This document shows, one piece after another, positions 1-64,000 of a stretch of 64,000 nucleotides of DNA. Every line of letters begins with the position of its first letter. Position 1 is the stretch's first letter. The notes beneath the pieces were generated by a model, which ran no database searches, had not been told where the DNA came from, and was given only the letters and a program-made list of their open reading frames with translations. This DNA is from Bryobacterales bacterium (lineage in GTDB: Bacteria > Acidobacteriota > Terriglobia > Bryobacterales > UBA6623), in the NCBI GenBank assembly GCA_028819255.1, contig JAPPMB010000002.1, positions 1 through 64,000 on the forward strand, written 5' to 3'. Position numbers and translations under genes: made by a program.

Positions 1-126
1 GCAAGCGAGGGGGTAACTCCGATTAGGTGCAAAAAACGCCGTGAAAATCGGTGGTCCATCTTCGGAACAGTGTCCGAGTGTCCGGAGCCCGTGGGGCAGA
101 CGTCGTCCGATTGAAGCAACCCGTGG

Positions 127-2706
127 TCAGCGATCCCTGTAGCTTCTGATCAGCTCAAGGGATCTCTCGATGTCGGCGTCGCCCGGAAGCATCTCCAGAG
201 CCGACCCGAGAGCCGACTCGGCGAGCTCGAGGTTTCCCGACCGCGCATAGATCAGGCCCAGGTTCCGGTGGAGGAGCGCCTTGGCGGAGCAATCGCCACA
301 GGTCTCGATTGCCTCCCGCAGCTGCTCGATCGCCCGCGGCCAGTCTCGGGAGTCAGCAGATGCCAAGGCGAAGTTTCCCAGTGTCTCCGCGCGATCGGTG
401 ATCCGGCGGCTCTCCTGCCGCGCACGGAACCGCTCTTCGTACTCACGAGCCTCCTCCGGAGCGGAGTCGCGGAGGGTCCGCGCCAGGTTGTAGAGTGCCT
501 GGCCGTGATCGCTGTCGACCGTCAGCGCCTGCCTCCAGTACGTTGCGCTGGCCGCATCGTTCCCTGCACGGGCGAAGTGGAGACCTAGCTGGTAGAGCGC
601 GTCGGCATTGCGGGGGTCCGCCTCCACCACCCGGAGGAGCAAGTCGCGAGAACGTTCCCGGCTTCCCCGCTGCTTCTCGATCAACGCGAGCAGGTACATG
701 GCTTCCGGGACCGGGCCAGCTGCTTCCAGTTCCGGTCGGGCCTCGTCGTGGCGGCCCAGATCGTACAGCGCCCGCCCCCGGTTGTAGCGCGTTGCCGGAG
801 AGTCGGGCGCCAGCCTCGCGGCAGCCTCGAACGATGCCAGCGCCGCTTCCAGGTCGTACTGGTCCGCCAGCGCGATACCGAGATTCATGTGGGCTTCGGC
901 CGAAAGCGGGTTGCCTTCCGCAATCACCTTGAACGTCTCGATCGCCTCCTCGAACCGCCCCTGCCGTGCCAGCGCGATGGCAAGAGAGGTCTCGACCTGC
1001 ATGTCGCCCGGAGCCAAGGCCAGCGCATCTCGGATCTTGGCTTCGGCGCCCTCCAGGTCGCCCCGATCAGCCATGACCAGCCCTAGGTTCAGATGCGCGC
1101 GCGGGTAGTCCGGATTCAGGGCGATCGCCCTTCGAAACAGCTCGACGGCTTCCTCAAACTTGCCTTGCTGGGCCACCAGAAAACCCAGGTTGTTGGCGGC
1201 CTCGGCGAAGTCGGGATTCAGCTCAAGGGCCTTGATGAACGCCGTCCGTGCTCTCTCCACGTCGCCTGCGCCGAGATACTCCAGGCCGAGGTCGTTGTGC
1301 GCCTGGAACATGCCGGGGTCCAGGGCGACCGCCTGTTCGAGAGCGGAGCGCTTCTGCTCGCCCTCGCCGAGGCGGCCAAGGGCGATCGAGAGGTTGTAGT
1401 GCGTCTCCGCGCTGTCACTCCCAAGTTCAAGGGCTGACCGGTAGAGTTCCGCCGCGCCCCGGGGGTCGCCCTTCTGGAGCCTCTCGTTGGCCCGGTTGGC
1501 CATCATGGCTGCTTCGTTCTCCTGCTGCCCGCCTCGCTTCCTGCGCTCGAACTCCTCGAATTCGCGCCGCGCTGCGGCCTCGTCCCCGAGCCGTCGCAGC
1601 ACGTTGGCGAGCTGGAACCGGATGTCGGCGTTGTCGGAATTGAGTTCCTTTGCCTTCTCCAGATGCAGACGGGCCTCGTCCAGGTCGCCCCGTCGCATCA
1701 GCACGAAGCCGAGGTTGTAGCGGACGTCCGCATGCGCTGGATTCAGCTCGTTGGCCCTGGCCAAGGCCCGATGCGCTTCCTCCATGCGGCCCAGCTGGCG
1801 AAGCGCCACCCCCTCGACATGGCGTGCGTCGAACTCCTCGAACGACTCGCCGCGTTCGGCGATGTACTGGGTCGCCGAGACCAGCGCCTCCTCGTATCGG
1901 TGCAGTCGGACCAGCACCTTTGCGAGGGCGAGGCGGGCGCCGTCGTGACCGGACTCGATTTCCAGCGCCGCGCGCAGGGACTTCTCGGCCTCTCCATACC
2001 GTTCCTGCCGCGCATAGAACGTGCCCAGGTTGTAGTGGGCGATCGCCGCGCGCGAGTGGATGCCGGCTGCCTGCTCGAGCACCTTCGTGGCCTGGTCCAG
2101 AAGTCCTGCCTCGGCATAGGCGACGCCGAGGTTCAGCTGCAGGTCCAGGTCGTACGGGCGCGATTCCGCAACCTTGCGGAGGTGCGGAATGGCAGCTTCG
2201 GGTCTGCCCGCCGACCGCATGGCGTCGGCGAGCGCCTGGGCGGCGTCCACGGACTGCGGGTCGATTTCCTGCGCCGCTGCAAACTCCTCAGCTGCCGCTT
2301 CATGTTCGCCGAGCTCGGCCAGCGCGGTGCCGTAGGCCATGCGGCCCTGGAAGAAGAGGGGCGACTGCCGGGTGAGAGAACGGAGATGTTCGACCGCTCC
2401 CCGCGGGTCTCCGCCCTGGATCAGTGCCAGACCGAGATTGAACCGGGTCTGCTCGGACGCAGGGTCAAGGCGCAGGGCTTCCCGGAACGCTGCAGCGGCG
2501 CACCGAGTACCGCCCTGCCCGGCAAAGTGCGCGCCCAGAGCGTTCAGAAGGTCCGACGACAGGCCCTTGGCCATGGCCGCGCGAGCAGCCGGAGGCGGCT
2601 CGCACTCGGGCGGAAGCTGGCCTGGTGCGGAAATGCAGGAACAGGCCGCCAGAGCAAGCAATCGCCCTGGACCTCGTTGCCACGCTGTGCGGCTCGCCTT
2701 CGGCAT
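127..2706 (-). CDS. TPR-repeat lipoprotein
   Basis: An 859-residue protein built almost wholly of tetratricopeptide repeats. Repeated A-x-x-x-L-G/N-L-G and ALELNP-type signatures run from about residue 55 to the end, roughly 20 units. TPR arrays are protein-binding scaffolds, so this is probably an envelope adaptor and not an enzyme. I chose the internal ATG at 2706 because it directly precedes a basic stretch and a short hydrophobic segment ending in a lipobox-like LALAAC, which suggests a lipid-anchored, exported protein. An upstream ATG at 2757 is also in frame. It is divergent from the TonB receptor at 2970. Strong A/G/E bias explains the long open frames on the opposite strand. The partner is unknown. 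Confidence 0.9.
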   Translation of the reverse strand: MPKASRTAWQRGPGRLLALAACSCISAPGQLPPECEPPPAARAAMAKGLSSDLLNALGAHFAGQGGTRCAAAAFREALRLDPASEQTRFNLGLALIQGGDPRGAVEHLRSLTRQSPLFFQGRMAYGTALAELGEHEAAAEEFAAAQEIDPQSVDAAQALADAMRSAGRPEAAIPHLRKVAESRPYDLDLQLNLGVAYAEAGLLDQATKVLEQAAGIHSRAAIAHYNLGTFYARQERYGEAEKSLRAALEIESGHDGARLALAKVLVRLHRYEEALVSATQYIAERGESFEEFDARHVEGVALRQLGRMEEAHRALARANELNPAHADVRYNLGFVLMRRGDLDEARLHLEKAKELNSDNADIRFQLANVLRRLGDEAAARREFEEFERRKRGGQQENEAAMMANRANERLQKGDPRGAAELYRSALELGSDSAETHYNLSIALGRLGEGEQKRSALEQAVALDPGMFQAHNDLGLEYLGAGDVERARTAFIKALELNPDFAEAANNLGFLVAQQGKFEEAVELFRRAIALNPDYPRAHLNLGLVMADRGDLEGAEAKIRDALALAPGDMQVETSLAIALARQGRFEEAIETFKVIAEGNPLSAEAHMNLGIALADQYDLEAALASFEAAARLAPDSPATRYNRGRALYDLGRHDEARPELEAAGPVPEAMYLLALIEKQRGSRERSRDLLLRVVEADPRNADALYQLGLHFARAGNDAASATYWRQALTVDSDHGQALYNLARTLRDSAPEEAREYEERFRARQESRRITDRAETLGNFALASADSRDWPRAIEQLREAIETCGDCSAKALLHRNLGLIYARSGNLELAESALGSALEMLPGDADIERSLELIRSYRDR

Positions 2707-2865
2707 GAGTGCCGGTCGCGCCGGCCATCCCGGCCCGCGTACGGGAATATCGTACATCCGGTGCCGGAGCAGGCGACCGGTGCCGCCCGCGCCACGATGC
2801 CGGTGCGGTACAGGCCAGCCGGCAGTTCATGCTCCGAGGGACGGATCGGCTGGAGCCGTTCGCGC

Positions 2866-2871
2866 TAAAAT
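2866..2871 (+). promoter_or_regulatory. -10-like hexamer TAAAAT upstream of receptor gene
   Basis: TAAAAT is an isolated A/T-rich hexamer in GC-rich DNA about 100 bases before the receptor start at 2970. It matches the TANAAT pattern that recurs upstream of other genes here. No convincing -35 is seen. Confidence 0.35.
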
Positions 2872-2969
2872 GGTGCGCTACCTAAACGTAACATTCACGG
2901 CCGTCGGCCAAAAGGGGTAGACGCACCATGGGGGTGTGTATGGTACCGGCGGCAAGGAGACCACTGCCA

Positions 2970-5900
2970 ATGCACCAATTCGTCATTTCACACCGCCTGC
3001 GCGGCATCGGCGCCGTCACCTGCCTGGCGGCTCTACTGCTGGCGACTGTGGCGCCGGTCCCGACCGCGGCTCAGACTTCGTCTGCAGCCATCACGGGCAC
3101 GATTCGCGACGCCACGGGAGCAGTCATTCCGGACGCCGAACTTGAGCTTACGAACGTGGAGACCGGCACGATGCTGCATTCCGTGTCGAACTCCGTAGGC
3201 AACTACAACTTTCTCAACCTCCTGCCGGGAACCTACACGCTCGGCGCGACCAGGGACGGGTTCCGGACGGCGGCCGTGGAGCCATTCACCCTGCAAGTCA
3301 ACCAGACGGCAACGTTCGACATTGAACTCGAGGTCGGCGCGGTCACCGAGACCTTCACCGTCGAGGCTCTCGGTGCGCAGATCCAGAGCCAGACCTCGGA
3401 GATCGGGAACGTGGTCTCCGAGCGCCAGGTAGTGGATCTCCCGTTGAACGGTCGGAACTTCACCCAGCTGCTCTCGCTCAGTGCGGGCGTCGCCGCCGTG
3501 AACGTCTCACAGAGCAGGGGCGGCTTCACGACGGCGGCGGTGGGCGAGTTCACCTATCCCTCCATCAACGGCCAGACAAACCGCTCGAACTTCTTCACTC
3601 TGGACGGCATCTACAACACGGGCGTCATTCTCAACACGCCCCAGATCGAGCCCATCATCGACACCATCCTGGAATTCAAGGTTCAGTCGCACAACGACCA
3701 TGCCGAGTTCGGCCAAGGCACGGGCGGCATCGTCAACGTCGTGACAAAGTCGGGGACCAACGAGGTGCACGGCAGCGCATGGTGGTATCTCCGGAACGAC
3801 AACCTGGATGCGCGGAACTTCTTCCAGCCTACTGTGACGCCATTCACACAGAACCAGTTTGGAGTGGCTGGCGGCGGTCCGGTCGTCAAGAACAAGGTCT
3901 TCTTCTTCGGATCCTTCCAAGGGTTCCGGTACCGCCGGTCAGGGGAGTCGTTCCTGAAGGTCCCGACGGACGCCAACCTGAGGGGCGATCTGTCTGACAC
4001 GGGCAGCCAGATCTTCGATCCGTGGTCGACGCGCGTAGATCCGAGCAATCCCGAGACGTTTCTCCGCGATCCGTTCCACAACACCCAGATACCCCAGGCC
4101 ATGATCGACCAGGGCGTCGTCGCCTACGCCCAGACCTCGCTGCCGCGGCCGTCGGTGGTCGGCCCTGGTGGTACCAACGCGCTCAACACCGACCCCACGA
4201 AGCGGGACCAGAACGAGTTCAGTCTTCGGGGCGACTACCACATGAGCGAGAGGGACACCTTCTGGCTGCGCTGGAGCGAGGCCACGCTCAACTCCGACTC
4301 GGCATCGTCCCTGCCCTCGCTCGCCCGCCTCGCAGAGGTCTATTCCAAGAACATCGGTGCAAGCTGGGTCCACACGTTCGGTCCGACGAGCGTGATGCAG
4401 GTCCAGTTCGGGCGGATCTTCGGAACTTCACCGTCCTCCACCCTCTATCGCGAGGAGTTCGTCGGCGATACCTCCGCCTTCGCAAACCAGGTGGGCTTCG
4501 CCAGCAGGTTCTGCTGCAGCTTCCGCGAGCTGGGCGAGGGCACGGTGTTTGTGCCGGGCCTCAGGGTCGACGGCTGGTTCAGCGGCAACGAGGCGGCCTC
4601 GTTCAACGACCTGACGCAGGTATGGCAGTACAAGGGAAGCTACTCGAAGATCGTCGGGAATCACACGTTCAAGTTCGGCGCCGAGCTGAACAGCGTTCCC
4701 AACTTCCTGGGAGCGCCGCAGAACGCCAGCTCCACCTACCGGGCGTTCCAGACAGGAAATCCGCAGGTTTCCGGCACCGGCAACGCTCTGGCATCGTTTC
4801 TCCTCGATGTGCCGGACGCCGCCGGATTCCGCAACCGCGCGACGACCCACCGCTGGGGTGGAGTCGCGGGATTCTACTTGCAGGACAGCTGGAAGGCGAC
4901 CCCCAAGCTGACCATCAATCTCGGGTTGCGGTACGACCGCACCTTCATTCCGCCCCTGGGCCGCGACGACGACCAGGGAGGAAACATCTTCGCCGGCGCT
5001 TACGACTTCGAGCGCCAGAACGCCTACTTGGTGCAGAAGGTGCCGGGCTCATGCGAGCAGCTCGGCGGGGCGCCCTGCATTCCGACTCCGGACGGATCGT
5101 TGCCCGAGCATGTGAAGGTCGAGCCCCGGGGCAAGATCTACCACGACTACTCGGACAACTGGCAGCCGCGGTTCGGGCTTGCTTATCGTCTGTCCGACAC
5201 GACGGCGCTGCGCAGTTCGTTCGGAATGTTCTTTGACAGCTGGTCTGCGGTGGTCCAGCTGGCACAGAACTACTCGGCCACCTGGCCCGGCGTGGGCGAG
5301 ATCCTGGCCAACAACCTCAACAACCCGACTACCGGCCAGCCCACTCCGACGACCTCCGGAAAGGATCCCATCGAGGGCGTCGGCTTCCCGTCCCCGACTC
5401 CGTTCAACCAAGTCCAGTGGTTCATGGACCCCCACTACCAGAACGGCTACTCGGCGCAGTGGAATCTCGGCATTCAGCACCAGCTTGACCGCAACACCGT
5501 GATCGAGGCCAACTACGTGGGCTCCAGCGGCACGCGCCTGGGCGTGGGGGGCTACTTCAACACTGCGCTGGCCCCGGGTCCCGGTCCGATCAAGGACCGG
5601 CAGCCCTGGCCGTTCGCGATCCCGACGTTCTACGACCGAAGCATCGGCAACTCGAACTACAACGCGTTCCAGTTCTCCCTGGACCGCAAGTACTCCAACG
5701 GACTGGCGTACCTGGTGTCGTACACGTGGTCCAAGACGATCTCGACGGCCTGCGACGGCTGGTTCGGTGTTGAGGGCTGCTCCACTCCCAATCCGTACGA
5801 CCTGTCCGGCGACCGGAGCGTGGCCGCGATCGACGTGCCGCAGATCGTCACCGTCAACTGGGTCTACGAGCTTCCGTTCGGCCCCGGAAAGGGGTGGAAC

Positions 5901-6398
5901 CCCGACAGCAAGGTATTGCGGCACATCATCGGCAACTGGCAGTTGAACGGAATCGCGTCCTTCTTCTCCGGCGCTCCGTTTACGGTCGGCGTCGCCGGGG
6001 ACATTGCGAATACGGGCAACTTCAACTGCTGCAGCGGCTTCTACGAGCGACTGAATCTCGTCGGCGGCAACGGTGTCCTGAGCAATCCGACGCCGGAGCG
6101 GTGGTTCGACACGAATGCGTTCGAGGCACCGGCCCCGTTCACTTTCGGCAACACCGGGCGCAACATCCTGCGCAGAGACGGTACGGCGAATTTCGACATC
6201 TCAATTTTCAGGCAATTCAGCTTGAACGCACTGAGAGAGGGAATGCGCGTCGACTTCCGGGCCGAGGCGTTCAACGCATTCAACTCTCCGGTCTTCGCGC
6301 AACCCGGAAACAACTTTTCGAATCCGAACTTCGGAGCCGTCTCAGGGACACAGAACAAGGAGCGCATCTTGCAGCTGGCGCTCAAATTCATCTGGTAG
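2970..6398 (+). CDS. Oar-like TonB-dependent outer-membrane receptor
   Basis: A 1142-residue outer-membrane protein of the Acidobacteriota Oar-like class. After a signal peptide it has a carboxypeptidase-regulatory-like domain (about residues 35-120, starting ITGTIRDATGAVIPDAEL), a plug (about 130-270, with LPLNGRNFTQLLSLS), then a long beta-barrel ending in the aromatic FIW typical of outer-membrane insertion. I use ATG 2970 because AAGGAG at 2954-2959 sits 10 bases upstream; ATGs at 2928 and 2940 lack this. It probably takes up a large substrate with TonB energy. An alpha-L-fucosidase gene follows 136 bases downstream on the same strand, which hints at a fucosylated glycan, but a hairpin lies between them. 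The substrate is not evident from sequence. Confidence 0.93.
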   Translation: MHQFVISHRLRGIGAVTCLAALLLATVAPVPTAAQTSSAAITGTIRDATGAVIPDAELELTNVETGTMLHSVSNSVGNYNFLNLLPGTYTLGATRDGFRTAAVEPFTLQVNQTATFDIELEVGAVTETFTVEALGAQIQSQTSEIGNVVSERQVVDLPLNGRNFTQLLSLSAGVAAVNVSQSRGGFTTAAVGEFTYPSINGQTNRSNFFTLDGIYNTGVILNTPQIEPIIDTILEFKVQSHNDHAEFGQGTGGIVNVVTKSGTNEVHGSAWWYLRNDNLDARNFFQPTVTPFTQNQFGVAGGGPVVKNKVFFFGSFQGFRYRRSGESFLKVPTDANLRGDLSDTGSQIFDPWSTRVDPSNPETFLRDPFHNTQIPQAMIDQGVVAYAQTSLPRPSVVGPGGTNALNTDPTKRDQNEFSLRGDYHMSERDTFWLRWSEATLNSDSASSLPSLARLAEVYSKNIGASWVHTFGPTSVMQVQFGRIFGTSPSSTLYREEFVGDTSAFANQVGFASRFCCSFRELGEGTVFVPGLRVDGWFSGNEAASFNDLTQVWQYKGSYSKIVGNHTFKFGAELNSVPNFLGAPQNASSTYRAFQTGNPQVSGTGNALASFLLDVPDAAGFRNRATTHRWGGVAGFYLQDSWKATPKLTINLGLRYDRTFIPPLGRDDDQGGNIFAGAYDFERQNAYLVQKVPGSCEQLGGAPCIPTPDGSLPEHVKVEPRGKIYHDYSDNWQPRFGLAYRLSDTTALRSSFGMFFDSWSAVVQLAQNYSATWPGVGEILANNLNNPTTGQPTPTTSGKDPIEGVGFPSPTPFNQVQWFMDPHYQNGYSAQWNLGIQHQLDRNTVIEANYVGSSGTRLGVGGYFNTALAPGPGPIKDRQPWPFAIPTFYDRSIGNSNYNAFQFSLDRKYSNGLAYLVSYTWSKTISTACDGWFGVEGCSTPNPYDLSGDRSVAAIDVPQIVTVNWVYELPFGPGKGWNPDSKVLRHIIGNWQLNGIASFFSGAPFTVGVAGDIANTGNFNCCSGFYERLNLVGGNGVLSNPTPERWFDTNAFEAPAPFTFGNTGRNILRRDGTANFDISIFRQFSLNALREGMRVDFRAEAFNAFNSPVFAQPGNNFSNPNFGAVSGTQNKERILQLALKFIW

Positions 6399-6423
6399 GA
6401 GTGTCCCGGCCCAGGCCTATGCA

Positions 6424-6446
6424 GGGGCGGCCGATTCGGCCGCCCC
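6424..6446 (+). terminator. Hairpin terminator after receptor gene
   Basis: GGGGCGGCC is followed by GATTC and then GGCCGCCCC: a perfect 9-bp GC stem with a 5-base loop, 26 bases after the stop. There is no T-tract, so it may be a weak or Rho-assisted terminator. Confidence 0.6.
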
Positions 6447-6534
6447 TTGGTGACGCACTGCGCGCGACTCCGGTTGCCGAAGCAAACCGGCCCAGCTCAG
6501 ACAACCTACGTGCGCAGGAAAGGCGCCGGTCCCT

Positions 6535-7950
6535 GTGAGCCGGATGCGGGAGGGTCCCCTTGCGTGGGCCGCAATGCTGCTCGCCCTGGTGCCGGGAGCG
6601 ACGGGCCAGTGGTCTCTGCTCGAGACGGACAGCCGCAAGCGCGAGCCCGCCCACCTCTACCAGACTTTTGGCCAAGGGGTCTGGGACCGCTACGAGGGCG
6701 CTTCAGCGGAGAGCATTCGCAGGTTTCGTGGATTCCGCTACGGTCTCTTCGTTCACTATGGCCTCTCCAGCTTCAAGGGCGCTGATCTGAGCTGGAGCAG
6801 ACAGACTCGCGCTTTTCCGGATCCCGGTGAAGGGACGATTCCCGATGCCGAATACGAAGGGTTCGCTGACCGATTTCGAATGGAGCGCTTCGACGCGGAC
6901 CGGTGGGTCAGCATGGCCAGGCGGGCGGGCATGCGATACATCGTCGCCGTTGCCAAGCACCACGACGGCTTCCACATGTGGGACACCGCGCATTCGGACT
7001 TCAAGATCACCAACTCGCCATTCGGTCGCGACTACCTGAAAGAGCTTGCCGACGCCTGCCAGAGGGACGGGATGCCGTTCGGCGTCTATTACTCTCAGCG
7101 GGACTGGCACCATCCGGACTACCAGCCGCTCGATCCGACGGCCACTGAACCCACTCCCGCGCCGCCGTACTGGAAGGCACTCCGTGGAGCGGGACGGCGT
7201 GCCGGCCCCCGCCACGACCGGTACATCAGCTACATGCACGACACGGTCCGCGAGCTGATGACCGGCTACGGCAGGATCGACGTCCTCTGGTGGGACGCGC
7301 TTTGGTGGGGCGGGATGTACCACGCGGACATGTGGGAGTCCGCCGGAATCGAGAGTGAAGTCCGGCGCCTGCAGCCGCGGATTCTCATCAACAACCGGGC
7401 CAGCCTGCCTGGGGACTTCGACACCCCGGAACAGCGGCTCGGCATGTTCCAGGATGACCGGCCCTGGGAAAGCTGCATTTCCCTCGGCCCGCACTGGGCT
7501 TGGTCTCCAGGCGAAGTCAAGTCGAAGCGGGAGCTTGTCCGGCTGCTGGTTGGCACGGCATCCGGCGACGGCAACCTGCTGATCAGCACAGGGGCTCGTT
7601 CGGACGGATCGTTCGATCCGCAGCATGTTCGGAGGCTCCTTGAGGTTGGCGAGTGGCTGGAGCGGTTCGGCGACACCATCTACGGAACCCGCGGCGGGCC
7701 CTGGAAGCCTGGCGACTGGGGCGGAAGCACGCACTCGGGAAGCACAGCGTTCCTTCACGTAACCTCGTGGCCCAGCGACGGTCTCGTTCTGCCGGACTTG
7801 GGCCGCACGGTCCGGGACGCCGCAATCGTTTCGGGGAGCGGGTCGGTCTCGGTGACGCGAAGCAGCGGATCGCTCCGCATCGCCGTCCCGGAGTCCGACC
7901 GGGACCCCATCGACACAATCATTCGATTGGAGCTGGCTGGCTCCGAGTAG
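6535..7950 (+). CDS. GH29 alpha-L-fucosidase (exported)
   Basis: A 471-residue glycoside hydrolase family 29 enzyme, expected to remove terminal alpha-L-fucose from glycans by a retaining mechanism. Seen: a short hydrophobic N-terminus (AWAAMLLALVPGATGQ) fitting a signal peptide, the RYGLFVHYG entry motif, AKHHDGFHMWDT, and the IDVLWWDA strand whose Asp (about residue 254) is at the family nucleophile position. It starts at GTG 6535, with AGGAAAGG about 10 bases before. The C-terminal 90 residues form a small beta domain, usual for the family. It lies downstream of a TonB receptor on the same strand. The opposite strand carries a long open frame that looks like a shadow. Substrate linkage cannot be told. 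Confidence 0.93.
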   Translation: MSRMREGPLAWAAMLLALVPGATGQWSLLETDSRKREPAHLYQTFGQGVWDRYEGASAESIRRFRGFRYGLFVHYGLSSFKGADLSWSRQTRAFPDPGEGTIPDAEYEGFADRFRMERFDADRWVSMARRAGMRYIVAVAKHHDGFHMWDTAHSDFKITNSPFGRDYLKELADACQRDGMPFGVYYSQRDWHHPDYQPLDPTATEPTPAPPYWKALRGAGRRAGPRHDRYISYMHDTVRELMTGYGRIDVLWWDALWWGGMYHADMWESAGIESEVRRLQPRILINNRASLPGDFDTPEQRLGMFQDDRPWESCISLGPHWAWSPGEVKSKRELVRLLVGTASGDGNLLISTGARSDGSFDPQHVRRLLEVGEWLERFGDTIYGTRGGPWKPGDWGGSTHSGSTAFLHVTSWPSDGLVLPDLGRTVRDAAIVSGSGSVSVTRSSGSLRIAVPESDRDPIDTIIRLELAGSE

Positions 7951-9154
7951 CATCGGTTCGGTCCGGAGCGGCCCTTGCGGCATCGGTGATGACGGCACCG
8001 CAGTCGACGAGTGTTGAGCTGCACATTCTTCGGGCCTCAAGTGGCCTGTTCTGATCAGGTTGGCCAGACGCCGGAACGGCTGGCGAATCCAAACAGCCTG
8101 CAACAGCGGCTGAGGCCACTGCACCCTCCCGTCCGTCTGCGGCGCCGGTTCCGCCACGCCGCCTCCCGTTCCGCGCCTCCGTTCATCCTGCAGTAGCCGA
8201 TTGGGGCGCTTCCAGTGGGATCCGGGCCTGCAGGCCACCCGCGGATTGCACACGGACCGCGTGCCGTTGGGGCCGGGGCCGCGCTGCGGGCCGCAGCCCC
8301 GGACGGAAGGTGGTTGCCCTCGCGATGACCGTCCTGCCCGCATTGGCGGTCCGGTGTCGGATGGAAACATCGGTCGTCCGCCGGGCTACGGACCGGCGTC
8401 TCTTGGCTCCCGGCGGAGTCGGGAGTGGCTGATCCTGGAAGTTCGGGACGGGGAACTCGGAAGTGATGCTGACCGCGTAGCTCAAGCGAGGCTGTGACGG
8501 CGACTCGACGGTCCCGCTCAGAATGTTCCGTTCCGTCGCAGGGAGCGACGGCGGCCCGGCGCGCCTGGAACTCTCGTCAGCGAAGTGCTCAGAACCTCGT
8601 ACGGCGGCTCAGACGGGCGCTCGACGACCTGGTCTCGGGGCGGTCCGACTTCGGTGCGGTTCATTGGCGGGCTCCTGAAGCCCTTCGCCTTCCCGGAGGA
8701 CCACGATGCGGCTCGCGTTGCTTCCGCCAGCCTTCCCCTGCATGCGGGCCGGGCGACTTCAGAGCTGTCTCCCTGGTCCAGTCGCCGTTGAGCCATGCGG
8801 CGCCTCCCTCAATCGTCGCTATTCCGCATTCCCCGGCACCGCGGCCATGTTGTCCACCAGGCGGTTGCCGGTCTCGCGCCACATTCCCGCGAACGCAGAC
8901 GCGGAAGCCGCAAACGACACGCATGCGCACCCGAAAGCAGGCGCCAGACACATGACGGGAGCCGTGGAAGGGACCTCTGGACTGCCACCGGCAGGTTGCG
9001 GCTGGACGCGCGTTTGGAGCCGCCTCCCATCGCAGTCACGGTATCCGCACATCAGGATGCCGACAGGGCCGGGGCAGGCCGGCAATGGTACGGACCGGCC
9101 CGTAGTCGGTCGAGTCGTTCCGCCGGCCTCGCCTCTCGTCAAGGCTGCAGGAAG
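7951..9154. other. Gene-poor interval, about 1.2 kb
   Basis: Open frames on both strands are short, Arg/Pro-rich and overlapping, with no recognisable domain, signal peptide or placed ribosome site. I see no gene, RNA or mobile element here; it may be eroded DNA. Confidence 0.6.
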
Positions 9155-9190
9155 AAGGGGCCTCGGAGGGAATGTCCCCCGAGGCCCTTG
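9155..9190 (-). terminator. Hairpin terminator for minus-strand receptor
   Basis: GGGCCTCGG (9158-9166) pairs with CCGAGGCCC (9179-9187) around a 12-base loop, just beyond the stop codon at 9208. The flanks (AAG...CTT) extend the pairing. Confidence 0.65.
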
Positions 9191-9207
9191 AGTGCCGCCC
9201 TGGACGC

Positions 9208-12200
9208 CTAGAAGATGATCTTGACGCCGAACTGGACATTCCGGGCGCTGAACGTGTTGGCGACGCGTCCGAAGTTCCCGCTCTGGAGATTACCGTTCAC
9301 CGATCCGAGATTCACGCGGTTGAACACGTTGAAGAACTCGATGCGGAAGTCAAGCCTTCCGGCTTCCCCGAGCAGCGGGAACGGAACCTGCTTCAGGATG
9401 TTCAGGTCCGCATTGGCGAACCCGGGATTCGTGAAGGTGTTTCGTCCCAGCGTGCCCGGCCTGATGGTCTGCGGCCTCGGGAAGTCCGAGGCCTCGAAGA
9501 CGCCGTTGATGAAGTCGTCGTTGGAAGCGCCCTGCACCGAGTTTCCGAACGCGGGCACATCCGGAAAGTCGTTGTTGAAGCCGTCCGCGTTGAAGTCGCA
9601 TCCGTTGTTGCCGGTCATGTTGCCCGCGTCGTCGAAGACCGGCTGGAACGGAAGCCCGCACCGCACGGTGAACGGCGAGCCGGTCTGCAGAATCGAGGTC
9701 AGGCCGACCTGCCAGCCGCCGAGGACCGCCTTGGCCGGGCCGGAGACCGGCGAGGGGATGTTGTAGATCAGACTCGACGCGAGCTTCTGGCGCACGTCGA
9801 AGCGGGACCGGCCTCGGTTGAGCCGCATGTTGGTCAGCTCCACCAGGTGCTCGCCGGAGAAGCTGCTGCCAGTGTCGATCGCCTTGCCGAACGTGTACGC
9901 GGCCTGGAAGAGCAGGCCGTGCGTGAAGCGCTTCTTGATGCTGACGTTTCCGCCGTGGTAGTACGACTTCCCGTTGTTCTGCCCGTAGCTGATGCTGCCG
10001 AAGCTTGGGTTCAGACGGTCCAGGCGCCCGTCCAGCAAATCTCCGGAATAGCGGTTGACCTCGTAGTTCTGGTACAGCTTCGAGCCCTGCGATCCCACGT
10101 AGTTCGCCTCGAGAGCCCAGTCGTTGCCGAGCGCGTACTGGATGCCGAAGAACCAGTTGATGGCGTACTGGTTCTTCAGGTGGGGTTCCCAGATCTGGAT
10201 CGCCGCCGGGACGCCCGATGCCAGCCCGCCCCGCTCGTCAAGCCCGATCTCCAAGTCGGGCGGGCGAGGGAACATCCATGGCGACTCCGTCGTGCTGCTC
10301 AGGCCGTAGACCGGCTGGGCAATGGTCTGCTTGTTCACATTGGCGACAGCGAAGATCGGCAGGCTGGTGCAGCAATCCCGGTAGAACTGCCCGCCCGGAC
10401 GGTCGTAGAAGACCCCGCTGCCGGCCCGGATCGACATCTTGCCCTGCCCCGTCGGGTCCCAGGCGATCCCGATCCGGGGGGCGATGTTGTTCATGTCGGT
10501 CGAATGCAGCGGGGGGCCGTGGCGGACGCCGACGTCGGCGATCCGCTCGGTAAACGTGCTTCCGCTCCGGAAATTGGCGCCGACAAAGATGTTGTCGAGG
10601 TCGGTCGGGATCGGAAACGCCTCCCAGCGAAGTCCCCAGCTGATCGTCAGATTCGGCTTGGCCTTCCAGTCGTCGTTGAAGAATATTCCGAAGTTTGTGA
10701 ACCTCGGCCGGAAGTCGAAGCCGCGGGCGTCGCCCGTGGCCGGGTCGAATCCGATGTTGCCGTGCGAGAAGGGATCGTCGAGGACGAAGTCCCAGATGCT
10801 GTTGAAGCCGTAGTTCGGACGCTCCCAGACAGCGGCGAAGAGCGCGCCGGCGCCCGGACAGCCGCTGTCGCAGTTGAAGTTGCCCCCGAACTTGAACGAG
10901 TGCGAACCCTTGTTCCACGTCGTGACGTTCCGCCACTGCTGGTTGTTCTGGATGAAGACCGCATCCGAGAACCCCTGGCCGTAGCCGTCGATCCCGGGCA
11001 CGTTGATCCGCGGGATCTCGCCCCGGCCGATCGGGGCGTCGCCCTCGGCATGCTGCCAGGACCAGGAAAGCTCGTTGATCACGTTGGCCGAGGCGATCCT
11101 CGTCCAGTTCACGTTGGCGAAAGCCGTCCACTGCTCCTGCATGTTCGTGAATGCCGGATACACGGAGGGGTTGCCGAACAGGACCTGCTGGTTGGTCGTG
11201 CGGGCAACGCTTCCGTAGATGCGGTCCTTGCCCTCGTTGAAGTTGTGGTCGATCCGGGTCGTCCACTGGATGCCGTCACGGGGCAGCGTCTGCGCGAACG
11301 AGCCGCGCTCCGTCACCGGAAAGTCGCACGGCATATCGCCGATCGGGGTCGCGACCGGGCTGGATCCGGAGCAATCCGAGCCGATCAGGCTGCCGGCGGT
11401 CTGGGCGACCGACTTCCCGACCAGGATGTCGGGGAACTCGTTCATGACGAACGAGCCGATGTTGTCCGGATACCGCTGACGGGCCAGTTCCGCAAACTGG
11501 CGGCTGACCACTGTCCTACTGAAGCCCGCACCCACCCCGGACCGCAGTATGTCCATCGAAGCGAATGCGAACGTGCGGTTCTTGACGATCGGTGCGCCGA
11601 GGCTCCAGTTCGCCTCATTCCGGCGGAAGATCGGGACCCCTGCCTTCTGGAACAGGTTGGGCGCTTGGAGCCTGTTGTTGGTGTGGTACCAGCCGAGCGT
11701 GCCGTGAACCTCGTTGGTTCCGGACTTGGTGACGACGTTGACCAGCACCGAGGAGTTGCGCCCGTACTCGGCGGAGAAGTTGTTGAGCGAGACTCGCAGC
11801 TCCTGGACCGAGTCCGCATTCGGGTTGTGATTGACCACGCCCCCTCGCGGGCTGGCGTTTACGGACGCGCCGTCCACATTGAAGCTGTTCGATTCCGCCC
11901 GCTGGCCGTTTCCGCTCAGGTTGACGCCGTATTCGGCCGAAAAAATGTCGCCGGTAGCCTGGGCATATGCCTGCCCGCCGCCCGACGGCAGGCCAACGAC
12001 GCCCGGGGTCAGCACGACCAGGGTCATGAAGTTTCGTCCCACCAGCGGCAGGTCCGCAACCTCCATCTCCTCGATCTGGCCCGAGACCTGGGCTTCTCCG
12101 GTTTCGATCAGCGGCGCCTCGGAGGTCACGCTGACGGTTTCGGTCGTCGCGCCCAGCTCCAGCTCAACGTTCAGGGTCGTTGTCTGCGCAACCTCAAGCG

Positions 12201-12525
12201 TGACGCGCTCCTGAACATAGGTCTGGAAACCCTCCGAGCTCACGGTGACTCGATAGGTGCTGGCGGCCAAGGCGGTTGCGCGATACCGTCCCACGCTCGA
12301 TGTGGTTACCGTCCGGGCCGTGCCGGTGTCGAGGTCTTCAATGATGACGTCGACACCGGGGATAACCGCGTTGGCCGGGTCTGAAACCGTGCCCTCAAGA
12401 ATGCTGCTGAACTGGGCGTTCAGCCCAGCCGAGCATGTGAGGACCAGTGCGCACAGCCAGGCTGTTCTCTGGGCTGTGATGGTTCGAAGGGCGGCGAGCA
12501 GTTTCGCGCCGATCTGTCTGTTCAT
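9208..12525 (-). CDS. Oar-like TonB-dependent outer-membrane receptor
   Basis: An 1105-residue TonB-dependent receptor with signal peptide (LLAALRTITAQR..., cleavage after LNAQ), a carboxypeptidase-regulatory-like domain (about 45-130, ILEGTVSDPANAVIPGVDV), a plug containing LPLVGRNFMTLVVLTPG, and a barrel ending VKIIF. The frame is open 144 codons further upstream but that part is Arg-rich and unlike any receptor. ATG 12525 has AAGGAAT about 9 bases before it and directly starts the signal peptide. The gene stands alone between gene-poor stretches. The ligand is unknown. It is about as long as the other receptors here but diverges through the barrel, so it is a separate paralogue and not a recent copy. 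Confidence 0.93.
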   Translation of the reverse strand: MNRQIGAKLLAALRTITAQRTAWLCALVLTCSAGLNAQFSSILEGTVSDPANAVIPGVDVIIEDLDTGTARTVTTSSVGRYRATALAASTYRVTVSSEGFQTYVQERVTLEVAQTTTLNVELELGATTETVSVTSEAPLIETGEAQVSGQIEEMEVADLPLVGRNFMTLVVLTPGVVGLPSGGGQAYAQATGDIFSAEYGVNLSGNGQRAESNSFNVDGASVNASPRGGVVNHNPNADSVQELRVSLNNFSAEYGRNSSVLVNVVTKSGTNEVHGTLGWYHTNNRLQAPNLFQKAGVPIFRRNEANWSLGAPIVKNRTFAFASMDILRSGVGAGFSRTVVSRQFAELARQRYPDNIGSFVMNEFPDILVGKSVAQTAGSLIGSDCSGSSPVATPIGDMPCDFPVTERGSFAQTLPRDGIQWTTRIDHNFNEGKDRIYGSVARTTNQQVLFGNPSVYPAFTNMQEQWTAFANVNWTRIASANVINELSWSWQHAEGDAPIGRGEIPRINVPGIDGYGQGFSDAVFIQNNQQWRNVTTWNKGSHSFKFGGNFNCDSGCPGAGALFAAVWERPNYGFNSIWDFVLDDPFSHGNIGFDPATGDARGFDFRPRFTNFGIFFNDDWKAKPNLTISWGLRWEAFPIPTDLDNIFVGANFRSGSTFTERIADVGVRHGPPLHSTDMNNIAPRIGIAWDPTGQGKMSIRAGSGVFYDRPGGQFYRDCCTSLPIFAVANVNKQTIAQPVYGLSSTTESPWMFPRPPDLEIGLDERGGLASGVPAAIQIWEPHLKNQYAINWFFGIQYALGNDWALEANYVGSQGSKLYQNYEVNRYSGDLLDGRLDRLNPSFGSISYGQNNGKSYYHGGNVSIKKRFTHGLLFQAAYTFGKAIDTGSSFSGEHLVELTNMRLNRGRSRFDVRQKLASSLIYNIPSPVSGPAKAVLGGWQVGLTSILQTGSPFTVRCGLPFQPVFDDAGNMTGNNGCDFNADGFNNDFPDVPAFGNSVQGASNDDFINGVFEASDFPRPQTIRPGTLGRNTFTNPGFANADLNILKQVPFPLLGEAGRLDFRIEFFNVFNRVNLGSVNGNLQSGNFGRVANTFSARNVQFGVKIIF

Positions 12526-13858
12526 GCGTCTCGATTCCTTCCAAGTCTCGTTTCGAGTCCGAGCCGGCCATGTCCGCCGGCAATCCCAAGCCACGAACGC
12601 AGCGGCCAGTCGACACGAGCCCTGAGAAATCCGCGACCAACGACACTCCCCCCGGACACATCCAGAAAGAGCTGGCACTATCTTAAACCGATTGGGCTTC
12701 GTGCGTGCGGGAATGGTGTCGAATGCCGGCGAGGAACGGCGCCAATCAGTTTGCTGGCCGCGCCTATCGCTGGCCTCCGGCTTCCACATCGTGTGTGAAC
12801 CATCCGAAAGCGTTACGTCCATTTGGCGGGCAAGCCGCTGATCCGACTTGCGCAAGACCGCAAGATGGTCGATTCTCGCAACATTCGCGCGATCCGGTCC
12901 AGCAGGATCGATCTGGATGCGACCGGAGAACGGAATGTACAAGCCTGTGCAAAGCACCGAGTCCCGGTGCTCGGTCCCCCGGTGAACGCGGCCTGAGCGA
13001 CACCCCCCTTGTCATGACGATCGCCTGAGTGGACTTCCCCCGCCTGCCGGGAGACTGTTGGCAGGCTCCCCTGATCGCCCGCGGCAATTCCAGGCTGGCC
13101 TCTTGGTTGTCTCACGGTCAGTACAGAAGTCGGAAGCGAGGCGCCGGTCCGTGGGAGCTTCCCTTTGCGGGGGAAATCTATCATCGCGGATGCCTCCTGC
13201 TTCCAATTCCCTCGTTCCCGATTCCCTCCTCGACAGCTCCCGCCCCACCGCCTCCCGCCCTCTTGCCGCGTTCTTCCTCCAGTCCCTCGTCGCCGTCAAT
13301 GCAACGCCTAGCGACCCCATCGCTGTTGGGCGGAGTGCCGGCTGCTCCCTCTAGGCGCCACCCGGGCCAGGCCCTCAAGTTTCCATCGCGATCCTCCCGG
13401 CGGAATCGGTTTCTTGCGAGTTGGAAGCCATGTCGCCCACACCGATCGATGAAGCGCAGCCTCGACTCCGTGACTTGCGGAAACTGCCCGGGGTCCGCCC
13501 GTAACGGCAGGCCAGCAATGCCCATCATGCTGTCGGCCGATCGGTGTGCCGAACCTGCGGCTCTGGGCGGATTCCCCGATAAGGCTGGGAGCATTGTCGT
13601 TCCGGACATTCGAGGGAAGTCCGATGCGGTCTTTCAGCGCGCGCACACTCGGGGGAATCGACCCTGCTACCGCTGTGAAAGGCGATTTCGAAACAATGGC
13701 TTCAGGCACGCGGAGGTACCCTGAGCTGTGCCCGAGTTGCGGTGAGACTGGCCGCCGAGGCGGCTGGCAGCGTGCGTTTTCCCCTGTCGATTGGCTCGCA
13801 GGTCTCCGCTTGCTCTGGCCCTCGATCCGGGTAGAGCGGTGCGAGGGGGGCGCGGGGC
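12526..13858. other. Gene-poor interval, about 1.3 kb
   Basis: Several short overlapping frames on both strands, none with a recognisable domain. A TAAGAT-like element at about 12682-12687 on the minus strand could be the -10 of the receptor gene. Otherwise I see nothing I can support. Confidence 0.55.
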
Positions 13859-14062
13859 CTAACCGCCGGACGGAGCGCCTGCGACCCGACCCGATAGTCC
13901 GAGTCCTTCCAGCAAGCCCTCGACACGCACCAGTCTCCGATCCATGTCGGCTAGTCGGCGGTCCGTATCCCGCTTGCCCGTCAGGATCAGGCTGGCTAGC
14001 GCCGCGCCCACTCCCAAGACGCTCACAATCACGCCTAGGATCCCGATCAATTCGGCACTCAC
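13859..14062 (-). CDS. Small single-span membrane protein
   Basis: A 67-residue protein with a GTG start at 14062. Residues 5-28 form a strongly hydrophobic helix (IGILGVIVSVLGVGAALASL), followed by a charged heptad-like helix with repeated DRRLADMDRRLVRVEGLLEG spacing, so it should be one membrane span plus a short coiled coil. This layout is common among small bacterial hypothetical proteins. The frame has clean coding character compared with its surroundings. Function is not known. It is close to a second small membrane frame on the same strand (14270-14518). Confidence 0.7.
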   Translation of the reverse strand: MSAELIGILGVIVSVLGVGAALASLILTGKRDTDRRLADMDRRLVRVEGLLEGLGLSGRVAGAPSGG

Positions 14063-14269
14063 GCCTTCAGCCTAGCATTCGCACCAGCTCTCGAAAACGA
14101 CTATCCGTCTATGTTGCACAGCAGTTTTCGATTTGGCATTCCTGGGGTTCATGGGCATCAAAGCCACGAGGATCGAGAGGCCAGTTTCTTCGTAGCAATT
14201 CCAGCTTTGGCCTTCGGGGGCCTCACGCCCTGTGCAGGAGCCAGGAGCAAGCGGCCCGTTTCAGGAGGC

Positions 14270-14518
14270 TTAACTTCGCGCGGGGAGATCACGGTTCAGT
14301 GCGTCCACATCATGCCCACCGTCGTCGTCGACGGCTACAACCGGGCGCTTCACTTGATGCCGCACTTCGTTCCTCCCCATCACGACCCCCACGACCCCCA
14401 CGACGACCGCAGAGAGGAGCAGCGCAACCAGAACTGCCAGCGCAACGCCGCCCAGCCTTGGCTGCCTGCTCTCAGCGACGGACTGCGCACCTGCCAGCCC
14501 ATTTTCCGATCTCGTCAT
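14270..14518 (-). CDS. Possible small membrane protein
   Basis: An 82-residue frame with one very hydrophobic segment (VALAVLVALLLSAVVVGVVG, about residues 25-44) and a polar, acidic tail. No good ribosome site is placed before ATG 14518; the nearest GGAGAGG is about 20 bases away. It could be a real small membrane protein or chance. It is kept because it shares strand and type with the more convincing frame at 13859-14062. Confidence 0.35.
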   Translation of the reverse strand: MTRSENGLAGAQSVAESRQPRLGGVALAVLVALLLSAVVVGVVGVVMGRNEVRHQVKRPVVAVDDDGGHDVDALNRDLPARS

Positions 14519-15312
14519 CGACTTCGGCTCAGACTTAATCCTCTCCAGCTAACCGAATTCCCCCGAGCGCTTCCCTTACGCCAACCTGCTCCGAGACGTC
14601 ATAAACCACACCACCGGCTTCACTAGGACCTGCAACCGCAAGCGACAGCTTCGAGTTCCGCCGCCGCCGGATCCTCGGCCTGCCGGTTCGCGGCGGCGAC
14701 TAAACGGTGCAGCGGACGTGGGTCAGGATCGAGAATGCGGCGTTCAAGTGCTTCGCGCGCCGCTGGACTGCGACCGGGGCTTGTGGCGGCAATGCTGTAT
14801 CCGGTCTGGCCGGCGCCGCAGATTCTTCGAGAAACTGGGTGTGCTGTCGGAGCTGTTCTGACCTCCGACCTGGACAGCGGTGCTGGGCTGGCGCCAGTTG
14901 CGGGTCGGACCCCGCCCGTACCCTCACGAGGCGGCTCGGGAATCCGTCGGCGGCCGTTGGGGTCGGGCGTGCGCCCGCCCGTGAGCAGAGCAACTGCGTC
15001 GTTCGTCCCGAAACCACTGGCCAGACGCTCGGCACCCCTCCGGGATGCGCCACGTGAGGTTGGCGACGCCTGGATGGCCTTCCCGCGGCCTCTCCGCAAC
15101 GATCCCGAACGCCTGGCGCGAGGGCAGCGGCCTACCTTTAGGTCGGATGTCTCGACTCGCTGGACCTCCCTCGGAGGTTGGGAGGTTGACACCATGGCGG
15201 ATCGGATGTAGGCTTGCGACAGCCGAGAGAATTCGGTCGGGTTCGGCGGGCGCGGGGTTGACAAATCGTTGGCGAAGCAATTCGTGCCCGCTGGAGGAGT
15301 ATTGTGCGATTC
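14519..15312. other. Gene-poor interval, about 0.8 kb
   Basis: No supported gene. The frame of the next receptor is open from 15045 but its first 94 codons do not resemble a protein start; the true start is at 15327. Confidence 0.55.
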
Positions 15313-15326
15313 AGGAGGGTGTGACC

Positions 15327-18300
15327 ATGCCATTGTTTTCTAGGCTCCGAAACTGTGTTGCCACTGTCGCGTTCGGCTTGGCGGGAGTCCTGTTGCTGTC
15401 AAGCCAGGCGTCGGCTCAGGTGTCGACGGCCACCATCAACGGAACGGTCCGGGACGCCACAGGTGCGGTTGTTCCCGAGGCGGATCTGGTTCTGCAGAGC
15501 GTCGAGACCGGCATCGAGCGACGTAGTGTGAGCAACTCTGTCGGCGTGTACACGTTCGTCAGCATTACTCCGGGGATCTATGTTCTCTCGGGCAGCAGGG
15601 AAGGCTTCCGGACCAGTTCGCTCCAGCCCTTCACGCTGGCGGTCAACCAGACCGCGACCTTCGATTTCGCACTCGAGATCGGGGCGGTGGCGGAGACCGT
15701 GACGGTGGAGGCAGTCGGCGCAGAGGTGCAGAGTTCGACCGCCGAACTGGGATCCGTCATGGCCGAGAACCAGGTCGTGGACCTGCCGCTCAACGGCCGC
15801 AACTTCACACAGCTGCTGACGCTCACACCCGGTGCGTCGCCGATCAGCACTTCGCAGAACAGGGGGGGCTTCGGCAGTTCGGCAATCGGCGAGTTCGCGT
15901 TTCCGGCGATGAACGGCCAGAGCAATCGAAGTAACTTCTTCCTCACCGACGGAGTGATCAATCACGGCTCGATGGTAAGCACTTACGCGACGCCGCCCAT
16001 CATCGACGCGATCCAGGAATTCAAGGTCCAGACCCACAACGATCAGGCGGAGTTCGGCCAGGGGACCGGAGGGATCGTCAACGTGGTCACGAAGTCGGGC
16101 ACGAACGAGCTGCACGGCACGCTCTGGGAGTTCATGCGCAACGACAACCTCGACGCGCGAAACTTCTTCCGGAGGAATGTAGTGCCTCTCTCCCAGAACA
16201 TGTACGGAGCGACGGTGGGCGGCCCGGCCGTCCGCAACAAGACGTTCTTCTTCTTCGCGTGGCAGGGATTCAAGAGGCGCACGCCCGCCAACCGCCTATA
16301 CCGGGTTCCGACGGACGCGAATCTAGCGGGCGACCACAGCGACTGGCCCGCCCAGATCTACGACCCTCAATCGACGCGAGAGGACGCCGCGACCGGCACC
16401 TTCATCCGTAACCCGTTCGCGAACAACATGATCCCGCAGAGCCGGCTCGATTCCGGATTCGTGAATTACGCGCAAACAACCATACCCAAGCCGATCTCTA
16501 CGGGCGTGGCCGACCGCAACCAGCTCGACACGACCAATTCGTCGTTAGACCAGGACGAGTTCAACGTCCGGGGAGACCACAACTTCAGCGCGAAGGACAT
16601 GATCTGGGGGCGGGCTAGCTGGTCGGACCTCGCCCAGACTGGATCCGCAGGCCGGCAGGGCCTCGGCAGCTTGGTCAACGTGAGGACGCTGAACATCGGC
16701 GCCAGCTGGGTCCACACGTTCAGCCCGACGAGCATCCTGCAGTTCCAGTTCGGTCGGACGCTCATCAACCGCGACACGGGCAGCGAGTTCACCAGCGACG
16801 TGGATCCCACAAGCTTCGGCTTCGAGCCGCTGTTCTGCTGCAGCTTCAGGAGCGCCCTCGCCCTGACGCCGAGCGTCAGCGTGGCCCAGTTCTTCGGTGG
16901 CGGCGAGCGCGTCGCCAACAACCGCACCTCCGACATCTACTCCTACAAGGGGAACTTCACCAAGATCCTCGGCAGCCACCAGATCAAGATCGGTGTCGAG
17001 TACAGCACGAACCGGCACTTCGGCGTGACGAACGATCACAATGTGGCGTTTGTCCCGGCGAACACTGCCGACCCGCAAACGAACACGGGAGGAAGCCCGC
17101 TGGCTTCGTGGCTGCTCAACGTGCCCAACAATGCCGGACGCCGCGACTTCTTCAAGCGCCTGCATCGGGGCGCGATCGGCGGCTTCTACGTACAGGACAA
17201 CTGGAAGGTCACGCCGAAGCTGACGGTGAACATCGGCTTGCGATACGACCGTACATGGAGTCCCAGGGTTGGCGACTACGATGACAAGGGCATTTTCGCC
17301 GGCACTCCGGACTTCGAGCGGGTCCACGGCGGCCTGTACGTGATTCAGGCGAAGCCGGATTCGTGCGCAGCCCTGAAGGCGGCGCCCTGCATACCGACCC
17401 CGGACGGGAGCCTGCCCGAGGAAGTCCGCGTGTCCCCCACCCAGAGGCTGATCGAGGACTGGACGGACAACTGGCAGCCGCGGGTCGGCATTGCGTATCG
17501 GGTGAGCGACCGAACCGCGATTCGCATGTCGGGCGGCATCTTCTACGACAGCTGGGCCGGAATGAACCAGATGATGCAGGCTCAGGGCCATACGTGGCCG
17601 GATGTGGGACAGCAGCAGTCCGGCAACCTCAACACGCCGACGAGCGGCAACCCGGTTCCCGGCGTCTCCGCAAAGAATCCGTTCCCGGCTGGCCTGCTGC
17701 CCGGTCCGACACCGTTCAACCGGGTGGCATGGTATGCGGATCCGAGCGTCAAGAACCAGTACTCGATGCAGTGGAACTTCGGCCTCCAGCACCAGCTGAC
17801 GAGCGACACACTGGTTTCCGCCAACTACGTAGGATCGGCGAACCGCAGGGCGCCGCTCGATCACTTCTACAACACGGCAATGACCCCCGGGCCTGGGAAT
17901 CCGGCCGACCGCAGTCCCTATCCGTTCATCGTGCCGACCTTCTGGCAGCGGAGCGTGGGGCGCGCCAACTACAACGCCTTCCAGTTCCAGCTGACAAAGC
18001 GGACGAGGGCGTTCACCTACATGGTGAACTACACGTGGTCCAAGACCATCAACCTGGCCTGCGACGGCTGGTACAACGTCGAAGGCTGCTCGACGCAGAC
18101 GCCGTACGACCACGTGCGTGACAAGGGCGTGGCCGGCCACGACCTGACACACATCTTCAATTTCAACTGGGTGTACCGGATTCCGATCGGGCCCGGGATG
18201 AAGTCGACCGGCAGCAAGCTTGCCGACTACGTGATCGGCAACTGGCAGATCAACGGCATTGCGAATCTCTACTCGGGCCGGCCATACCACATCAACGTCA

Positions 18301-18686
18301 GCGGCGACATCGCCAATACGCGCAACCGCAATGGCTACATGCGGGCCGACCAGGTGGGCGATCCGCACCTGAGCAATCCCACGCCGGCGCGCTGGTTCAA
18401 CACCGACGCCTTCAGGGCGCCCGCGCCGTTCACCTTCGGCAACTCGGGCCGGCACGCGCTGCGGTCCGACGGAGTGACGAACTTCGACCTGTCCTTATTC
18501 CGGGACTTTCCGCTTCCCGGCCGAGAGGGTATGAAGCTCCAGTTCCGAGCCGAGGCGTTCAACGCCTTCAATCACGCGGACTTCGCGATTCCTGTCCAGA
18601 ACCTGAGCCGCAGCAACTTCGGTGTGGTAACTGCGACGCAGAGGCGTGCCCGACAGTTCCAGCTGGGGCTGAAGTTCATCTTCTAG
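15327..18686 (+). CDS. Oar-like TonB-dependent outer-membrane receptor
   Basis: An 1119-residue TonB-dependent receptor. Signal peptide (VATVAFGLAGVLLLSSQASA), carboxypeptidase-regulatory-like domain (about 32-120, INGTVRDATGAVVPEADL), plug (LPLNGRNFTQLLTLTPGAS) and a barrel ending LKFIF. Start ATG 15327 is fixed by AGGAGG at 15313-15318, 8 bases upstream. It is clearly the closest relative of the receptor at 2970-6398: both share NIGASWVHTF, SWVHTFxPTS and DGSLPE segments through the barrel, so the two are paralogues. A hairpin separates it from the enolase-superfamily gene on the same strand. The ligand is unknown. Confidence 0.94.
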   Translation: MPLFSRLRNCVATVAFGLAGVLLLSSQASAQVSTATINGTVRDATGAVVPEADLVLQSVETGIERRSVSNSVGVYTFVSITPGIYVLSGSREGFRTSSLQPFTLAVNQTATFDFALEIGAVAETVTVEAVGAEVQSSTAELGSVMAENQVVDLPLNGRNFTQLLTLTPGASPISTSQNRGGFGSSAIGEFAFPAMNGQSNRSNFFLTDGVINHGSMVSTYATPPIIDAIQEFKVQTHNDQAEFGQGTGGIVNVVTKSGTNELHGTLWEFMRNDNLDARNFFRRNVVPLSQNMYGATVGGPAVRNKTFFFFAWQGFKRRTPANRLYRVPTDANLAGDHSDWPAQIYDPQSTREDAATGTFIRNPFANNMIPQSRLDSGFVNYAQTTIPKPISTGVADRNQLDTTNSSLDQDEFNVRGDHNFSAKDMIWGRASWSDLAQTGSAGRQGLGSLVNVRTLNIGASWVHTFSPTSILQFQFGRTLINRDTGSEFTSDVDPTSFGFEPLFCCSFRSALALTPSVSVAQFFGGGERVANNRTSDIYSYKGNFTKILGSHQIKIGVEYSTNRHFGVTNDHNVAFVPANTADPQTNTGGSPLASWLLNVPNNAGRRDFFKRLHRGAIGGFYVQDNWKVTPKLTVNIGLRYDRTWSPRVGDYDDKGIFAGTPDFERVHGGLYVIQAKPDSCAALKAAPCIPTPDGSLPEEVRVSPTQRLIEDWTDNWQPRVGIAYRVSDRTAIRMSGGIFYDSWAGMNQMMQAQGHTWPDVGQQQSGNLNTPTSGNPVPGVSAKNPFPAGLLPGPTPFNRVAWYADPSVKNQYSMQWNFGLQHQLTSDTLVSANYVGSANRRAPLDHFYNTAMTPGPGNPADRSPYPFIVPTFWQRSVGRANYNAFQFQLTKRTRAFTYMVNYTWSKTINLACDGWYNVEGCSTQTPYDHVRDKGVAGHDLTHIFNFNWVYRIPIGPGMKSTGSKLADYVIGNWQINGIANLYSGRPYHINVSGDIANTRNRNGYMRADQVGDPHLSNPTPARWFNTDAFRAPAPFTFGNSGRHALRSDGVTNFDLSLFRDFPLPGREGMKLQFRAEAFNAFNHADFAIPVQNLSRSNFGVVTATQRRARQFQLGLKFIF

Positions 18687-18733
18687 CAGGGCGGATCGGC
18701 CGCCATGGCGGCGGTCGGGCCGTCGAGGCTCTT

Positions 18734-18763
18734 CGGGGAGACTCGGTGCCCAGTCTCCCCGAG
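18734..18763 (+). terminator. Hairpin terminator after receptor gene
   Basis: TCGGGGAGACT (18734-18744) is perfectly complementary to AGTCTCCCCGA (18753-18763) with an 8-base loop. No T-run follows. Confidence 0.65.
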
Positions 18764-18831
18764 CGACCATGTTCAGAAGTGCCCCTGCTAGCCGACGCCG
18801 CATACCGTGGGCGTCCCATGAGGGAGCCGTG

Positions 18832-20124
18832 TTGAGCCGACGGTCGTTCCTCCGCACCGCTGCATGGTCCGTCTTCTCCGCCACCGGACTTGCGCCGCTG
18901 CGTGCTGCCGCCTCCAAGATCGGCGTTCCGCTGCGCATCACGGATGTCGAGACGCTGATCCTCAGGGATCCTCCGGACAGGAAGCCGGAGGACCAGTTCG
19001 TTTCCATGACGCCGCTCGGGGCGACGACCGGTGGCGTGGGGCTGTGGAACCGCCTTGAGAGGGCCGAGACCGTACGGCAGGGGGGCTACCGGCAGACCCT
19101 GCTCGTGAAGATCACGACCGACCAGGGCGTCACCGGATGGGGCGAGTCGCACGCCGTTATGACGCCGCGCGTAGTGAAGACGGTGCTCCTCGATCTGTTC
19201 CGGCCCATCCTGCTCGGCCAGGACGCCCGGCGGATCGAGGCGCTGTGGGAAAAGATGTACTCGACGCAGCGCCTGCGCGGCTATGGCACCGGGTATTTCA
19301 CGCGGGCCATGGCGGGAGTCGACATCGCCCTGTGGGACATTGTGGGACGCGCAGCCGGAATGCCGGTCTACCAACTGTTGGGCGGCAAGTTCCGCAACAG
19401 CATTCCCACCTATCAGGGCGTCGGCGGAGACGGCCCGGAGGAGGCGCGCGCGAATGCCCTCGCTCTCGCCCATCGCGGCTTCCCCAACCAGAAGATGAGT
19501 CTGGCCAAGGGTCGCGGCGAGCAGACCCGGGACGTGAACCGGGTGCTCGCCGTTGCCGAGGCGCTCAAGGGCAAGGGCCAGGTTCTGGTCGATTCCCTGG
19601 CAGGATACACACTGGCCGAGGCCACGCGCGTCGGACGCACGCTGGACGCCATCGAGAATCTTGGGTGGTGGGAGGACGTGCTCATGCCGGAGGACTACGG
19701 CGCGTATGCGATCCTGGCGGACCGCATGGACGTGCCGATCTGTGCCGGCGAGCAGTACTCGAACCGGTTTCAGTTTCGGGACCTCTTCGAGCGCCGCGCC
19801 TGTGACATCGTCAATCCGGACACATCGCGGATCGGCATCACCGAGACGAAACGCATCGCGATCATGGCGGACGCCTACAACATCCTCTTCTCGCCGCATT
19901 CCTCCATGGGCTCGGCCCCGTACCGGGCGTCCGCAATCCACCTGTGTGCGGCGACTCCGAACGCCGTGATCCTCGAGGGCGGAGAGTCGTACAAGCGGGC
20001 CTTCGGCAATGCCGTTCTGAAGGTGCCGCTGCCGTACAGGCCCGGATGGGTTGACGTGCCGGACGGTCCGGGGCTCGGGTTCGAGTTCGACGAGGAGGCG
20101 CTCTCGCGCCTGGTCGTCGGCTGA
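18832..20124 (+). CDS. Mandelate racemase/muconate-lactonizing (enolase superfamily) protein, Tat-exported
   Basis: About 430 residues. The N-terminus carries a twin-arginine signal (SRRSFLRTAAW). The mature part follows the enolase-superfamily plan: capping domain from about residue 35, then a TIM barrel with the Lys-containing strand (NQKMSLAKGRG), metal-ligand strands (LVDSLAGYT, then AGEQYS) and a C-terminal HSSMGSA segment. Members abstract a proton alpha to a carboxylate; many are sugar-acid dehydratases, which would fit a locus with fucosidases, but the substrate cannot be assigned. The start is uncertain: TTG 18832 (or GTG 18829) follows AGGGAG at 18821-18826, while an ATG at 18769 would put 21 residues before the Tat motif. 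It is convergent with the fucosidase, 13 bases apart. Confidence 0.87.
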   Translation: MSRRSFLRTAAWSVFSATGLAPLRAAASKIGVPLRITDVETLILRDPPDRKPEDQFVSMTPLGATTGGVGLWNRLERAETVRQGGYRQTLLVKITTDQGVTGWGESHAVMTPRVVKTVLLDLFRPILLGQDARRIEALWEKMYSTQRLRGYGTGYFTRAMAGVDIALWDIVGRAAGMPVYQLLGGKFRNSIPTYQGVGGDGPEEARANALALAHRGFPNQKMSLAKGRGEQTRDVNRVLAVAEALKGKGQVLVDSLAGYTLAEATRVGRTLDAIENLGWWEDVLMPEDYGAYAILADRMDVPICAGEQYSNRFQFRDLFERRACDIVNPDTSRIGITETKRIAIMADAYNILFSPHSSMGSAPYRASAIHLCAATPNAVILEGGESYKRAFGNAVLKVPLPYRPGWVDVPDGPGLGFEFDEEALSRLVVG

Positions 20125-20137
20125 GAGGTGGGCGCTC

Positions 20138-21598
20138 TCAGTCCAGTTCGATCCTGAGTGCGTGCGCGTGCCCCTCGGGGAGCGGAGCCGCCAGCCGGGC
20201 CTTGAGCGTCCCCTCCTCGTAGGAAGCCTGCGGCGCCCCGGGTTCGCCGACGACCGCAACCATGGCCGACTCTCCGGAAACGCCGAGATCGAGGGCGAGA
20301 TCGAGGGGGGACTTCGGCTGACCGAGCAGGATGGCGTAGATCGCGTCGCCCTTCGACGTGAAGCGCACCGGGACGCCGTCGGCGGTCTCGCCGGCCGCGC
20401 GCTCCCAGGGCCGCGTGCCGTAGACGGCCTCTCCGTTCTTCTCGAGCCAGGTCCCGAGTGCTCTCAGCCTCCTCACCTGGATCTCCGGAATCGTGCCGTC
20501 CGCCATGGGGCCGGCATTGAGCAGCAGGTTGCCGTTCTTGCTCGTGATGTCGGCCAGCAGGTGAATGAGCTCGGCCTCTCCGATCGTGTGCTCGTCCGTC
20601 TCGACCCGGTTGTAGCCGAAGGAGAAGCCCAGTCCGCGGCAGGTCTCCCACTTCTCCTCGGTGATCTCGTCCATCTGGGCGTACTCGGGCGTGGTGAAGT
20701 CGTGGTGCCGGGCCGGAGCGCCCTCCTTGCCGATCTCGAAGCGGTTGTTGATCAGCCCGTCGGAGCGGCTGTTGTAGAAATCCGCCACGATGCTGGCCAG
20801 ATCGGCCTGCTCCGGATATCCGATGTCGTTCCAGAGGATCGCCGGGTCATACTTGGCGATCAGTTCCCGCCAGTGCGCGTCCGCGTAGTCTGCGAATTCC
20901 CGGGTGTGGATGATCGTGCCCCAGACCTCGTCGAGGACGTCGATGGGCTCGGGGTTGAAGCTCCAGTCGAGTCCGCCCGAGTAGTAGAAGCCCATCCGCA
21001 TCCGGGCCGCCTTGACTGCGGATGTCAGTTCGCCCACGATGTCGCGGGAGCTTGCGCGCCGGTCGGGCGGCAAGTGAGGATTCTCGACTTCGCTGGGCCA
21101 AAGTGTGAATCCGTCGTGATGCTTGGTCGTGAGAACGACGTACCGAGCGCCGGCGTCGGCGAACAGCGAGGCCATGGCTGCGGGATCCCAGCGCTGGACA
21201 GCCTCGTTGAACTGCGGGGCGAAGTCCATGTACCCGAAATCCGCGCCATAGGTCTTCCGATGGTGGTCCTGCGTCGGAGACCCCTCAATGCGCAGCGAAT
21301 TCAGGTACCACTCCGAGTACGGGTTGTTCCTGAACCACTTGGTCCAGTCGATCGTGCCCAGCTCTCCGACCGGCGTCGCCCACGCAGGCACCGAATACAG
21401 CCCCCAGTGCACGAAGATCCCGAGCTTGGCGTCGTGAAACCACTCCGGAGCCTCGTGAGCCTGTATCGAGTCCCAGTTCGGCTGGTACTCTCCACCGCCT
21501 TCGGCTGAGGCGTCCCGCCCCTCGCGACTGCCGCAACCCGCGGCCGCCGAAGCCCCCGTGGCGGCAAGAAAGGCTCGTCGAGTGATTGTGTGCCGCAT
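20138..21598 (-). CDS. GH29 alpha-L-fucosidase, Tat lipoprotein
   Basis: A 486-residue GH29 enzyme. The N-terminus TRRAFLAATGASAAAGCG combines a Tat-type motif with a lipobox-like AAGC, so it is probably a lipid-anchored exported protein. Family motifs: WFHDAKLGIFVHWGLYS, TTKHHDGFTLW, and KYDPAILWNDIG, whose Asp is at the nucleophile position. ATG 21598 has GGAGGAA just upstream. It is only distantly similar to the GH29 protein at 6535-7950, so they belong to different subgroups. It lies 63 bases downstream of the DUF1501 gene on the same strand and is probably co-transcribed with that gene and the PSD1 gene, a context typical of polysaccharide-degrading Planctomycetes/Acidobacteriota loci. 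Confidence 0.94.
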   Translation of the reverse strand: MRHTITRRAFLAATGASAAAGCGSREGRDASAEGGGEYQPNWDSIQAHEAPEWFHDAKLGIFVHWGLYSVPAWATPVGELGTIDWTKWFRNNPYSEWYLNSLRIEGSPTQDHHRKTYGADFGYMDFAPQFNEAVQRWDPAAMASLFADAGARYVVLTTKHHDGFTLWPSEVENPHLPPDRRASSRDIVGELTSAVKAARMRMGFYYSGGLDWSFNPEPIDVLDEVWGTIIHTREFADYADAHWRELIAKYDPAILWNDIGYPEQADLASIVADFYNSRSDGLINNRFEIGKEGAPARHHDFTTPEYAQMDEITEEKWETCRGLGFSFGYNRVETDEHTIGEAELIHLLADITSKNGNLLLNAGPMADGTIPEIQVRRLRALGTWLEKNGEAVYGTRPWERAAGETADGVPVRFTSKGDAIYAILLGQPKSPLDLALDLGVSGESAMVAVVGEPGAPQASYEEGTLKARLAAPLPEGHAHALRIELD

Positions 21599-21661
21599 TG
21601 TGTTCCTCCGGTTCCGAGCGACTTCGCCGATCGCCACGACCGCTCCGCTCAGCGCCCCGGC

Positions 21662-23125
<1,464 letters not shown>

Positions 23126-23133
23126 CGTCGGGG

Positions 23134-26100
23134 TCACTCCTTGCTGATCGCCTCGTCGAGGTTGAGGATGCTGCTTGCCACGATCGTCCAGGCGGCCAGC
23201 TCTGCGGCGGGCACATCCGCCGCGGGCGCCGACTCTCCGACTCCCAGCAGCTCGTTTGCGAGATCGGGCGCCGCGCGGAACTTGTCTTCCTGCGCGCCGG
23301 CCAGGCGCTCGAGCAGGCGGGACTCGGCCGCGGCGGGCGGACGCGCCAGCGTCCGCTCGTAGGCGTACCGGACGCGGTCCGCTCGGCTGGGCCCTCCCTC
23401 CCGGATCATTCTCTGCGCGAGCACGCGGGAGGCCTCGACGTAGGTGGGATCGTTCATGAGCACCAGCGCCTGCAGCGGCGTGTTGGTCCGAGACCGACGC
23501 GCGATGCACTTCTCCCGGTCGGGAGCGTCGAAGACGCCAAGGGAGGGCGGCGGTATCGTCCGCTTCCAGAACGTGTACATGCTCCGGCGGTACAGGTCTG
23601 ACCCCGATCCCTGTCGGTAGACCTGGGCGGTGAACATGTCGCCGTAGGCCATCTCCTTCCAGAGCCCCTCCGGCTGGTACGGAAACACGCTCGGCCCGCC
23701 TACCCGTTCGTCCAGCAGCCCGGCCACGGCCAGGGCGTTGTCGCGGACAGACTCAGCCCGGAGCCGGTGGCGCGGGCCCCGGGCCAGCAGTGCGTTCTCG
23801 GGGTCCCGGGCGCGCAGCTCGGAAGTCGCCTGCGACTGCTGCCTGTATGTCGCCGACATGACGATCTTCTTCTGCAGGGCCTTGATGTCCCAGCCACTCT
23901 CGAGGAATTCCACCGCGAGCCAGTCGAGCAGCTCCGGGTGTGTCGGAAGGTCTCCCTGGAGGCCGAAATCCTCGGCTGTCTCGACGAGGCCGGCCCCGAA
24001 GTAGGACTGCCAGTAGTGGTTCACCGCCACCCGGGCCGTTAGCGGATGGCTCGGACTCACGATCCACTGGGCGAGACCGAGGCGATTGCGCGGGCTGTCC
24101 TCGGGGAGCGCCGGAAGCCAGCCGGGGGTTGCCGGCGACACCTTGTCCATGCGGTTCCGGTAGTCGCCTCTTCCAAGCATGAAGGTCTCCCGAGGCTCGG
24201 GGAGCTCCCGCATGACCATCACGTTCGGCACCTGCCGCTGCAGGGCGGTTCGCTCCGTCTTCAGTTCCTGCAGCCGCCCGTAGAGCCGGCGGTCGGTATC
24301 CGGGGCGGCATGGCTCAGGTAGTAGGCCCTGAGCCGGCTCGTCCGGGACTGGCAGCGTGAGACATCCGTATCTGGCTTCGGGGCGTAGATGTCGTCGGCA
24401 GGCTTCGGCGGGGCCTCGGAGAGCACCTTGGCGCAGTCGATGTAGGGGTCGTTCAGAATGGACCGGATCGGCTCGTGGCGGTAAAGAACGTCGATCTCCT
24501 CCGTCTCCAGAACCCGCGAGTAGATCCGGAGGTCGTCGAGGGTGCCGGTGTAGCGCCCGCCGAAGCGTCCCGCACCAATCTCGAACGGCGTTGCGACAGC
24601 CGGACTGCCGGAGAGCGAGTCCGAAAGGACCGTTGTCTCGGCGGGCTCGCCATTGACGTGGAGTGTCAGGCCCCCGGCGCGGCCCGATCCGTCGTACGAG
24701 ACCACGATGTGGTACGTGGCGTCCTCGCCCCGCGCATCGCGAAGAGGCGCCTTCGTCCTTGCGAGAATCGCCGTGTCCGGCGATGAGGAGAGCCGCACGA
24801 TGAGGTCGTATTCCCGCCGCAGGGTGTCGGGGATCGAGACCGGCGCACTGAGCGTCATTGCAAGCCCTCGCTGCGAGGCCGGCCCGTCCATCTTGTGCAG
24901 CAGGCCCTTGGCGACCAGTCCCGAATGCCGGAACCAGAAAGCCACGCTGAAGGGCTGGGACAGGTCCATGCCTTCGGTGCCCGTGAAGGCTACGTGGGAA
25001 TCAACGTCAAACACCGCGCCCTGGCCGGCCTTCGCCGTTCGGAAGAGAGGCTCCCCGCGCATGAGCCGCCCGTGGCGGTAGTTGCCGGAAGAGTCGGCGA
25101 AGCCGCCGTCCATCTCGTAGTGCGCCTCGAGGCCCTCCTTGCTCGCGAGCGGGATCGTCCCGCGGGCAACGGACTCCCATTCCGCAACTTGGGACCGAAC
25201 GCGGGACTCCGGCAGGTCAGCCTGCACGGAGCGGATTGTCTCGTCCAGCCGGTCCAGCCGGGCTTGTTGGGAGGTGTCGGGCAGCTGGAGCATGGGCACG
25301 GCGTTGCCGTTGACCCCGTCGAGTCCGAGCTCGTCCACCGAGTTGAAGAAGGCGTAGAACTCGTAGAACTCCTTCTGTGTGATCGGGTCGTACTTGTGGT
25401 CGTGGCACCGCGCGCAACCCATGGTCATGGCCAGCCAGACCGTCGAGACGGTCTCCACGCGATCCACCACGTATTCGGTGTGGTATTCCGCCGGGATGGC
25501 GCCGCCCTCGTGATTGATCATGTGGTTGCGATTGAAGCCGGTGGCGATCCTCTGGTCCAGGGTCGCCTCGGGCAGCAGATCCCCGGCAAGCTGCTCGACC
25601 GTGAACCTGTCGAACGGCTTGTTGTCGTTGAAGGCCGAAATGACCCAGTCGCGCCACTGCCACATGTCTCGGCGGCCGTCGATGTGGAAACCGTGCGTGT
25701 CGGCGTAACGGGCCAGGTCCAGCCACTGCATCGCCATGCGTTCGCCGTAGTGCGGGGAGTCGAGCAGGCGGTCGACCTGCTTCTCGTAGGCGTCCGGGCC
25801 GGTGTCGGAAAGGAACTCCCGCACATCGGCGGGCTTTGGAGGCAGGCCCGTCAGATCGAAACTCAGCCTGCGCAGCAGGGTTCTGCGATCCGCCTCCTGC
25901 GAGAGCCCCAGCTCCAGTCCCCGCAGCCGCCGCAGCACGAACGCGTCGATCTCGTTGGTCGGCCGGCCTGTCTCGACGATGTCCGGGACCGCCGGCCGCA
26001 CAGGGGCCTCAAAGGCCCAGTGCGATATCCACTCGGCGCCAGCGTCGATCCAGCGTCGGATCGTTTCCACCTGGTCCGGCGTGGGGTGGCGGTCCGCCGT

Positions 26101-26403
26101 TGGCGGGGGCATGCGCACTATCTCTTGCGCGTGGCTCATCCGCTCGAAGAGCCTGCTGGCCTTGGCGTTGCCAGGGACGATCACCTGGTAGCCGCCACGG
26201 TCGGCGAACGCGCCTTCACGTGTGTCGAGCCGCAGGTCGGCCTGCCGGGCGTTGGCGTCCGGACCGTGGCAGGCAAAGCAGTTGTCCGCAAGGATCGGCC
26301 GCACGTCTCTCTGGAAGTCAACGTCCGCCGCATTGTCGAGGGAGGGCAGGGCGGCCAGCGGAGTCACGAAGAGGCAAAGGACCAGGAACAAGGTGCGAAT
26401 CAT
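23134..26403 (-). CDS. PSD1-type cytochrome c / LamG / DUF1549-DUF1553 protein
   Basis: A 1089-residue exported protein. Signal peptide ([19 protein letters not shown]); planctomycete-type cytochrome c domain with a heme-binding CFACHGPD (Cys42, Cys45, His46); DUF1549 at about 150-360 ([49 protein letters not shown]); a concanavalin/LamG-like domain at about 425-610 ([20 protein letters not shown]); and DUF1553 at about 790-1050 ([39 protein letters not shown]). It pairs with the DUF1501 gene 8 bases downstream. The heme suggests redox work in the envelope; the LamG insert could bind glycan. The actual reaction is unknown. Confidence 0.95.
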
Positions 26404-26624
26404 GGGGTTCTTCGTCTAGTGTAGGTTGTCAGCGGCGCTGCGGACCGAGATCCCGGGCCGACGCCCCGGACTGATCCTCCGGGTCTTGGCGACTGCGCGT
26501 TGGAGGTCCACTTCAGACTGGGTCCGAGCAGCCAGTTCGCGCCGGCCTCTGCTGTAAAGCCGCAGAAAAGCGGTTGATCCCGCGGGGTTTCGCCAGTATG
26601 CTTACGCTCGGGACGGGGTATCGA
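26404..26624. promoter_or_regulatory. Divergent intergenic region
   Basis: About 220 bases between the PSD1 operon and the TIGR03437-type gene. It must hold promoters for both directions, but I could not place -10/-35 pairs with confidence. Confidence 0.35.
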
Positions 26625-29291
26625 ATGAAATCACTCAGAGGCCTACTTGGACTCTTCCTTCTGGCGGGATTGGCGCTTTCCGACGAACTTGTGACCTCGC
26701 CGCGAGGCGCGGTCAACGGAGTTGCGTTTCAGCTGGGTCCTGGAACGGTCGCCCGCGGGGGGATTCTGGCCGTGGTGGGCGAGGGGCTGGCCGGAGCCCA
26801 CACGGTAGCCGAAGAAATGCCGCTGCCCACTTCGCTGGGAGACCCTGCCGTGGAAGTGCTGATCAACGGTGTGGCTGCGCCGCTGTTCTTTGTCTCACCC
26901 ACCCAGGTCAACGCTCAGGTCCCTTGGGAGGTTGAGGCGGGAATGGCCGAAGTCGTGCTGCGGCACGACGGAGTCGACAGCGCGGCCATGCCGGTCGTTG
27001 TCACCGAGATCAGCCTGAACCTGATCCGCCACGAACGGTCCAGCGCCCCCATCGCCCAAGGCGTTCCGGATCCCGCGGATCCCGCAGCGGCTCCGGCGGC
27101 CGATTCCGTCACCCTCCAGCTGGGAGAGCCGGGTTCACCTCCGTCCGCAACGGGGCAGATCCTTGATCCGCAGGCCGACGTGACTCCCGGCGCCACGATT
27201 TCGGTCTTCGCGGCCGGCGTCGGACCCATCGAACCTCCTGTCCCGACCGGTTCCGTGGCGGCCGACGGCGAGCAATACGCGCTGGTGCCTCCTCAGCGGG
27301 TGCATGTGGGTGGCATGCCCGTCACCAGCCCGACCGTGGAAGTCTCGGACGAGTCGGTGGGAATCTACAAGCTCACCTTCACTGTCCCGGCGAACGCCGA
27401 GTCCACGGAGACCTTTCGGTGGACCTCCGGAGGCCAGGGCACGAACGCCGTGCTCGGGCCGATAGGGACTCCCCAGGCTCGCTACATGTCGCTGCCGGAC
27501 GACGTCGGGTTGGTCGCGAGAATCGACATGACGGATCTCAACCCCTACTTCGTTGCCGTCAGTGAAGTGTTCGATGATGAGGAGGTCTGCTATCCCGGGG
27601 CGCACCTGCTCGACCTCCGGAGGAACACGACGACCGCCGTCACCGACTGCATTCTCCCGTCCTACCCGAATGCTGCGAATCCGCTGACAGCCTACAGGCC
27701 TTTCGAACTCGCTCGCGACAGCTCAGCGCTGGCGGCGCTGATCGCGCCGGCCGAAGACGAGGAGGGGGACGGCATCACCAACCGGCTGCTCGTTGTAGAC
27801 GGTTCCGACGGGACGACGGAGACCTTGACGCTGGACCGGTGGGTGGACCGCCTGCAGCCTTACCCGCCGGGCCGCCCCACCCTGCGTCTGGAGCACGCCG
27901 GCGGTACTGGTGGCGGCGATGTCATCGACGTCCAGGGGAGCCTCGTCGAAGAGGTCGGATTCGCGCTGCCGCTGCCAAATCCTCTCGAGGTTGACGGCCT
28001 TGGCCGGCTCGTGGCTCAGAGCAGCATCAACCTCCAGGGCGGCTTCAGAGTCCGATTGCTTGGTCCGGAATCACCCGAGGAAATCGCGAGTTCCAAAGTC
28101 ATCCTGTTCGACAGGACCGCAGGCGTCATTGCCCAGTCGGACCTTCCCGACGGCTGGGCGCCGATCGCTCCGCCGCGCCGGACCAACCCGCAGGGCATTC
28201 CAGCCGGCCCGCAGTCGCTGGCTCCGACGGCTCCCGGATTCTTCGGCGATCGATCGGGCTACGCCATCGTTCGGAAGACGGACGGCTCGCAGGACGGCGT
28301 CCTTGCGGTCCGATTGGAAGTGGCTGAAGATCCAGAGGCGGGTCCGCCCGAGTTCGTGTCGATGACGGTCGACCCCATCCCGTTCCCGGAAGGAACGTTC
28401 GCCGCCAACTGCACCACTCAGGTCAGATGGCAGAGAATCGCGGAGACGCGCACTCTCGCGATTGCGGGATCGGACGCTCCGGGCGGCGAATACGCGGAGC
28501 CTCGTGACGGCCAGATCTGCACGAGCAATCGGCTTGTCCTGTTCCAGCCCGACTCGGAGGAGGTGGACGTCGTCGCCGTCCCCGAGGATTCCGGGCCGCT
28601 CGATGTCGCCCAGAAGGGAAGCCTCAGGGGATACCTTTATTTCGGAGACGGCGGTCGAGAGGTCGCGCTCGAAGTCCCCAGGAAACTGCAGGTCTTCGAG
28701 GCTATGACCAGAACCTTCAGTGAGGTTGCGATGCCGGAAGGCGTCGGCATCACGGTCAACGGCATCGTGCAGCAGATCGGCGGGAGGGCCCGGCTGGTCG
28801 CCCTCGCCACAGGCGGCCCGCTCCGCAGCAATCCCCGCACCGGCGCCACGCAGCCGCAGCTTCCGGGCAACGGGGGACTCGTGGTCGTCGATCTGGCGGA
28901 TGAGACCGTAACGCACCTGCCTCTGCCCGACGGGTACCAAAGGGTCATTCCCGGCAACTTTCTGCTGGCCAGCCAGGGCAGGCGCGGCTATGGGCTCCTT
29001 CCGCTGATCGGGCGCGCTTTCGCGACAGGCCGGCTGCGGAACATCGGACCGGGGCAGCCAGGCGGATCCAGGATCATCACCTGGGACCTAGCGACCGGGG
29101 AACCGACGGAGATCGAGATGCCCGAGGGCGGTTTCGCGGCGGTCCGGCCAGTTGTTGCGGGCGGCGGCGGTGGGGGTGGCGGGCTTCAGCTCTCCTACAT
29201 CTGGGACGTCAATTTTAGTGCGGCCTCGATCGCGTTCGGCGTCTACGACGAAGGCGGCAGCCTGATCTCGATCGGGGTCGTTGGTCCGTAG
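26625..29291 (+). CDS. Secreted protein with Solibacter-type TIGR03437 domain
   Basis: An 888-residue exported protein. A signal peptide (LRGLLGLFLLAGLALS) is followed by a domain with the signature LFFVSPTQVNAQVPWE and AGVGPIEPP (about residues 20-240), the uncharacterised domain expanded in Solibacter and relatives, where it normally sits at the C-terminus of secreted proteins. Here it is N-terminal. The remaining 650 residues look like an irregular beta-propeller or WD-like repeat region (VVDGSDGTTETLTLD, DLADETVTHLPLPDGYQ), with a glycine run (GGGGGGGG) near the end. ATG 26625 directly precedes the signal peptide; in-frame ATGs at 26574 and 26598 would add unlikely leader. Role unknown. 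Confidence 0.85.
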   Translation: MKSLRGLLGLFLLAGLALSDELVTSPRGAVNGVAFQLGPGTVARGGILAVVGEGLAGAHTVAEEMPLPTSLGDPAVEVLINGVAAPLFFVSPTQVNAQVPWEVEAGMAEVVLRHDGVDSAAMPVVVTEISLNLIRHERSSAPIAQGVPDPADPAAAPAADSVTLQLGEPGSPPSATGQILDPQADVTPGATISVFAAGVGPIEPPVPTGSVAADGEQYALVPPQRVHVGGMPVTSPTVEVSDESVGIYKLTFTVPANAESTETFRWTSGGQGTNAVLGPIGTPQARYMSLPDDVGLVARIDMTDLNPYFVAVSEVFDDEEVCYPGAHLLDLRRNTTTAVTDCILPSYPNAANPLTAYRPFELARDSSALAALIAPAEDEEGDGITNRLLVVDGSDGTTETLTLDRWVDRLQPYPPGRPTLRLEHAGGTGGGDVIDVQGSLVEEVGFALPLPNPLEVDGLGRLVAQSSINLQGGFRVRLLGPESPEEIASSKVILFDRTAGVIAQSDLPDGWAPIAPPRRTNPQGIPAGPQSLAPTAPGFFGDRSGYAIVRKTDGSQDGVLAVRLEVAEDPEAGPPEFVSMTVDPIPFPEGTFAANCTTQVRWQRIAETRTLAIAGSDAPGGEYAEPRDGQICTSNRLVLFQPDSEEVDVVAVPEDSGPLDVAQKGSLRGYLYFGDGGREVALEVPRKLQVFEAMTRTFSEVAMPEGVGITVNGIVQQIGGRARLVALATGGPLRSNPRTGATQPQLPGNGGLVVVDLADETVTHLPLPDGYQRVIPGNFLLASQGRRGYGLLPLIGRAFATGRLRNIGPGQPGGSRIITWDLATGEPTEIEMPEGGFAAVRPVVAGGGGGGGGLQLSYIWDVNFSAASIAFGVYDEGGSLISIGVVGP

Positions 29292-29475
29292 GCCCACGGA
29301 CCCGGCCGACTGGCATCGCGAGCGCGCCGGCATCCCGGGAAACCCGCGGCGGGAATTCGAGGATTCGGAGAACCCTGCTGATCGTGCATTGCGGACATTT
29401 GGCACCGGCGGGCGGCCTGCATTCTCCCCTTGGCCCGCACGGGTCCGCGCCAGCGCGGCGCGGGTTCCCGTGCGG

Positions 29476-29838
29476 CTATTTGCCCACAATCGAGGGCGTG
29501 CGAAAGAGCGAGTCGCTGGACGCTTCCCGTCCAGCCTGACTGCGGTCCGTGAAGCACTCCCTTCGCGGCAGGCACCTGTCGCGCACTGGCTCCGTCCTGT
29601 GCCGAACATCGCTCAACACGCCCTGAACCCTTGCCAGCGCCGTGCCAACCGTCCAGTCTCCGGTCGTCGCCCGAGGGGCGTCCACCGGGCACGGCCGCGG
29701 TGCGACACGCTGGAGGATTCCGGCCGATCTCTCTCGCGGCGCCTGCTTCCCGAACCGGGGCAGCGACGCCAAGGGCTGCGCCGACACGGCCAGTGCCGCG
29801 GCGACGAGGAGAACGCGCTTCATTCTCTGGCGATTCAT
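29476..29838 (-). CDS. Possible small secreted protein
   Basis: A 120-residue frame. In favour: AAGGAG at 29844-29849 sits 5 bases before ATG 29838, and the N-terminus is a convincing signal peptide (KRVLLVAAALAVSAQPLA). Against: the rest is Arg/Pro-rich without recognisable domain or regular structure, so it may be a real start followed by a frameshifted or decayed body. No relation to the flanking genes is visible. Confidence 0.45.
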   Translation of the reverse strand: MNRQRMKRVLLVAAALAVSAQPLASLPRFGKQAPRERSAGILQRVAPRPCPVDAPRATTGDWTVGTALARVQGVLSDVRHRTEPVRDRCLPRRECFTDRSQAGREASSDSLFRTPSIVGK

Positions 29839-30282
29839 GGCAACTCCTTGTTGGGGCCCGGCGCCGGGGCCAAGACCGTCACATGCGGTTCATTGGACGA
29901 TGCACCGCATCCATCCGGTTTCCCGCAGATGCGAGGAACTCGGGCGCAGGCGCGAATTCGTCCGTTCGTCGCGGAAGTGACGGGTGTGTCGCAGAAACCA
30001 GTCCCGTCCGCCGCATCGCCAATTTGGGCTCGCCGGAAATGATCCAGCCAGTTCGGCCGCTGCCTTGGCGGCTGGAAGCGGAACGCGCGCGATTCCCGGC
30101 CGGGCGACGCTGTAAACTCCGGCACACCCACCGGATGTCCTGGAGTCGCGGCGGACCAGGACCGGCTGACGCCGCCCGCGTCGCTTGGCAGGAGGGCGGA
30201 ATCGGGAAAGGAGGATCAGCCGTTCGGTGCCGCGGCGTCAAGCCGTTGGGAAGGGGCGGCGCTGATAGCATTGTTTGCTGGG
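29839..30282. other. Non-coding interval before receptor-like gene
   Basis: No supported gene. TAAACT at about 30113 and TAGCAT at about 30264, the latter a few bases before ATG 30283, are possible -10 elements for the downstream gene. Confidence 0.4.
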
Positions 30283-32940
30283 ATGCCCACGCTGGATCGA
30301 TTGTTTCTGGCGCTCCTCTTTGCTGTTTCCGGCGGATCATTGACGGCGGAGTCCGGTCAGCAGGCCCCTGCCGAATCGAGCAGTCCGGCGGCGGAGGTGG
30401 AAGCCGATGCCGCCGATTCTTCGGAGACCGACGACTCCCAGAGGACGGACATCAATCTTCTGGGAGAGACATCCTCGGAGGCGGGCGAGAGCCGGCGCAA
30501 CGAGAACGTCCAGTTCAACCTCGTCGACAACAACGCCCTCAAGGAGCTCAACATCCGCCTCGGAACCACCGCCACGATCATCAACGAGTTCGCCGTTGAC
30601 CGGGGCTACTTCGGCACGGAGTACGGCAAGCCTCCGACCCCTCCGGTGCATGCGCCGCCCGGCCGCAGCGGCGGATTTCACGGCGACGCCTTCTGGCGCC
30701 ACAACAACAGCGTGTTTTCGGCCCGCTCGTTCTTTCAGGTCGGGGCCGTCCGGCCTGCCCGGGAGAACTTCCACGGTGTGAATCTCGTCGCCCCGATGGG
30801 GTCTCTCGGTGCAGTTAGCCTGGGTGTTTCCCAGAACAGGATCCGCGGGAACGTGAACGGCAACGTCCTCATCCCATTGCCCGAGGAACGCACTCCGCTT
30901 GCCACGGACCCGGCCACCCGCGCCGCCGTCCAGCGCATCCTGGACGGATATCCCGATGTCCCGCCGAACCGGCCGGACATCGCGGCTCGTGCGCACAACA
31001 CCAACAGCCTGCAGCGCATCAACACGGACTCGTCTCGCGTCCAGCTCGACCGGGACGGGGTCGCGGGCGGAAGAGTCGCCGTCCGGCATGTCTGGACCGC
31101 GCAGAACGTTGACGCATTTCAGCTCGTCACCGGACAGAATCCGGACACGGACAACAGGTCGCATTCCGCGCGCGTGTCTTGGAGCCGCTCCTTCTCGCCC
31201 GCTACGGTCCTGCAGCTCTCGACGGGTCTCGACCGCCTCGGGACCTTGCTCCTTCCGGCCGAAGGAGCGCTCGGCCCGATTCTGCTGGGTGGCCGCGACC
31301 TCACTTTCCTGGGGCCGTTCCCGAACATTCCGATCGATCGGGCGCAGAACCGCTGGCGGCAGGCCGTCACGCTGCGGCATGCGCGTGGCAACCACGAGAT
31401 CACCGCGGGGTTCTCCCTCACTCGCCTGCAGTACAACGGGGAAGAGCCTGACGGCGGCCGCGGGATCCTGGTCTTCGGCGCGAACTTCGGCAACGATGCG
31501 ATCACCAACATCCGCCTCGGGCTGCCGACCCGCATGATCGTCTCGCTGGGATCGACCTATCGAGCCTTCCGCAACTGGTCCAACAGATTCTTCGTCAGCG
31601 ACCGCTGGCAGGCCACCGACCGCCTCACGCTGCACCTCGGCTTCCGCCACGAGCCCTTCACCCGCCCCGTGGACATCACCGGTCGCACCGAACTGGCCAT
31701 GACGTCCGACATCAACAACTTCGGCGGCTCCTTCGGGTTTGCCTATCGCCTGCCTGCCGATGCGGGGGTCGTGCGAGGCAACTTCGGCTCACACTACGGA
31801 GACCTGTTTCCGGTCACCTACGGACAGTCGCGGCTCAACGCCCCTCACACGGTCACCACCGTCATCAACCGTCCCGACCTCGCCACCTACCGGTCGCTCA
31901 TCGACCACTCCAGACGTGACCCGAACGCCCGGTCCAGCCTCATCGAGCCTGGCCCCGACCTGGTTGTGCCGTATGCGCACCAGTACAACCTGAGCTGGGA
32001 GAGACGCCTTGCTGCGGACTGGCGGCTGCAGTTCGGATACGTTGGCAGTCGCGCCCACAAGCTGATCATCACGTACTTTCTGAACCGGGGCCGCGAGGTG
32101 CCCGGGGTGGTCTCCACCGTCGGTAATGTCAACAGGCGCCGAGCCGATCAGAGTGTCTTTGAGCACCTGCTGATCCACAATGGGTCGCGGGGCTACTACG
32201 ATGCAGGCCGTGTCACGCTGGCTGCTCCGAACTGGCGCGGCCTGTCGATCAATGCCTCCTACTGGCTCAGCAAGTCCATGGATCTTGGCGGCTCGTACAC
32301 CAACACGGCGTCCGGTCCCGACGCCCGCGTCGCCGTCTCCCAGATGGAGTCGGAATCGCACCGCGACCTCAAGGGGCTCAGCGACTTTGACCAGCCGCAC
32401 GCGTTTCTGCTGCAGGCCAGCTACACGGTGCCGCGCGACCTGGCTCCGGGGCTGGCCGGGAGGGTGCTGGCAAACTGGACCCTGTCGACGGTGTCGCTGC
32501 TCAAGTCCGGAACGCCCTTCACCGTGGAAACCGGTTCCGACGGTCCGGGCTTCGGCAACGTCGACGGGCGTCGGGGAGATCGGCCCATGGTGCTCGACAC
32601 CTCGGTGCTGGGTCGCACCATCGGATCCCCCGACACGTCCGAGTCGCTTCTGCCGAGCGGCGCCTTCCGCTACATCGACGCGCCAGGCGAGCAGGCCGGC
32701 AATCTCGGTCGGAACACGTTCCGGAAGGGCAAGATCGCCAACATCAACGCGTCCCTCTCACGCAGGTTCCCCGTGGGTTCCGAGTGGGCGATGGAACTCA
32801 GGGCCGAGACGATCAACTTCTTCAACACGCCGCAGTTCGCCGATCCCGGCAAGTCCCTTTCCTCACCGAACTTCGCCCAGATCAACAACACTCTCAACGA
32901 TGGCCGCACCTTTCGCTTCCAGCTCAAGTTTCTCTGGTAG
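30283..32940 (+). CDS. TonB-receptor-type barrel protein lacking the N-terminal regulatory domain
   Basis: An 885-residue outer-membrane barrel protein of the Oar/TonB class. Signal peptide (LFLALLFAVSGGSLTAES), an acidic linker (residues about 35-60), then a plug-like segment with FNLVDNNALKELNIRLG, and a barrel ending LKFLW. Unlike the other three receptors in the window it has no carboxypeptidase-regulatory-like domain, and it is about 250 residues shorter. Late-barrel features are conserved (NYLSWERRLAADW-like, YVGSRAHKL, LPSGAFRYID, FFNTPQFADPGKS). ATG 30283 starts the signal peptide; an ATG at 30271 is also in frame. Convergent with the DUF3108 gene 15 bases away. Ligand unknown. Confidence 0.87.
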   Translation: MPTLDRLFLALLFAVSGGSLTAESGQQAPAESSSPAAEVEADAADSSETDDSQRTDINLLGETSSEAGESRRNENVQFNLVDNNALKELNIRLGTTATIINEFAVDRGYFGTEYGKPPTPPVHAPPGRSGGFHGDAFWRHNNSVFSARSFFQVGAVRPARENFHGVNLVAPMGSLGAVSLGVSQNRIRGNVNGNVLIPLPEERTPLATDPATRAAVQRILDGYPDVPPNRPDIAARAHNTNSLQRINTDSSRVQLDRDGVAGGRVAVRHVWTAQNVDAFQLVTGQNPDTDNRSHSARVSWSRSFSPATVLQLSTGLDRLGTLLLPAEGALGPILLGGRDLTFLGPFPNIPIDRAQNRWRQAVTLRHARGNHEITAGFSLTRLQYNGEEPDGGRGILVFGANFGNDAITNIRLGLPTRMIVSLGSTYRAFRNWSNRFFVSDRWQATDRLTLHLGFRHEPFTRPVDITGRTELAMTSDINNFGGSFGFAYRLPADAGVVRGNFGSHYGDLFPVTYGQSRLNAPHTVTTVINRPDLATYRSLIDHSRRDPNARSSLIEPGPDLVVPYAHQYNLSWERRLAADWRLQFGYVGSRAHKLIITYFLNRGREVPGVVSTVGNVNRRRADQSVFEHLLIHNGSRGYYDAGRVTLAAPNWRGLSINASYWLSKSMDLGGSYTNTASGPDARVAVSQMESESHRDLKGLSDFDQPHAFLLQASYTVPRDLAPGLAGRVLANWTLSTVSLLKSGTPFTVETGSDGPGFGNVDGRRGDRPMVLDTSVLGRTIGSPDTSESLLPSGAFRYIDAPGEQAGNLGRNTFRKGKIANINASLSRRFPVGSEWAMELRAETINFFNTPQFADPGKSLSSPNFAQINNTLNDGRTFRFQLKFLW

Positions 32941-32955
32941 GGCGGACCTCCGGCG

Positions 32956-33726
32956 TCACTCGTCCTCCTCTTCTGCGAGCTGCATGGAGAACGGGCCCTC
33001 CTCGAAGTCCGCCCGGACGAGCAGAAGCGTGTGCGCACTGTCCCGGCCGAAATAGACCGTGAATGCGTGCTCAGACGCCGGACCCCGCACGACCGTCCGG
33101 ATCTCGTCAGCCAGTTGTCTCGCTCCGCCAATCGTCAGCCAGCGTGTCCGGACGAACTCCATGCGGACCCTGTAGCCCGCCCCGAAGTAGACATCGCTGG
33201 GTGGCGGAATGCGTCCGGCAGCCAGGTCGCGGCGGAGAAAGTACAGGTGAGCGAGCGCGTCGCGGGCGCATTCCCCGATCGGCGTCCTCCCTGGCGGCCC
33301 GCGACCAGGAGCCTCCATGTTGGACCGCTCCAGTTCGCCGTCCGCAAACCGCAGGGACTCGTGAACCCGCTTTGCGCCGTGGCGGACATGCTTCTCGAAG
33401 GCCCGCGAGCACATGCCGGCGTCGGTCCATGACACGAAGGCGTCGTCAATCTCGATCTGCGGCAGGCTCGCCCTAAGGGTCATTTCGAGGCGCCAGCCGG
33501 GGTCGAGATCCCTGGCCCGGAACTCGGCCTTCCCCACGGGCAGGCCGCTTGGCCAGGTGATTGTGTATTCGAGGTGCTCGAACTGCGCGATTGCGGAGTC
33601 CCGTTCCTGCGCGGATACGCTCCCGGACGCAAAGGCTATCAGGGTGAGGGCAAGCACGGCGCCGATCGGCAGTCGTCCCCGCTTGGAGGGCGCGGAAGGC
33701 CTTGTCGCGGTAGTCTGGCCTGCCAA
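32956..33726 (-). CDS. DUF3108-like exported protein
   Basis: A 256-residue protein with a hydrophobic signal segment (LPIGAVLALTLIAFASGSVSA) and a beta-rich body (FEHLEYTITWPSGLPVGKAEF, YFLRRDLAAGRIPPPSDVYFG, ADFEEGPFSMQLAEEEDE) resembling DUF3108 proteins of the periplasm. Start: I propose TTG 33726, because GAAGGA lies 6 bases before it and it falls after the stop of the aldehyde dehydrogenase gene (33753). A longer open frame reaches back to 33984 but overlaps that gene and is Arg-rich. It is third in a minus-strand series with the BMC shell and aldehyde dehydrogenase genes, 26 bases downstream, so co-transcription is likely, though a link to microcompartments is not evident. Confidence 0.75.
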   Translation of the reverse strand: MAGQTTATRPSAPSKRGRLPIGAVLALTLIAFASGSVSAQERDSAIAQFEHLEYTITWPSGLPVGKAEFRARDLDPGWRLEMTLRASLPQIEIDDAFVSWTDAGMCSRAFEKHVRHGAKRVHESLRFADGELERSNMEAPGRGPPGRTPIGECARDALAHLYFLRRDLAAGRIPPPSDVYFGAGYRVRMEFVRTRWLTIGGARQLADEIRTVVRGPASEHAFTVYFGRDSAHTLLLVRADFEEGPFSMQLAEEEDE

Positions 33727-33752
33727 GGAGAATCCTTCAGATGGCCGGACCG

Positions 33753-35576
33753 TCAGGCTTCGGTCTGGACCAGGATGTCCCCTCTGGTGTCGAGGTCCCT
33801 CGCCGCCGGCGTGACGATCGTGTGCTTGGCGATGTATATCTTCGCGCCCGAATGGATCGCCTTTCGCACGTCGCCCTCGCAGACGAAGCCGACGGGGCGG
33901 ATTACGGGCGCCGGCGGAGCCGGTTCCTCGGCCGGTGTCGGCGAAGGGGGCGTCGGCGGGGAGGAGGCCTGCCCGGACTGCCATCTTTGCGCCAGCCAGC
34001 GGTCGACAACCGCCGCCACGGACCTGGGATTCGCGGCGGGCCCGGTGGTCGGGGCGGGTTGTCCCGTGACTCCTCGCTGCGCAAGGTAGCGGTCGACCCG
34101 TTCGGCCACGCTGGGCGGCTGGCTCTCGTGGGACGCGGAGGCCGCTGCCGGGGAACTAAAGTCGGACCCGCTCGCGACAGCCTGAAGGTACCGCTTGCCC
34201 TCGTCGCTGACGAAGGCCTCGTCCGCCGACCGGACATGCCTTGCAATGCGCTTCACGTGCAGCAGGTGCATCGGGCCGATGTTGTCGCCGGTCGAGTTCC
34301 CGGCAACCGCGCCGCAACCGAGCGTCATCGACGGGAAGATTCCGGTGGTCATCCCGGTCGAGCCCTGCGGAGCGGGGGTGTTGACCAGCACGCGGAAGGC
34401 CGGCGCGCGACGGCCGTATTCCATGACGTGGCCCTCGTCCTGGCTGTAGATCACGCAGGTGTGTCCCCTGCCGCCGAAGTTCAGCACCCCGACACAGGCC
34501 TCGACTGCTTCGTCGAAGCCGTCGACGAAGTACACCGACAGCACGGGTGACAGCTTCTCCGCCGACAGAAGATGGTCCCGTCCGACGCCCTGGATCTCAA
34601 CGGCGAGTATCCGGACATCGGCCGGCACCTCGAAGCCTGCCATCGACGCGATTCTCTGCGGGGCCTGTCCCACGCAGTCCGGACGGATCCGGAGATTGTC
34701 GGTGAACAGCCGGGCCAGCAGCATCCGGCCCTGCTCTTCGCTGCAGTTGTGGGCGCCGTTTTCCTTGAGGAGCGACCACACTCTCTCGCTGTGCCTGCGG
34801 TTGACCACGATGGTCTGCTCGCTCGAGCAAACCGTGCCGAAGTCGAAGGACTTTCCTTCCACGACAGAGGCGATCGCCGCTTCCAGGTCAGCGGAGTCGT
34901 CAATCAGGACCGGCACGTTGCCCGCGCCCACACCAAGGGCGGGCTTGCCGCTGGAGTAGGCAGCCCTGACGATACCCGCGCCACCCGTCGAAAGCACGAT
35001 CCCTGTCCGCCGGTGCTTCATCAGCTCGCTGGTCCCGGCTATGGTCGCCTCGTTCACGCACTGGATCAGGCCCTTGGGTGCTCCAGCCGCCTCGGCGGCC
35101 TCGGTTACGACCCGCACTGCTTCGCACGTGCACCGGACCGCGCGCGGATGCGGGCTGTGCACGACGGCGTTTCCCGCCTTGACGGAAATGAGGGACTTGA
35201 AGAATGCAGTCGACGTCGGGTTGGTCGTTGGCAGCACCGCCGCCACGACGCCCACGGGCACTGCGATCTCGGTCACGCCAAGATCGGCGTCCTCGCTCAG
35301 GACCCCGATTGTCTTCAGCGGCGCGATCTTCTGATAGAGGAGATCAGCATTGAGCAGGTTCTTGGCAATCTTGTCCTTGACGTTGCCGTAGCCCGTTTCC
35401 TCGACCGCCATCCTGGCGAGGGATTCGGAGTGGGCGCGGGCTGCCGCCGCCATGTTGGCGACGATGTGGTCCACCTGCTCCTGGGAGAAGCCCTGGAAGC
35501 TCTGAAAGGCCTCATGCGCCGATTGGACCTTGGAGCGAACCTCCTGGATGGATCGCAGATCCTTGTCTTCCAGCAT
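33753..35576 (-). CDS. BMC-type CoA-acylating aldehyde dehydrogenase with tandem encapsulation-like helices
   Basis: A 607-residue enzyme. Residues 1-460 are an EutE/PduP-like aldehyde dehydrogenase, which oxidises an aldehyde to acyl-CoA with NAD+ inside bacterial microcompartments. Seen: VLPTTNPTSTAFFKSL, GVGAGNVPVLID and the catalytic Cys250 in FGTVCSSEQT. The tail is unusual: two similar amphipathic helices, SVAERVDRYLAQRG (489-502) and SVAAVVDRWLAQRW (519-532), in Pro/Ala-rich linkers, look like encapsulation peptides in tandem. They are followed by a roughly 50-residue module (558-607) containing AKHTIVTPAARDL, similar to short modules of other BMC-associated proteins. It starts 6 bases after the BMC-H stop, so the pair is an operon. 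Substrate inferred as lactaldehyde or propionaldehyde, not proven. Confidence 0.9.
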   Translation of the reverse strand: MLEDKDLRSIQEVRSKVQSAHEAFQSFQGFSQEQVDHIVANMAAAARAHSESLARMAVEETGYGNVKDKIAKNLLNADLLYQKIAPLKTIGVLSEDADLGVTEIAVPVGVVAAVLPTTNPTSTAFFKSLISVKAGNAVVHSPHPRAVRCTCEAVRVVTEAAEAAGAPKGLIQCVNEATIAGTSELMKHRRTGIVLSTGGAGIVRAAYSSGKPALGVGAGNVPVLIDDSADLEAAIASVVEGKSFDFGTVCSSEQTIVVNRRHSERVWSLLKENGAHNCSEEQGRMLLARLFTDNLRIRPDCVGQAPQRIASMAGFEVPADVRILAVEIQGVGRDHLLSAEKLSPVLSVYFVDGFDEAVEACVGVLNFGGRGHTCVIYSQDEGHVMEYGRRAPAFRVLVNTPAPQGSTGMTTGIFPSMTLGCGAVAGNSTGDNIGPMHLLHVKRIARHVRSADEAFVSDEGKRYLQAVASGSDFSSPAAASASHESQPPSVAERVDRYLAQRGVTGQPAPTTGPAANPRSVAAVVDRWLAQRWQSGQASSPPTPPSPTPAEEPAPPAPVIRPVGFVCEGDVRKAIHSGAKIYIAKHTIVTPAARDLDTRGDILVQTEA

Positions 35577-35582
35577 TGCTGG

Positions 35583-35861
35583 CTAGTCGTCCGCTCCGTC
35601 GGGAAGGATTGGCTCCACGTCCGAGTACGGGGCTGGAATCACATGCACGCTGATCAGCTCGCCCAAGCGACGAGCGGCCGCTGCGCCGGCATCCGTGGCG
35701 GCCTTGACCGCTCCAATATCGCCCCGGCAGGTGACGGTCACGTGCCCGGCTCCGATCTGCTGTCTGCCCTCCAGCGTGACGGTCGCAGCCTTGACCATGG
35801 CGTCGGAGGCCTCGACGGACGCAACGAGGCCCATGGTTTCGATCATTCCGAGTGCCTGCAT
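35583..35861 (-). CDS. BMC-H microcompartment shell protein
   Basis: A 92-residue single BMC-domain protein of the PduA/EutM/CcmK type, which forms hexameric tiles of the shell. Diagnostic: the start [20 protein letters not shown], then [20 protein letters not shown] and [14 protein letters not shown], covering the complete fold at normal length. The short acidic tail ([11 protein letters not shown]) is at the usual variable end. Directly upstream of, and 6 bases from, the aldehyde dehydrogenase. This is the only shell gene in the window: no pentamer (EutN/CcmL type) and no tandem-domain protein was found, so other shell parts must be encoded elsewhere or the locus is a satellite. Confidence 0.95.
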
Positions 35862-35960
35862 CGCAAAAGCCGGGAAAGCCCCGGAGAATTCAAAGTATCA
35901 CAGCCGCCGTGAGCGCTTCAAACCGCAGCCCCTGCCCAAACGGCTCATCGGCCACGCCGC

Positions 35961-37130
35961 TCAGCCTGGTCCGCCGGCGAAGAGCAGGCAGACCGGGGCG
36001 TCGATCGTCAGGTCTGTCCCTGTCGGGAGCAGGGCGCCTGAGGTGTCGTCGATGCGGAACACGGAGATGCCGTCCGATCTCTGGTTGGCCGCGAGGAGGT
36101 AGCGAGCGGTCGGGTCCAAGGCAAAGTGCCGTGGCGATTCCCCTCTTGTGGAGAACTGCCCTGCGGGTTCGATCCGGCCGGTCTCGGCGTCGATCCCAAA
36201 CACGGCGATGGAGTCGTGGCCCCTGTTGGATGCGTAGACGAACTTCCCGGCCGGATCGACGGAGATCTCTGCGGTGGAATTCTCCCCCTCGAATCCCTCC
36301 GGTAGCGTGGAGGCAGTCTGCTTCGCATCCAGCGTGCCTGCGGCAGCGTCAAAGTCGAATGCGGTCACTGTTGAGGCGAGTTCGTTGATTCCATAGGCGA
36401 ACCGCCCCGAGGGATGGAGCGCAAAGTGGCGCGGGCCCGAGCCCGCATCGACTTCCACCTGTGCGGGGTCATGCGGCGCAATCGTCGCGCCTGCAGGATT
36501 GGCGCGATAGACCTTGATCTGGTCCAGGCCCAGGTCGGAGAAGAACGCGAATCGGCCATCGGCCGAGAAGTCGGCGGAGTGCGCATGAGGCCGGTCCTGT
36601 CTGCGGTGGATGCTGCTGCCTTCGTGCTGGAAGAACGAGGCCGCTTCGCCCAGCGTGCCGTCGTCGTTCACGGGGAACGAGGCTACGTTCCCGCCCCTGT
36701 AGTTTGCGACTATCAGCATGCTGCCCGTGCTGTCGACGCTCAGGTGGCAGGGCCACCCCCCTCTGGACGAGACTTCGTTCAGCTTGCGGAGTTGGCCCGA
36801 GGAAGGGTCGAGGGCGAACGAGACGACCGAGCCACTCCCGTCGCCATCGTAGTCGTCGGTTTCCGAGACCGCGTACAGAAAACGGCCATTGGGATGCAAC
36901 GCCAGGAACGACGGATCCCGCATTTCGGCAGCCAGCCCGACTTCGTGGATCTCTCCCGTAGAGGGATCGAACCTGTACAGGTAGATCCCGGCGCTCGTTT
37001 CCTTGGTGTACGTGCCGACATACATCAGGAAGCTGGCATCGGGCGGTTCGCTCTGCATCGGTTCCTCGGAAAGACAGCCTGCCGACACGGCCATGGCGGC
37101 CATGACGCCGACAACTGAACAGACTCGCAT
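35961..37130 (-). CDS. Lactonase-family beta-propeller lipoprotein (6-phosphogluconolactonase-like)
   Basis: A 389-residue seven-bladed propeller of the YbhE/lactonase family. A lipobox (MAVSAGC) follows the signal segment starting at ATG 37130; an in-frame ATG at 37166 would add 12 residues. Family signatures: LYVGTYT-like FLMYVGTYTKETSAGIYLY, HPNGRFLYAVSE, ANYRGGNVASFPV, PHAHSADFSADGRFAF, HPSGRFAYGINELASTV and DPTARYLLAANQRSDGISVF. Members hydrolyse sugar lactones, and export as a lipoprotein argues for an extracytoplasmic aldonolactone, not the pentose phosphate step. It lies 99 bases upstream of the BMC-H gene on the same strand, possibly a related sugar-use function. Confidence 0.88.
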   Translation of the reverse strand: MRVCSVVGVMAAMAVSAGCLSEEPMQSEPPDASFLMYVGTYTKETSAGIYLYRFDPSTGEIHEVGLAAEMRDPSFLALHPNGRFLYAVSETDDYDGDGSGSVVSFALDPSSGQLRKLNEVSSRGGWPCHLSVDSTGSMLIVANYRGGNVASFPVNDDGTLGEAASFFQHEGSSIHRRQDRPHAHSADFSADGRFAFFSDLGLDQIKVYRANPAGATIAPHDPAQVEVDAGSGPRHFALHPSGRFAYGINELASTVTAFDFDAAAGTLDAKQTASTLPEGFEGENSTAEISVDPAGKFVYASNRGHDSIAVFGIDAETGRIEPAGQFSTRGESPRHFALDPTARYLLAANQRSDGISVFRIDDTSGALLPTGTDLTIDAPVCLLFAGGPG

Positions 37131-37445
37131 TCCCCTATCAGAACCCAACAGCGTGCCTGAGGGCAACGGCCCGGGATCAGGATCACGATGGTCGCCACTT
37201 CACGAAGTGCTTCGGGGAATCGCACCCGGACGGGCTGTGTCGCCCCGATCCAATGCGGGTCGCAGTCGATACCGACGACTCTGGAGGTCGGAATCAGCGA
37301 TTATTTCTAATTGGAACACTCTGTTGACCTGTTCCTGGTACGCCTGCTTCGGCGAACAACGCCCAAGGATGTATGATCGGCGTGCACTCGTGGGCGTCCA
37401 CCAGTTGCGTGGTCGAATTCGCAGCGACAATCCGGAGAAGACGAA
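37131..37445. other. Intergenic region, lactonase / carbonic anhydrase
   Basis: About 315 bases between divergent genes. TATGAT at 37372-37377 is a possible -10 for the carbonic anhydrase gene. No other feature is recognised. Confidence 0.35.
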
Positions 37446-38147
37446 ATGACGGATCGCAGAAAACCTCGAAGGAGAGCCATTCTCGGAGCATGTTCGTGGG
37501 CTTTCGCGGTCATTGTCGGTGCCGACGCCGTGCCAACAGGTGCTCAGGTGCTTGACGGCACTCCTGCTGGAGTGCATGTCGCCACCGAGGCGCTAGGCGG
37601 ACTAAGGGCCCGGTCTCTGCAGTTCGAGGCGATGGCCCAAGGTCAGGCGCCTGATCGCCTGTTCATCACCTGCTCGGACTCGCGGCTGATTCCGTCCCAA
37701 ATCACGCAGACCGGAGTTGGCGAGCTGTTCGTCATTCGCAACGCGGGAAATATCGTGCCTCCGTATGACGCCAGTCTCGAGGGAGTGACCGCCACCATTG
37801 AGTACGCCGTGGCAGTGCTCGAGGTGCCGACCATCGTCGTCTGCGGCCATACGCGTTGCGGGGCGATGAAGGCTGCATTGGACCCAACCGGCCTCGACAG
37901 CGTTCCGAACGTCAGGAACTGGATCAAGTTTGCCGAGCCTGCGAAATTGGCGGTCGACGAGTTGTACCCCCATGTCGGACCCGTTACCCGCTGGATCGAA
38001 CTCGTCAAGCAGAACGTCCTGCAGCAAATCGCGAACCTGAAGACGCATCCCTGGGTCGCGGCCCGCACAGCCACTGGGCGCCTGCGACTGGAAGGGTGGA
38101 TCTACGAGCTCGAAAGCAGCGAGGTGCGCCACCTGTCTCCGCCATAA
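37446..38147 (+). CDS. Beta-class carbonic anhydrase with export signal
   Basis: A 233-residue beta-carbonic anhydrase interconverting CO2 and bicarbonate. Zinc ligands are Cys76 and Asp78 (ITCSDSR), His135 and Cys138 (CGHTRCGA), with the family IRNAGNIV segment between. The N-terminus is basic then hydrophobic (RRKPRRRAILGACSWAFAVIVG), about 35 residues longer than the cytosolic type, so it is probably exported. ATG 37446 is preceded by GGAGAAG. Although near a BMC gene, no RuBisCO or carboxysome gene is in sight, so a carboxysome role is not supported. The gene appears intact and monocistronic. Confidence 0.92.
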   Translation: MTDRRKPRRRAILGACSWAFAVIVGADAVPTGAQVLDGTPAGVHVATEALGGLRARSLQFEAMAQGQAPDRLFITCSDSRLIPSQITQTGVGELFVIRNAGNIVPPYDASLEGVTATIEYAVAVLEVPTIVVCGHTRCGAMKAALDPTGLDSVPNVRNWIKFAEPAKLAVDELYPHVGPVTRWIELVKQNVLQQIANLKTHPWVAARTATGRLRLEGWIYELESSEVRHLSPP

Positions 38148-38846
38148 GGTGATGGCGTCCTCCGACAGGTGGAGCAGGCCGGACGGGAGTTCTTTCAATC
38201 GGCCATTGCCGTCGATCCGGAAATCGCCGCCCAAGCGTGGGGCGGGCACTTACAAGGAGACCCGGCGACTGCCGATGTCTTCGACTGGCTCCGGAGCACG
38301 GAGGAATCGAGAGGACGGTCTTGCTCGGATCGTGCCTTAGCGTTCAGGACTGTCGGGCTCCCGTCCGCGGAATCGCAGGGATTCCGCGATCTCCCGAGAC
38401 GTTCCATTCCAGTCACTGCTCGATGGACCGCCTGTCGTCGACAACGTCTCGGGCCTCGACACCCAAATGGCATCGCGGCCGCCCATGTGGCCCGGAGGAG
38501 TCCGTGGCGCCCCTTGGCAACGGTCATCCCGAGCCGGACGCCCGAATCGGAGGGGCGGTGCGTCGGCACGGGGCGGCGAACGAATGGGCCGCGCACCGCG
38601 TTTACTGGTCCAACGGGATCGAAGGAACCTGATCCGGGCTCTCATCGCGGTGCTCTTCACGCTGCTCGATGAGGAGGACCGGCTCTTCGATGCGCTCCAA
38701 TGTCGTGCCGGAACAACGATCCCACGCGACTGGAAGACATGGAACGAGTGGGAGGAAGAGGATGTCGGGATCCTTTCCTATCGAGGGTGGTCCTCTCCCA
38801 AGGCGGATGTCTTCAACGAATGTAGCGAACGAATCACCGCAGCTCA
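38148..38846. other. Gene-poor interval, about 0.7 kb
   Basis: A short plus-strand frame (38169 on) reads sensibly for about 40 residues (EFFQSAIAVDPEIAAQAW) and then degrades. It may be a remnant of a lost gene that I cannot identify. Confidence 0.35.
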
Positions 38847-38876
38847 TTGACCCGTCGATCGTTCGAACGGTAAACT
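38847..38876 (+). promoter_or_regulatory. Promoter of cyanophycinase-like gene
   Basis: TTGACC (38847-38852) and TAAACT (38871-38876) are 18 bases apart. The TTG start codon at 38884 lies 7 bases after the -10, so the transcript would begin at or just before it (leaderless). Confidence 0.55.
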
Positions 38877-38883
38877 CGGCGAC

Positions 38884-39795
38884 TTGCCAAGAGGAGAGCA
38901 GCCCATCAGGCCCACGGTAATCCTGATGACAGCGGCAATGTTGCTCGTCGTCGCACCAGCTGCTGCGCAACGCTCGGCTCCGTCTGACGACCCACGGGTC
39001 GGGCCAGCACGGGGATCGCTCGTCCTCGTCGGCGGCGGGCTGGGTGACGAGAGAATCGTCGAACGAATCATCGCGCTTGCCGGCGGTCGAGACGCTCCGC
39101 TGGTGGTCATCCCAACAGCAGGCGGAGCGCCTCATTACGATCAGCACTGGAAAGGCCAGCTCCAGTTCAGGAATGCCGGCGCAACCGACATCACCGTTTT
39201 GCACACGTATGATCCCAAGGTGGCCGACACCGACGAATTCGTCGCTCCACTGAGACGGGCGCGCGGAGTGTTCTTCGGCGGGGGCCGGCAGTGGCGCTTG
39301 GCTGACGCGTATCTGAACACCCAGACACACAGGGAGATCTTCGCGTTGCTGGAGCGGGGCGGTGTCGTCAGCGGGTCTTCCGCCGGAGCTTCGATCATGG
39401 GCTCGTTCCTGGTCCGGGGCGACACCGAGACCAATACTCTGATGATCGGAGATCACATCGAAGGGTTCGGGCTGTTGAAGAATGTCGGGATCGACCAGCA
39501 TCTGCTCCGGCGCAATCGCCACTTCGACCTGATCGAAGTGATCCAGGCCCACCCGGAGTTGCTCGGCATCGGACTCGATGAAGACACGGCGATTGTCGTC
39601 GAGGGAGACCGGTTTGAGGTCATTGGCCAGAGCTACGTCGCCATCTACGACAATCAGCGACAGATTCCTCCGGGCGGAAGGTTTTTCTTCCTCGCGCCCG
39701 GAGACGGATATGACATGGGGTCGCGTGAAGCTTGGCGACCCGTCCAGACGGAACGCCCGCTGGAGCGGGTCGAGAAGCTCCCGTGGGGGCGATGA
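38884..39795 (+). CDS. Cyanophycinase-like peptidase (S51 type), exported
   Basis: A 303-residue Ser peptidase of the cyanophycinase group, which cuts beta-aspartyl-arginine bonds in the storage polymer cyanophycin; distant relatives may act on other isoaspartyl peptides. Seen: a signal peptide (VILMTAAMLLVVAPAAA), VLVGGGLGD, VFFGGGRQWRLADAY, and the nucleophile elbow SGSSAGAS (Ser166), then GIDQHLLRRNRHFDLIE. Export implies it feeds on external polymer. I use TTG 38884 because it is 7 bases after a good -10; ATG 38926 would cut the signal peptide. An SD-like AGAGGAG lies inside the first codons, so a slightly later non-ATG start remains possible. Confidence 0.88.
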   Translation: MPRGEQPIRPTVILMTAAMLLVVAPAAAQRSAPSDDPRVGPARGSLVLVGGGLGDERIVERIIALAGGRDAPLVVIPTAGGAPHYDQHWKGQLQFRNAGATDITVLHTYDPKVADTDEFVAPLRRARGVFFGGGRQWRLADAYLNTQTHREIFALLERGGVVSGSSAGASIMGSFLVRGDTETNTLMIGDHIEGFGLLKNVGIDQHLLRRNRHFDLIEVIQAHPELLGIGLDEDTAIVVEGDRFEVIGQSYVAIYDNQRQIPPGGRFFFLAPGDGYDMGSREAWRPVQTERPLERVEKLPWGR

Positions 39796-39874
39796 GACGC
39801 GGCATTCCGGCAGCCGACGAGCCTTCATCGTGCCCCACGCAAGAGGAGCCAGTCCTCCCGCCGGTTCTTTCAGT

Positions 39875-40093
39875 AGCTCCACGGCCGAGCATGTAGGACC
39901 TTACGTGTCGGCACTGATCGAAGTCATAGCCGAGGCAGGCTGGGTTCTCGATCGTCGCGGAGTGGCATTCCTGAACCTTGGCGACAGGTACCATTCCCGT
40001 AAGGGCGAAATCGCACGCACGTACGGCCTGCGAGAGTTCGTCCGCGATCAGCCGTGCCACACCGACGATTGCTTGTTCATGCACTATCGGTGA
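39875..40093 (+). pseudogene. Possible DNA methyltransferase fragment
   Basis: The frame contains YVSALIEVIAEAGWVLDRRG followed by VAFLNLGDRYHS, which resembles the part of N4/N6 DNA methyltransferases around RVLRPDGxxxLNLGDSY. No N-terminal or C-terminal domain surrounds it and the frame stops 30 residues later, so I read it as an isolated remnant. Identification is tentative. Confidence 0.35.
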
Positions 40094-40383
40094 GGTGGTC
40101 CCAGTGGTTTAGACGACTGGCCGACAGGATTCAAGCTACTGGTTGGCCCCATCGTGAAGAGGGAGACGGTCGATTCCGGCCGAGCCATCCGAGCGGCGGG
40201 AGTGGAGCAGATCGAGCCAGCGGTAACAGACGGGTGGCTGTGCATCGAGGACTTGACCTCTGAGCAAGAGGTCCTGACCTGGCACCGGCGAAGAACGGCT
40301 CCAGGACATGGTTGCTGCGGTCCTCGACAGCCAACCCAGGCGGTTGAGAGGTCCGGTCAGATGCGGAAAGAAAAAGGCGGAAC

Positions 40384-40426
40384 CTTGACATGTCGCCCGG
40401 CGCATGGCAAGGAGCTTGACATGTCG
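40384..40426. repeat. 12-bp direct repeat CTTGACATGTCG
   Basis: CTTGACATGTCG occurs at 40384-40395 and again at 40415-40426. Each copy contains the palindrome GACATGTC. It lies just upstream of the Fic remnant and may mark a deletion junction or an old operator. Confidence 0.5.
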
Positions 40427-40436
40427 GACAGGACGT

Positions 40437-40851
40437 ATCAAGAAATCGAAGGGCCAGTACTACCGGCAGTTGCAGGCGGTACGAGACGAAGGAGCATAGG
40501 AAGCTCGGGTGCTCTACATGCTGGATGCTGTAGCAACCACATTGCTCCATACGCTGCGATGTATCGAGAGCATTCGTGCCTTGATGGGGAAATGCAAATA
40601 CGCAATCAGGGGCAGGCTGCCCAAAAATCTATTCCCACGAACTGTTGAACAACCTCTTTCGACATCCCTACACGAGGGTCCATTCGGTGCGGCGCGACCT
40701 GCGGGTGAGCCGCCCCACAGCGGCCGGCTACCTGAATCTACTAGTGAACGAGGGATTAGTTGCAAAACGCCGGGCAGGCAGAGAAACCTACTACATCAAC
40801 AGACCGTTGGTCGAACTGTTCCGGGAATCGGACGACAACCTCATTGGCTGA
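40437..40851 (+). pseudogene. Fic/DOC family protein, decayed C-terminal part
   Basis: Reading across two lesions gives a clear Fic-family C-terminus: KGQYYRQLQAVRDEGA, stop, then VLYMLDAVATTL...IESIRALM, LPKIYSHELLNNLFRHPY, and the winged-helix tail VSRPTAAGYLNLL...GRETYYINRPL. The lesions are TAG at 40497-40499, where relatives have Trp, and one extra C in the CCC at 40620-40622. The catalytic Fic motif domain upstream is absent. Fic proteins AMPylate targets and often act as toxins; this copy cannot. It is part of the decayed stretch between 39.8 and 41 kb. Confidence 0.75.
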
Positions 40852-41061
40852 CCAATTCTCACGGCACCGCAATCGGCTGCTGCGCGACAGCACTTGACGC
40901 AAGTGGAGTTCAGCCACCGGACTGCCGACTCTCCAGAATGGACCGCGAGCGACGCTTATAGGGGCGGGCTTCGAGGCAGCGGTAGTTCGCACGCTCTGGG
41001 CCACACGCGGGCGCCTTCTCGGTTTCCCGGCGGCTTCGACTGACGCTGCGGCGGCCCACCG

Positions 41062-44840
<3,779 letters not shown>

Positions 44841-44917
44841 CGGCGGCATGGAAGCGAGCCCCGTGCAACCGGCTCCGCGAAGGTGTGGACCGCGAGGAAC
44901 TCTCCTGGCCCGATGGC

Positions 44918-45565
44918 TCAGCGGTACCGGCGGTGGACTGCCAGGAGACGGCCCTGAACCTCGACATCCCCCGCGGGGACGATGATGGGGTCCATTTCCA
45001 TGTTTGCCGGCTGAAGCCGCACCATCGTGCCCTCCTGGAAGAACCGCTTGAGGGTGGTCTCGGCGCCTTGGACGAGTGCCACCACGATCTCTCCGTTCCG
45101 GGCGCGCTTTGTCTTTTCGATCAGCACATAGTCCCCGTCCAGGATGTGGTCCTCGACCATGGACTGGCCGTGGACCTGCAGGGCGAACACGTTGTCGGTG
45201 CCGAGGAACTGGGCGAAGGAGAGGCTCTCGGTGTCCTCGTAGGTCTCGAGGGGCTGGCCTGCGGCGATCGCGCCGACGAGAGGCATTCTCAGTGTGTCCG
45301 TCTCCTGGCGAACGAAACTCAGCTTCCGGCGGTTGGCGCGAATCTCGTCGTAGTACTTCGGCGTCATTTCCAAAGCCCGGCTCCGGTTGAACCGGCGTTC
45401 GATGTATCCCTTCTCCTGGAGGACCTGCAGGTGCTTGTGCACCGTCGCGACGGAAGCGAGATCCATGTTCCGTGCGATCTCCTCAAAGCTCGGGCTGTAG
45501 TGGTTCTCCGCGATGAATTCCGCGAGAAAATCCAAGACTTGCTTCTGGCGTTTGGTTAGGGCCAT
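44918..45565 (-). CDS. lexA: LexA SOS repressor
   Basis: A 215-residue SOS-response repressor. N-terminal winged helix (about 1-65; ALTKRQKQVLDFLAEFI and SVATVHKHLQVLQEKGYI for DNA recognition), hinge, and the S24 self-cleavage domain: scissile Ala102-Gly103 in GAIAAGQPL, nucleophile Ser135 (HGQSM) and general-base Lys173 (TLKRFF). RecA-stimulated autocleavage would derepress damage genes. ATG 45565 has GGGAGGTG just upstream. A palindrome and TAGAAT element immediately upstream suggest autoregulation. The length and all catalytic residues are normal. ligA lies on the opposite strand nearby, but no operator is seen at ligA. Confidence 0.97.
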   Translation of the reverse strand: MALTKRQKQVLDFLAEFIAENHYSPSFEEIARNMDLASVATVHKHLQVLQEKGYIERRFNRSRALEMTPKYYDEIRANRRKLSFVRQETDTLRMPLVGAIAAGQPLETYEDTESLSFAQFLGTDNVFALQVHGQSMVEDHILDGDYVLIEKTKRARNGEIVVALVQGAETTLKRFFQEGTMVRLQPANMEMDPIIVPAGDVEVQGRLLAVHRRYR

Positions 45566-45583
45566 CCGCGACACCTCCCTTTC

Positions 45584-45605
45584 TTTGCTCTTTATTCTAA
45601 GCAAA
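45584..45605 (-). promoter_or_regulatory. Putative LexA operator over the lexA promoter
   Basis: TTTGCT (45584-45589) and AGCAAA (45600-45605) form a perfect 6-bp inverted repeat with a 10-base spacer. On the minus strand the spacer contains TAGAAT (45599-45594), and TTGCGC lies 17 bases further upstream. A repressor on this site would cover the -10. Confidence 0.6.
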
Positions 45606-45684
45606 CAGCGCGAGCTGCGCAAGTCGGCTGGATCGATTTCTTGTTCTATTCGCATGTGGCGTCTCCTTATTCGCGTGTCTGCGA

Positions 45685-45690
45685 TAGAAT
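45685..45690 (+). promoter_or_regulatory. -10-like TAGAAT before M24 peptidase gene
   Basis: TAGAAT ends 7 bases before the GTG start at 45698. The spacing predicts transcription starting at the start codon; no -35 match is seen. Confidence 0.45.
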
Positions 45691-45697
45691 CGGACCT

Positions 45698-46867
45698 GTG
45701 GAGATCGGGCCTATCCAGAAGCAGCTCTTAGTCCACGGCTACGACGGATGGCTGCTGTTCGACCACCATGTGCGCGACCCGATCGCCTACCGCGTGCTCG
45801 GCCTCGACGCCGAGTCCCATGTCTCGCGCCGCTGGTACTACTGGATTCCTGCCGAGGGCGAGCCTGCCAAGCTGGTGCATGCGATCGAGGACGAGCGCCT
45901 CGACAGCCTCCCCGGGACGAAGAGGATCTACACGAGCTGGCAGTCCCACCGCCGGCACTTGGGAGCGATCCTGGAAGGCTCCCGGCGCGTCGCCATGCAG
46001 TATTCGCCCGACTGCATGATCCCCGTCGTCTCGCTGGTTGACGCCGGCACCGTCGACCTGGTCAGGTCCCTGGGCGCGGAGGTCGTCTCATCGGCGGATC
46101 TGGTCCAGTACTTCGAGGCGCGCTGGACCGCCTGGCAGCGTGACAGCCACTTTGAGGCGGGCCGCCGCGTCGACGGTGTGCTGTCCGAGGCCTTTCGGCG
46201 GATCCGGTCCGACATCGGGACGACCGGACGCTCCAGCGAATACGGCATCGCCCAGTTCATCCTTGAACGCTTTCGCGAGGAGGGCATGGTGACGATGGAC
46301 AGTCCGATCGTCGCGGTCAATGCGAACAGCGGCGACCCCCACTACGGACCCGATGCGAGCAGCTCCCGCTCCATCGGCGACGGCGACTTTGTCCTGATTG
46401 ACCTCTGGGCGAAGATCGACGCGCCGGGCTCGGTCTACTACGACATCACGTGGACCGGATATTGCGGCCAGCGCCCCCCAAGCCGCATCCGGGACATCTT
46501 CGAGATCGTGGTTGGAGCCCGCGACAAGGCGCTCGCAACCGTCGACGCCGCGCTGCGGTCAGGAAGACAGGTCGCCGGATGTGAAGTGGACGACGTGACG
46601 CGGAGGCACATTGCTCGCGCCGGCTACGGGGATGCGTTCGTGCACCGGACCGGCCACTCCATCGGCGAGGAAGTGCACGGCAATGGTGCGAATCTGGACA
46701 ATCTTGAAATGAGGGACGAGCGCCAGCTCATCCCCCACACGTGCTTCTCCATCGAACCGGGGATCTATCTGGCGGAATTCGGCGTGCGCAGCGAGATCGA
46801 CTGCTTTGTGGAGCCCGGTCGCGCGCTTGCGACGGGCGCAGTCCAGACCGAGATCGTCAGGATCTAG
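45698..46867 (+). CDS. M24 family (Xaa-Pro-type) metallopeptidase
   Basis: A 389-residue pita-bread-fold protein. The N-terminal creatinase-like domain (about 1-150) is followed by the M24 domain with metal ligands in LIDLWAKI (Asp), YYDITWTGY (Asp), HRTGHSIGEEVHG (His), FSIEPGIYL (Glu) and RSEIDCFV (Glu). M24 enzymes remove N-terminal residues before proline or act on related amides; the substrate is not defined. GTG 45698 is chosen because it begins the conserved part (EIGPIQKQLL) and lies 7 bases after TAGAAT. The frame is open to 45641 but would run into the lexA control region. Convergent with the oxidoreductase gene 12 bases downstream. Confidence 0.9.
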   Translation: MEIGPIQKQLLVHGYDGWLLFDHHVRDPIAYRVLGLDAESHVSRRWYYWIPAEGEPAKLVHAIEDERLDSLPGTKRIYTSWQSHRRHLGAILEGSRRVAMQYSPDCMIPVVSLVDAGTVDLVRSLGAEVVSSADLVQYFEARWTAWQRDSHFEAGRRVDGVLSEAFRRIRSDIGTTGRSSEYGIAQFILERFREEGMVTMDSPIVAVNANSGDPHYGPDASSSRSIGDGDFVLIDLWAKIDAPGSVYYDITWTGYCGQRPPSRIRDIFEIVVGARDKALATVDAALRSGRQVAGCEVDDVTRRHIARAGYGDAFVHRTGHSIGEEVHGNGANLDNLEMRDERQLIPHTCFSIEPGIYLAEFGVRSEIDCFVEPGRALATGAVQTEIVRI

Positions 46868-46879
46868 AGCCGACCGGAC

Positions 46880-48043
46880 CTACTCCGCTCCAGTGTCGAC
46901 CCACCGGCCCGAGCGGGCCGACTCCAAGGCCGCGTCGCAGACCTTCTGAGTCTGCAGCGCACATCGGAAGTCGGGCTGGGTCGGATTGCCTGACTCGACG
47001 CCCGCCACGAAGTCGGCCAGAGCGTTCACGAACGTGTGTTCGTACCCGATGGTCGTCCCCGGCACCCAGTACATGTCCATGTACGGATGCTCGTGATTGC
47101 TCACGTGGATCTTGCGCCAGCCTGGCAGATGGTCTTCGACCTTCTTTCCCGACTGCTTCTGCGTGTACTCGAAGAAGTGCAGATGCTCGGGATCCTCGAG
47201 GTCGAAGAATACCGAGCCGTCGGCGCCGTTCAACTCCAGCGTGTTGTAGTTCTTGCGCCCGCGAGCGTAGCGGCTGGACTCGAAGGTTCCCATGGACCCG
47301 TTGGCGAATTCGGCCAGGAACATGCACGCATCATCGATCCCGACGGGCTGGACCTTGCCGGTGACGGCATGCACGCGCTCCTTCACGAAGGTGCGGGTGC
47401 GGGCGACCACGCGTTCAATGGGGCCGTTCAGCCACATCGCGGTGTCGATGGAGTGCGCAAGCAGGTCGCCGGTCACGCCCGATCCCGCCACGTCGATGTC
47501 GAGGCGCCAGGTTCCGGGACCGCCCTGGGGCACGTTGGTGCTGATTGTCCAGTCCTGCAGGTAGGTGGCGCGGTAGTGGAAGGGCTGGCCGATGCGCTCC
47601 TCGTCCACAATCTGCTTTGCCAGCGAGATTGCCGGCACGCGGCGGTAGTTGTACCAGACCATGTTCGGTACGCCGGCCTTCTCTACGGCCTCGACCATCG
47701 CTTCCGCTTCCCTGACGTTCATCGCGAGCGGCTTCTCGCAGCAGAGCATCTTGCCGGCCTCGGCAGCGGCCAGAACAATGTCCAGGTGCAGGTGGTTCGG
47801 AGCGCAGACATCCACCAGATCGACGTCATCTGCCGTCGCCACGGCTCGCCAGTCCGTCTCGACCCGTTCGTAGCCCCAGTTGTCCGCAAAGGACTGGACC
47901 TTGCCTCTGTCGCGGGCTGCGACGGCCTTGAGGACGGGACGGTGCTCGACCGGGAAGAAGTCATTCAATCGCTTGTATGCATTGGAGTGGGCCCGGCCCA
48001 TGAAGCCGTAGCCGATCATTCCGATGCGCAGTTCGTTGGCCAT
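46880..48043 (-). CDS. Gfo/Idh/MocA-family oxidoreductase
   Basis: A 387-residue NAD(P)-dependent sugar or inositol dehydrogenase-type protein. The Rossmann domain shows RIGMIGYGFMGRAHSNAY (about 6-23), VDLVDVCAPNHLHLD and the conserved EKP motif (CCEKPLAMN, about 98-106). The C-terminal domain has GDLLAHSIDTAMWL, which contains the His/Asp pair seen in active members. No export signal, so cytosolic. The substrate is likely a sugar or cyclitol, but these families do not predict it. It stands alone with about 500 bases upstream. Confidence 0.92.
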   Translation of the reverse strand: MANELRIGMIGYGFMGRAHSNAYKRLNDFFPVEHRPVLKAVAARDRGKVQSFADNWGYERVETDWRAVATADDVDLVDVCAPNHLHLDIVLAAAEAGKMLCCEKPLAMNVREAEAMVEAVEKAGVPNMVWYNYRRVPAISLAKQIVDEERIGQPFHYRATYLQDWTISTNVPQGGPGTWRLDIDVAGSGVTGDLLAHSIDTAMWLNGPIERVVARTRTFVKERVHAVTGKVQPVGIDDACMFLAEFANGSMGTFESSRYARGRKNYNTLELNGADGSVFFDLEDPEHLHFFEYTQKQSGKKVEDHLPGWRKIHVSNHEHPYMDMYWVPGTTIGYEHTFVNALADFVAGVESGNPTQPDFRCALQTQKVCDAALESARSGRWVDTGAE

Positions 48044-48296
48044 GTGGTTGCAATTCCTCGAATCGTTAGCCTAGCGACGGTCAGCCTCAGCCGTCAAGTG
48101 AGCGCCGTGTCCTGGTCAACGGCCTTGCGGACCACATGCCGGACGGCCGCGCGGATGGACATGGATACCGCATGGTCGCGCCACGCTTGCGCTGCCCGCC
48201 GGAGACCGGCCCTCCCGCGCGGAACGTCCGACTCATCCGTGGTGTTCGGCCGGGTCGGTGGCGGGAGATGGTCCCGCGGGGAGGCGGGCAATCCTC
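48044..48296. other. Intergenic region upstream of LRR gene
   Basis: No supported gene between the oxidoreductase start and the putative promoter at 48297. Confidence 0.4.
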
Positions 48297-48302
48297 TAGA
48301 AT
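48297..48302 (+). promoter_or_regulatory. -10-like TAGAAT upstream of LRR gene
   Basis: TAGAAT sits about 235 bases before the start at 48539. If used, it would give a long leader; no known riboswitch structure was recognised in that leader. Confidence 0.3.
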
Positions 48303-48538
48303 GTTCGGAAGCTTCAACCGGACACCCTCGCCGTGCGCGTCCTGGGCCACCGATTCGCAGGAAACTTGCCCGATGACTTTGCCTCCGCCAGACTTCACGT
48401 CGGAAGCCGTCCAGTGGACCCGCCAACCAGGGGGCGGGGCCGCGCCGGAGGAGCGATACCCCCATTGCGATCGCGCAGCTGCAGGCGAGCTGCGGCGAAA
48501 CGAGACATGCGAGCCTGGACGAAGAAAAGGAGGATTCC

Positions 48539-49183
48539 ATGCGGAGTGCATTGATTGTGATTTCCCTGACCCTCGGGCTGGTTGGGCCCGGACTTGCCCA
48601 GGAGGCCGAGCTCGATTCAGCCGTTGTTGAGAAGATCGAGGAGCTGGGCGGCAGGGTCATGCGGGTCGCCCAGAATGATCCCGGCGTCGAAGTGTCCTTT
48701 CATCTGGGCCGAAACCGCGACGGCTTGCGCCGTCACGATGCCCCGAAGCCCGGCGAGCCCGAACCACCGGCCATTGACGACGGGCTGGCGGCACTGGGCG
48801 GCCTTGAATTGGTCTCGCTGCACCTTGGCGGCACCGACGTGACCGATGCCGGCCTGTCACACCTGGCCGGCCTGACGTCGTTGAAGCGCCTTCATCTCGA
48901 GAATACTGGGATTACGGACGCCGGCTTGGTTCATCTCGCCGAGCTGGAAGAGCTTCTGTATCTCAACCTGTATCAGACCGAGGTGTCGGATGCGGGCCTG
49001 AGCCACCTCCAGGGACTGAAGAACCTCAAGAACCTCTACTTGTGGCAGACAAACGTCACGCCCGAAGGAGCTGCGTCGCTCAAGGAATCCCTTACCGAAT
49101 GCGACGTGGACCTTGGCTGGCAGGAGCCGGAGGAGGCCGAGGAGCCGGAGGAGGCCGAGGAATCAGCCGACCCCGACGCCTGA
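48539..49183 (+). CDS. Exported leucine-rich-repeat protein
   Basis: A 214-residue protein with signal peptide (ALIVISLTLGLVGPGLAQ) and four to five leucine-rich repeats of the bacterial 'TDAGLxHLAGLTSLKxLxLxxT' type (residues about 85-185), which form a small solenoid for protein binding. The C-terminus is a low-complexity acidic tail built from a repeated EPEEAE unit (DNA repeat GAGCCGGAGGAGGCCGAG at about 49127-49160). A strong ribosome site, AAAAGGAGG, lies 5 bases before the ATG. Role unknown; it may be a small adhesion or envelope scaffold. Confidence 0.88.
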   Translation: MRSALIVISLTLGLVGPGLAQEAELDSAVVEKIEELGGRVMRVAQNDPGVEVSFHLGRNRDGLRRHDAPKPGEPEPPAIDDGLAALGGLELVSLHLGGTDVTDAGLSHLAGLTSLKRLHLENTGITDAGLVHLAELEELLYLNLYQTEVSDAGLSHLQGLKNLKNLYLWQTNVTPEGAASLKESLTECDVDLGWQEPEEAEEPEEAEESADPDA

Positions 49184-49454
49184 GCGCTGGCTCAGGCTGC
49201 GCCGCGCCACCGGCCTCCACGCGAGCACCTTGGCGTGGAGAAGGTCGGGCGCGCCGGACCCGCAATCAGTCCGGCTGCGGCGTTGCGGATTCCTCGCCTA
49301 CGTTTCGCCCCTCGCTCGTGGTCCACGACGTGCCGTTAGCGCATCGTCGCGGCGCACCTCCTCGCTTCCCTGCTGAGGGCGCGCGCCCGACAGGCGTGCC
49401 GAAGGCTCATGCCGGTTGGGGTCAGGAAGGGCGTCCGATTTGCCAAACTGAAGC
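49184..49454. other. Intergenic region before HAD gene
   Basis: About 270 bases, no supported feature. Confidence 0.4.
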
Positions 49455-50276
49455 TTGTCACTCCGTTCGCTGGAAATCCTCAATCCCGACGCCAGTGCGG
49501 CCAATGCCCGCGTGGGGCTGTTCGACTTTGACGGCACTCTGTCCCTGGTCAGGGCGGGCTGGTTCGACGTCATGGTACCCATGATGGTCGAAGTCCTTGC
49601 AGACCTTGGCACCGGCGAGTCCGAGGAGGAGCTGACGGCCATCGTCGAGGAATACGTTGGACAGCTCACCGGGCGCCAGACGATCTACCAGATGATCGAG
49701 TTCGCCGATCAGATCCGCCGCAGGGGCGGAGTTCCCAGGGATCCCATGGAGTACAAGCACGACTACCTGGAGCTGCTGATGGTGAGGATTCGGCACCGGA
49801 GGGAGGCGTTGCGGGCAGGGAGACTGGATCCCGACGAAATGATGGTGCCCGGCGGACGCCGGCTCCTGGACGCCCTGCGTCAGCGTGGCATGAAGCTCTT
49901 TCTCGCCAGCGGCACGGATCAGCCGTTCATGCGGGAGGAGGCCCGTCTGCTGCAGGTCGATTCGTACTTCGAGGGCGGCATTTACGGTGCCCGCGACGAC
50001 TACCGGAACTTCTCCAAGAAGATCCTCGTCGAGCAGATCATCCGGGAGAGCGATTATCAGGGCGGCGACTTTCTGGGTTTCGGTGACGGATTTGTGGAGG
50101 TCGATGTCGTCAAGTCCGTCGGGGGGCACGCCGTAGGGGTTGCGACCGACGAGCCCAACTGTGTCGAGGTCGATCCGGTCAAGCGCCGGCGCCTCGCCGG
50201 CGTGGGCGCCGATTGGATAGTGCCCAACTTCAATGCGCACAATGAACTGATGACGGCGATGTTCGGGTCTTGCTGA
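49455..50276 (+). CDS. HAD-superfamily phosphatase
   Basis: A 273-residue haloacid-dehalogenase-type hydrolase, the first gene of a four-gene unit. Motif I with the nucleophile Asp is FDFDGTLS (about 22-29); a helical cap (about 40-110); motif II LASGTD; motif III Lys (FSKKILVEQ); motif IV GFGDGFVEVDVVKSVGG. It should remove phosphate from a small sugar phosphate. The start is unsure: TTG 49455 gives the length shown but lacks a clear ribosome site; GTG 49512 would begin immediately before the Asp motif and is too late. The deoxyhypusine-synthase-like gene begins 40 bases after the stop, preceded by GAGGAG. Confidence 0.85.
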   Translation: MSLRSLEILNPDASAANARVGLFDFDGTLSLVRAGWFDVMVPMMVEVLADLGTGESEEELTAIVEEYVGQLTGRQTIYQMIEFADQIRRRGGVPRDPMEYKHDYLELLMVRIRHRREALRAGRLDPDEMMVPGGRRLLDALRQRGMKLFLASGTDQPFMREEARLLQVDSYFEGGIYGARDDYRNFSKKILVEQIIRESDYQGGDFLGFGDGFVEVDVVKSVGGHAVGVATDEPNCVEVDPVKRRRLAGVGADWIVPNFNAHNELMTAMFGSC

Positions 50277-50316
50277 CGGAGCCCGCCGAAGCAGCCTGCG
50301 AGGAGATCACAGCTAG

Positions 50317-51303
50317 ATGCAATCGAAGTATCCGGTCTTTGACCGTTCCCGCCTCCGAGTCCGCCCCTTGAGGGAGCGCGAGCACGATATGGATCTCGGC
50401 CACCTCCTGGCCGTTGACGAGCAGGTGGAGGAAGCCGACTCTAAGCTGGCTGCGGCACTTGAACTGGTGGCGCCGAGGCTTGCCGCGAGCGGACCGGCCG
50501 CAAGGATTCTCATGATGGGAGCCCATGTCATTAAGTCGGGGGTGTCCCGACAGGTCATCGACCTGCTCGAGAGGGGGGCGTTCACGCACGTCGCCATGAA
50601 CGGCGCCGGAGCGATTCACGACTTCGAACTGGCGCGAATTGGGGCCACGACCGAGAGCGTCGCCCGATACATCCGGACCGGTGAGTTCGGCCTGTGGGAC
50701 GAGACAGCGATTCTCAACGACTGGGCCGTTGACGGAGCCCGGATCGGCCTGGGCCTGGGCGAGAACTTCGGGCGACGGATCCTCGAGGATAGGCTCCCGC
50801 ATCGGGACGTCAGCATTCTTGCACGGGCCTACGAGCTAGGCGTTCCGGTGACGGTCCATGTCGGTGTCGGCTACGACATCACCCATGAGCATCCCAATTG
50901 CGACGGGGCGGCCTACGGAGCCGGCAGCTACAGGGACTTCCTGATCTACACCAAGTCGGTCGAGAGCTTGGAGGGCGGCATCATGGTGAGCCTTGGATCG
51001 GCCATCATGGGACCGGAAGTCTATCTCAAAGCCCTCGCGATGGCCCGCAACGTCGCCCGACAGGAAGGGCGCCCGATCACCGACTTCATGACTGCGGTCT
51101 TCGACTTGGTACCGATCCAAGGGGACGTGCACCGAGAGCTCCCCAAGAGCGATCCCGGCTACTACTTCCGGCCGCACAAGACCATTCTGGTGCGGACCGT
51201 GGCGGACGGCGGCCAGAGCCTGTACATTCGCGGCGACCACCGCATCACGGTTCCGGCCCTGCGTCGGGCTGTATCGGAGTGCATGAAGGCCCATGCAGGA
51301 TGA
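50317..51303 (+). CDS. Deoxyhypusine-synthase-like protein
   Basis: A 328-residue protein with deoxyhypusine synthase (DHS)-family features: a glycine-rich nucleotide-binding strand (ILMMGAHVIKSGVSRQVID), the HVAMNGAGAIHDFE block, SILARAYELGVPVTVH, and GGIMVSLGSAIMGPEVYLKA near the C-terminus. True DHS uses NAD+ and spermidine to modify eIF5A, which bacteria lack, so bacterial members have other, mostly unknown, roles. Its stop overlaps the PfkB gene start as ATGA (51300-51303), so it is coupled to a sugar-kinase pathway. I infer an NAD-dependent transfer onto a sugar or related metabolite. The catalytic lysine of DHS cannot be placed with confidence. Confidence 0.75.
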   Translation: MQSKYPVFDRSRLRVRPLREREHDMDLGHLLAVDEQVEEADSKLAAALELVAPRLAASGPAARILMMGAHVIKSGVSRQVIDLLERGAFTHVAMNGAGAIHDFELARIGATTESVARYIRTGEFGLWDETAILNDWAVDGARIGLGLGENFGRRILEDRLPHRDVSILARAYELGVPVTVHVGVGYDITHEHPNCDGAAYGAGSYRDFLIYTKSVESLEGGIMVSLGSAIMGPEVYLKALAMARNVARQEGRPITDFMTAVFDLVPIQGDVHRELPKSDPGYYFRPHKTILVRTVADGGQSLYIRGDHRITVPALRRAVSECMKAHAG

Positions 51304-52304
51304 CCTGCGACGAGGTGCTCGCGGGCGCCGCGGACGCCCGCATGCTGGTTGTCGGAGACATCTGTCTGGACCGCTGGTGCCGGTACGATCCGTCGTTGGG
51401 CGAGCCGTCTGCGGAGACGGGCATCCCTCGGGTCGCGGTCACAGGCACCTCCGTGACGCCTGGCGCGGGAGGAACCGTTGCGGCCAACCTGGCCGCGCTA
51501 AACGTGGGCCATGTCGGCGTGCTCGGGGCGGTTGGCGAGGACGGACATGCTCACGAGCTGCGCGAGGCCCTCAGGGCGCGACGGATCGGGATAGGACACC
51601 TGGTTTCGACCGACGCCGCAGCGACATTCACGTACACCAAGCTGATCAATGACAGGACAGGGCGGGAGGACTTGCCGCGGGTCGACTTCGTCAACGCGAG
51701 GCCCCTGCCTCAAGCTGCCGAGCGACGGCTGGTGAACCGCTTTCTGAGCGTTGCGGACGACTACGATGCGGTGATCGTGGCTGACCAGGCGGAGACCGAC
51801 CAGGGGGGTGTGGTGACACCGCGGCTTCGGGAGGCAGCCTGCGAACGCGCGCTGGCCCGTCCCGGGCAGATCTTCGTCGCTGACTCGCGCCGCCGGGTCC
51901 AGCGCTTCCGCAACGTGATCGCGACTCCGAACGAGTCCGAGGCCGCGTTGGCGTGCATCGAGGAGTTTGGAGAGGCCGACACCTCTTCCTTCGGTAGGCT
52001 GCACCGGTTGATCGGCGGCCCCGCCTTGGTCGTTTCGGCGGGGGGAGCGGGAGCCTGGCTTGTCGATGATTGCGGATCGCGTCTTCTGCAGTCCCGTGCC
52101 GCGGGCGACGTGGTCGATGTCTGTGGGGCGGGAGACAGTCTGGCGGCCGGCCTCGCCCTGGCGCTCGTTTCAGGAGCGGGGATCGAGTCCGCGCTGCGGT
52201 TTGGCATAATCGTGGCGGGAGTTACCGTCACCAAGCCGGGCACGGGGACGGCGAGCCCGCAAGAGGTGCTGGCGGTCGCGGCTTCAGCCGCCGGCGGCAG
52301 GTGA
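51300..52304 (+). CDS. PfkB-family sugar kinase, HldE-kinase-like
   Basis: A 334-residue ribokinase-type enzyme. N-terminal GDICLDRW and GAGGTVAANLAALN, and the C-terminal phosphoryl-transfer motif VDVCGAGDSLAAGLALALVSG with catalytic Asp, match the kinase half of HldE/RfaE, which phosphorylates D-glycero-D-manno-heptose 7-phosphate. There is no nucleotidyltransferase half. The start ATG 51300 overlaps the preceding stop (ATGA). The next gene follows after 3 bases. Placed between DHS-like and GmhA-like genes, it likely phosphorylates a sugar phosphate made by the SIS protein. Confidence 0.88.
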   Translation: MTCDEVLAGAADARMLVVGDICLDRWCRYDPSLGEPSAETGIPRVAVTGTSVTPGAGGTVAANLAALNVGHVGVLGAVGEDGHAHELREALRARRIGIGHLVSTDAAATFTYTKLINDRTGREDLPRVDFVNARPLPQAAERRLVNRFLSVADDYDAVIVADQAETDQGGVVTPRLREAACERALARPGQIFVADSRRRVQRFRNVIATPNESEAALACIEEFGEADTSSFGRLHRLIGGPALVVSAGGAGAWLVDDCGSRLLQSRAAGDVVDVCGAGDSLAAGLALALVSGAGIESALRFGIIVAGVTVTKPGTGTASPQEVLAVAASAAGGR

Positions 52305-52307
52305 GGC

Positions 52308-52865
52308 ATGTCCTTCGCAAGAGACTACAAACAGCAACTTCTGAGAGCATTGGACTCCGTCGACCTCGACAGGGTCGAGGGGCTGATCGATGTTTTTCGC
52401 CGGGCTCGAGAAGAGGATCGGCAGATCTTCGTGTTCGGGAACGGCGGCAGCGCGGCCACCGCGAACCACTTCGCCTGCGACATCGTCAAGGGGGCGAGCT
52501 ACGGCCGGGACAGGCGGTTCCGCATCCTGTCCCTCAGTGAGCAGATCCCGACTATGACGGCATACTCCAACGACGTGGGCTACGAGAGTGTGTTCGTGGA
52601 GCCGCTGAGGAATTTCGCCCGGCCGGGGGACGTGGCGATGGGGATCAGCGGCAGCGGCGATTCCGAGAACGTGGTGCAGGCAATCAACTACGCCAACTCG
52701 ATCGGATGCTACACCGTGGGGTTGAGCGGTATCACTGGCGGCAGGCTGCGCCCCAGCGTCGACCTGAGCCTCCATGTGGGCGACCACCACATGGGACGGG
52801 TCGAGGACGCCCATTTCTTCATCTGCCACATGGTCTGCTACCACTTCATGGACACCGAGACGTAG
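52308..52865 (+). CDS. SIS-domain phosphosugar isomerase, GmhA-like
   Basis: A 185-residue single-SIS protein most like sedoheptulose-7-phosphate isomerase GmhA: VFGNGGSAATANHFACDI is the phosphate-binding loop, then GISGSGDSENVVQAINYAN and a C-terminal EDAHFFICHMVCYHFM helix. GmhA makes heptose 7-phosphate for ADP-heptose. Here it follows the PfkB gene by 3 bases. With a kinase and HAD phosphatase it reproduces three of the enzyme types of heptose activation. The adenylyltransferase is missing from the window. Metal and active-site His assignments are not attempted. Confidence 0.87.
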   Translation: MSFARDYKQQLLRALDSVDLDRVEGLIDVFRRAREEDRQIFVFGNGGSAATANHFACDIVKGASYGRDRRFRILSLSEQIPTMTAYSNDVGYESVFVEPLRNFARPGDVAMGISGSGDSENVVQAINYANSIGCYTVGLSGITGGRLRPSVDLSLHVGDHHMGRVEDAHFFICHMVCYHFMDTET

Positions 52866-52894
52866 AGGTCCCGGCCCCGGCCCCGTGCCGGGCC

Positions 52895-53704
52895 CTAGAG
52901 GGGAGCCCGACCGATGCGGACGCGGCTGGATCGGCGGTTGCGGTTCGGGTCCGGTCCGGCTCCGTAGTTTCCGCCCCGCTGGCCAATGTTCCGGTCGAAC
53001 CGCAGGTCGTCCTCGTCGAACTGCAGATCCCCTTCGAGGAGCATCTCAAGGTGCGTTCCGCGGTCGAGCATCGCGTCGGGGCCGCGGGTGAGAAGCACCC
53101 TCGCCGTGCCGGCCGCCGCGCCGGCGGCTGCCCCAATGCCCGTCCCAGCGCCCCGCCGCCCAGAGATCGCTCCAGCCAGCACGCCGATCGAGGCACCCGC
53201 AGCTGTTGTTCGAGCGATGTCCTCCGCATCCTCGCCCTTCGTGCCCTCCGACTTGATTTCTCCAGACTCGCGGTCAAGACTGTCGGGTGATCGCCCGTCA
53301 AGCATGTCAGGGCGTCCGGCGAGACTGCGAATCACCCCATTCGGGAGGATCATTTCGTCGAGCCGGACCATCAGCTTGCCTCGGCCCTTGATCCGGCCGG
53401 GGCGCTTGGCGTGCGTCACCGTGCCCGACACATGGGTTCCAGTCGGGATTACAATCCGGCCGTCCTGGACCACCGGGTAGACGGACTCCAGGTAGACTGG
53501 ATCCCCTGCCTTGGAGTGCTTCGAGCTCACGCTGTTGATCATCACCAGCGGCACGCGGGTTCCCGCTGGAATCGTGACCGTGTCGGTGGCCGGCACGCCT
53601 CCCTCTGTTTCGTCGTTGTTCTCCGGCGAGACGGACTCCGCAGAGCCGAATGCCAGAGTGGCCAGCAACAAGCCCGCCGCAGCCGCCGTGATGATGCGAT
53701 TCAT
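52895..53704 (-). CDS. Exported protein with TrbI/VirB10-like beta domain and Gly-rich segment
   Basis: A 269-residue protein. Signal peptide (IITAAAAGLLLATLAFGSAES), then a beta-rich module (TVTIPAGTRVPLVMINSVS, IVIPTGTHVSGTVTHAKRPG) like the 'pre-set value' domains of TrbI/VirB10-type proteins and related acidobacterial hypotheticals, then a Gly/Ala-rich stretch (GAISGRRGAGTGIGAAAGAA) resembling a glycine zipper, and an Asp/Arg-rich tail. ATG 53704 is used because AGGGG lies 8 bases before it; ATG 53710 is an alternative. A minus-strand TAGAAT at 53787-53782 may be its promoter. Role unknown; probably envelope-associated. Confidence 0.75.
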   Translation of the reverse strand: MNRIITAAAAGLLLATLAFGSAESVSPENNDETEGGVPATDTVTIPAGTRVPLVMINSVSSKHSKAGDPVYLESVYPVVQDGRIVIPTGTHVSGTVTHAKRPGRIKGRGKLMVRLDEMILPNGVIRSLAGRPDMLDGRSPDSLDRESGEIKSEGTKGEDAEDIARTTAAGASIGVLAGAISGRRGAGTGIGAAAGAAAGTARVLLTRGPDAMLDRGTHLEMLLEGDLQFDEDDLRFDRNIGQRGGNYGAGPDPNRNRRSSRVRIGRAPL

Positions 53705-53828
53705 GTCCATGCCCCTGCGCTCTCTGTGATTCCGGCCCCTGGTCGGGAGCGGTTGCCACGCTGTTCTCACTAGATGAAACGATTCTAATGGCCAGCCGGT
53801 TTCAATCCCGGGCAGGCCGACCTGTTGC

Positions 53829-53834
53829 TAGAAT
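53829..53834 (+). promoter_or_regulatory. -10-like TAGAAT before FmdB gene
   Basis: TAGAAT lies about 67 bases before the ATG at 53901 and 42 bases from a minus-strand TAGAAT (53787-53782) that serves the divergent gene. Confidence 0.4.
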
Positions 53835-53900
53835 GGTTGCGTCCCGGGCTGTGTGAGATGTCATGCCCCTGATTGAAGGCCCGGGAAGAGCCCCCGGCGT

Positions 53901-54224
53901 ATGCCCCTGTACGAATACGAGTGCTTGGAGTGCGGGGAGCGCTTCGAGATCATCCAGAAATTCGCCGACAGCCCGATCAAGGTGCATTCCGAGCATCGCG
54001 GCTCGCGGTGCGACGGCGCGGTGCGCAAGCTGCTGGCGGCCCCCGCGTTCCAGTTCAAGGGCACCGGGTGGTATGTGACCGACTACGGTCGGGCCGGCAA
54101 GAAGCCGCCTGCCGAGGGCAGCGGCTCCGACGGACAGAAGAAGGGCAAGCAGGACAGCCAGTCCAAGGCCGTCAGGCCGCCGGTCAAGGGAAGCGATTCC
54201 GCCGCGGGCGCCGCCGCCTCGTAG
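53901..54224 (+). CDS. FmdB-type zinc-ribbon regulatory protein
   Basis: A 107-residue protein with the FmdB start MPLYEYECLECGERFE (Cys8, Cys11), which in this family begins a small zinc ribbon. The partner site is weaker than usual: only one Cys is seen in RGSRCDGAVRKLLAAP, where relatives have CxxC. The tail is Lys/Ser-rich, probably disordered. FmdB proteins are often found near amidase genes; none is here. Function not established. Confidence 0.85.
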   Translation: MPLYEYECLECGERFEIIQKFADSPIKVHSEHRGSRCDGAVRKLLAAPAFQFKGTGWYVTDYGRAGKKPPAEGSGSDGQKKGKQDSQSKAVRPPVKGSDSAAGAAAS

Positions 54225-54246
54225 CTTTCCCGCAACGTCTCCGTCC

Positions 54247-56145
54247 TCAGCCGGGCAAGGCGAATGCCTGCAGCGCATCGGTGAATCTGTGACTTAGCTT
54301 GTTGCCTCCGCCTGCCGCGATCACCACGAACTGCCGTCCGGATGCCGGTCCGATGTACGTCATTGGGTTGGCGTGCCCGCTTCCCTCGAGCCGCCCCTCC
54401 CACAGGACGCGGCCTGAGCCGGTGTCGAACGCCCGGAACCGACGGTCGTTGCTTCCTCCGATGAAGAGCAGTCCTCCAGCGGTGACGATCGGTCCGCCCA
54501 TGTTGATCGTGCCAGTCGGGGGCACACCCTGCGCCGTCAGCTCCGGAACTTCCCCGAGGGGGACCTGCCAGTCGTAGTCGCCTGTCGCAAGGTCGATGGA
54601 GCTGAGCACTCCCCACGGCGGCTGCTGGCATGGCCAGAGCGTCTCCGGATGCCAGAACTTGTTCTGACGGACGTCAATGGCCTTGCGACGGTAGGTCAGG
54701 TCCGCGTGCAGTCCCTCGCTCGCGATGATCTCGCGACCCTCGATTCGGCGCGTTCCACCGCGGGCACGGGGCTCCATCACCACGATGTCCGCAAGATTGG
54801 TGCCGTTCACATAGAAGCGCCCCGTGGTTGGATCGAAGCACCCGCCGCCCCACTCGCCGCCCCCCTGGTTGCATGGAAAGATGATCACTCCACGCTCGGT
54901 CCCCGGATGATACAGGGGCGCGATCTGATAGCGGGATGCGAGCTGCTTTGCCCATGCGGCGTGTTCCGGCGTCACGGTCGAGAGCTCGTCGGGGGTCATG
55001 GACTGACGCACAAACGGCGCCGGCTTCGCAGGAATCGGCTGGGTGGCCGCCGGCCTCTCGCCGGGGGCGCAATGCTGGGGCGCAGGGCGCTCCTCGATGT
55101 CGAAGACGGGCTCGCCTGTCTCGCGGTGCAGCACGTACAGGAATCCCTGCTTGCTGACCTGGGCCACCAGCGGGACGGTGCGGCCGTCCCTGCGAAGGTC
55201 GCAGAGGACCGGCTGGGCGCACAGATCGTAGTCCCAGATGTCGTGATGGGTCGCTTGGAAGTGCCAGCGGTACTCTCCGGAAGAGGCGCTGAGCGCGAGC
55301 ACGCAATTCGAGTACAGGTTGTCGCCGGCTCGGTCGCCGCCGTAGTAGTCGTACGTCGGGGAGTCGGTCGGCACGTAGAGCAGGCCACGATCCGTATCGG
55401 CGGCCAGTGGCGGCCACGCGACGCCGCCTCGCCTGTTGCGCCACGAATCCCCGGCCCAGGTGGCGATCGCGGCCTTGTCGTTGTCGGGGACCTTGTGCCG
55501 CGTCCACGCGAGCTTCCCGGAGCGCACGTCGTACGCTCTCAGAGTCGGCGCGTTGCCGCCAATCACGGCAAGGTCCCCAACGATCGCCGGAGGGGATGTG
55601 AGCCGCGCGTCGACGTGGACCGTTCCGCCGTCCCCGAATTCCGTGCAAGGCTTGCCGCTTCCCGCGTCCAGCGCAATCAGGCGTCCGTCCAAGGTGCCGT
55701 GAAGCAGCCGGCGCTCGGACCCGTTCTGCCACAGGGAGACGCCGCGATTCGCCCAGAGGTTGTACCGCCTGCCGAGGTCGAGGCCCGGATCGAACGTCCA
55801 GCGCTCACTGCCGCTCTCGGGATCAAGGGCGAGCACGCGATTGAACGGCGTCGTCACGAACAGCATTCCGGCTGCCATGAGCGGTGTGCACTCGTAGGCG
55901 GTGCGGGTCCGGTTCACCGTGCCGTCGCTTACTTCGCCGCAGTGGTGTGTCCATGCGAGCCTGAGACCGGCGACGTTGTCCCTGTTGACTTGGTCGAGCG
56001 GGCTGAATCTGGTTCCGCCGGAATCTCCTCCCCACTCGGTCCACTCGCCCTCGGGGCCTGGTCCGGAACAGGACGAATGCGGTCCGAGGGCAGCCGCGAT
56101 CCCGATGCAATGTCCGAACGAGCGTCTGGTCAGGAGGGTGGCCAC
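54247..56145 (-). CDS. PQQ-dependent quinoprotein dehydrogenase (glucose-dehydrogenase-like)
   Basis: A 632-residue eight-bladed PQQ propeller, comparable to membrane glucose dehydrogenase without its transmembrane part. Seen: EWGGDSGGTRFSPLDQVNRD at the N-terminus, MLFVTTPFNRVLALDPESG, WHFQATHHDIWDYDLCAQPV (a PQQ family landmark), GGGEWGGGCFDPTTGRFYVN and TINMGGPIVTAGGLLFIGGS. The N-terminus TRRSFGHCIG...SSCSG is Tat/lipoprotein-like, so it acts in the periplasm, oxidising a sugar or alcohol and passing electrons to quinone. It is convergent with fmdB, 22 bases apart. The substrate is not determined. Confidence 0.92.
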   Translation of the reverse strand: MATLLTRRSFGHCIGIAAALGPHSSCSGPGPEGEWTEWGGDSGGTRFSPLDQVNRDNVAGLRLAWTHHCGEVSDGTVNRTRTAYECTPLMAAGMLFVTTPFNRVLALDPESGSERWTFDPGLDLGRRYNLWANRGVSLWQNGSERRLLHGTLDGRLIALDAGSGKPCTEFGDGGTVHVDARLTSPPAIVGDLAVIGGNAPTLRAYDVRSGKLAWTRHKVPDNDKAAIATWAGDSWRNRRGGVAWPPLAADTDRGLLYVPTDSPTYDYYGGDRAGDNLYSNCVLALSASSGEYRWHFQATHHDIWDYDLCAQPVLCDLRRDGRTVPLVAQVSKQGFLYVLHRETGEPVFDIEERPAPQHCAPGERPAATQPIPAKPAPFVRQSMTPDELSTVTPEHAAWAKQLASRYQIAPLYHPGTERGVIIFPCNQGGGEWGGGCFDPTTGRFYVNGTNLADIVVMEPRARGGTRRIEGREIIASEGLHADLTYRRKAIDVRQNKFWHPETLWPCQQPPWGVLSSIDLATGDYDWQVPLGEVPELTAQGVPPTGTINMGGPIVTAGGLLFIGGSNDRRFRAFDTGSGRVLWEGRLEGSGHANPMTYIGPASGRQFVVIAAGGGNKLSHRFTDALQAFALPG

Positions 56146-56341
56146 GGCGATGCCTCCCGTTGAGCGTTCCGCGGGCAGAGGCTGCGCAGCGAGCCGGCCG
56201 ATCGGCGGAGGAGCCTCACACTGTATACCTTAGCCGTGCGAAAGGCGGTTGCGGTGTGGAGCCGCTACCAGTCTCATGCTCGTGTGCTGCGGCGGCCGGT
56301 CCTGCCGACTGTCGCCTCCGACAGCCTGCTCGGGGCGGGCG

Positions 56342-56977
56342 CTAGCGGTGGTGCCTGGGCGCGACGAGGGAAAGGAACTCCTCGCGCGTCTTCGGATTGT
56401 CGCGGAACGCGCCCATCATCGCGCTCGTGATCGTGGCCGAGTGCTGCTTCTCCACTCCGCGCATCATCATGCAGAGGTGCTGTGCCTCGCAGATCACGCC
56501 CACACCTTCCGGATCGATCGCGTTCTGAATCGTCTCTGCAACCTGCTGCGTCAGCCTCTCCTGGATCTGCAGCCGCCGGGCGAAGATGTCCACCAGCCGG
56601 GCGGTCTTGCTCAAGCCGATGACCTTCTTTCGGGGAATGTAGGCCACGTGCAGCTTGCCGAAGAACGGCAGCATGTGGTGCTCGCACAGTGAAAAGACCT
56701 CGATGTCCTTCACAATGACCATTTCGTCGTATGTGACATCGAAGAGGGCGGACCGCACGACTGCTTCCGGGTCCTGCGAGTAGCCCCGAGTGAGCTCTCG
56801 AAGGGCCTTGGCGACTCGTAGCGGTGTGTTCTTGAGCCCGTCCCGATCCGGATCTTCCCCGAGATGTTGCAGGATTCCGTGGACTAGGGGCTGCATCGGT
56901 TCCTCGTCCTTCAGCGACTCCTCGATCTCCTCGAGGTAGTCGCCGGTAAGAAGCTGGTTGAGGTCGGTTGCTGGCAT
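56342..56977 (-). CDS. folE: GTP cyclohydrolase I
   Basis: A 211-residue GTP cyclohydrolase I converting GTP to 7,8-dihydroneopterin triphosphate, the first step of folate and tetrahydropterin synthesis. Zinc and active-site residues are in [12 protein letters not shown] (Cys98, His100, His101) and [10 protein letters not shown]. Full family length, with the C-terminal [19 protein letters not shown] conserved. It is the last gene of a minus-strand unit after two PTPS-type genes, starting 29 bases after the first one's stop. This pairing suggests dihydroneopterin triphosphate goes straight to the PTPS enzymes. Confidence 0.96.
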
Positions 56978-57006
56978 GCGGTGTCCTGTACTCGGATGCG
57001 TGTCGG

Positions 57007-57423
57007 CTAGATGCGGAAGCTGTTGCGCGGCGTCTCCTCGAGACGCAGCCCGGCGAGGCGCAGGGCCTGGCCGGGAAAGTGCTTGTGCCAGCCTTCGCGA
57101 AGCCAGGCCTCGATGACGACGAGCACGTTCTCGGATGTGGGTACGAGGTCGAGGAACTCCGGCAGCTCCGCGTTGAGATGAGTGTGGTCGATCCGGTCAA
57201 GAACCGAGTCCTCGACCCAGCCGTCCATCGAGGCCCGTGGCATGGTCAGTCCCCGGGATGTGTCCGGGTCGCCGGCGACGCTGACCTCCAGGCAGTAGTT
57301 GTGGCCGTGTCCGAACGGATTGGCGCACTTGCCGAAAATCTCCCGGTTCCGTTCCTCGGTGAGGCTGGGGGCGAACAGGCGGTGCGACGCTGCAAAGGAA
57401 TAGCGCTTGGTGAGAGTCGTCAT
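57007..57423 (-). CDS. 6-pyruvoyl-tetrahydropterin synthase-like (Cys type)
   Basis: A 138-residue PTPS/QueD-family enzyme acting on dihydroneopterin triphosphate. Zinc ligand His14 and the HGHNY motif (39-43); the catalytic Cys is present at position 33 in [11 protein letters not shown], the eukaryotic-type spacing. Later family residues DRIDHTHLN and [14 protein letters not shown] are also present. The ATG at 57423 overlaps the stop of the next upstream PTPS paralogue (ATGA), and folE follows 29 bases later. It probably makes 6-pyruvoyl-tetrahydropterin or a side-chain-shortened product. Confidence 0.92.
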
Positions 57424-57839
57424 CGGCCCTCCTCCCCGCTGTAGTCCACAAACAGGTCGTCGCTCTCGTGAAGCCGGACCGAATGCAGGGTGCTGCCCAT
57501 CGCTGCAACCGGCGCGTCCAGACGACGCCAGATGTCCCGGGCAATGTTCTCCGCCGTCGGCACGATCCGGTCGAACGGAGGAACCTCGACGTTGAGGAAT
57601 CGATGGTCGTACACGTTGAGGACCCGATCGCGAATGATGCCCTTGAGGGCCTTGAGGTCCAGCACCATTCCGTGAACGGGATCGACGTCGCCCCTCAGGG
57701 TCACCTCAAGTACGTAGTTGTGGCCGTGCCCGTGCGGCCGGCTCTCCCTCCCGTACAGCCGCTCGTTCTCCTCGGGCGAGAGGCTCGGGTCGGAGCACAC
57801 ATGAGAGGCCGAGAATTCGGCTTTTCGCGTGATCAGCAT
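57420..57839 (-). CDS. PTPS paralogue with Glu replacing the catalytic Cys
   Basis: A 139-residue PTPS-family protein 4 bases overlapping the Cys-type paralogue. The zinc site is kept (HVCSDP region and HGHNY at 38-42), as are DHRFLNVEVPPFD and PTAENIARDIWRRL. But the residue six before HGHNY, Cys33 in its neighbour, is Glu32 here (GRESRPHGHGH). Glu at this place marks PTPS-III-type enzymes, which cleave dihydroneopterin side chains to 6-hydroxymethyl-dihydropterin and replace FolB. ATG 57839 is used; the open frame continues into the divergent promoter region. Divergent from the TlpA gene by 59 bases. Confidence 0.9.
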   Translation of the reverse strand: MLITRKAEFSASHVCSDPSLSPEENERLYGRESRPHGHGHNYVLEVTLRGDVDPVHGMVLDLKALKGIIRDRVLNVYDHRFLNVEVPPFDRIVPTAENIARDIWRRLDAPVAAMGSTLHSVRLHESDDLFVDYSGEEGR

Positions 57840-57898
57840 CGCCTGCGATTTTGCGTTTGCCTCTCTCGGCGGGTAGAGTGGGACTGGAACTTTCAATT

Positions 57899-58420
57899 AT
57901 GGCACGCATTGGCAGGGAGCACGTTGTCTATGGCCTCGCGCTGCTGCTTGCCGGACTCATGGTCTACCGCGTACACGGGTACCTGCGCGTGTACGACGTG
58001 CAGGCGGGCGACCGGGCCCCCGCCTTCGCACTGGCCGACGAACAGGGTCTGGGCCTGAGCCTGGACGATTTTTCCGGCAAGGTGGTGCTGCTGAATTTCT
58101 GGGCGACGTGGTGCCCTCCCTGCGTGCAGGAGATGCCCTCGCTGAACGACACCTACGAGCGGCTGCGGGACGATGGCTTCGTCGTGCTGGGGATCAGCGT
58201 CGACGAGGATGGGGACCAGTATTCGAGATTCCTCCGCAACGCCGGGATCACCTTTCCGACGGCCCGGGACCCGGAGCGCACGGCAAGCTCCCGCTACGGG
58301 ACCTTGAAGTACCCGGAGTCGTACCTGATTTCCCGCGAAGGCAGAGTGCTCCGCAAGTACGTGGGACCCGAGGACTGGAGCCGGCCCGAGGTCGCGAACT
58401 ACCTGCGGTCCGTACTGTAG
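57899..58420 (+). CDS. TlpA/ResA-like membrane-anchored thioredoxin
   Basis: A 173-residue thiol-disulfide oxidoreductase. One N-terminal membrane helix (VVYGLALLLAGLMVYRVHGY), then the AhpC/TSA-like thioredoxin domain with the redox motif WATWCPPCVQEMPSL, LGISVDEDGDQYSRFL and cis-Pro-type YPESYLISREG. Faces the periplasm, probably reducing cytochrome apoproteins or other thiols. ATG 57899 starts the membrane helix; an upstream in-frame ATG at 57851 overlaps the promoter region. Stands between the PTPS operon and a small secreted protein gene. Confidence 0.93.
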   Translation: MARIGREHVVYGLALLLAGLMVYRVHGYLRVYDVQAGDRAPAFALADEQGLGLSLDDFSGKVVLLNFWATWCPPCVQEMPSLNDTYERLRDDGFVVLGISVDEDGDQYSRFLRNAGITFPTARDPERTASSRYGTLKYPESYLISREGRVLRKYVGPEDWSRPEVANYLRSVL

Positions 58421-58451
58421 GCATGCTCGCGGGGAGAGTGCCGGCGCGAAC

Positions 58452-58457
58452 TACAAT
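58452..58457 (+). promoter_or_regulatory. -10-like TACAAT before small secreted protein gene
   Basis: TACAAT ends 12 bases before the ATG at 58470, implying a very short leader. Confidence 0.35.
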
Positions 58458-58469
58458 GGATGGGAAACC

Positions 58470-58871
58470 ATGGCACTGCGACTGATCCTCCTGCTCGCGC
58501 TCACCGTCGGCGGCACGCCGGCACAGCAGAAGACGGTCAGTTCCAGCACGCGCCCGGGTGTCAACGACAATGCCTCCGGGGCACTCGAGGGAACCCGTCC
58601 CGAGAAGGTGCTGCAGATCATCAAGGCCAAGGGCACGGTTACCAGCGTCGACCTGGAGAAGAGGACGGTCCAGTTCGCCCTCTCCAAGCGCGGTCCGATC
58701 GAGTTGGCGTTCTCGCAGCCGGCCGGCCGGGAGCAGCTCAAGACCGGCAAGAAGGCCGCGAGGAGGCTCGGCAGGACCCGGATCGCGCTTGAGGAACTGC
58801 AGGCCGGCAGCAAGGTGCGGGTGCAGTACTACCCTTTGCTGAGCCAGCTCTTGGAAGTGGTCGTCGACTAG
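58470..58871 (+). CDS. Small secreted protein of unknown function
   Basis: A 133-residue protein with a clean signal peptide (LRLILLLALTVGGTPAQQ). The mature part is Lys/Arg-rich with a small beta domain (IIKAKGTVTSVDLEKRTVQF, GSKVRVQYYPLLSQLLEVVV) suggestive of an OB-like or repeat-type fold. I do not recognise the family. It follows the TlpA gene by about 50 bases and ends sharing its stop region with the convergent bacterioferritin gene. Confidence 0.75.
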   Translation: MALRLILLLALTVGGTPAQQKTVSSSTRPGVNDNASGALEGTRPEKVLQIIKAKGTVTSVDLEKRTVQFALSKRGPIELAFSQPAGREQLKTGKKAARRLGRTRIALEELQAGSKVRVQYYPLLSQLLEVVVD

Positions 58872-59356
58872 CCGGCGGCTGGGGCTTCGTCCGCGAGCTG
58901 CTGCGACAGGTAGATCCCCAGACCCATGTCATCGATCATTTGGAGTTGGGACTCCAGCCAGTCGACGTGTTCTTCCTCGTCCTTGAGGACTCGCTCGAAC
59001 AGTTCGCGGGAAGCGTTGTCGGACGCCGCGACGGAATCCTTGATCGCCGTATTGAGGATCCCTATCGCCTCATACTCAAGCTGCAGGTCGTTGGTGAGCT
59101 GCTCCTTGACGTTCTGGCCGACGTTGAGCGGCTGAAGCTCACCCATGCCGGGCACGCCTTCCAGGAACAGAATCCGCTCGATGAACTGCTCCGCATGGCC
59201 CATCTCGCCGATCGCCTGCAGTTTGATGAAGGCCCCGAGCTTGGTGTAGCCCCAGTTGTCGCACATCTCCGCGTGGACGATGTACTGGTGGATCGCGGTG
59301 AACTCGCCCTTGAGGGCGCGGTTCAGATGCTTGATGACGGTCGAGTCGCCTCGCAT
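58868..59356 (-). CDS. bfr: Bacterioferritin
   Basis: A 162-residue four-helix iron-storage protein. Ferroxidase-centre residues are seen as Glu in LKGEFTAIHQY, EMGHAEQFIERILFLEG and DEEEHVDWLESQL. Normal length and helix layout for Bfr, including the PGMGELQPLNVGQNVKEQL loop. ATG 59356 lies 6 bases after TACAAT on the minus strand (59368-59363), with GGAGG just before it, so the transcript is probably leaderless or nearly so. Stores iron as ferric mineral and protects from peroxide. Confidence 0.95.
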   Translation of the reverse strand: MRGDSTVIKHLNRALKGEFTAIHQYIVHAEMCDNWGYTKLGAFIKLQAIGEMGHAEQFIERILFLEGVPGMGELQPLNVGQNVKEQLTNDLQLEYEAIGILNTAIKDSVAASDNASRELFERVLKDEEEHVDWLESQLQMIDDMGLGIYLSQQLADEAPAAG

Positions 59357-59362
59357 GCCTCC

Positions 59363-59368
59363 ATTGTA
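59363..59368 (-). promoter_or_regulatory. -10-like TACAAT before bfr
   Basis: Minus-strand TACAAT, 6 bases from the bfr ATG. No -35 match is seen. Confidence 0.4.
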
Positions 59369-59522
59369 GGCCATGGATTCGCGCCCGCTGCTAGCCTGTG
59401 ACAAGCCCGGCGGCCGGCAGCACGGAGGCAACTTCGCTTGGCCAGAGGCTCCGGGCTGGGGTGGCCGCACGCTGCGCGGAGGCCCGCTGCGCCTCCACGG
59501 CTGGCGGACGGCGGCCACCTGC

Positions 59523-59528
59523 TAGAAT
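59523..59528 (+). promoter_or_regulatory. -10-like TAGAAT before sugar isomerase gene
   Basis: TAGAAT ends 39 bases before ATG 59568, and GGAAG (59559-59563) gives a possible ribosome site. Confidence 0.4.
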
Positions 59529-59567
59529 CGACCAGGCCAATCAGGCCGGAAGGATTCGGAAGTTGCC

Positions 59568-60410
59568 ATGAAGTCTCCCACCAGACGCTCCTTTCTGGGG
59601 GCGGCCGCGACCTTGCCGGTCGCCGCCGCCACGTCTCCCCCAGCCAGCGATTCCGGGCCCCACCACTGGGGTGACCTCAAGCTGGCTGTGGCGACCTACT
59701 CGCTGCGCAAGTTCAGCCGTTCGGCCGCGATCGGCATCGTCAAGGACTTGGGCGTCAAGTACGTGAACGTCAAGTCGTTCCACATGCCGTACTACCTGTC
59801 CGAGGACGACCTGCGGGCGGCGCGGCGGGAGTTCGAGAAGGCCGGGCTCGAAATCGTCGCCGGCGGAAACATCTCCCTCACGAGCGACGACAGCTCCGAG
59901 CTCGAGCACTACTTCAAGTACGCCGTCGCGGCGGGCATGCCGATCATGGTTTGCGCGCCGACGCACTCCAACCTGGCCCAGATCGAGAAGCTCGCCATCA
60001 AGTACGACCGCAAGATGGCGATCCACAACCACGGCCCGGAGGACAGATTCTACCCGGCCCCGAGCGACGTCATGAAGCGCGTCAAGGACATGGACCCCCG
60101 CATGGGTCTCTGCGTCGACGTCGGTCACGCGGTACGGACCGGCGCCGACATCCTCGAGGAGATCGACGGTGCGTGGGACAGGATCTACGACTTCCACGTC
60201 AAGGACCTAACGGACTTCAGCAGCAAGGAGAGCCGCGTTGATGTCGGCGACGGCAAGATGCCAATCGCCGCCATCTTCAAGATGCTCAAGAAGCGCAACT
60301 ACTCCGGGGTCGTGGGTCTCGAGTACGAGGTGGTTGCCGACCATCCGCAACTGGGCATGGCGAAGTCGTTCTCGTACATGCGCGGCGTGCTGGACGGGCA
60401 GGCTTCGTAG
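59568..60410 (+). CDS. Tat-exported sugar phosphate isomerase/epimerase-like TIM barrel
   Basis: A 280-residue AP-endonuclease-2/xylose-isomerase-type TIM barrel. N-terminal Tat signal (TRRSFLGAAATLPVAAA). Typical strands: LAVATYSLRKFS, YVNVKSFH, IHNHGPEDR (His/Glu region), GLCVDVGHAVRTG and YDFHVKDL for metal binding, and GLEYEV near the end. Related proteins isomerise or epimerise keto-sugars or inosose; export as a Tat substrate is common in this phylum. Promoter-like TAGAAT precedes it. The stop is followed at once by a palindrome (60409-60424), the boundary of the decayed region. Confidence 0.9.
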   Translation: MKSPTRRSFLGAAATLPVAAATSPPASDSGPHHWGDLKLAVATYSLRKFSRSAAIGIVKDLGVKYVNVKSFHMPYYLSEDDLRAARREFEKAGLEIVAGGNISLTSDDSSELEHYFKYAVAAGMPIMVCAPTHSNLAQIEKLAIKYDRKMAIHNHGPEDRFYPAPSDVMKRVKDMDPRMGLCVDVGHAVRTGADILEEIDGAWDRIYDFHVKDLTDFSSKESRVDVGDGKMPIAAIFKMLKKRNYSGVVGLEYEVVADHPQLGMAKSFSYMRGVLDGQAS

Positions 60411-60424
60411 TGCGCTAGCGCACT
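60409..60424. repeat. 16-bp perfect palindrome at island boundary
   Basis: AGTGCGCTAGCGCACT is its own reverse complement, followed by CACTCACGAGTG, a second small hairpin. It could be a terminator or an insertion boundary. Confidence 0.5.
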
Positions 60425-60665
60425 CACGAGTGCGAGACTTCAAATTGGCTTTGTGCGATTGGGATTGCTGCTGCCATTCGCTTCACCTTCCCAGGCATCC
60501 GGTCGGACTCGCGAGCCTCGCGGATTCGTCTCGTGCGAGACGGGCCGGTAGTGACCGTCCGCTGTGCCAGGTGGATGGGAGGTCGGTCTGCGGGAACGGG
60601 ACCTCCTTTGGCCGCAACGGAACGTGAGTCCGTCGGCGTAGGCGATTAGAGCAGGCGGCCTGGGC

Positions 60666-60893
60666 CTAGCAAGGCGGCCCCTTCGATGTCTTGAGCGCTT
60701 TGGCGACCAGGGTCGTTGGGTGGCCGCGGCCGACGAGGATTCGGGTGAAAATGTCGCGTTCGGGATTGCTGTTGCCGTCGCGACCGTGCGAGTCGTCGAG
60801 GTAGCAGAGTCAGTCCGGACCGTTCCGCAGGAGCCTGATGAAGTGTCGTTGAGTCTGGAACTCAAGGTCGCCGACGAGGGTCATGTCTTCAAC
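60666..60893 (-). pseudogene. HsdR (type I restriction) N-terminal remnant
   Basis: Minus-strand reading: LEFQTQRHFIRLLRNGPD, TGA at 60812-60810, then YLDDSHGRDGNSNPERDIF and ILVGRGHPTTLVAKAL. This follows the HsdR N-terminal pattern (TQxRxIxLFR...YLGxWxDRxGNSNIE...LxxRGY). The remainder of the nuclease/helicase is absent. About 75 residues with one in-frame stop, so it is non-functional. Confidence 0.55.
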
Positions 60894-60938
60894 CTGCCCC
60901 AAGGCCGCTTCCAATCGATGGTCTGGGGGGCAATCGCG

Positions 60939-61223
60939 TCATGGTCGCCCGATTGGACCTGAGGCCGTTTCAACGGGCTCTTCCGATCCATCCACGTACG
61001 TCTCGTCCACTTCGACCGTGCCTGCGAGACGCTCGCGATCGAGCCTCGCCATGGCCGTGCGGAGCCCGTGCATCAGCAGCCATGCCGTGCAACAGGTGCC
61101 GAGCCCCACGGCGCGCAGAAGACTGGCCGGGCTTGGTCGGGTCCGGAACCGTCCAGGGCGGGCGAGGACCTCGATGCCACACTCCGGATGCAGGGTTGGC
61201 TGTGGCGGGCTGCATGGGCTCAT
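60939..61223 (-). pseudogene. IS1595-family (ISXO2-like) transposase fragment
   Basis: The frame holds TAWLLMHGLRTAMARLDRER followed by LAGTVEVDETYVDG. The latter is the region of the first catalytic Asp in ISXO2-like transposases. It is truncated after about 12 more residues and has disrupted N-terminal frames. No terminal inverted repeats were found. Confidence 0.65.
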
Positions 61224-61245
61224 CCGTTGACATCCGGCGCTAGTC

Positions 61246-61279
61246 CTTGCAAAACAGAAATGGATTTCTGTTTTGCAAG
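61246..61279. repeat. 15-bp perfect inverted repeat upstream of AAA_14 remnant
   Basis: CTTGCAAAACAGAAA (61246-61260), TGGA, TTTCTGTTTTGCAAG (61265-61279). It ends one base before the ATG of the ATPase remnant, as an operator or leader hairpin would. Confidence 0.8.
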
Positions 61280-61280
61280 C

Positions 61281-61945
61281 ATGATGCCGAGACAGATCAC
61301 AGGCGTCTTACGCCGTCGACTCGCCTCTCTACCAGCCGTCGCCCTTGTCGGGCCCCGGCAGAGCGGAAAACAACACTGGCGATATCGTTCGACGCGCAGC
61401 ATTCTGACATCGGACAGGAATCCGACCGGCTGCGAGTCGACAGCGGCTGGGAGCGACTCTCGCAAGGCACGGGTCTGGTCATATTCGACCAGGCGCAAGC
61501 CTCGCCGGAAATCTTCACGCGCCTCCGCGGAGCAATCGACCAAGGCCGAAGCAGCAACAGCGATTTCTGCTGGGATCTGTCTCGCCGTCCCTGATGACCC
61601 CTGTTCCCGAGTCCCTAACTGGGAGGCTGCCGCTGGTCGAACCGACTCCGATCGTGGCATCCGAGTTGACGGACCCGACGCGGCTGCGGAGGCACCGGCT
61701 CGTCGGGGGATTCGCGGAGGGAGGGATCATCGACGGCGTGCGCATTCTCGTGTGGCAGCTGCACTACCTTGACCTCCTTGTGCAACGCGACCTTCCGATC
61801 TGGGGCTTACCGGCCCACACCACAGCGACCAACCGCCTGATCCGGATGCTCGCCGCTGTGCTCGGTCAGGAATGGAACGCCAGCCAGATCGGCCGGACCA
61901 TGGCGCTCTCGTACCACACGCTCAACCGGTACCCGGCAAGCAGGA
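61281..61945 (+). pseudogene. AAA_14/DUF4143 family ATPase, frameshifted
   Basis: Reading across frames gives a typical AAA_14 protein: MMPRQITGVLRRRLASLPAV, Walker A GPRQSGKTTL (one A lost in the run at 61367-61370), a degenerate Walker B VIFDQAQASPEIF, RFLLGSVSPSLM, PESLTGRLPLVEPTPI, GGFAEGGIIDG, LLVQRDLPIWGL and the wHTH-like SQIGRTMALSYHTLNRY. A second frame change lies at about 61550-61560. Homology ends near 61940, and the DUF4143 C-terminus is missing. These ATPases are of unknown role and are common in mobile regions. Confidence 0.7.
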
Positions 61946-62924
61946 GTTCCGCATCTTCCAGTCCGACTGGCAGGGAGTGCGCAGCGCCTGGGACTCCGAG
62001 CTCGGCGCCCGGCGCTTCGAGGGCCGCTACGGGACGTGGATCGGCTACCTGCGCCGGCACCGCTGGCGGCTGCTCGCGTTCCTGGGCCACCACCCACACC
62101 GCCGAGGCCGTCCACGGACAGCTGGAAGTCCTGCGCCGCAACGCGGGGTGCTGGTTCCGGTCCCAGCGCAGCCTGGAGTGCCGGCTGGCGCTGGCCGTGC
62201 GCCATCTGCACCGCGGGCGCTGGAAGGGTCCCGACCGCAGGGTGTGCGCCGCATTGCCCCTCCTGCTGGCCTCGTCCGCCAGCGCCTCGAGCCGGACGCC
62301 ACCGAACTGCGGCCCGCTGGCCGCGCAGCCCGCCGCGGTCTGCGCTTCCGGATCCTCGGGCGAGGATTCCCGCCGCCGCGGCTCCCCCCTCCGGTGGCTG
62401 CTTCGCGACGGCCAGCCCGGTCCCCGCCCTGCCGGGACGGGGACACGACGCTCCAACGCCGGAAATTGAAGTGACGCTGCAGGAAACGCGTGCGCCGGAA
62501 GGCACGCTCGCCCCTCCCGGCCCCGCTCCGCAGCGTCCCTGCCTCAGCCGTGGCCCCTGCCGCTCAGCGCTGGCTTCGTTGCCCGTCCTGCCCTCCAGCA
62601 CCAAGGAACGTACACAACTTTCGTGACAAGTGCCGCGCGGACAGGGGGAAACCATGCGGCCAGCACATCCGCATCAGGCACTGATGGCCATCCTGCTCCG
62701 AGGCGAACTGTACTGTGAACTCAAGCAGATTGCTAGGGAATCGTCCTGAGTCCTTCGGACGGAGCAGACCCGCTCCAATTCCAGACACACTTCGACTCGA
62801 CTAGAACTATGCGCGTAGCAGATTCATGATTGCCAGCCGATCCGCGAACAGCATGACCGGAGCGCTGCAAGTGAAAATGCGAACCGGTCTTCTGGGTCGC
62901 ATTCACTGCTCCCCGGGCGACTGA
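61946..62924. other. Unassigned GC-rich interval
   Basis: Sequence following the ATPase break reads through several Arg/Pro-rich frames without a recognised domain. No clear gene. Confidence 0.5.
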
Positions 62925-63164
62925 TCAGGAAGTGCGCGGCAAAGGCAGGGGTTCAGCCGACGGGATCATCGCATTGCCAAGCCCCCTCACCACTTGGGAC
63001 ATGAACCGGGCGTCGTCGAGCCTCAAAGTGATGTTGTTGCGGGGCGGAATCATGAACAGATGCCGCCCCGCTCGTAGGTGTCGCTGAAGCAGGACTGCCG
63101 CCGCCTCGATTGCAGCTCGTGGCGTGACGTTCGGTGGCAGCCATGCCGCGATCCAGCATGTCGC
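62925..63164 (-). other. Short unidentified open frame
   Basis: The minus-strand frame ending at 62925 reads plausibly (VTPRAAIEAAAVLLQRHLR, then NNITLRLDDARFMSQVVRG). It has no good start codon before ATG at about 63052 and is closed upstream by TGA at 63167-63165. It may be the tail of a lost gene; I do not recognise it. Confidence 0.3.
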
Positions 63165-63207
63165 TCACCGCAGGTGTTGGAGCACTCGCAACGGGATCGA
63201 AAGGCTC

Positions 63208-64000
63208 TCACGTGCGAAGGTGAATCTCTCGTCTTGGGATCCCAACCCGGCCGGTCGCTGGACCCCGGTCCAAGTCTCGGTCGTTCCAGAACGCGCTGCA
63301 GTGGACGATTGATTCGGAGAGCGTGAGTGCTTGCACGACAAACGACTTGCCTCTGACGCGCTGCTCGGTTCCCTCCCCGATTCCTGGTGAGGCCTCGGCG
63401 GTGCGTGACCCGAGTTTTCTTAGCAGCGACAGCACCACCGTGGCGGAGGGCCGGTCCTTCGGCTTCGCGGGCTCAAGCATGTAGGAGCGGATCAGCGAGG
63501 TCCAATGGGCCTTGAGCAGTTTGTGGGTGCCGAACAACTCGATTGCAATCACCCATCTACCGTGTGCAACGGCGAAGCCAGATTGCCTCGGGAGGGGGCC
63601 AAGGTCTGAGAGGTTCTCCACCGCACCACGCCGGTCTGCGTCGCGTTCGTACACTTGGTCGGCGTCCGAGACGGCGGATGTAGGCGACGCTGAGCCCATA
63701 TTTCTGAGCATTTCCTCCGAGGCGGACCAGGCCCTTCCTTGGTCACTCATGCGGGCACGGACAAACTCATCACGGGGGGCTTGCCTATCGGCATCGACTC
63801 GACTTGCTTGCCGTTCAGATTGCGGACGGACTCGGGCGCGAGAACCTAGGTCTCGCATTCTGGAAGCCACGGCATTCTGGTTGAGGGTTCGGATTCGGGG
63901 GGGTGTATGCAAGTTTGCCCGCGTGTACTTCCTCGAACGTCCCCATCGCCCCTGTTCGAGGCACGTCACCGGAATTTCCAGCTTGGTCGACTTGGGAACA
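63208..64000 (-). CDS. ARPP-1-type domain protein, 5' end outside the window
   Basis: A partial gene, open at the window edge and running off at 64000. Features match the ARPP-1 family: IPVTCLEQGRW near the visible N-terminus, RMSDQGRAWSASEEM, SPTSAVSD, then GFAVAHGRWVIAIELFGTHK and LIRSYMLEP, and SIVHCSAFWNDRDL near the end. ARPP-1 proteins are of unknown function and are often in accessory regions. The last 30 residues look less conserved than expected, so it may be slightly shortened. Confidence 0.6.
   Translation of the reverse strand, partial: VPKSTKLEIPVTCLEQGRWGRSRKYTRANLHTPPRIRTLNQNAVASRMRDLGSRARVRPQSERQASRVDADRQAPRDEFVRARMSDQGRAWSASEEMLRNMGSASPTSAVSDADQVYERDADRRGAVENLSDLGPLPRQSGFAVAHGRWVIAIELFGTHKLLKAHWTSLIRSYMLEPAKPKDRPSATVVLSLLRKLGSRTAEASPGIGEGTEQRVRGKSFVVQALTLSESIVHCSAFWNDRDLDRGPATGRVGIPRREIHLRT

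Follow-up and report, generated by a model that had tools for sequence, protein, structure and literature searches.

The window analyzed here, a 64,000-nucleotide stretch of a contig from a Bryobacterales bacterium, carries a compact operon that encodes a HAD-family protein, a protein that we refer to as DHSL, a PfkB-family kinase and a SIS-domain isomerase (Table 1). Open reading frame coordinates confirmed four plus-strand genes separated by +40, -4 and +3 bases, bearing out both the common strand and the spacings that a preliminary description of this DNA had reported.

Table 1. Genes of the operon and its immediate flanks (positions are those of the window)
Feature	Position	Strand	Remarks
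LRR gene	48539-49183	+	upstream flank of operon
HAD phosphatase/phosphomutase-like, C1-capped	49455..50276	+	273 aa, TTG start; beta-PGM / AlnB / phosphoglycolate-phosphatase type
DHSL, GSU2086-family W clade	50317..51303	+	328 aa; DHS/ornithine-cyclodeaminase NAD fold (model)
PfkB-family sugar kinase, HldA/HldE-N-like	51300..52304	+	334 aa
SIS-domain sugar-phosphate isomerase, GmhA-like with changed active-site residues	52308..52865	+	185 aa
Gene on opposite strand	52895-53770	opposite	downstream flank of operon

The gene order HAD-DHSL-PfkB(-ROK)(-SIS) was found throughout Bryobacterales, and the HAD-DHSL-PfkB trio also occurs in two further Acidobacteriota families, so that recurrence in other genomes, which had been set as a check on the operon, was widely seen. 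DHSL identity is 82-86% in operons of the window's genus and falls to about 61% across Bryobacterales; because the order recurs at both levels, the grouping of the four genes is not due to chance. Comparison of the neighborhoods of relatives revealed no further conserved gene around the operon beyond HAD, DHSL, PfkB, ROK and SIS. The ROK kinase is present in many Bryobacteraceae operons, and in one family (f21) the trio is followed by genes for a nucleoside-permease-like transporter and for a mutarotase-like protein that was recognized by eye. A search of IMG/VR returned one relative, whose contig carries no linked operon genes. This widely conserved acidobacterial operon resembles an alternative route to outer-membrane heptose sugars.

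Family and fold of DHSL

DHSL matched the NCBIfam family GSU2086 (NF052581) at 354.8 bits (4.3e-106), passing the 250-bit cut-off. It gave no Pfam match to the DS family (PF01916) at E <= 0.1, and the true DS-family member of the window's genome is encoded apart from the operon, on contig C130; on these grounds we rejected its identification as a true deoxyhypusine synthase (DHS). A single-sequence PDB search with DHSL returned no match, and a profile search detected distant similarity to ArgZ (3e-6). The AlphaFold2 model (pLDDT 95, pTM 0.93) matched AgrE at Z 20.5, P. horikoshii DHS at Z 19.2 and human DHS-NAD at Z 18.2, and aligned about 250 residues with DHS chains at Z 18-19, showing the DHS-type NAD fold. 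The earlier label "deoxyhypusine-synthase-like" thus describes the fold (Z 18-20 to DHS and AgrE) but not the sequence family.

A tree placed DHSL in a clade, W, that is separate from the canonical GSU2086 clade, C. The polar and charged residues H70, H101, D102, E104, H181, D187, D207, K238 and D263 are conserved across all clades, and four more (K277, Y282, Y283 and K288), which lie within or next to an insertion missing from C, are common to W and its sister clade S, so that the chemistry of W and S may differ from that of C. K288 is found in W and S and not in C, and the profile alignment carries no confidence over the segment of the DHS catalytic lysine (human K329). K238 was considered as the counterpart of that lysine and dropped, as by eye it lies nearer the GGG-x-x-K segment, where the profile alignment likewise lacks confidence.

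The four residues particular to W and S could fit a different role, in which these proteins are NAD-dependent installers of a new group, for example an amine transferred by way of an imine on a lysine, in the manner of DHS, that would yield an amino-heptose or another modified heptose and not an epimer. This proposal also draws on the fold shared with DHS and ornithine cyclodeaminase, both of which are amine-acting enzymes; however, the operon has no conserved gene for an aminotransferase or an amine donor, and we consider such a role unlikely. Our best reading of the uncharacterized GSU2086 family is that its members are putative NAD-dependent sugar epimerases. To our knowledge there is no precedent for carbohydrate epimerization on the DHS fold, and among the papers searched none connects deoxyhypusine synthase to phosphoheptose isomerase or to a heptose epimerase, and one mentions GSU2086.

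Companion enzymes and links to heptose genes

The HAD protein matched Pfam PF00702 (5.8e-11), and its FDFDGT motif is invariant in 13 relatives. The best Foldseek match of its AlphaFold2 model (pLDDT 89) was AlnB (8.5e-9), followed by beta-PGM, and no GmhB/HAD-IIIA model matched in NCBIfam at E <= 0.01. The proposed phosphatase of activated-heptose type is therefore a HAD enzyme as described, but a C1-capped, beta-phosphoglucomutase-like one, and its identification as GmhB was rejected. PfkB (PF00294, 2.8e-24) had been likened to the kinase half of HldE, and its nearest models agree: the best PDB match was heptose-7-P kinase (HldA; 4e84, 2.6e-25) and the best NCBIfam model was TIGR02198 (HldA / HldE N-domain), although the score of 143.7 bits falls below the equivalog cut-off of 345. 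Likewise, the SIS protein (PF13580, 2e-17) is GmhA-like in that its closest PDB entries are phosphoheptose isomerases (3.8e-22), but it scored 101.6 bits against GmhA TIGR00441, below the equivalog cut-off of 209.45, and carries ACDI, VED and SGS where linked GmhAs have AAEL, IQE and STS (RVED versus RIQE). In GmhA, the Glu of AAEL and the Gln of RIQE have a catalytic role in the active site. Family searches of the window's genome identified the operon SIS as the only credible GmhA-like isomerase, an unlinked HldE-C-type nucleotidyltransferase on contig C164 and GT9 genes, and found neither HldD nor canonical GmhA.

Genes of the DHSL family are tied to hldE, gmhA and a heptosyltransferase-like gene. 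The gmhA gene adjoins a canonical GSU2086 gene in many loci, one genome (G176) has the order DHSL-HldE(N+C)-GmhA, and another (G005) carries a W-clade DHSL with an HldE-like nucleotidyltransferase-kinase fusion and a GmhA-like SIS. In Geobacter, hldE, GSU2086 and gmhA adjoin and have Tn-Seq scores of -3.1/-3.2/-3.7, a neighborhood already visible in that study, where GSU2086 had no assigned function (PMC5585712). Against a heptose link, many canonical GSU2086 genes adjoin the unrelated genes uvrA, queA and tilS. The suggestion of a heptose-type pathway is supported in part, by the linkage of the DHSL family to hldE and gmhA, its NAD fold and the nearest PDB matches of PfkB and SIS, and needs amending for the HAD, kinase and isomerase, which models and cut-offs do not assign to GmhB, HldA and GmhA.

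These departures from the canonical enzymes could instead reflect a catabolic or salvage module for a non-heptose sugar phosphate, in which ROK or PfkB would phosphorylate a sugar that is imported or released, SIS would isomerize it, DHSL oxidize or epimerize it and HAD dephosphorylate it. The altered SIS active site, the beta-PGM/AlnB-like HAD, the ROK kinase of many Bryobacteraceae operons and the transporter and mutarotase-like genes of f21 are all in keeping with such a module, which we nevertheless judge to be improbable given that PfkB is nearest to heptose-7-phosphate kinase, W/S genomes usually have no GmhA-like gene other than that of SIS, the W-clade DHSL of G005 is coupled with an HldE-like fusion, and the Bryobacterales operons have no conserved transporter.

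Distribution of clades C, W and S relative to HldD

Canonical clade C and HldD share none of 100 Bryobacterales genomes (C in 61, HldD in 16). Within the 80 Bryobacteraceae, where 61 genomes have C and 15 have HldD, the 0 co-occurrences compare with an expected 11.4 (p 6e-13, a genome-level value that, like the one below, ignores phylogeny), and among 199 Acidobacteriota (C in about 58, HldD in 50, clade placement having been checked against a tree in a subset of these genomes) none was found against 14.6 expected. The two genomes of the phylum sample that have both GSU2086 and HldD (G024, G050) belong to the W clade and not to C. A family-level exclusion test in the phylum, in which W members were counted, gave p 0.21 and is not significant by itself; together with genome-level values that ignore phylogeny, this means that the case rests on switches within families. 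C-only and HldD-only genomes both occur inside four genera (g133, g134, g135 and g140) without overlap, and absences in MAGs may reflect assembly loss. By its complementary distribution, clade C fits a functional analogue of HldD, with putative epimerase activity.

The distribution of W is not complementary to HldD, and W stays with its own operon. It shares 31 genomes with C and 4 with HldD (G221, G271, G273, G292), and S occurs with HldD in 9 genomes, adjoining it in several, so that W and S are not simply HldD substitutes there; a universal replacement of HldD by the W clade was rejected for the same coexistence. W and S were found together in 0/100 genomes (p 4e-5), and six operons without DHSL (L245, L246, L247, L251, L254, L256) each lie in a genome that has S elsewhere. 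Canonical GmhA is almost missing from W/S genomes (2 versus 12.5 expected), and most genomes of the window's family lack both HldD and C. A W-clade member labeled Gemmataceae (L175) lies on a contig piece without linked operon genes and is perhaps from a mislabeled MAG. A non-catalytic DHSL acting as a structural or regulatory partner, or a C/HldD exclusion that is an accident of lineage, would suit the phylogenetically correlated genome counts and the family-level p of 0.21, but is the least probable alternative, as both states occur without overlap in four genera, polar and charged residues are conserved in all clades, and S is present where the operon has lost W.

A candidate heptose epimerase and its known counterparts

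We tentatively favor, with a probability of roughly 45%, a reading in which the operon supplies the isomerase, kinase and phosphatase steps of an ADP-heptose-type pathway through non-orthologous enzymes, with DHSL as an NAD-dependent epimerase and clade C replacing HldD. This reading builds on the observed family, fold, gene order, C/HldD exclusion and W/S interchange. SIS would turn sedoheptulose 7-phosphate or a closely similar ketose phosphate into the aldose phosphate, PfkB would phosphorylate its C1, the C1-capped HAD would strip the distal phosphate, and the unlinked HldE-C-type nucleotidyltransferase would activate the product. Like its relatives, DHSL would bind NAD+, and could abstract a hydride from its substrate and return it, a redox-neutral epimerization of a heptose carbinol. 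For clade C this would be the C6 epimerization otherwise performed by HldD, thus replacing it, and W and S members, the window's DHSL included, may catalyze a related change of stereochemistry in the sugar phosphate that the operon handles. For the window's family, in which HldD and C are both mostly missing, DHSL could itself provide the C6 epimer.

More tentatively still, the DHS-fold NAD family may form an unrecognized second class of heptose epimerases, with C replacing HldD in envelope heptose biosynthesis across Acidobacteriota and Geobacter and W and S serving another stereochemical conversion within a dedicated operon whose phosphatase, kinase and isomerase are non-orthologous. Many of the genomes studied have heptose-type genes without HldD, which leaves a gap at the step that would complete L,D-heptose. 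If correct, our proposal would give the GSU2086 family a directly testable function, bring into sugar chemistry a fold familiar from amine chemistry and the modification of proteins, make heptose pathways predictable in Acidobacteriota and Geobacter, and account for the similar Tn-Seq phenotypes of GSU2085-GSU2087.

Among known systems, Geobacter GSU2086 belongs to the same family above cut-off and likewise has genes for a heptose kinase and for an isomerase of GmhA type as neighbors. Unlike canonical members, to which it is about 36-40% identical, the window's DHSL falls in the W clade, has 4- and 16-residue insertions, belongs to a separate operon, HAD-DHSL-PfkB-SIS, and shows no complementary distribution with HldD. 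The ADP-L,D-heptose pathway (GmhA, HldE/HldA, GmhB, HldC, HldD) comprises a similar set of enzymes, the HldE-C-type nucleotidyltransferase being unlinked in the window's genome, but here the isomerase and kinase fall below cut-offs, the HAD is of another subclass, HldD is missing and a DHS-fold enzyme is present. DHS (PF01916) and the ornithine cyclodeaminase domain of AgrE/ArgZ have the same fold as DHSL (Z 18-20) and distant profile similarity to it, whereas identity over the aligned structure is 11-16% and DHSL is linked to sugar genes. HldD (TIGR02197), the ADP-heptose 6-epimerase, comes from a protein family unrelated to GSU2086 and was never found in the same genome as canonical GSU2086 in two samples, and the reaction that we propose would be of the same type, in which a bound nicotinamide cofactor oxidizes one carbon and then reduces it again.

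Operon and its DHS-fold protein

The four genes lie on one strand at spacings of +40, -4 and +3, flanked upstream by an LRR gene and downstream by a gene on the opposite strand. The host belongs to the Acidobacteriota, order Bryobacterales; among named relatives, the nearest are Bryobacterales MAGs in which DHSL, the second product, is 84-86% identical.

Positions of the operon and of other features observed in the window and in one viral-collection locus
Location	Strand	Feature
Window 49455-52865		Operon; products in gene order: HAD protein, DHS-fold DHSL, PfkB kinase, GmhA-like SIS isomerase
Window 52895-53770	-	Predicted exported protein; TrbI match weak, below cut-off
Window 56342-57896	-	folE (GTP cyclohydrolase I) adjoining an overlapping tandem pair of PTPS/QueD-family genes; two PTPS/QueD paralogues within one pterin/queuosine-type cluster
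L181:4995-5945		IMG/VR contig classed viral; GSU2086 member, ~41% identity to the window protein, without linked operon genes

The preliminary description had called DHSL a deoxyhypusine synthase (DHS)-like protein, which holds for the fold but not for the family. Its predicted structure (pLDDT 95) matches DHS and the NAD-dependent AgrE/ArgZ ornithine-cyclodeaminase domain at Z 18-20, and sequence-profile comparisons agree; however, it has no Pfam match, belongs instead to the GSU2086 family (NF052581, 4e-106), and a true DS-family gene is present elsewhere in the genome. Residues conserved in all clades of the family include H70, H101, D102, E104, H181, D187, H192, D207, K238 and D263. A quick tree of 114 members separated a canonical clade (C), the window's clade (W) and its sister (S), with W falling on the same side as S, whose branch is long. 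W and S have T112, S114, W127, Y186, K277, Y282, Y283 and K288 in common; at these positions C has other residues or a gap.

The gene order recurs in many other genomes, so the lack of recurrence that the preliminary description named as its refutation did not come about. Among 80 named loci, tabulated together with one viral-collection locus, we found HAD-DHSL-PfkB-ROK-SIS exactly in 28, HAD-DHSL-PfkB-ROK in 16, HAD-DHSL-PfkB in 12 and the window's HAD-DHSL-PfkB-SIS in 7, the remainder being mostly variants or cut contigs. The ROK kinase gene is absent from the inspected loci of the window's own family and present in many Bryobacteraceae; the HAD-DHSL-PfkB trio also occurs in two further families of the phylum (L205, L206, L211).

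Distribution of the clades and of HldD

Scoring HldD as TIGR02197 over its cut-off, we observed C in 61, HldD in 15, neither in 4 and both in none of 80 Bryobacteraceae genomes, with C-bearing and HldD-bearing genomes inside each of four genera. Because C and HldD never share a genome and switch within genera, we read C as replacing HldD. These switches are the stronger argument for exclusion: counted by family across the phylum, the pattern does not reach significance by itself, and the genome-level p-values treat genomes as independent. In the wider phylum, where clade was assigned by tree for part of the GSU2086 members, only two genomes combine HldD with an over-cut-off member, both of clade W.

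C genes often adjoin gmhA, and one genome (G176) carries DHSL-HldE-GmhA. The Geobacter hldE-GSU2086-gmhA neighbourhood is already on record, with G. sulfurreducens Tn-Seq values of -3.1 for GSU2085 hldE, -3.2 for GSU2086 and -3.7 for GSU2087 gmhA (PMC5585712). The papers searched gave no GSU2086 function, HldD exclusion, clade split or W operon. Canonical GSU2086 also often stands in uvrA - GSU2086 - CPBP-protease-like - mtnA without heptose genes (L082-L100, Bryobacteraceae), and between queA and tilS in some other families.

Clade W does not follow the C/HldD exclusion rule, coexisting with C in 31 genomes and with HldD in 4; S coexists with HldD in 9 and with C in 3, and most Bryobacteraceae carry W or S alongside C or HldD. 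W and S were never found together (0 genomes; p 4e-5, genomes treated as independent), and all six genomes with the operon but without its DHSL gene encode S elsewhere. The operon thus appears to require the DHSL step, and DHSL appears to be no bystander. S-clade DHSL adjoins HldD at L095, L096, L215 and L216 (Bryobacteraceae), though S tracks W loss from the operon.

Heptose link and proposed chemistry

Genomes with W or S hardly ever encode canonical GmhA, which usually leaves the operon-type SIS as their sole GmhA-like enzyme. Family searches found neither HldD nor canonical GmhA in the window's genome, which carries a stand-alone HldE-C-type nucleotidyltransferase (L222) and GT9 glycosyltransferase genes; in G005, the genes preceding a W-clade DHSL encode a nucleotidyltransferase-kinase fusion resembling HldE and a GmhA-like SIS. 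Taken together, these findings suggest an activated sugar of the heptose type. Some Bryobacteraceae loci (L250, L253, L264, L276) contain either a W-type SIS on its own or canonical GmhA, with genes resembling, by eye, GHMP kinases, sugar nucleotidyltransferases and flippases, as in capsule heptose clusters.

The heptose set of GmhA, HldE kinase half and HAD phosphatase named in the preliminary description is only partly borne out. The kinase PfkB comes nearest to HldA and the isomerase SIS nearest to GmhA, yet both fall under the equivalog cut-offs, and SIS differs from GmhA at AAEL (ACDI), RIQE (RVED) and STS (SGS). The HAD protein is C1-capped, resembling beta-phosphoglucomutase and AlnB, and could thus serve, at best, as a non-orthologous substitute for GmhB.

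In DHS and ornithine cyclodeaminase, bound NAD+ transiently oxidises the substrate and the hydride is then returned. HldD epimerises a carbinol carbon with its own nicotinamide cofactor in a different fold. NAD binding, substrate and product are inferred for the family. We propose that GSU2086 members are epimerases, with C acting at C6 and W and S catalysing some related step, since the same oxidation and hydride return at a carbinol carbon would amount to epimerisation, the reaction of HldD.
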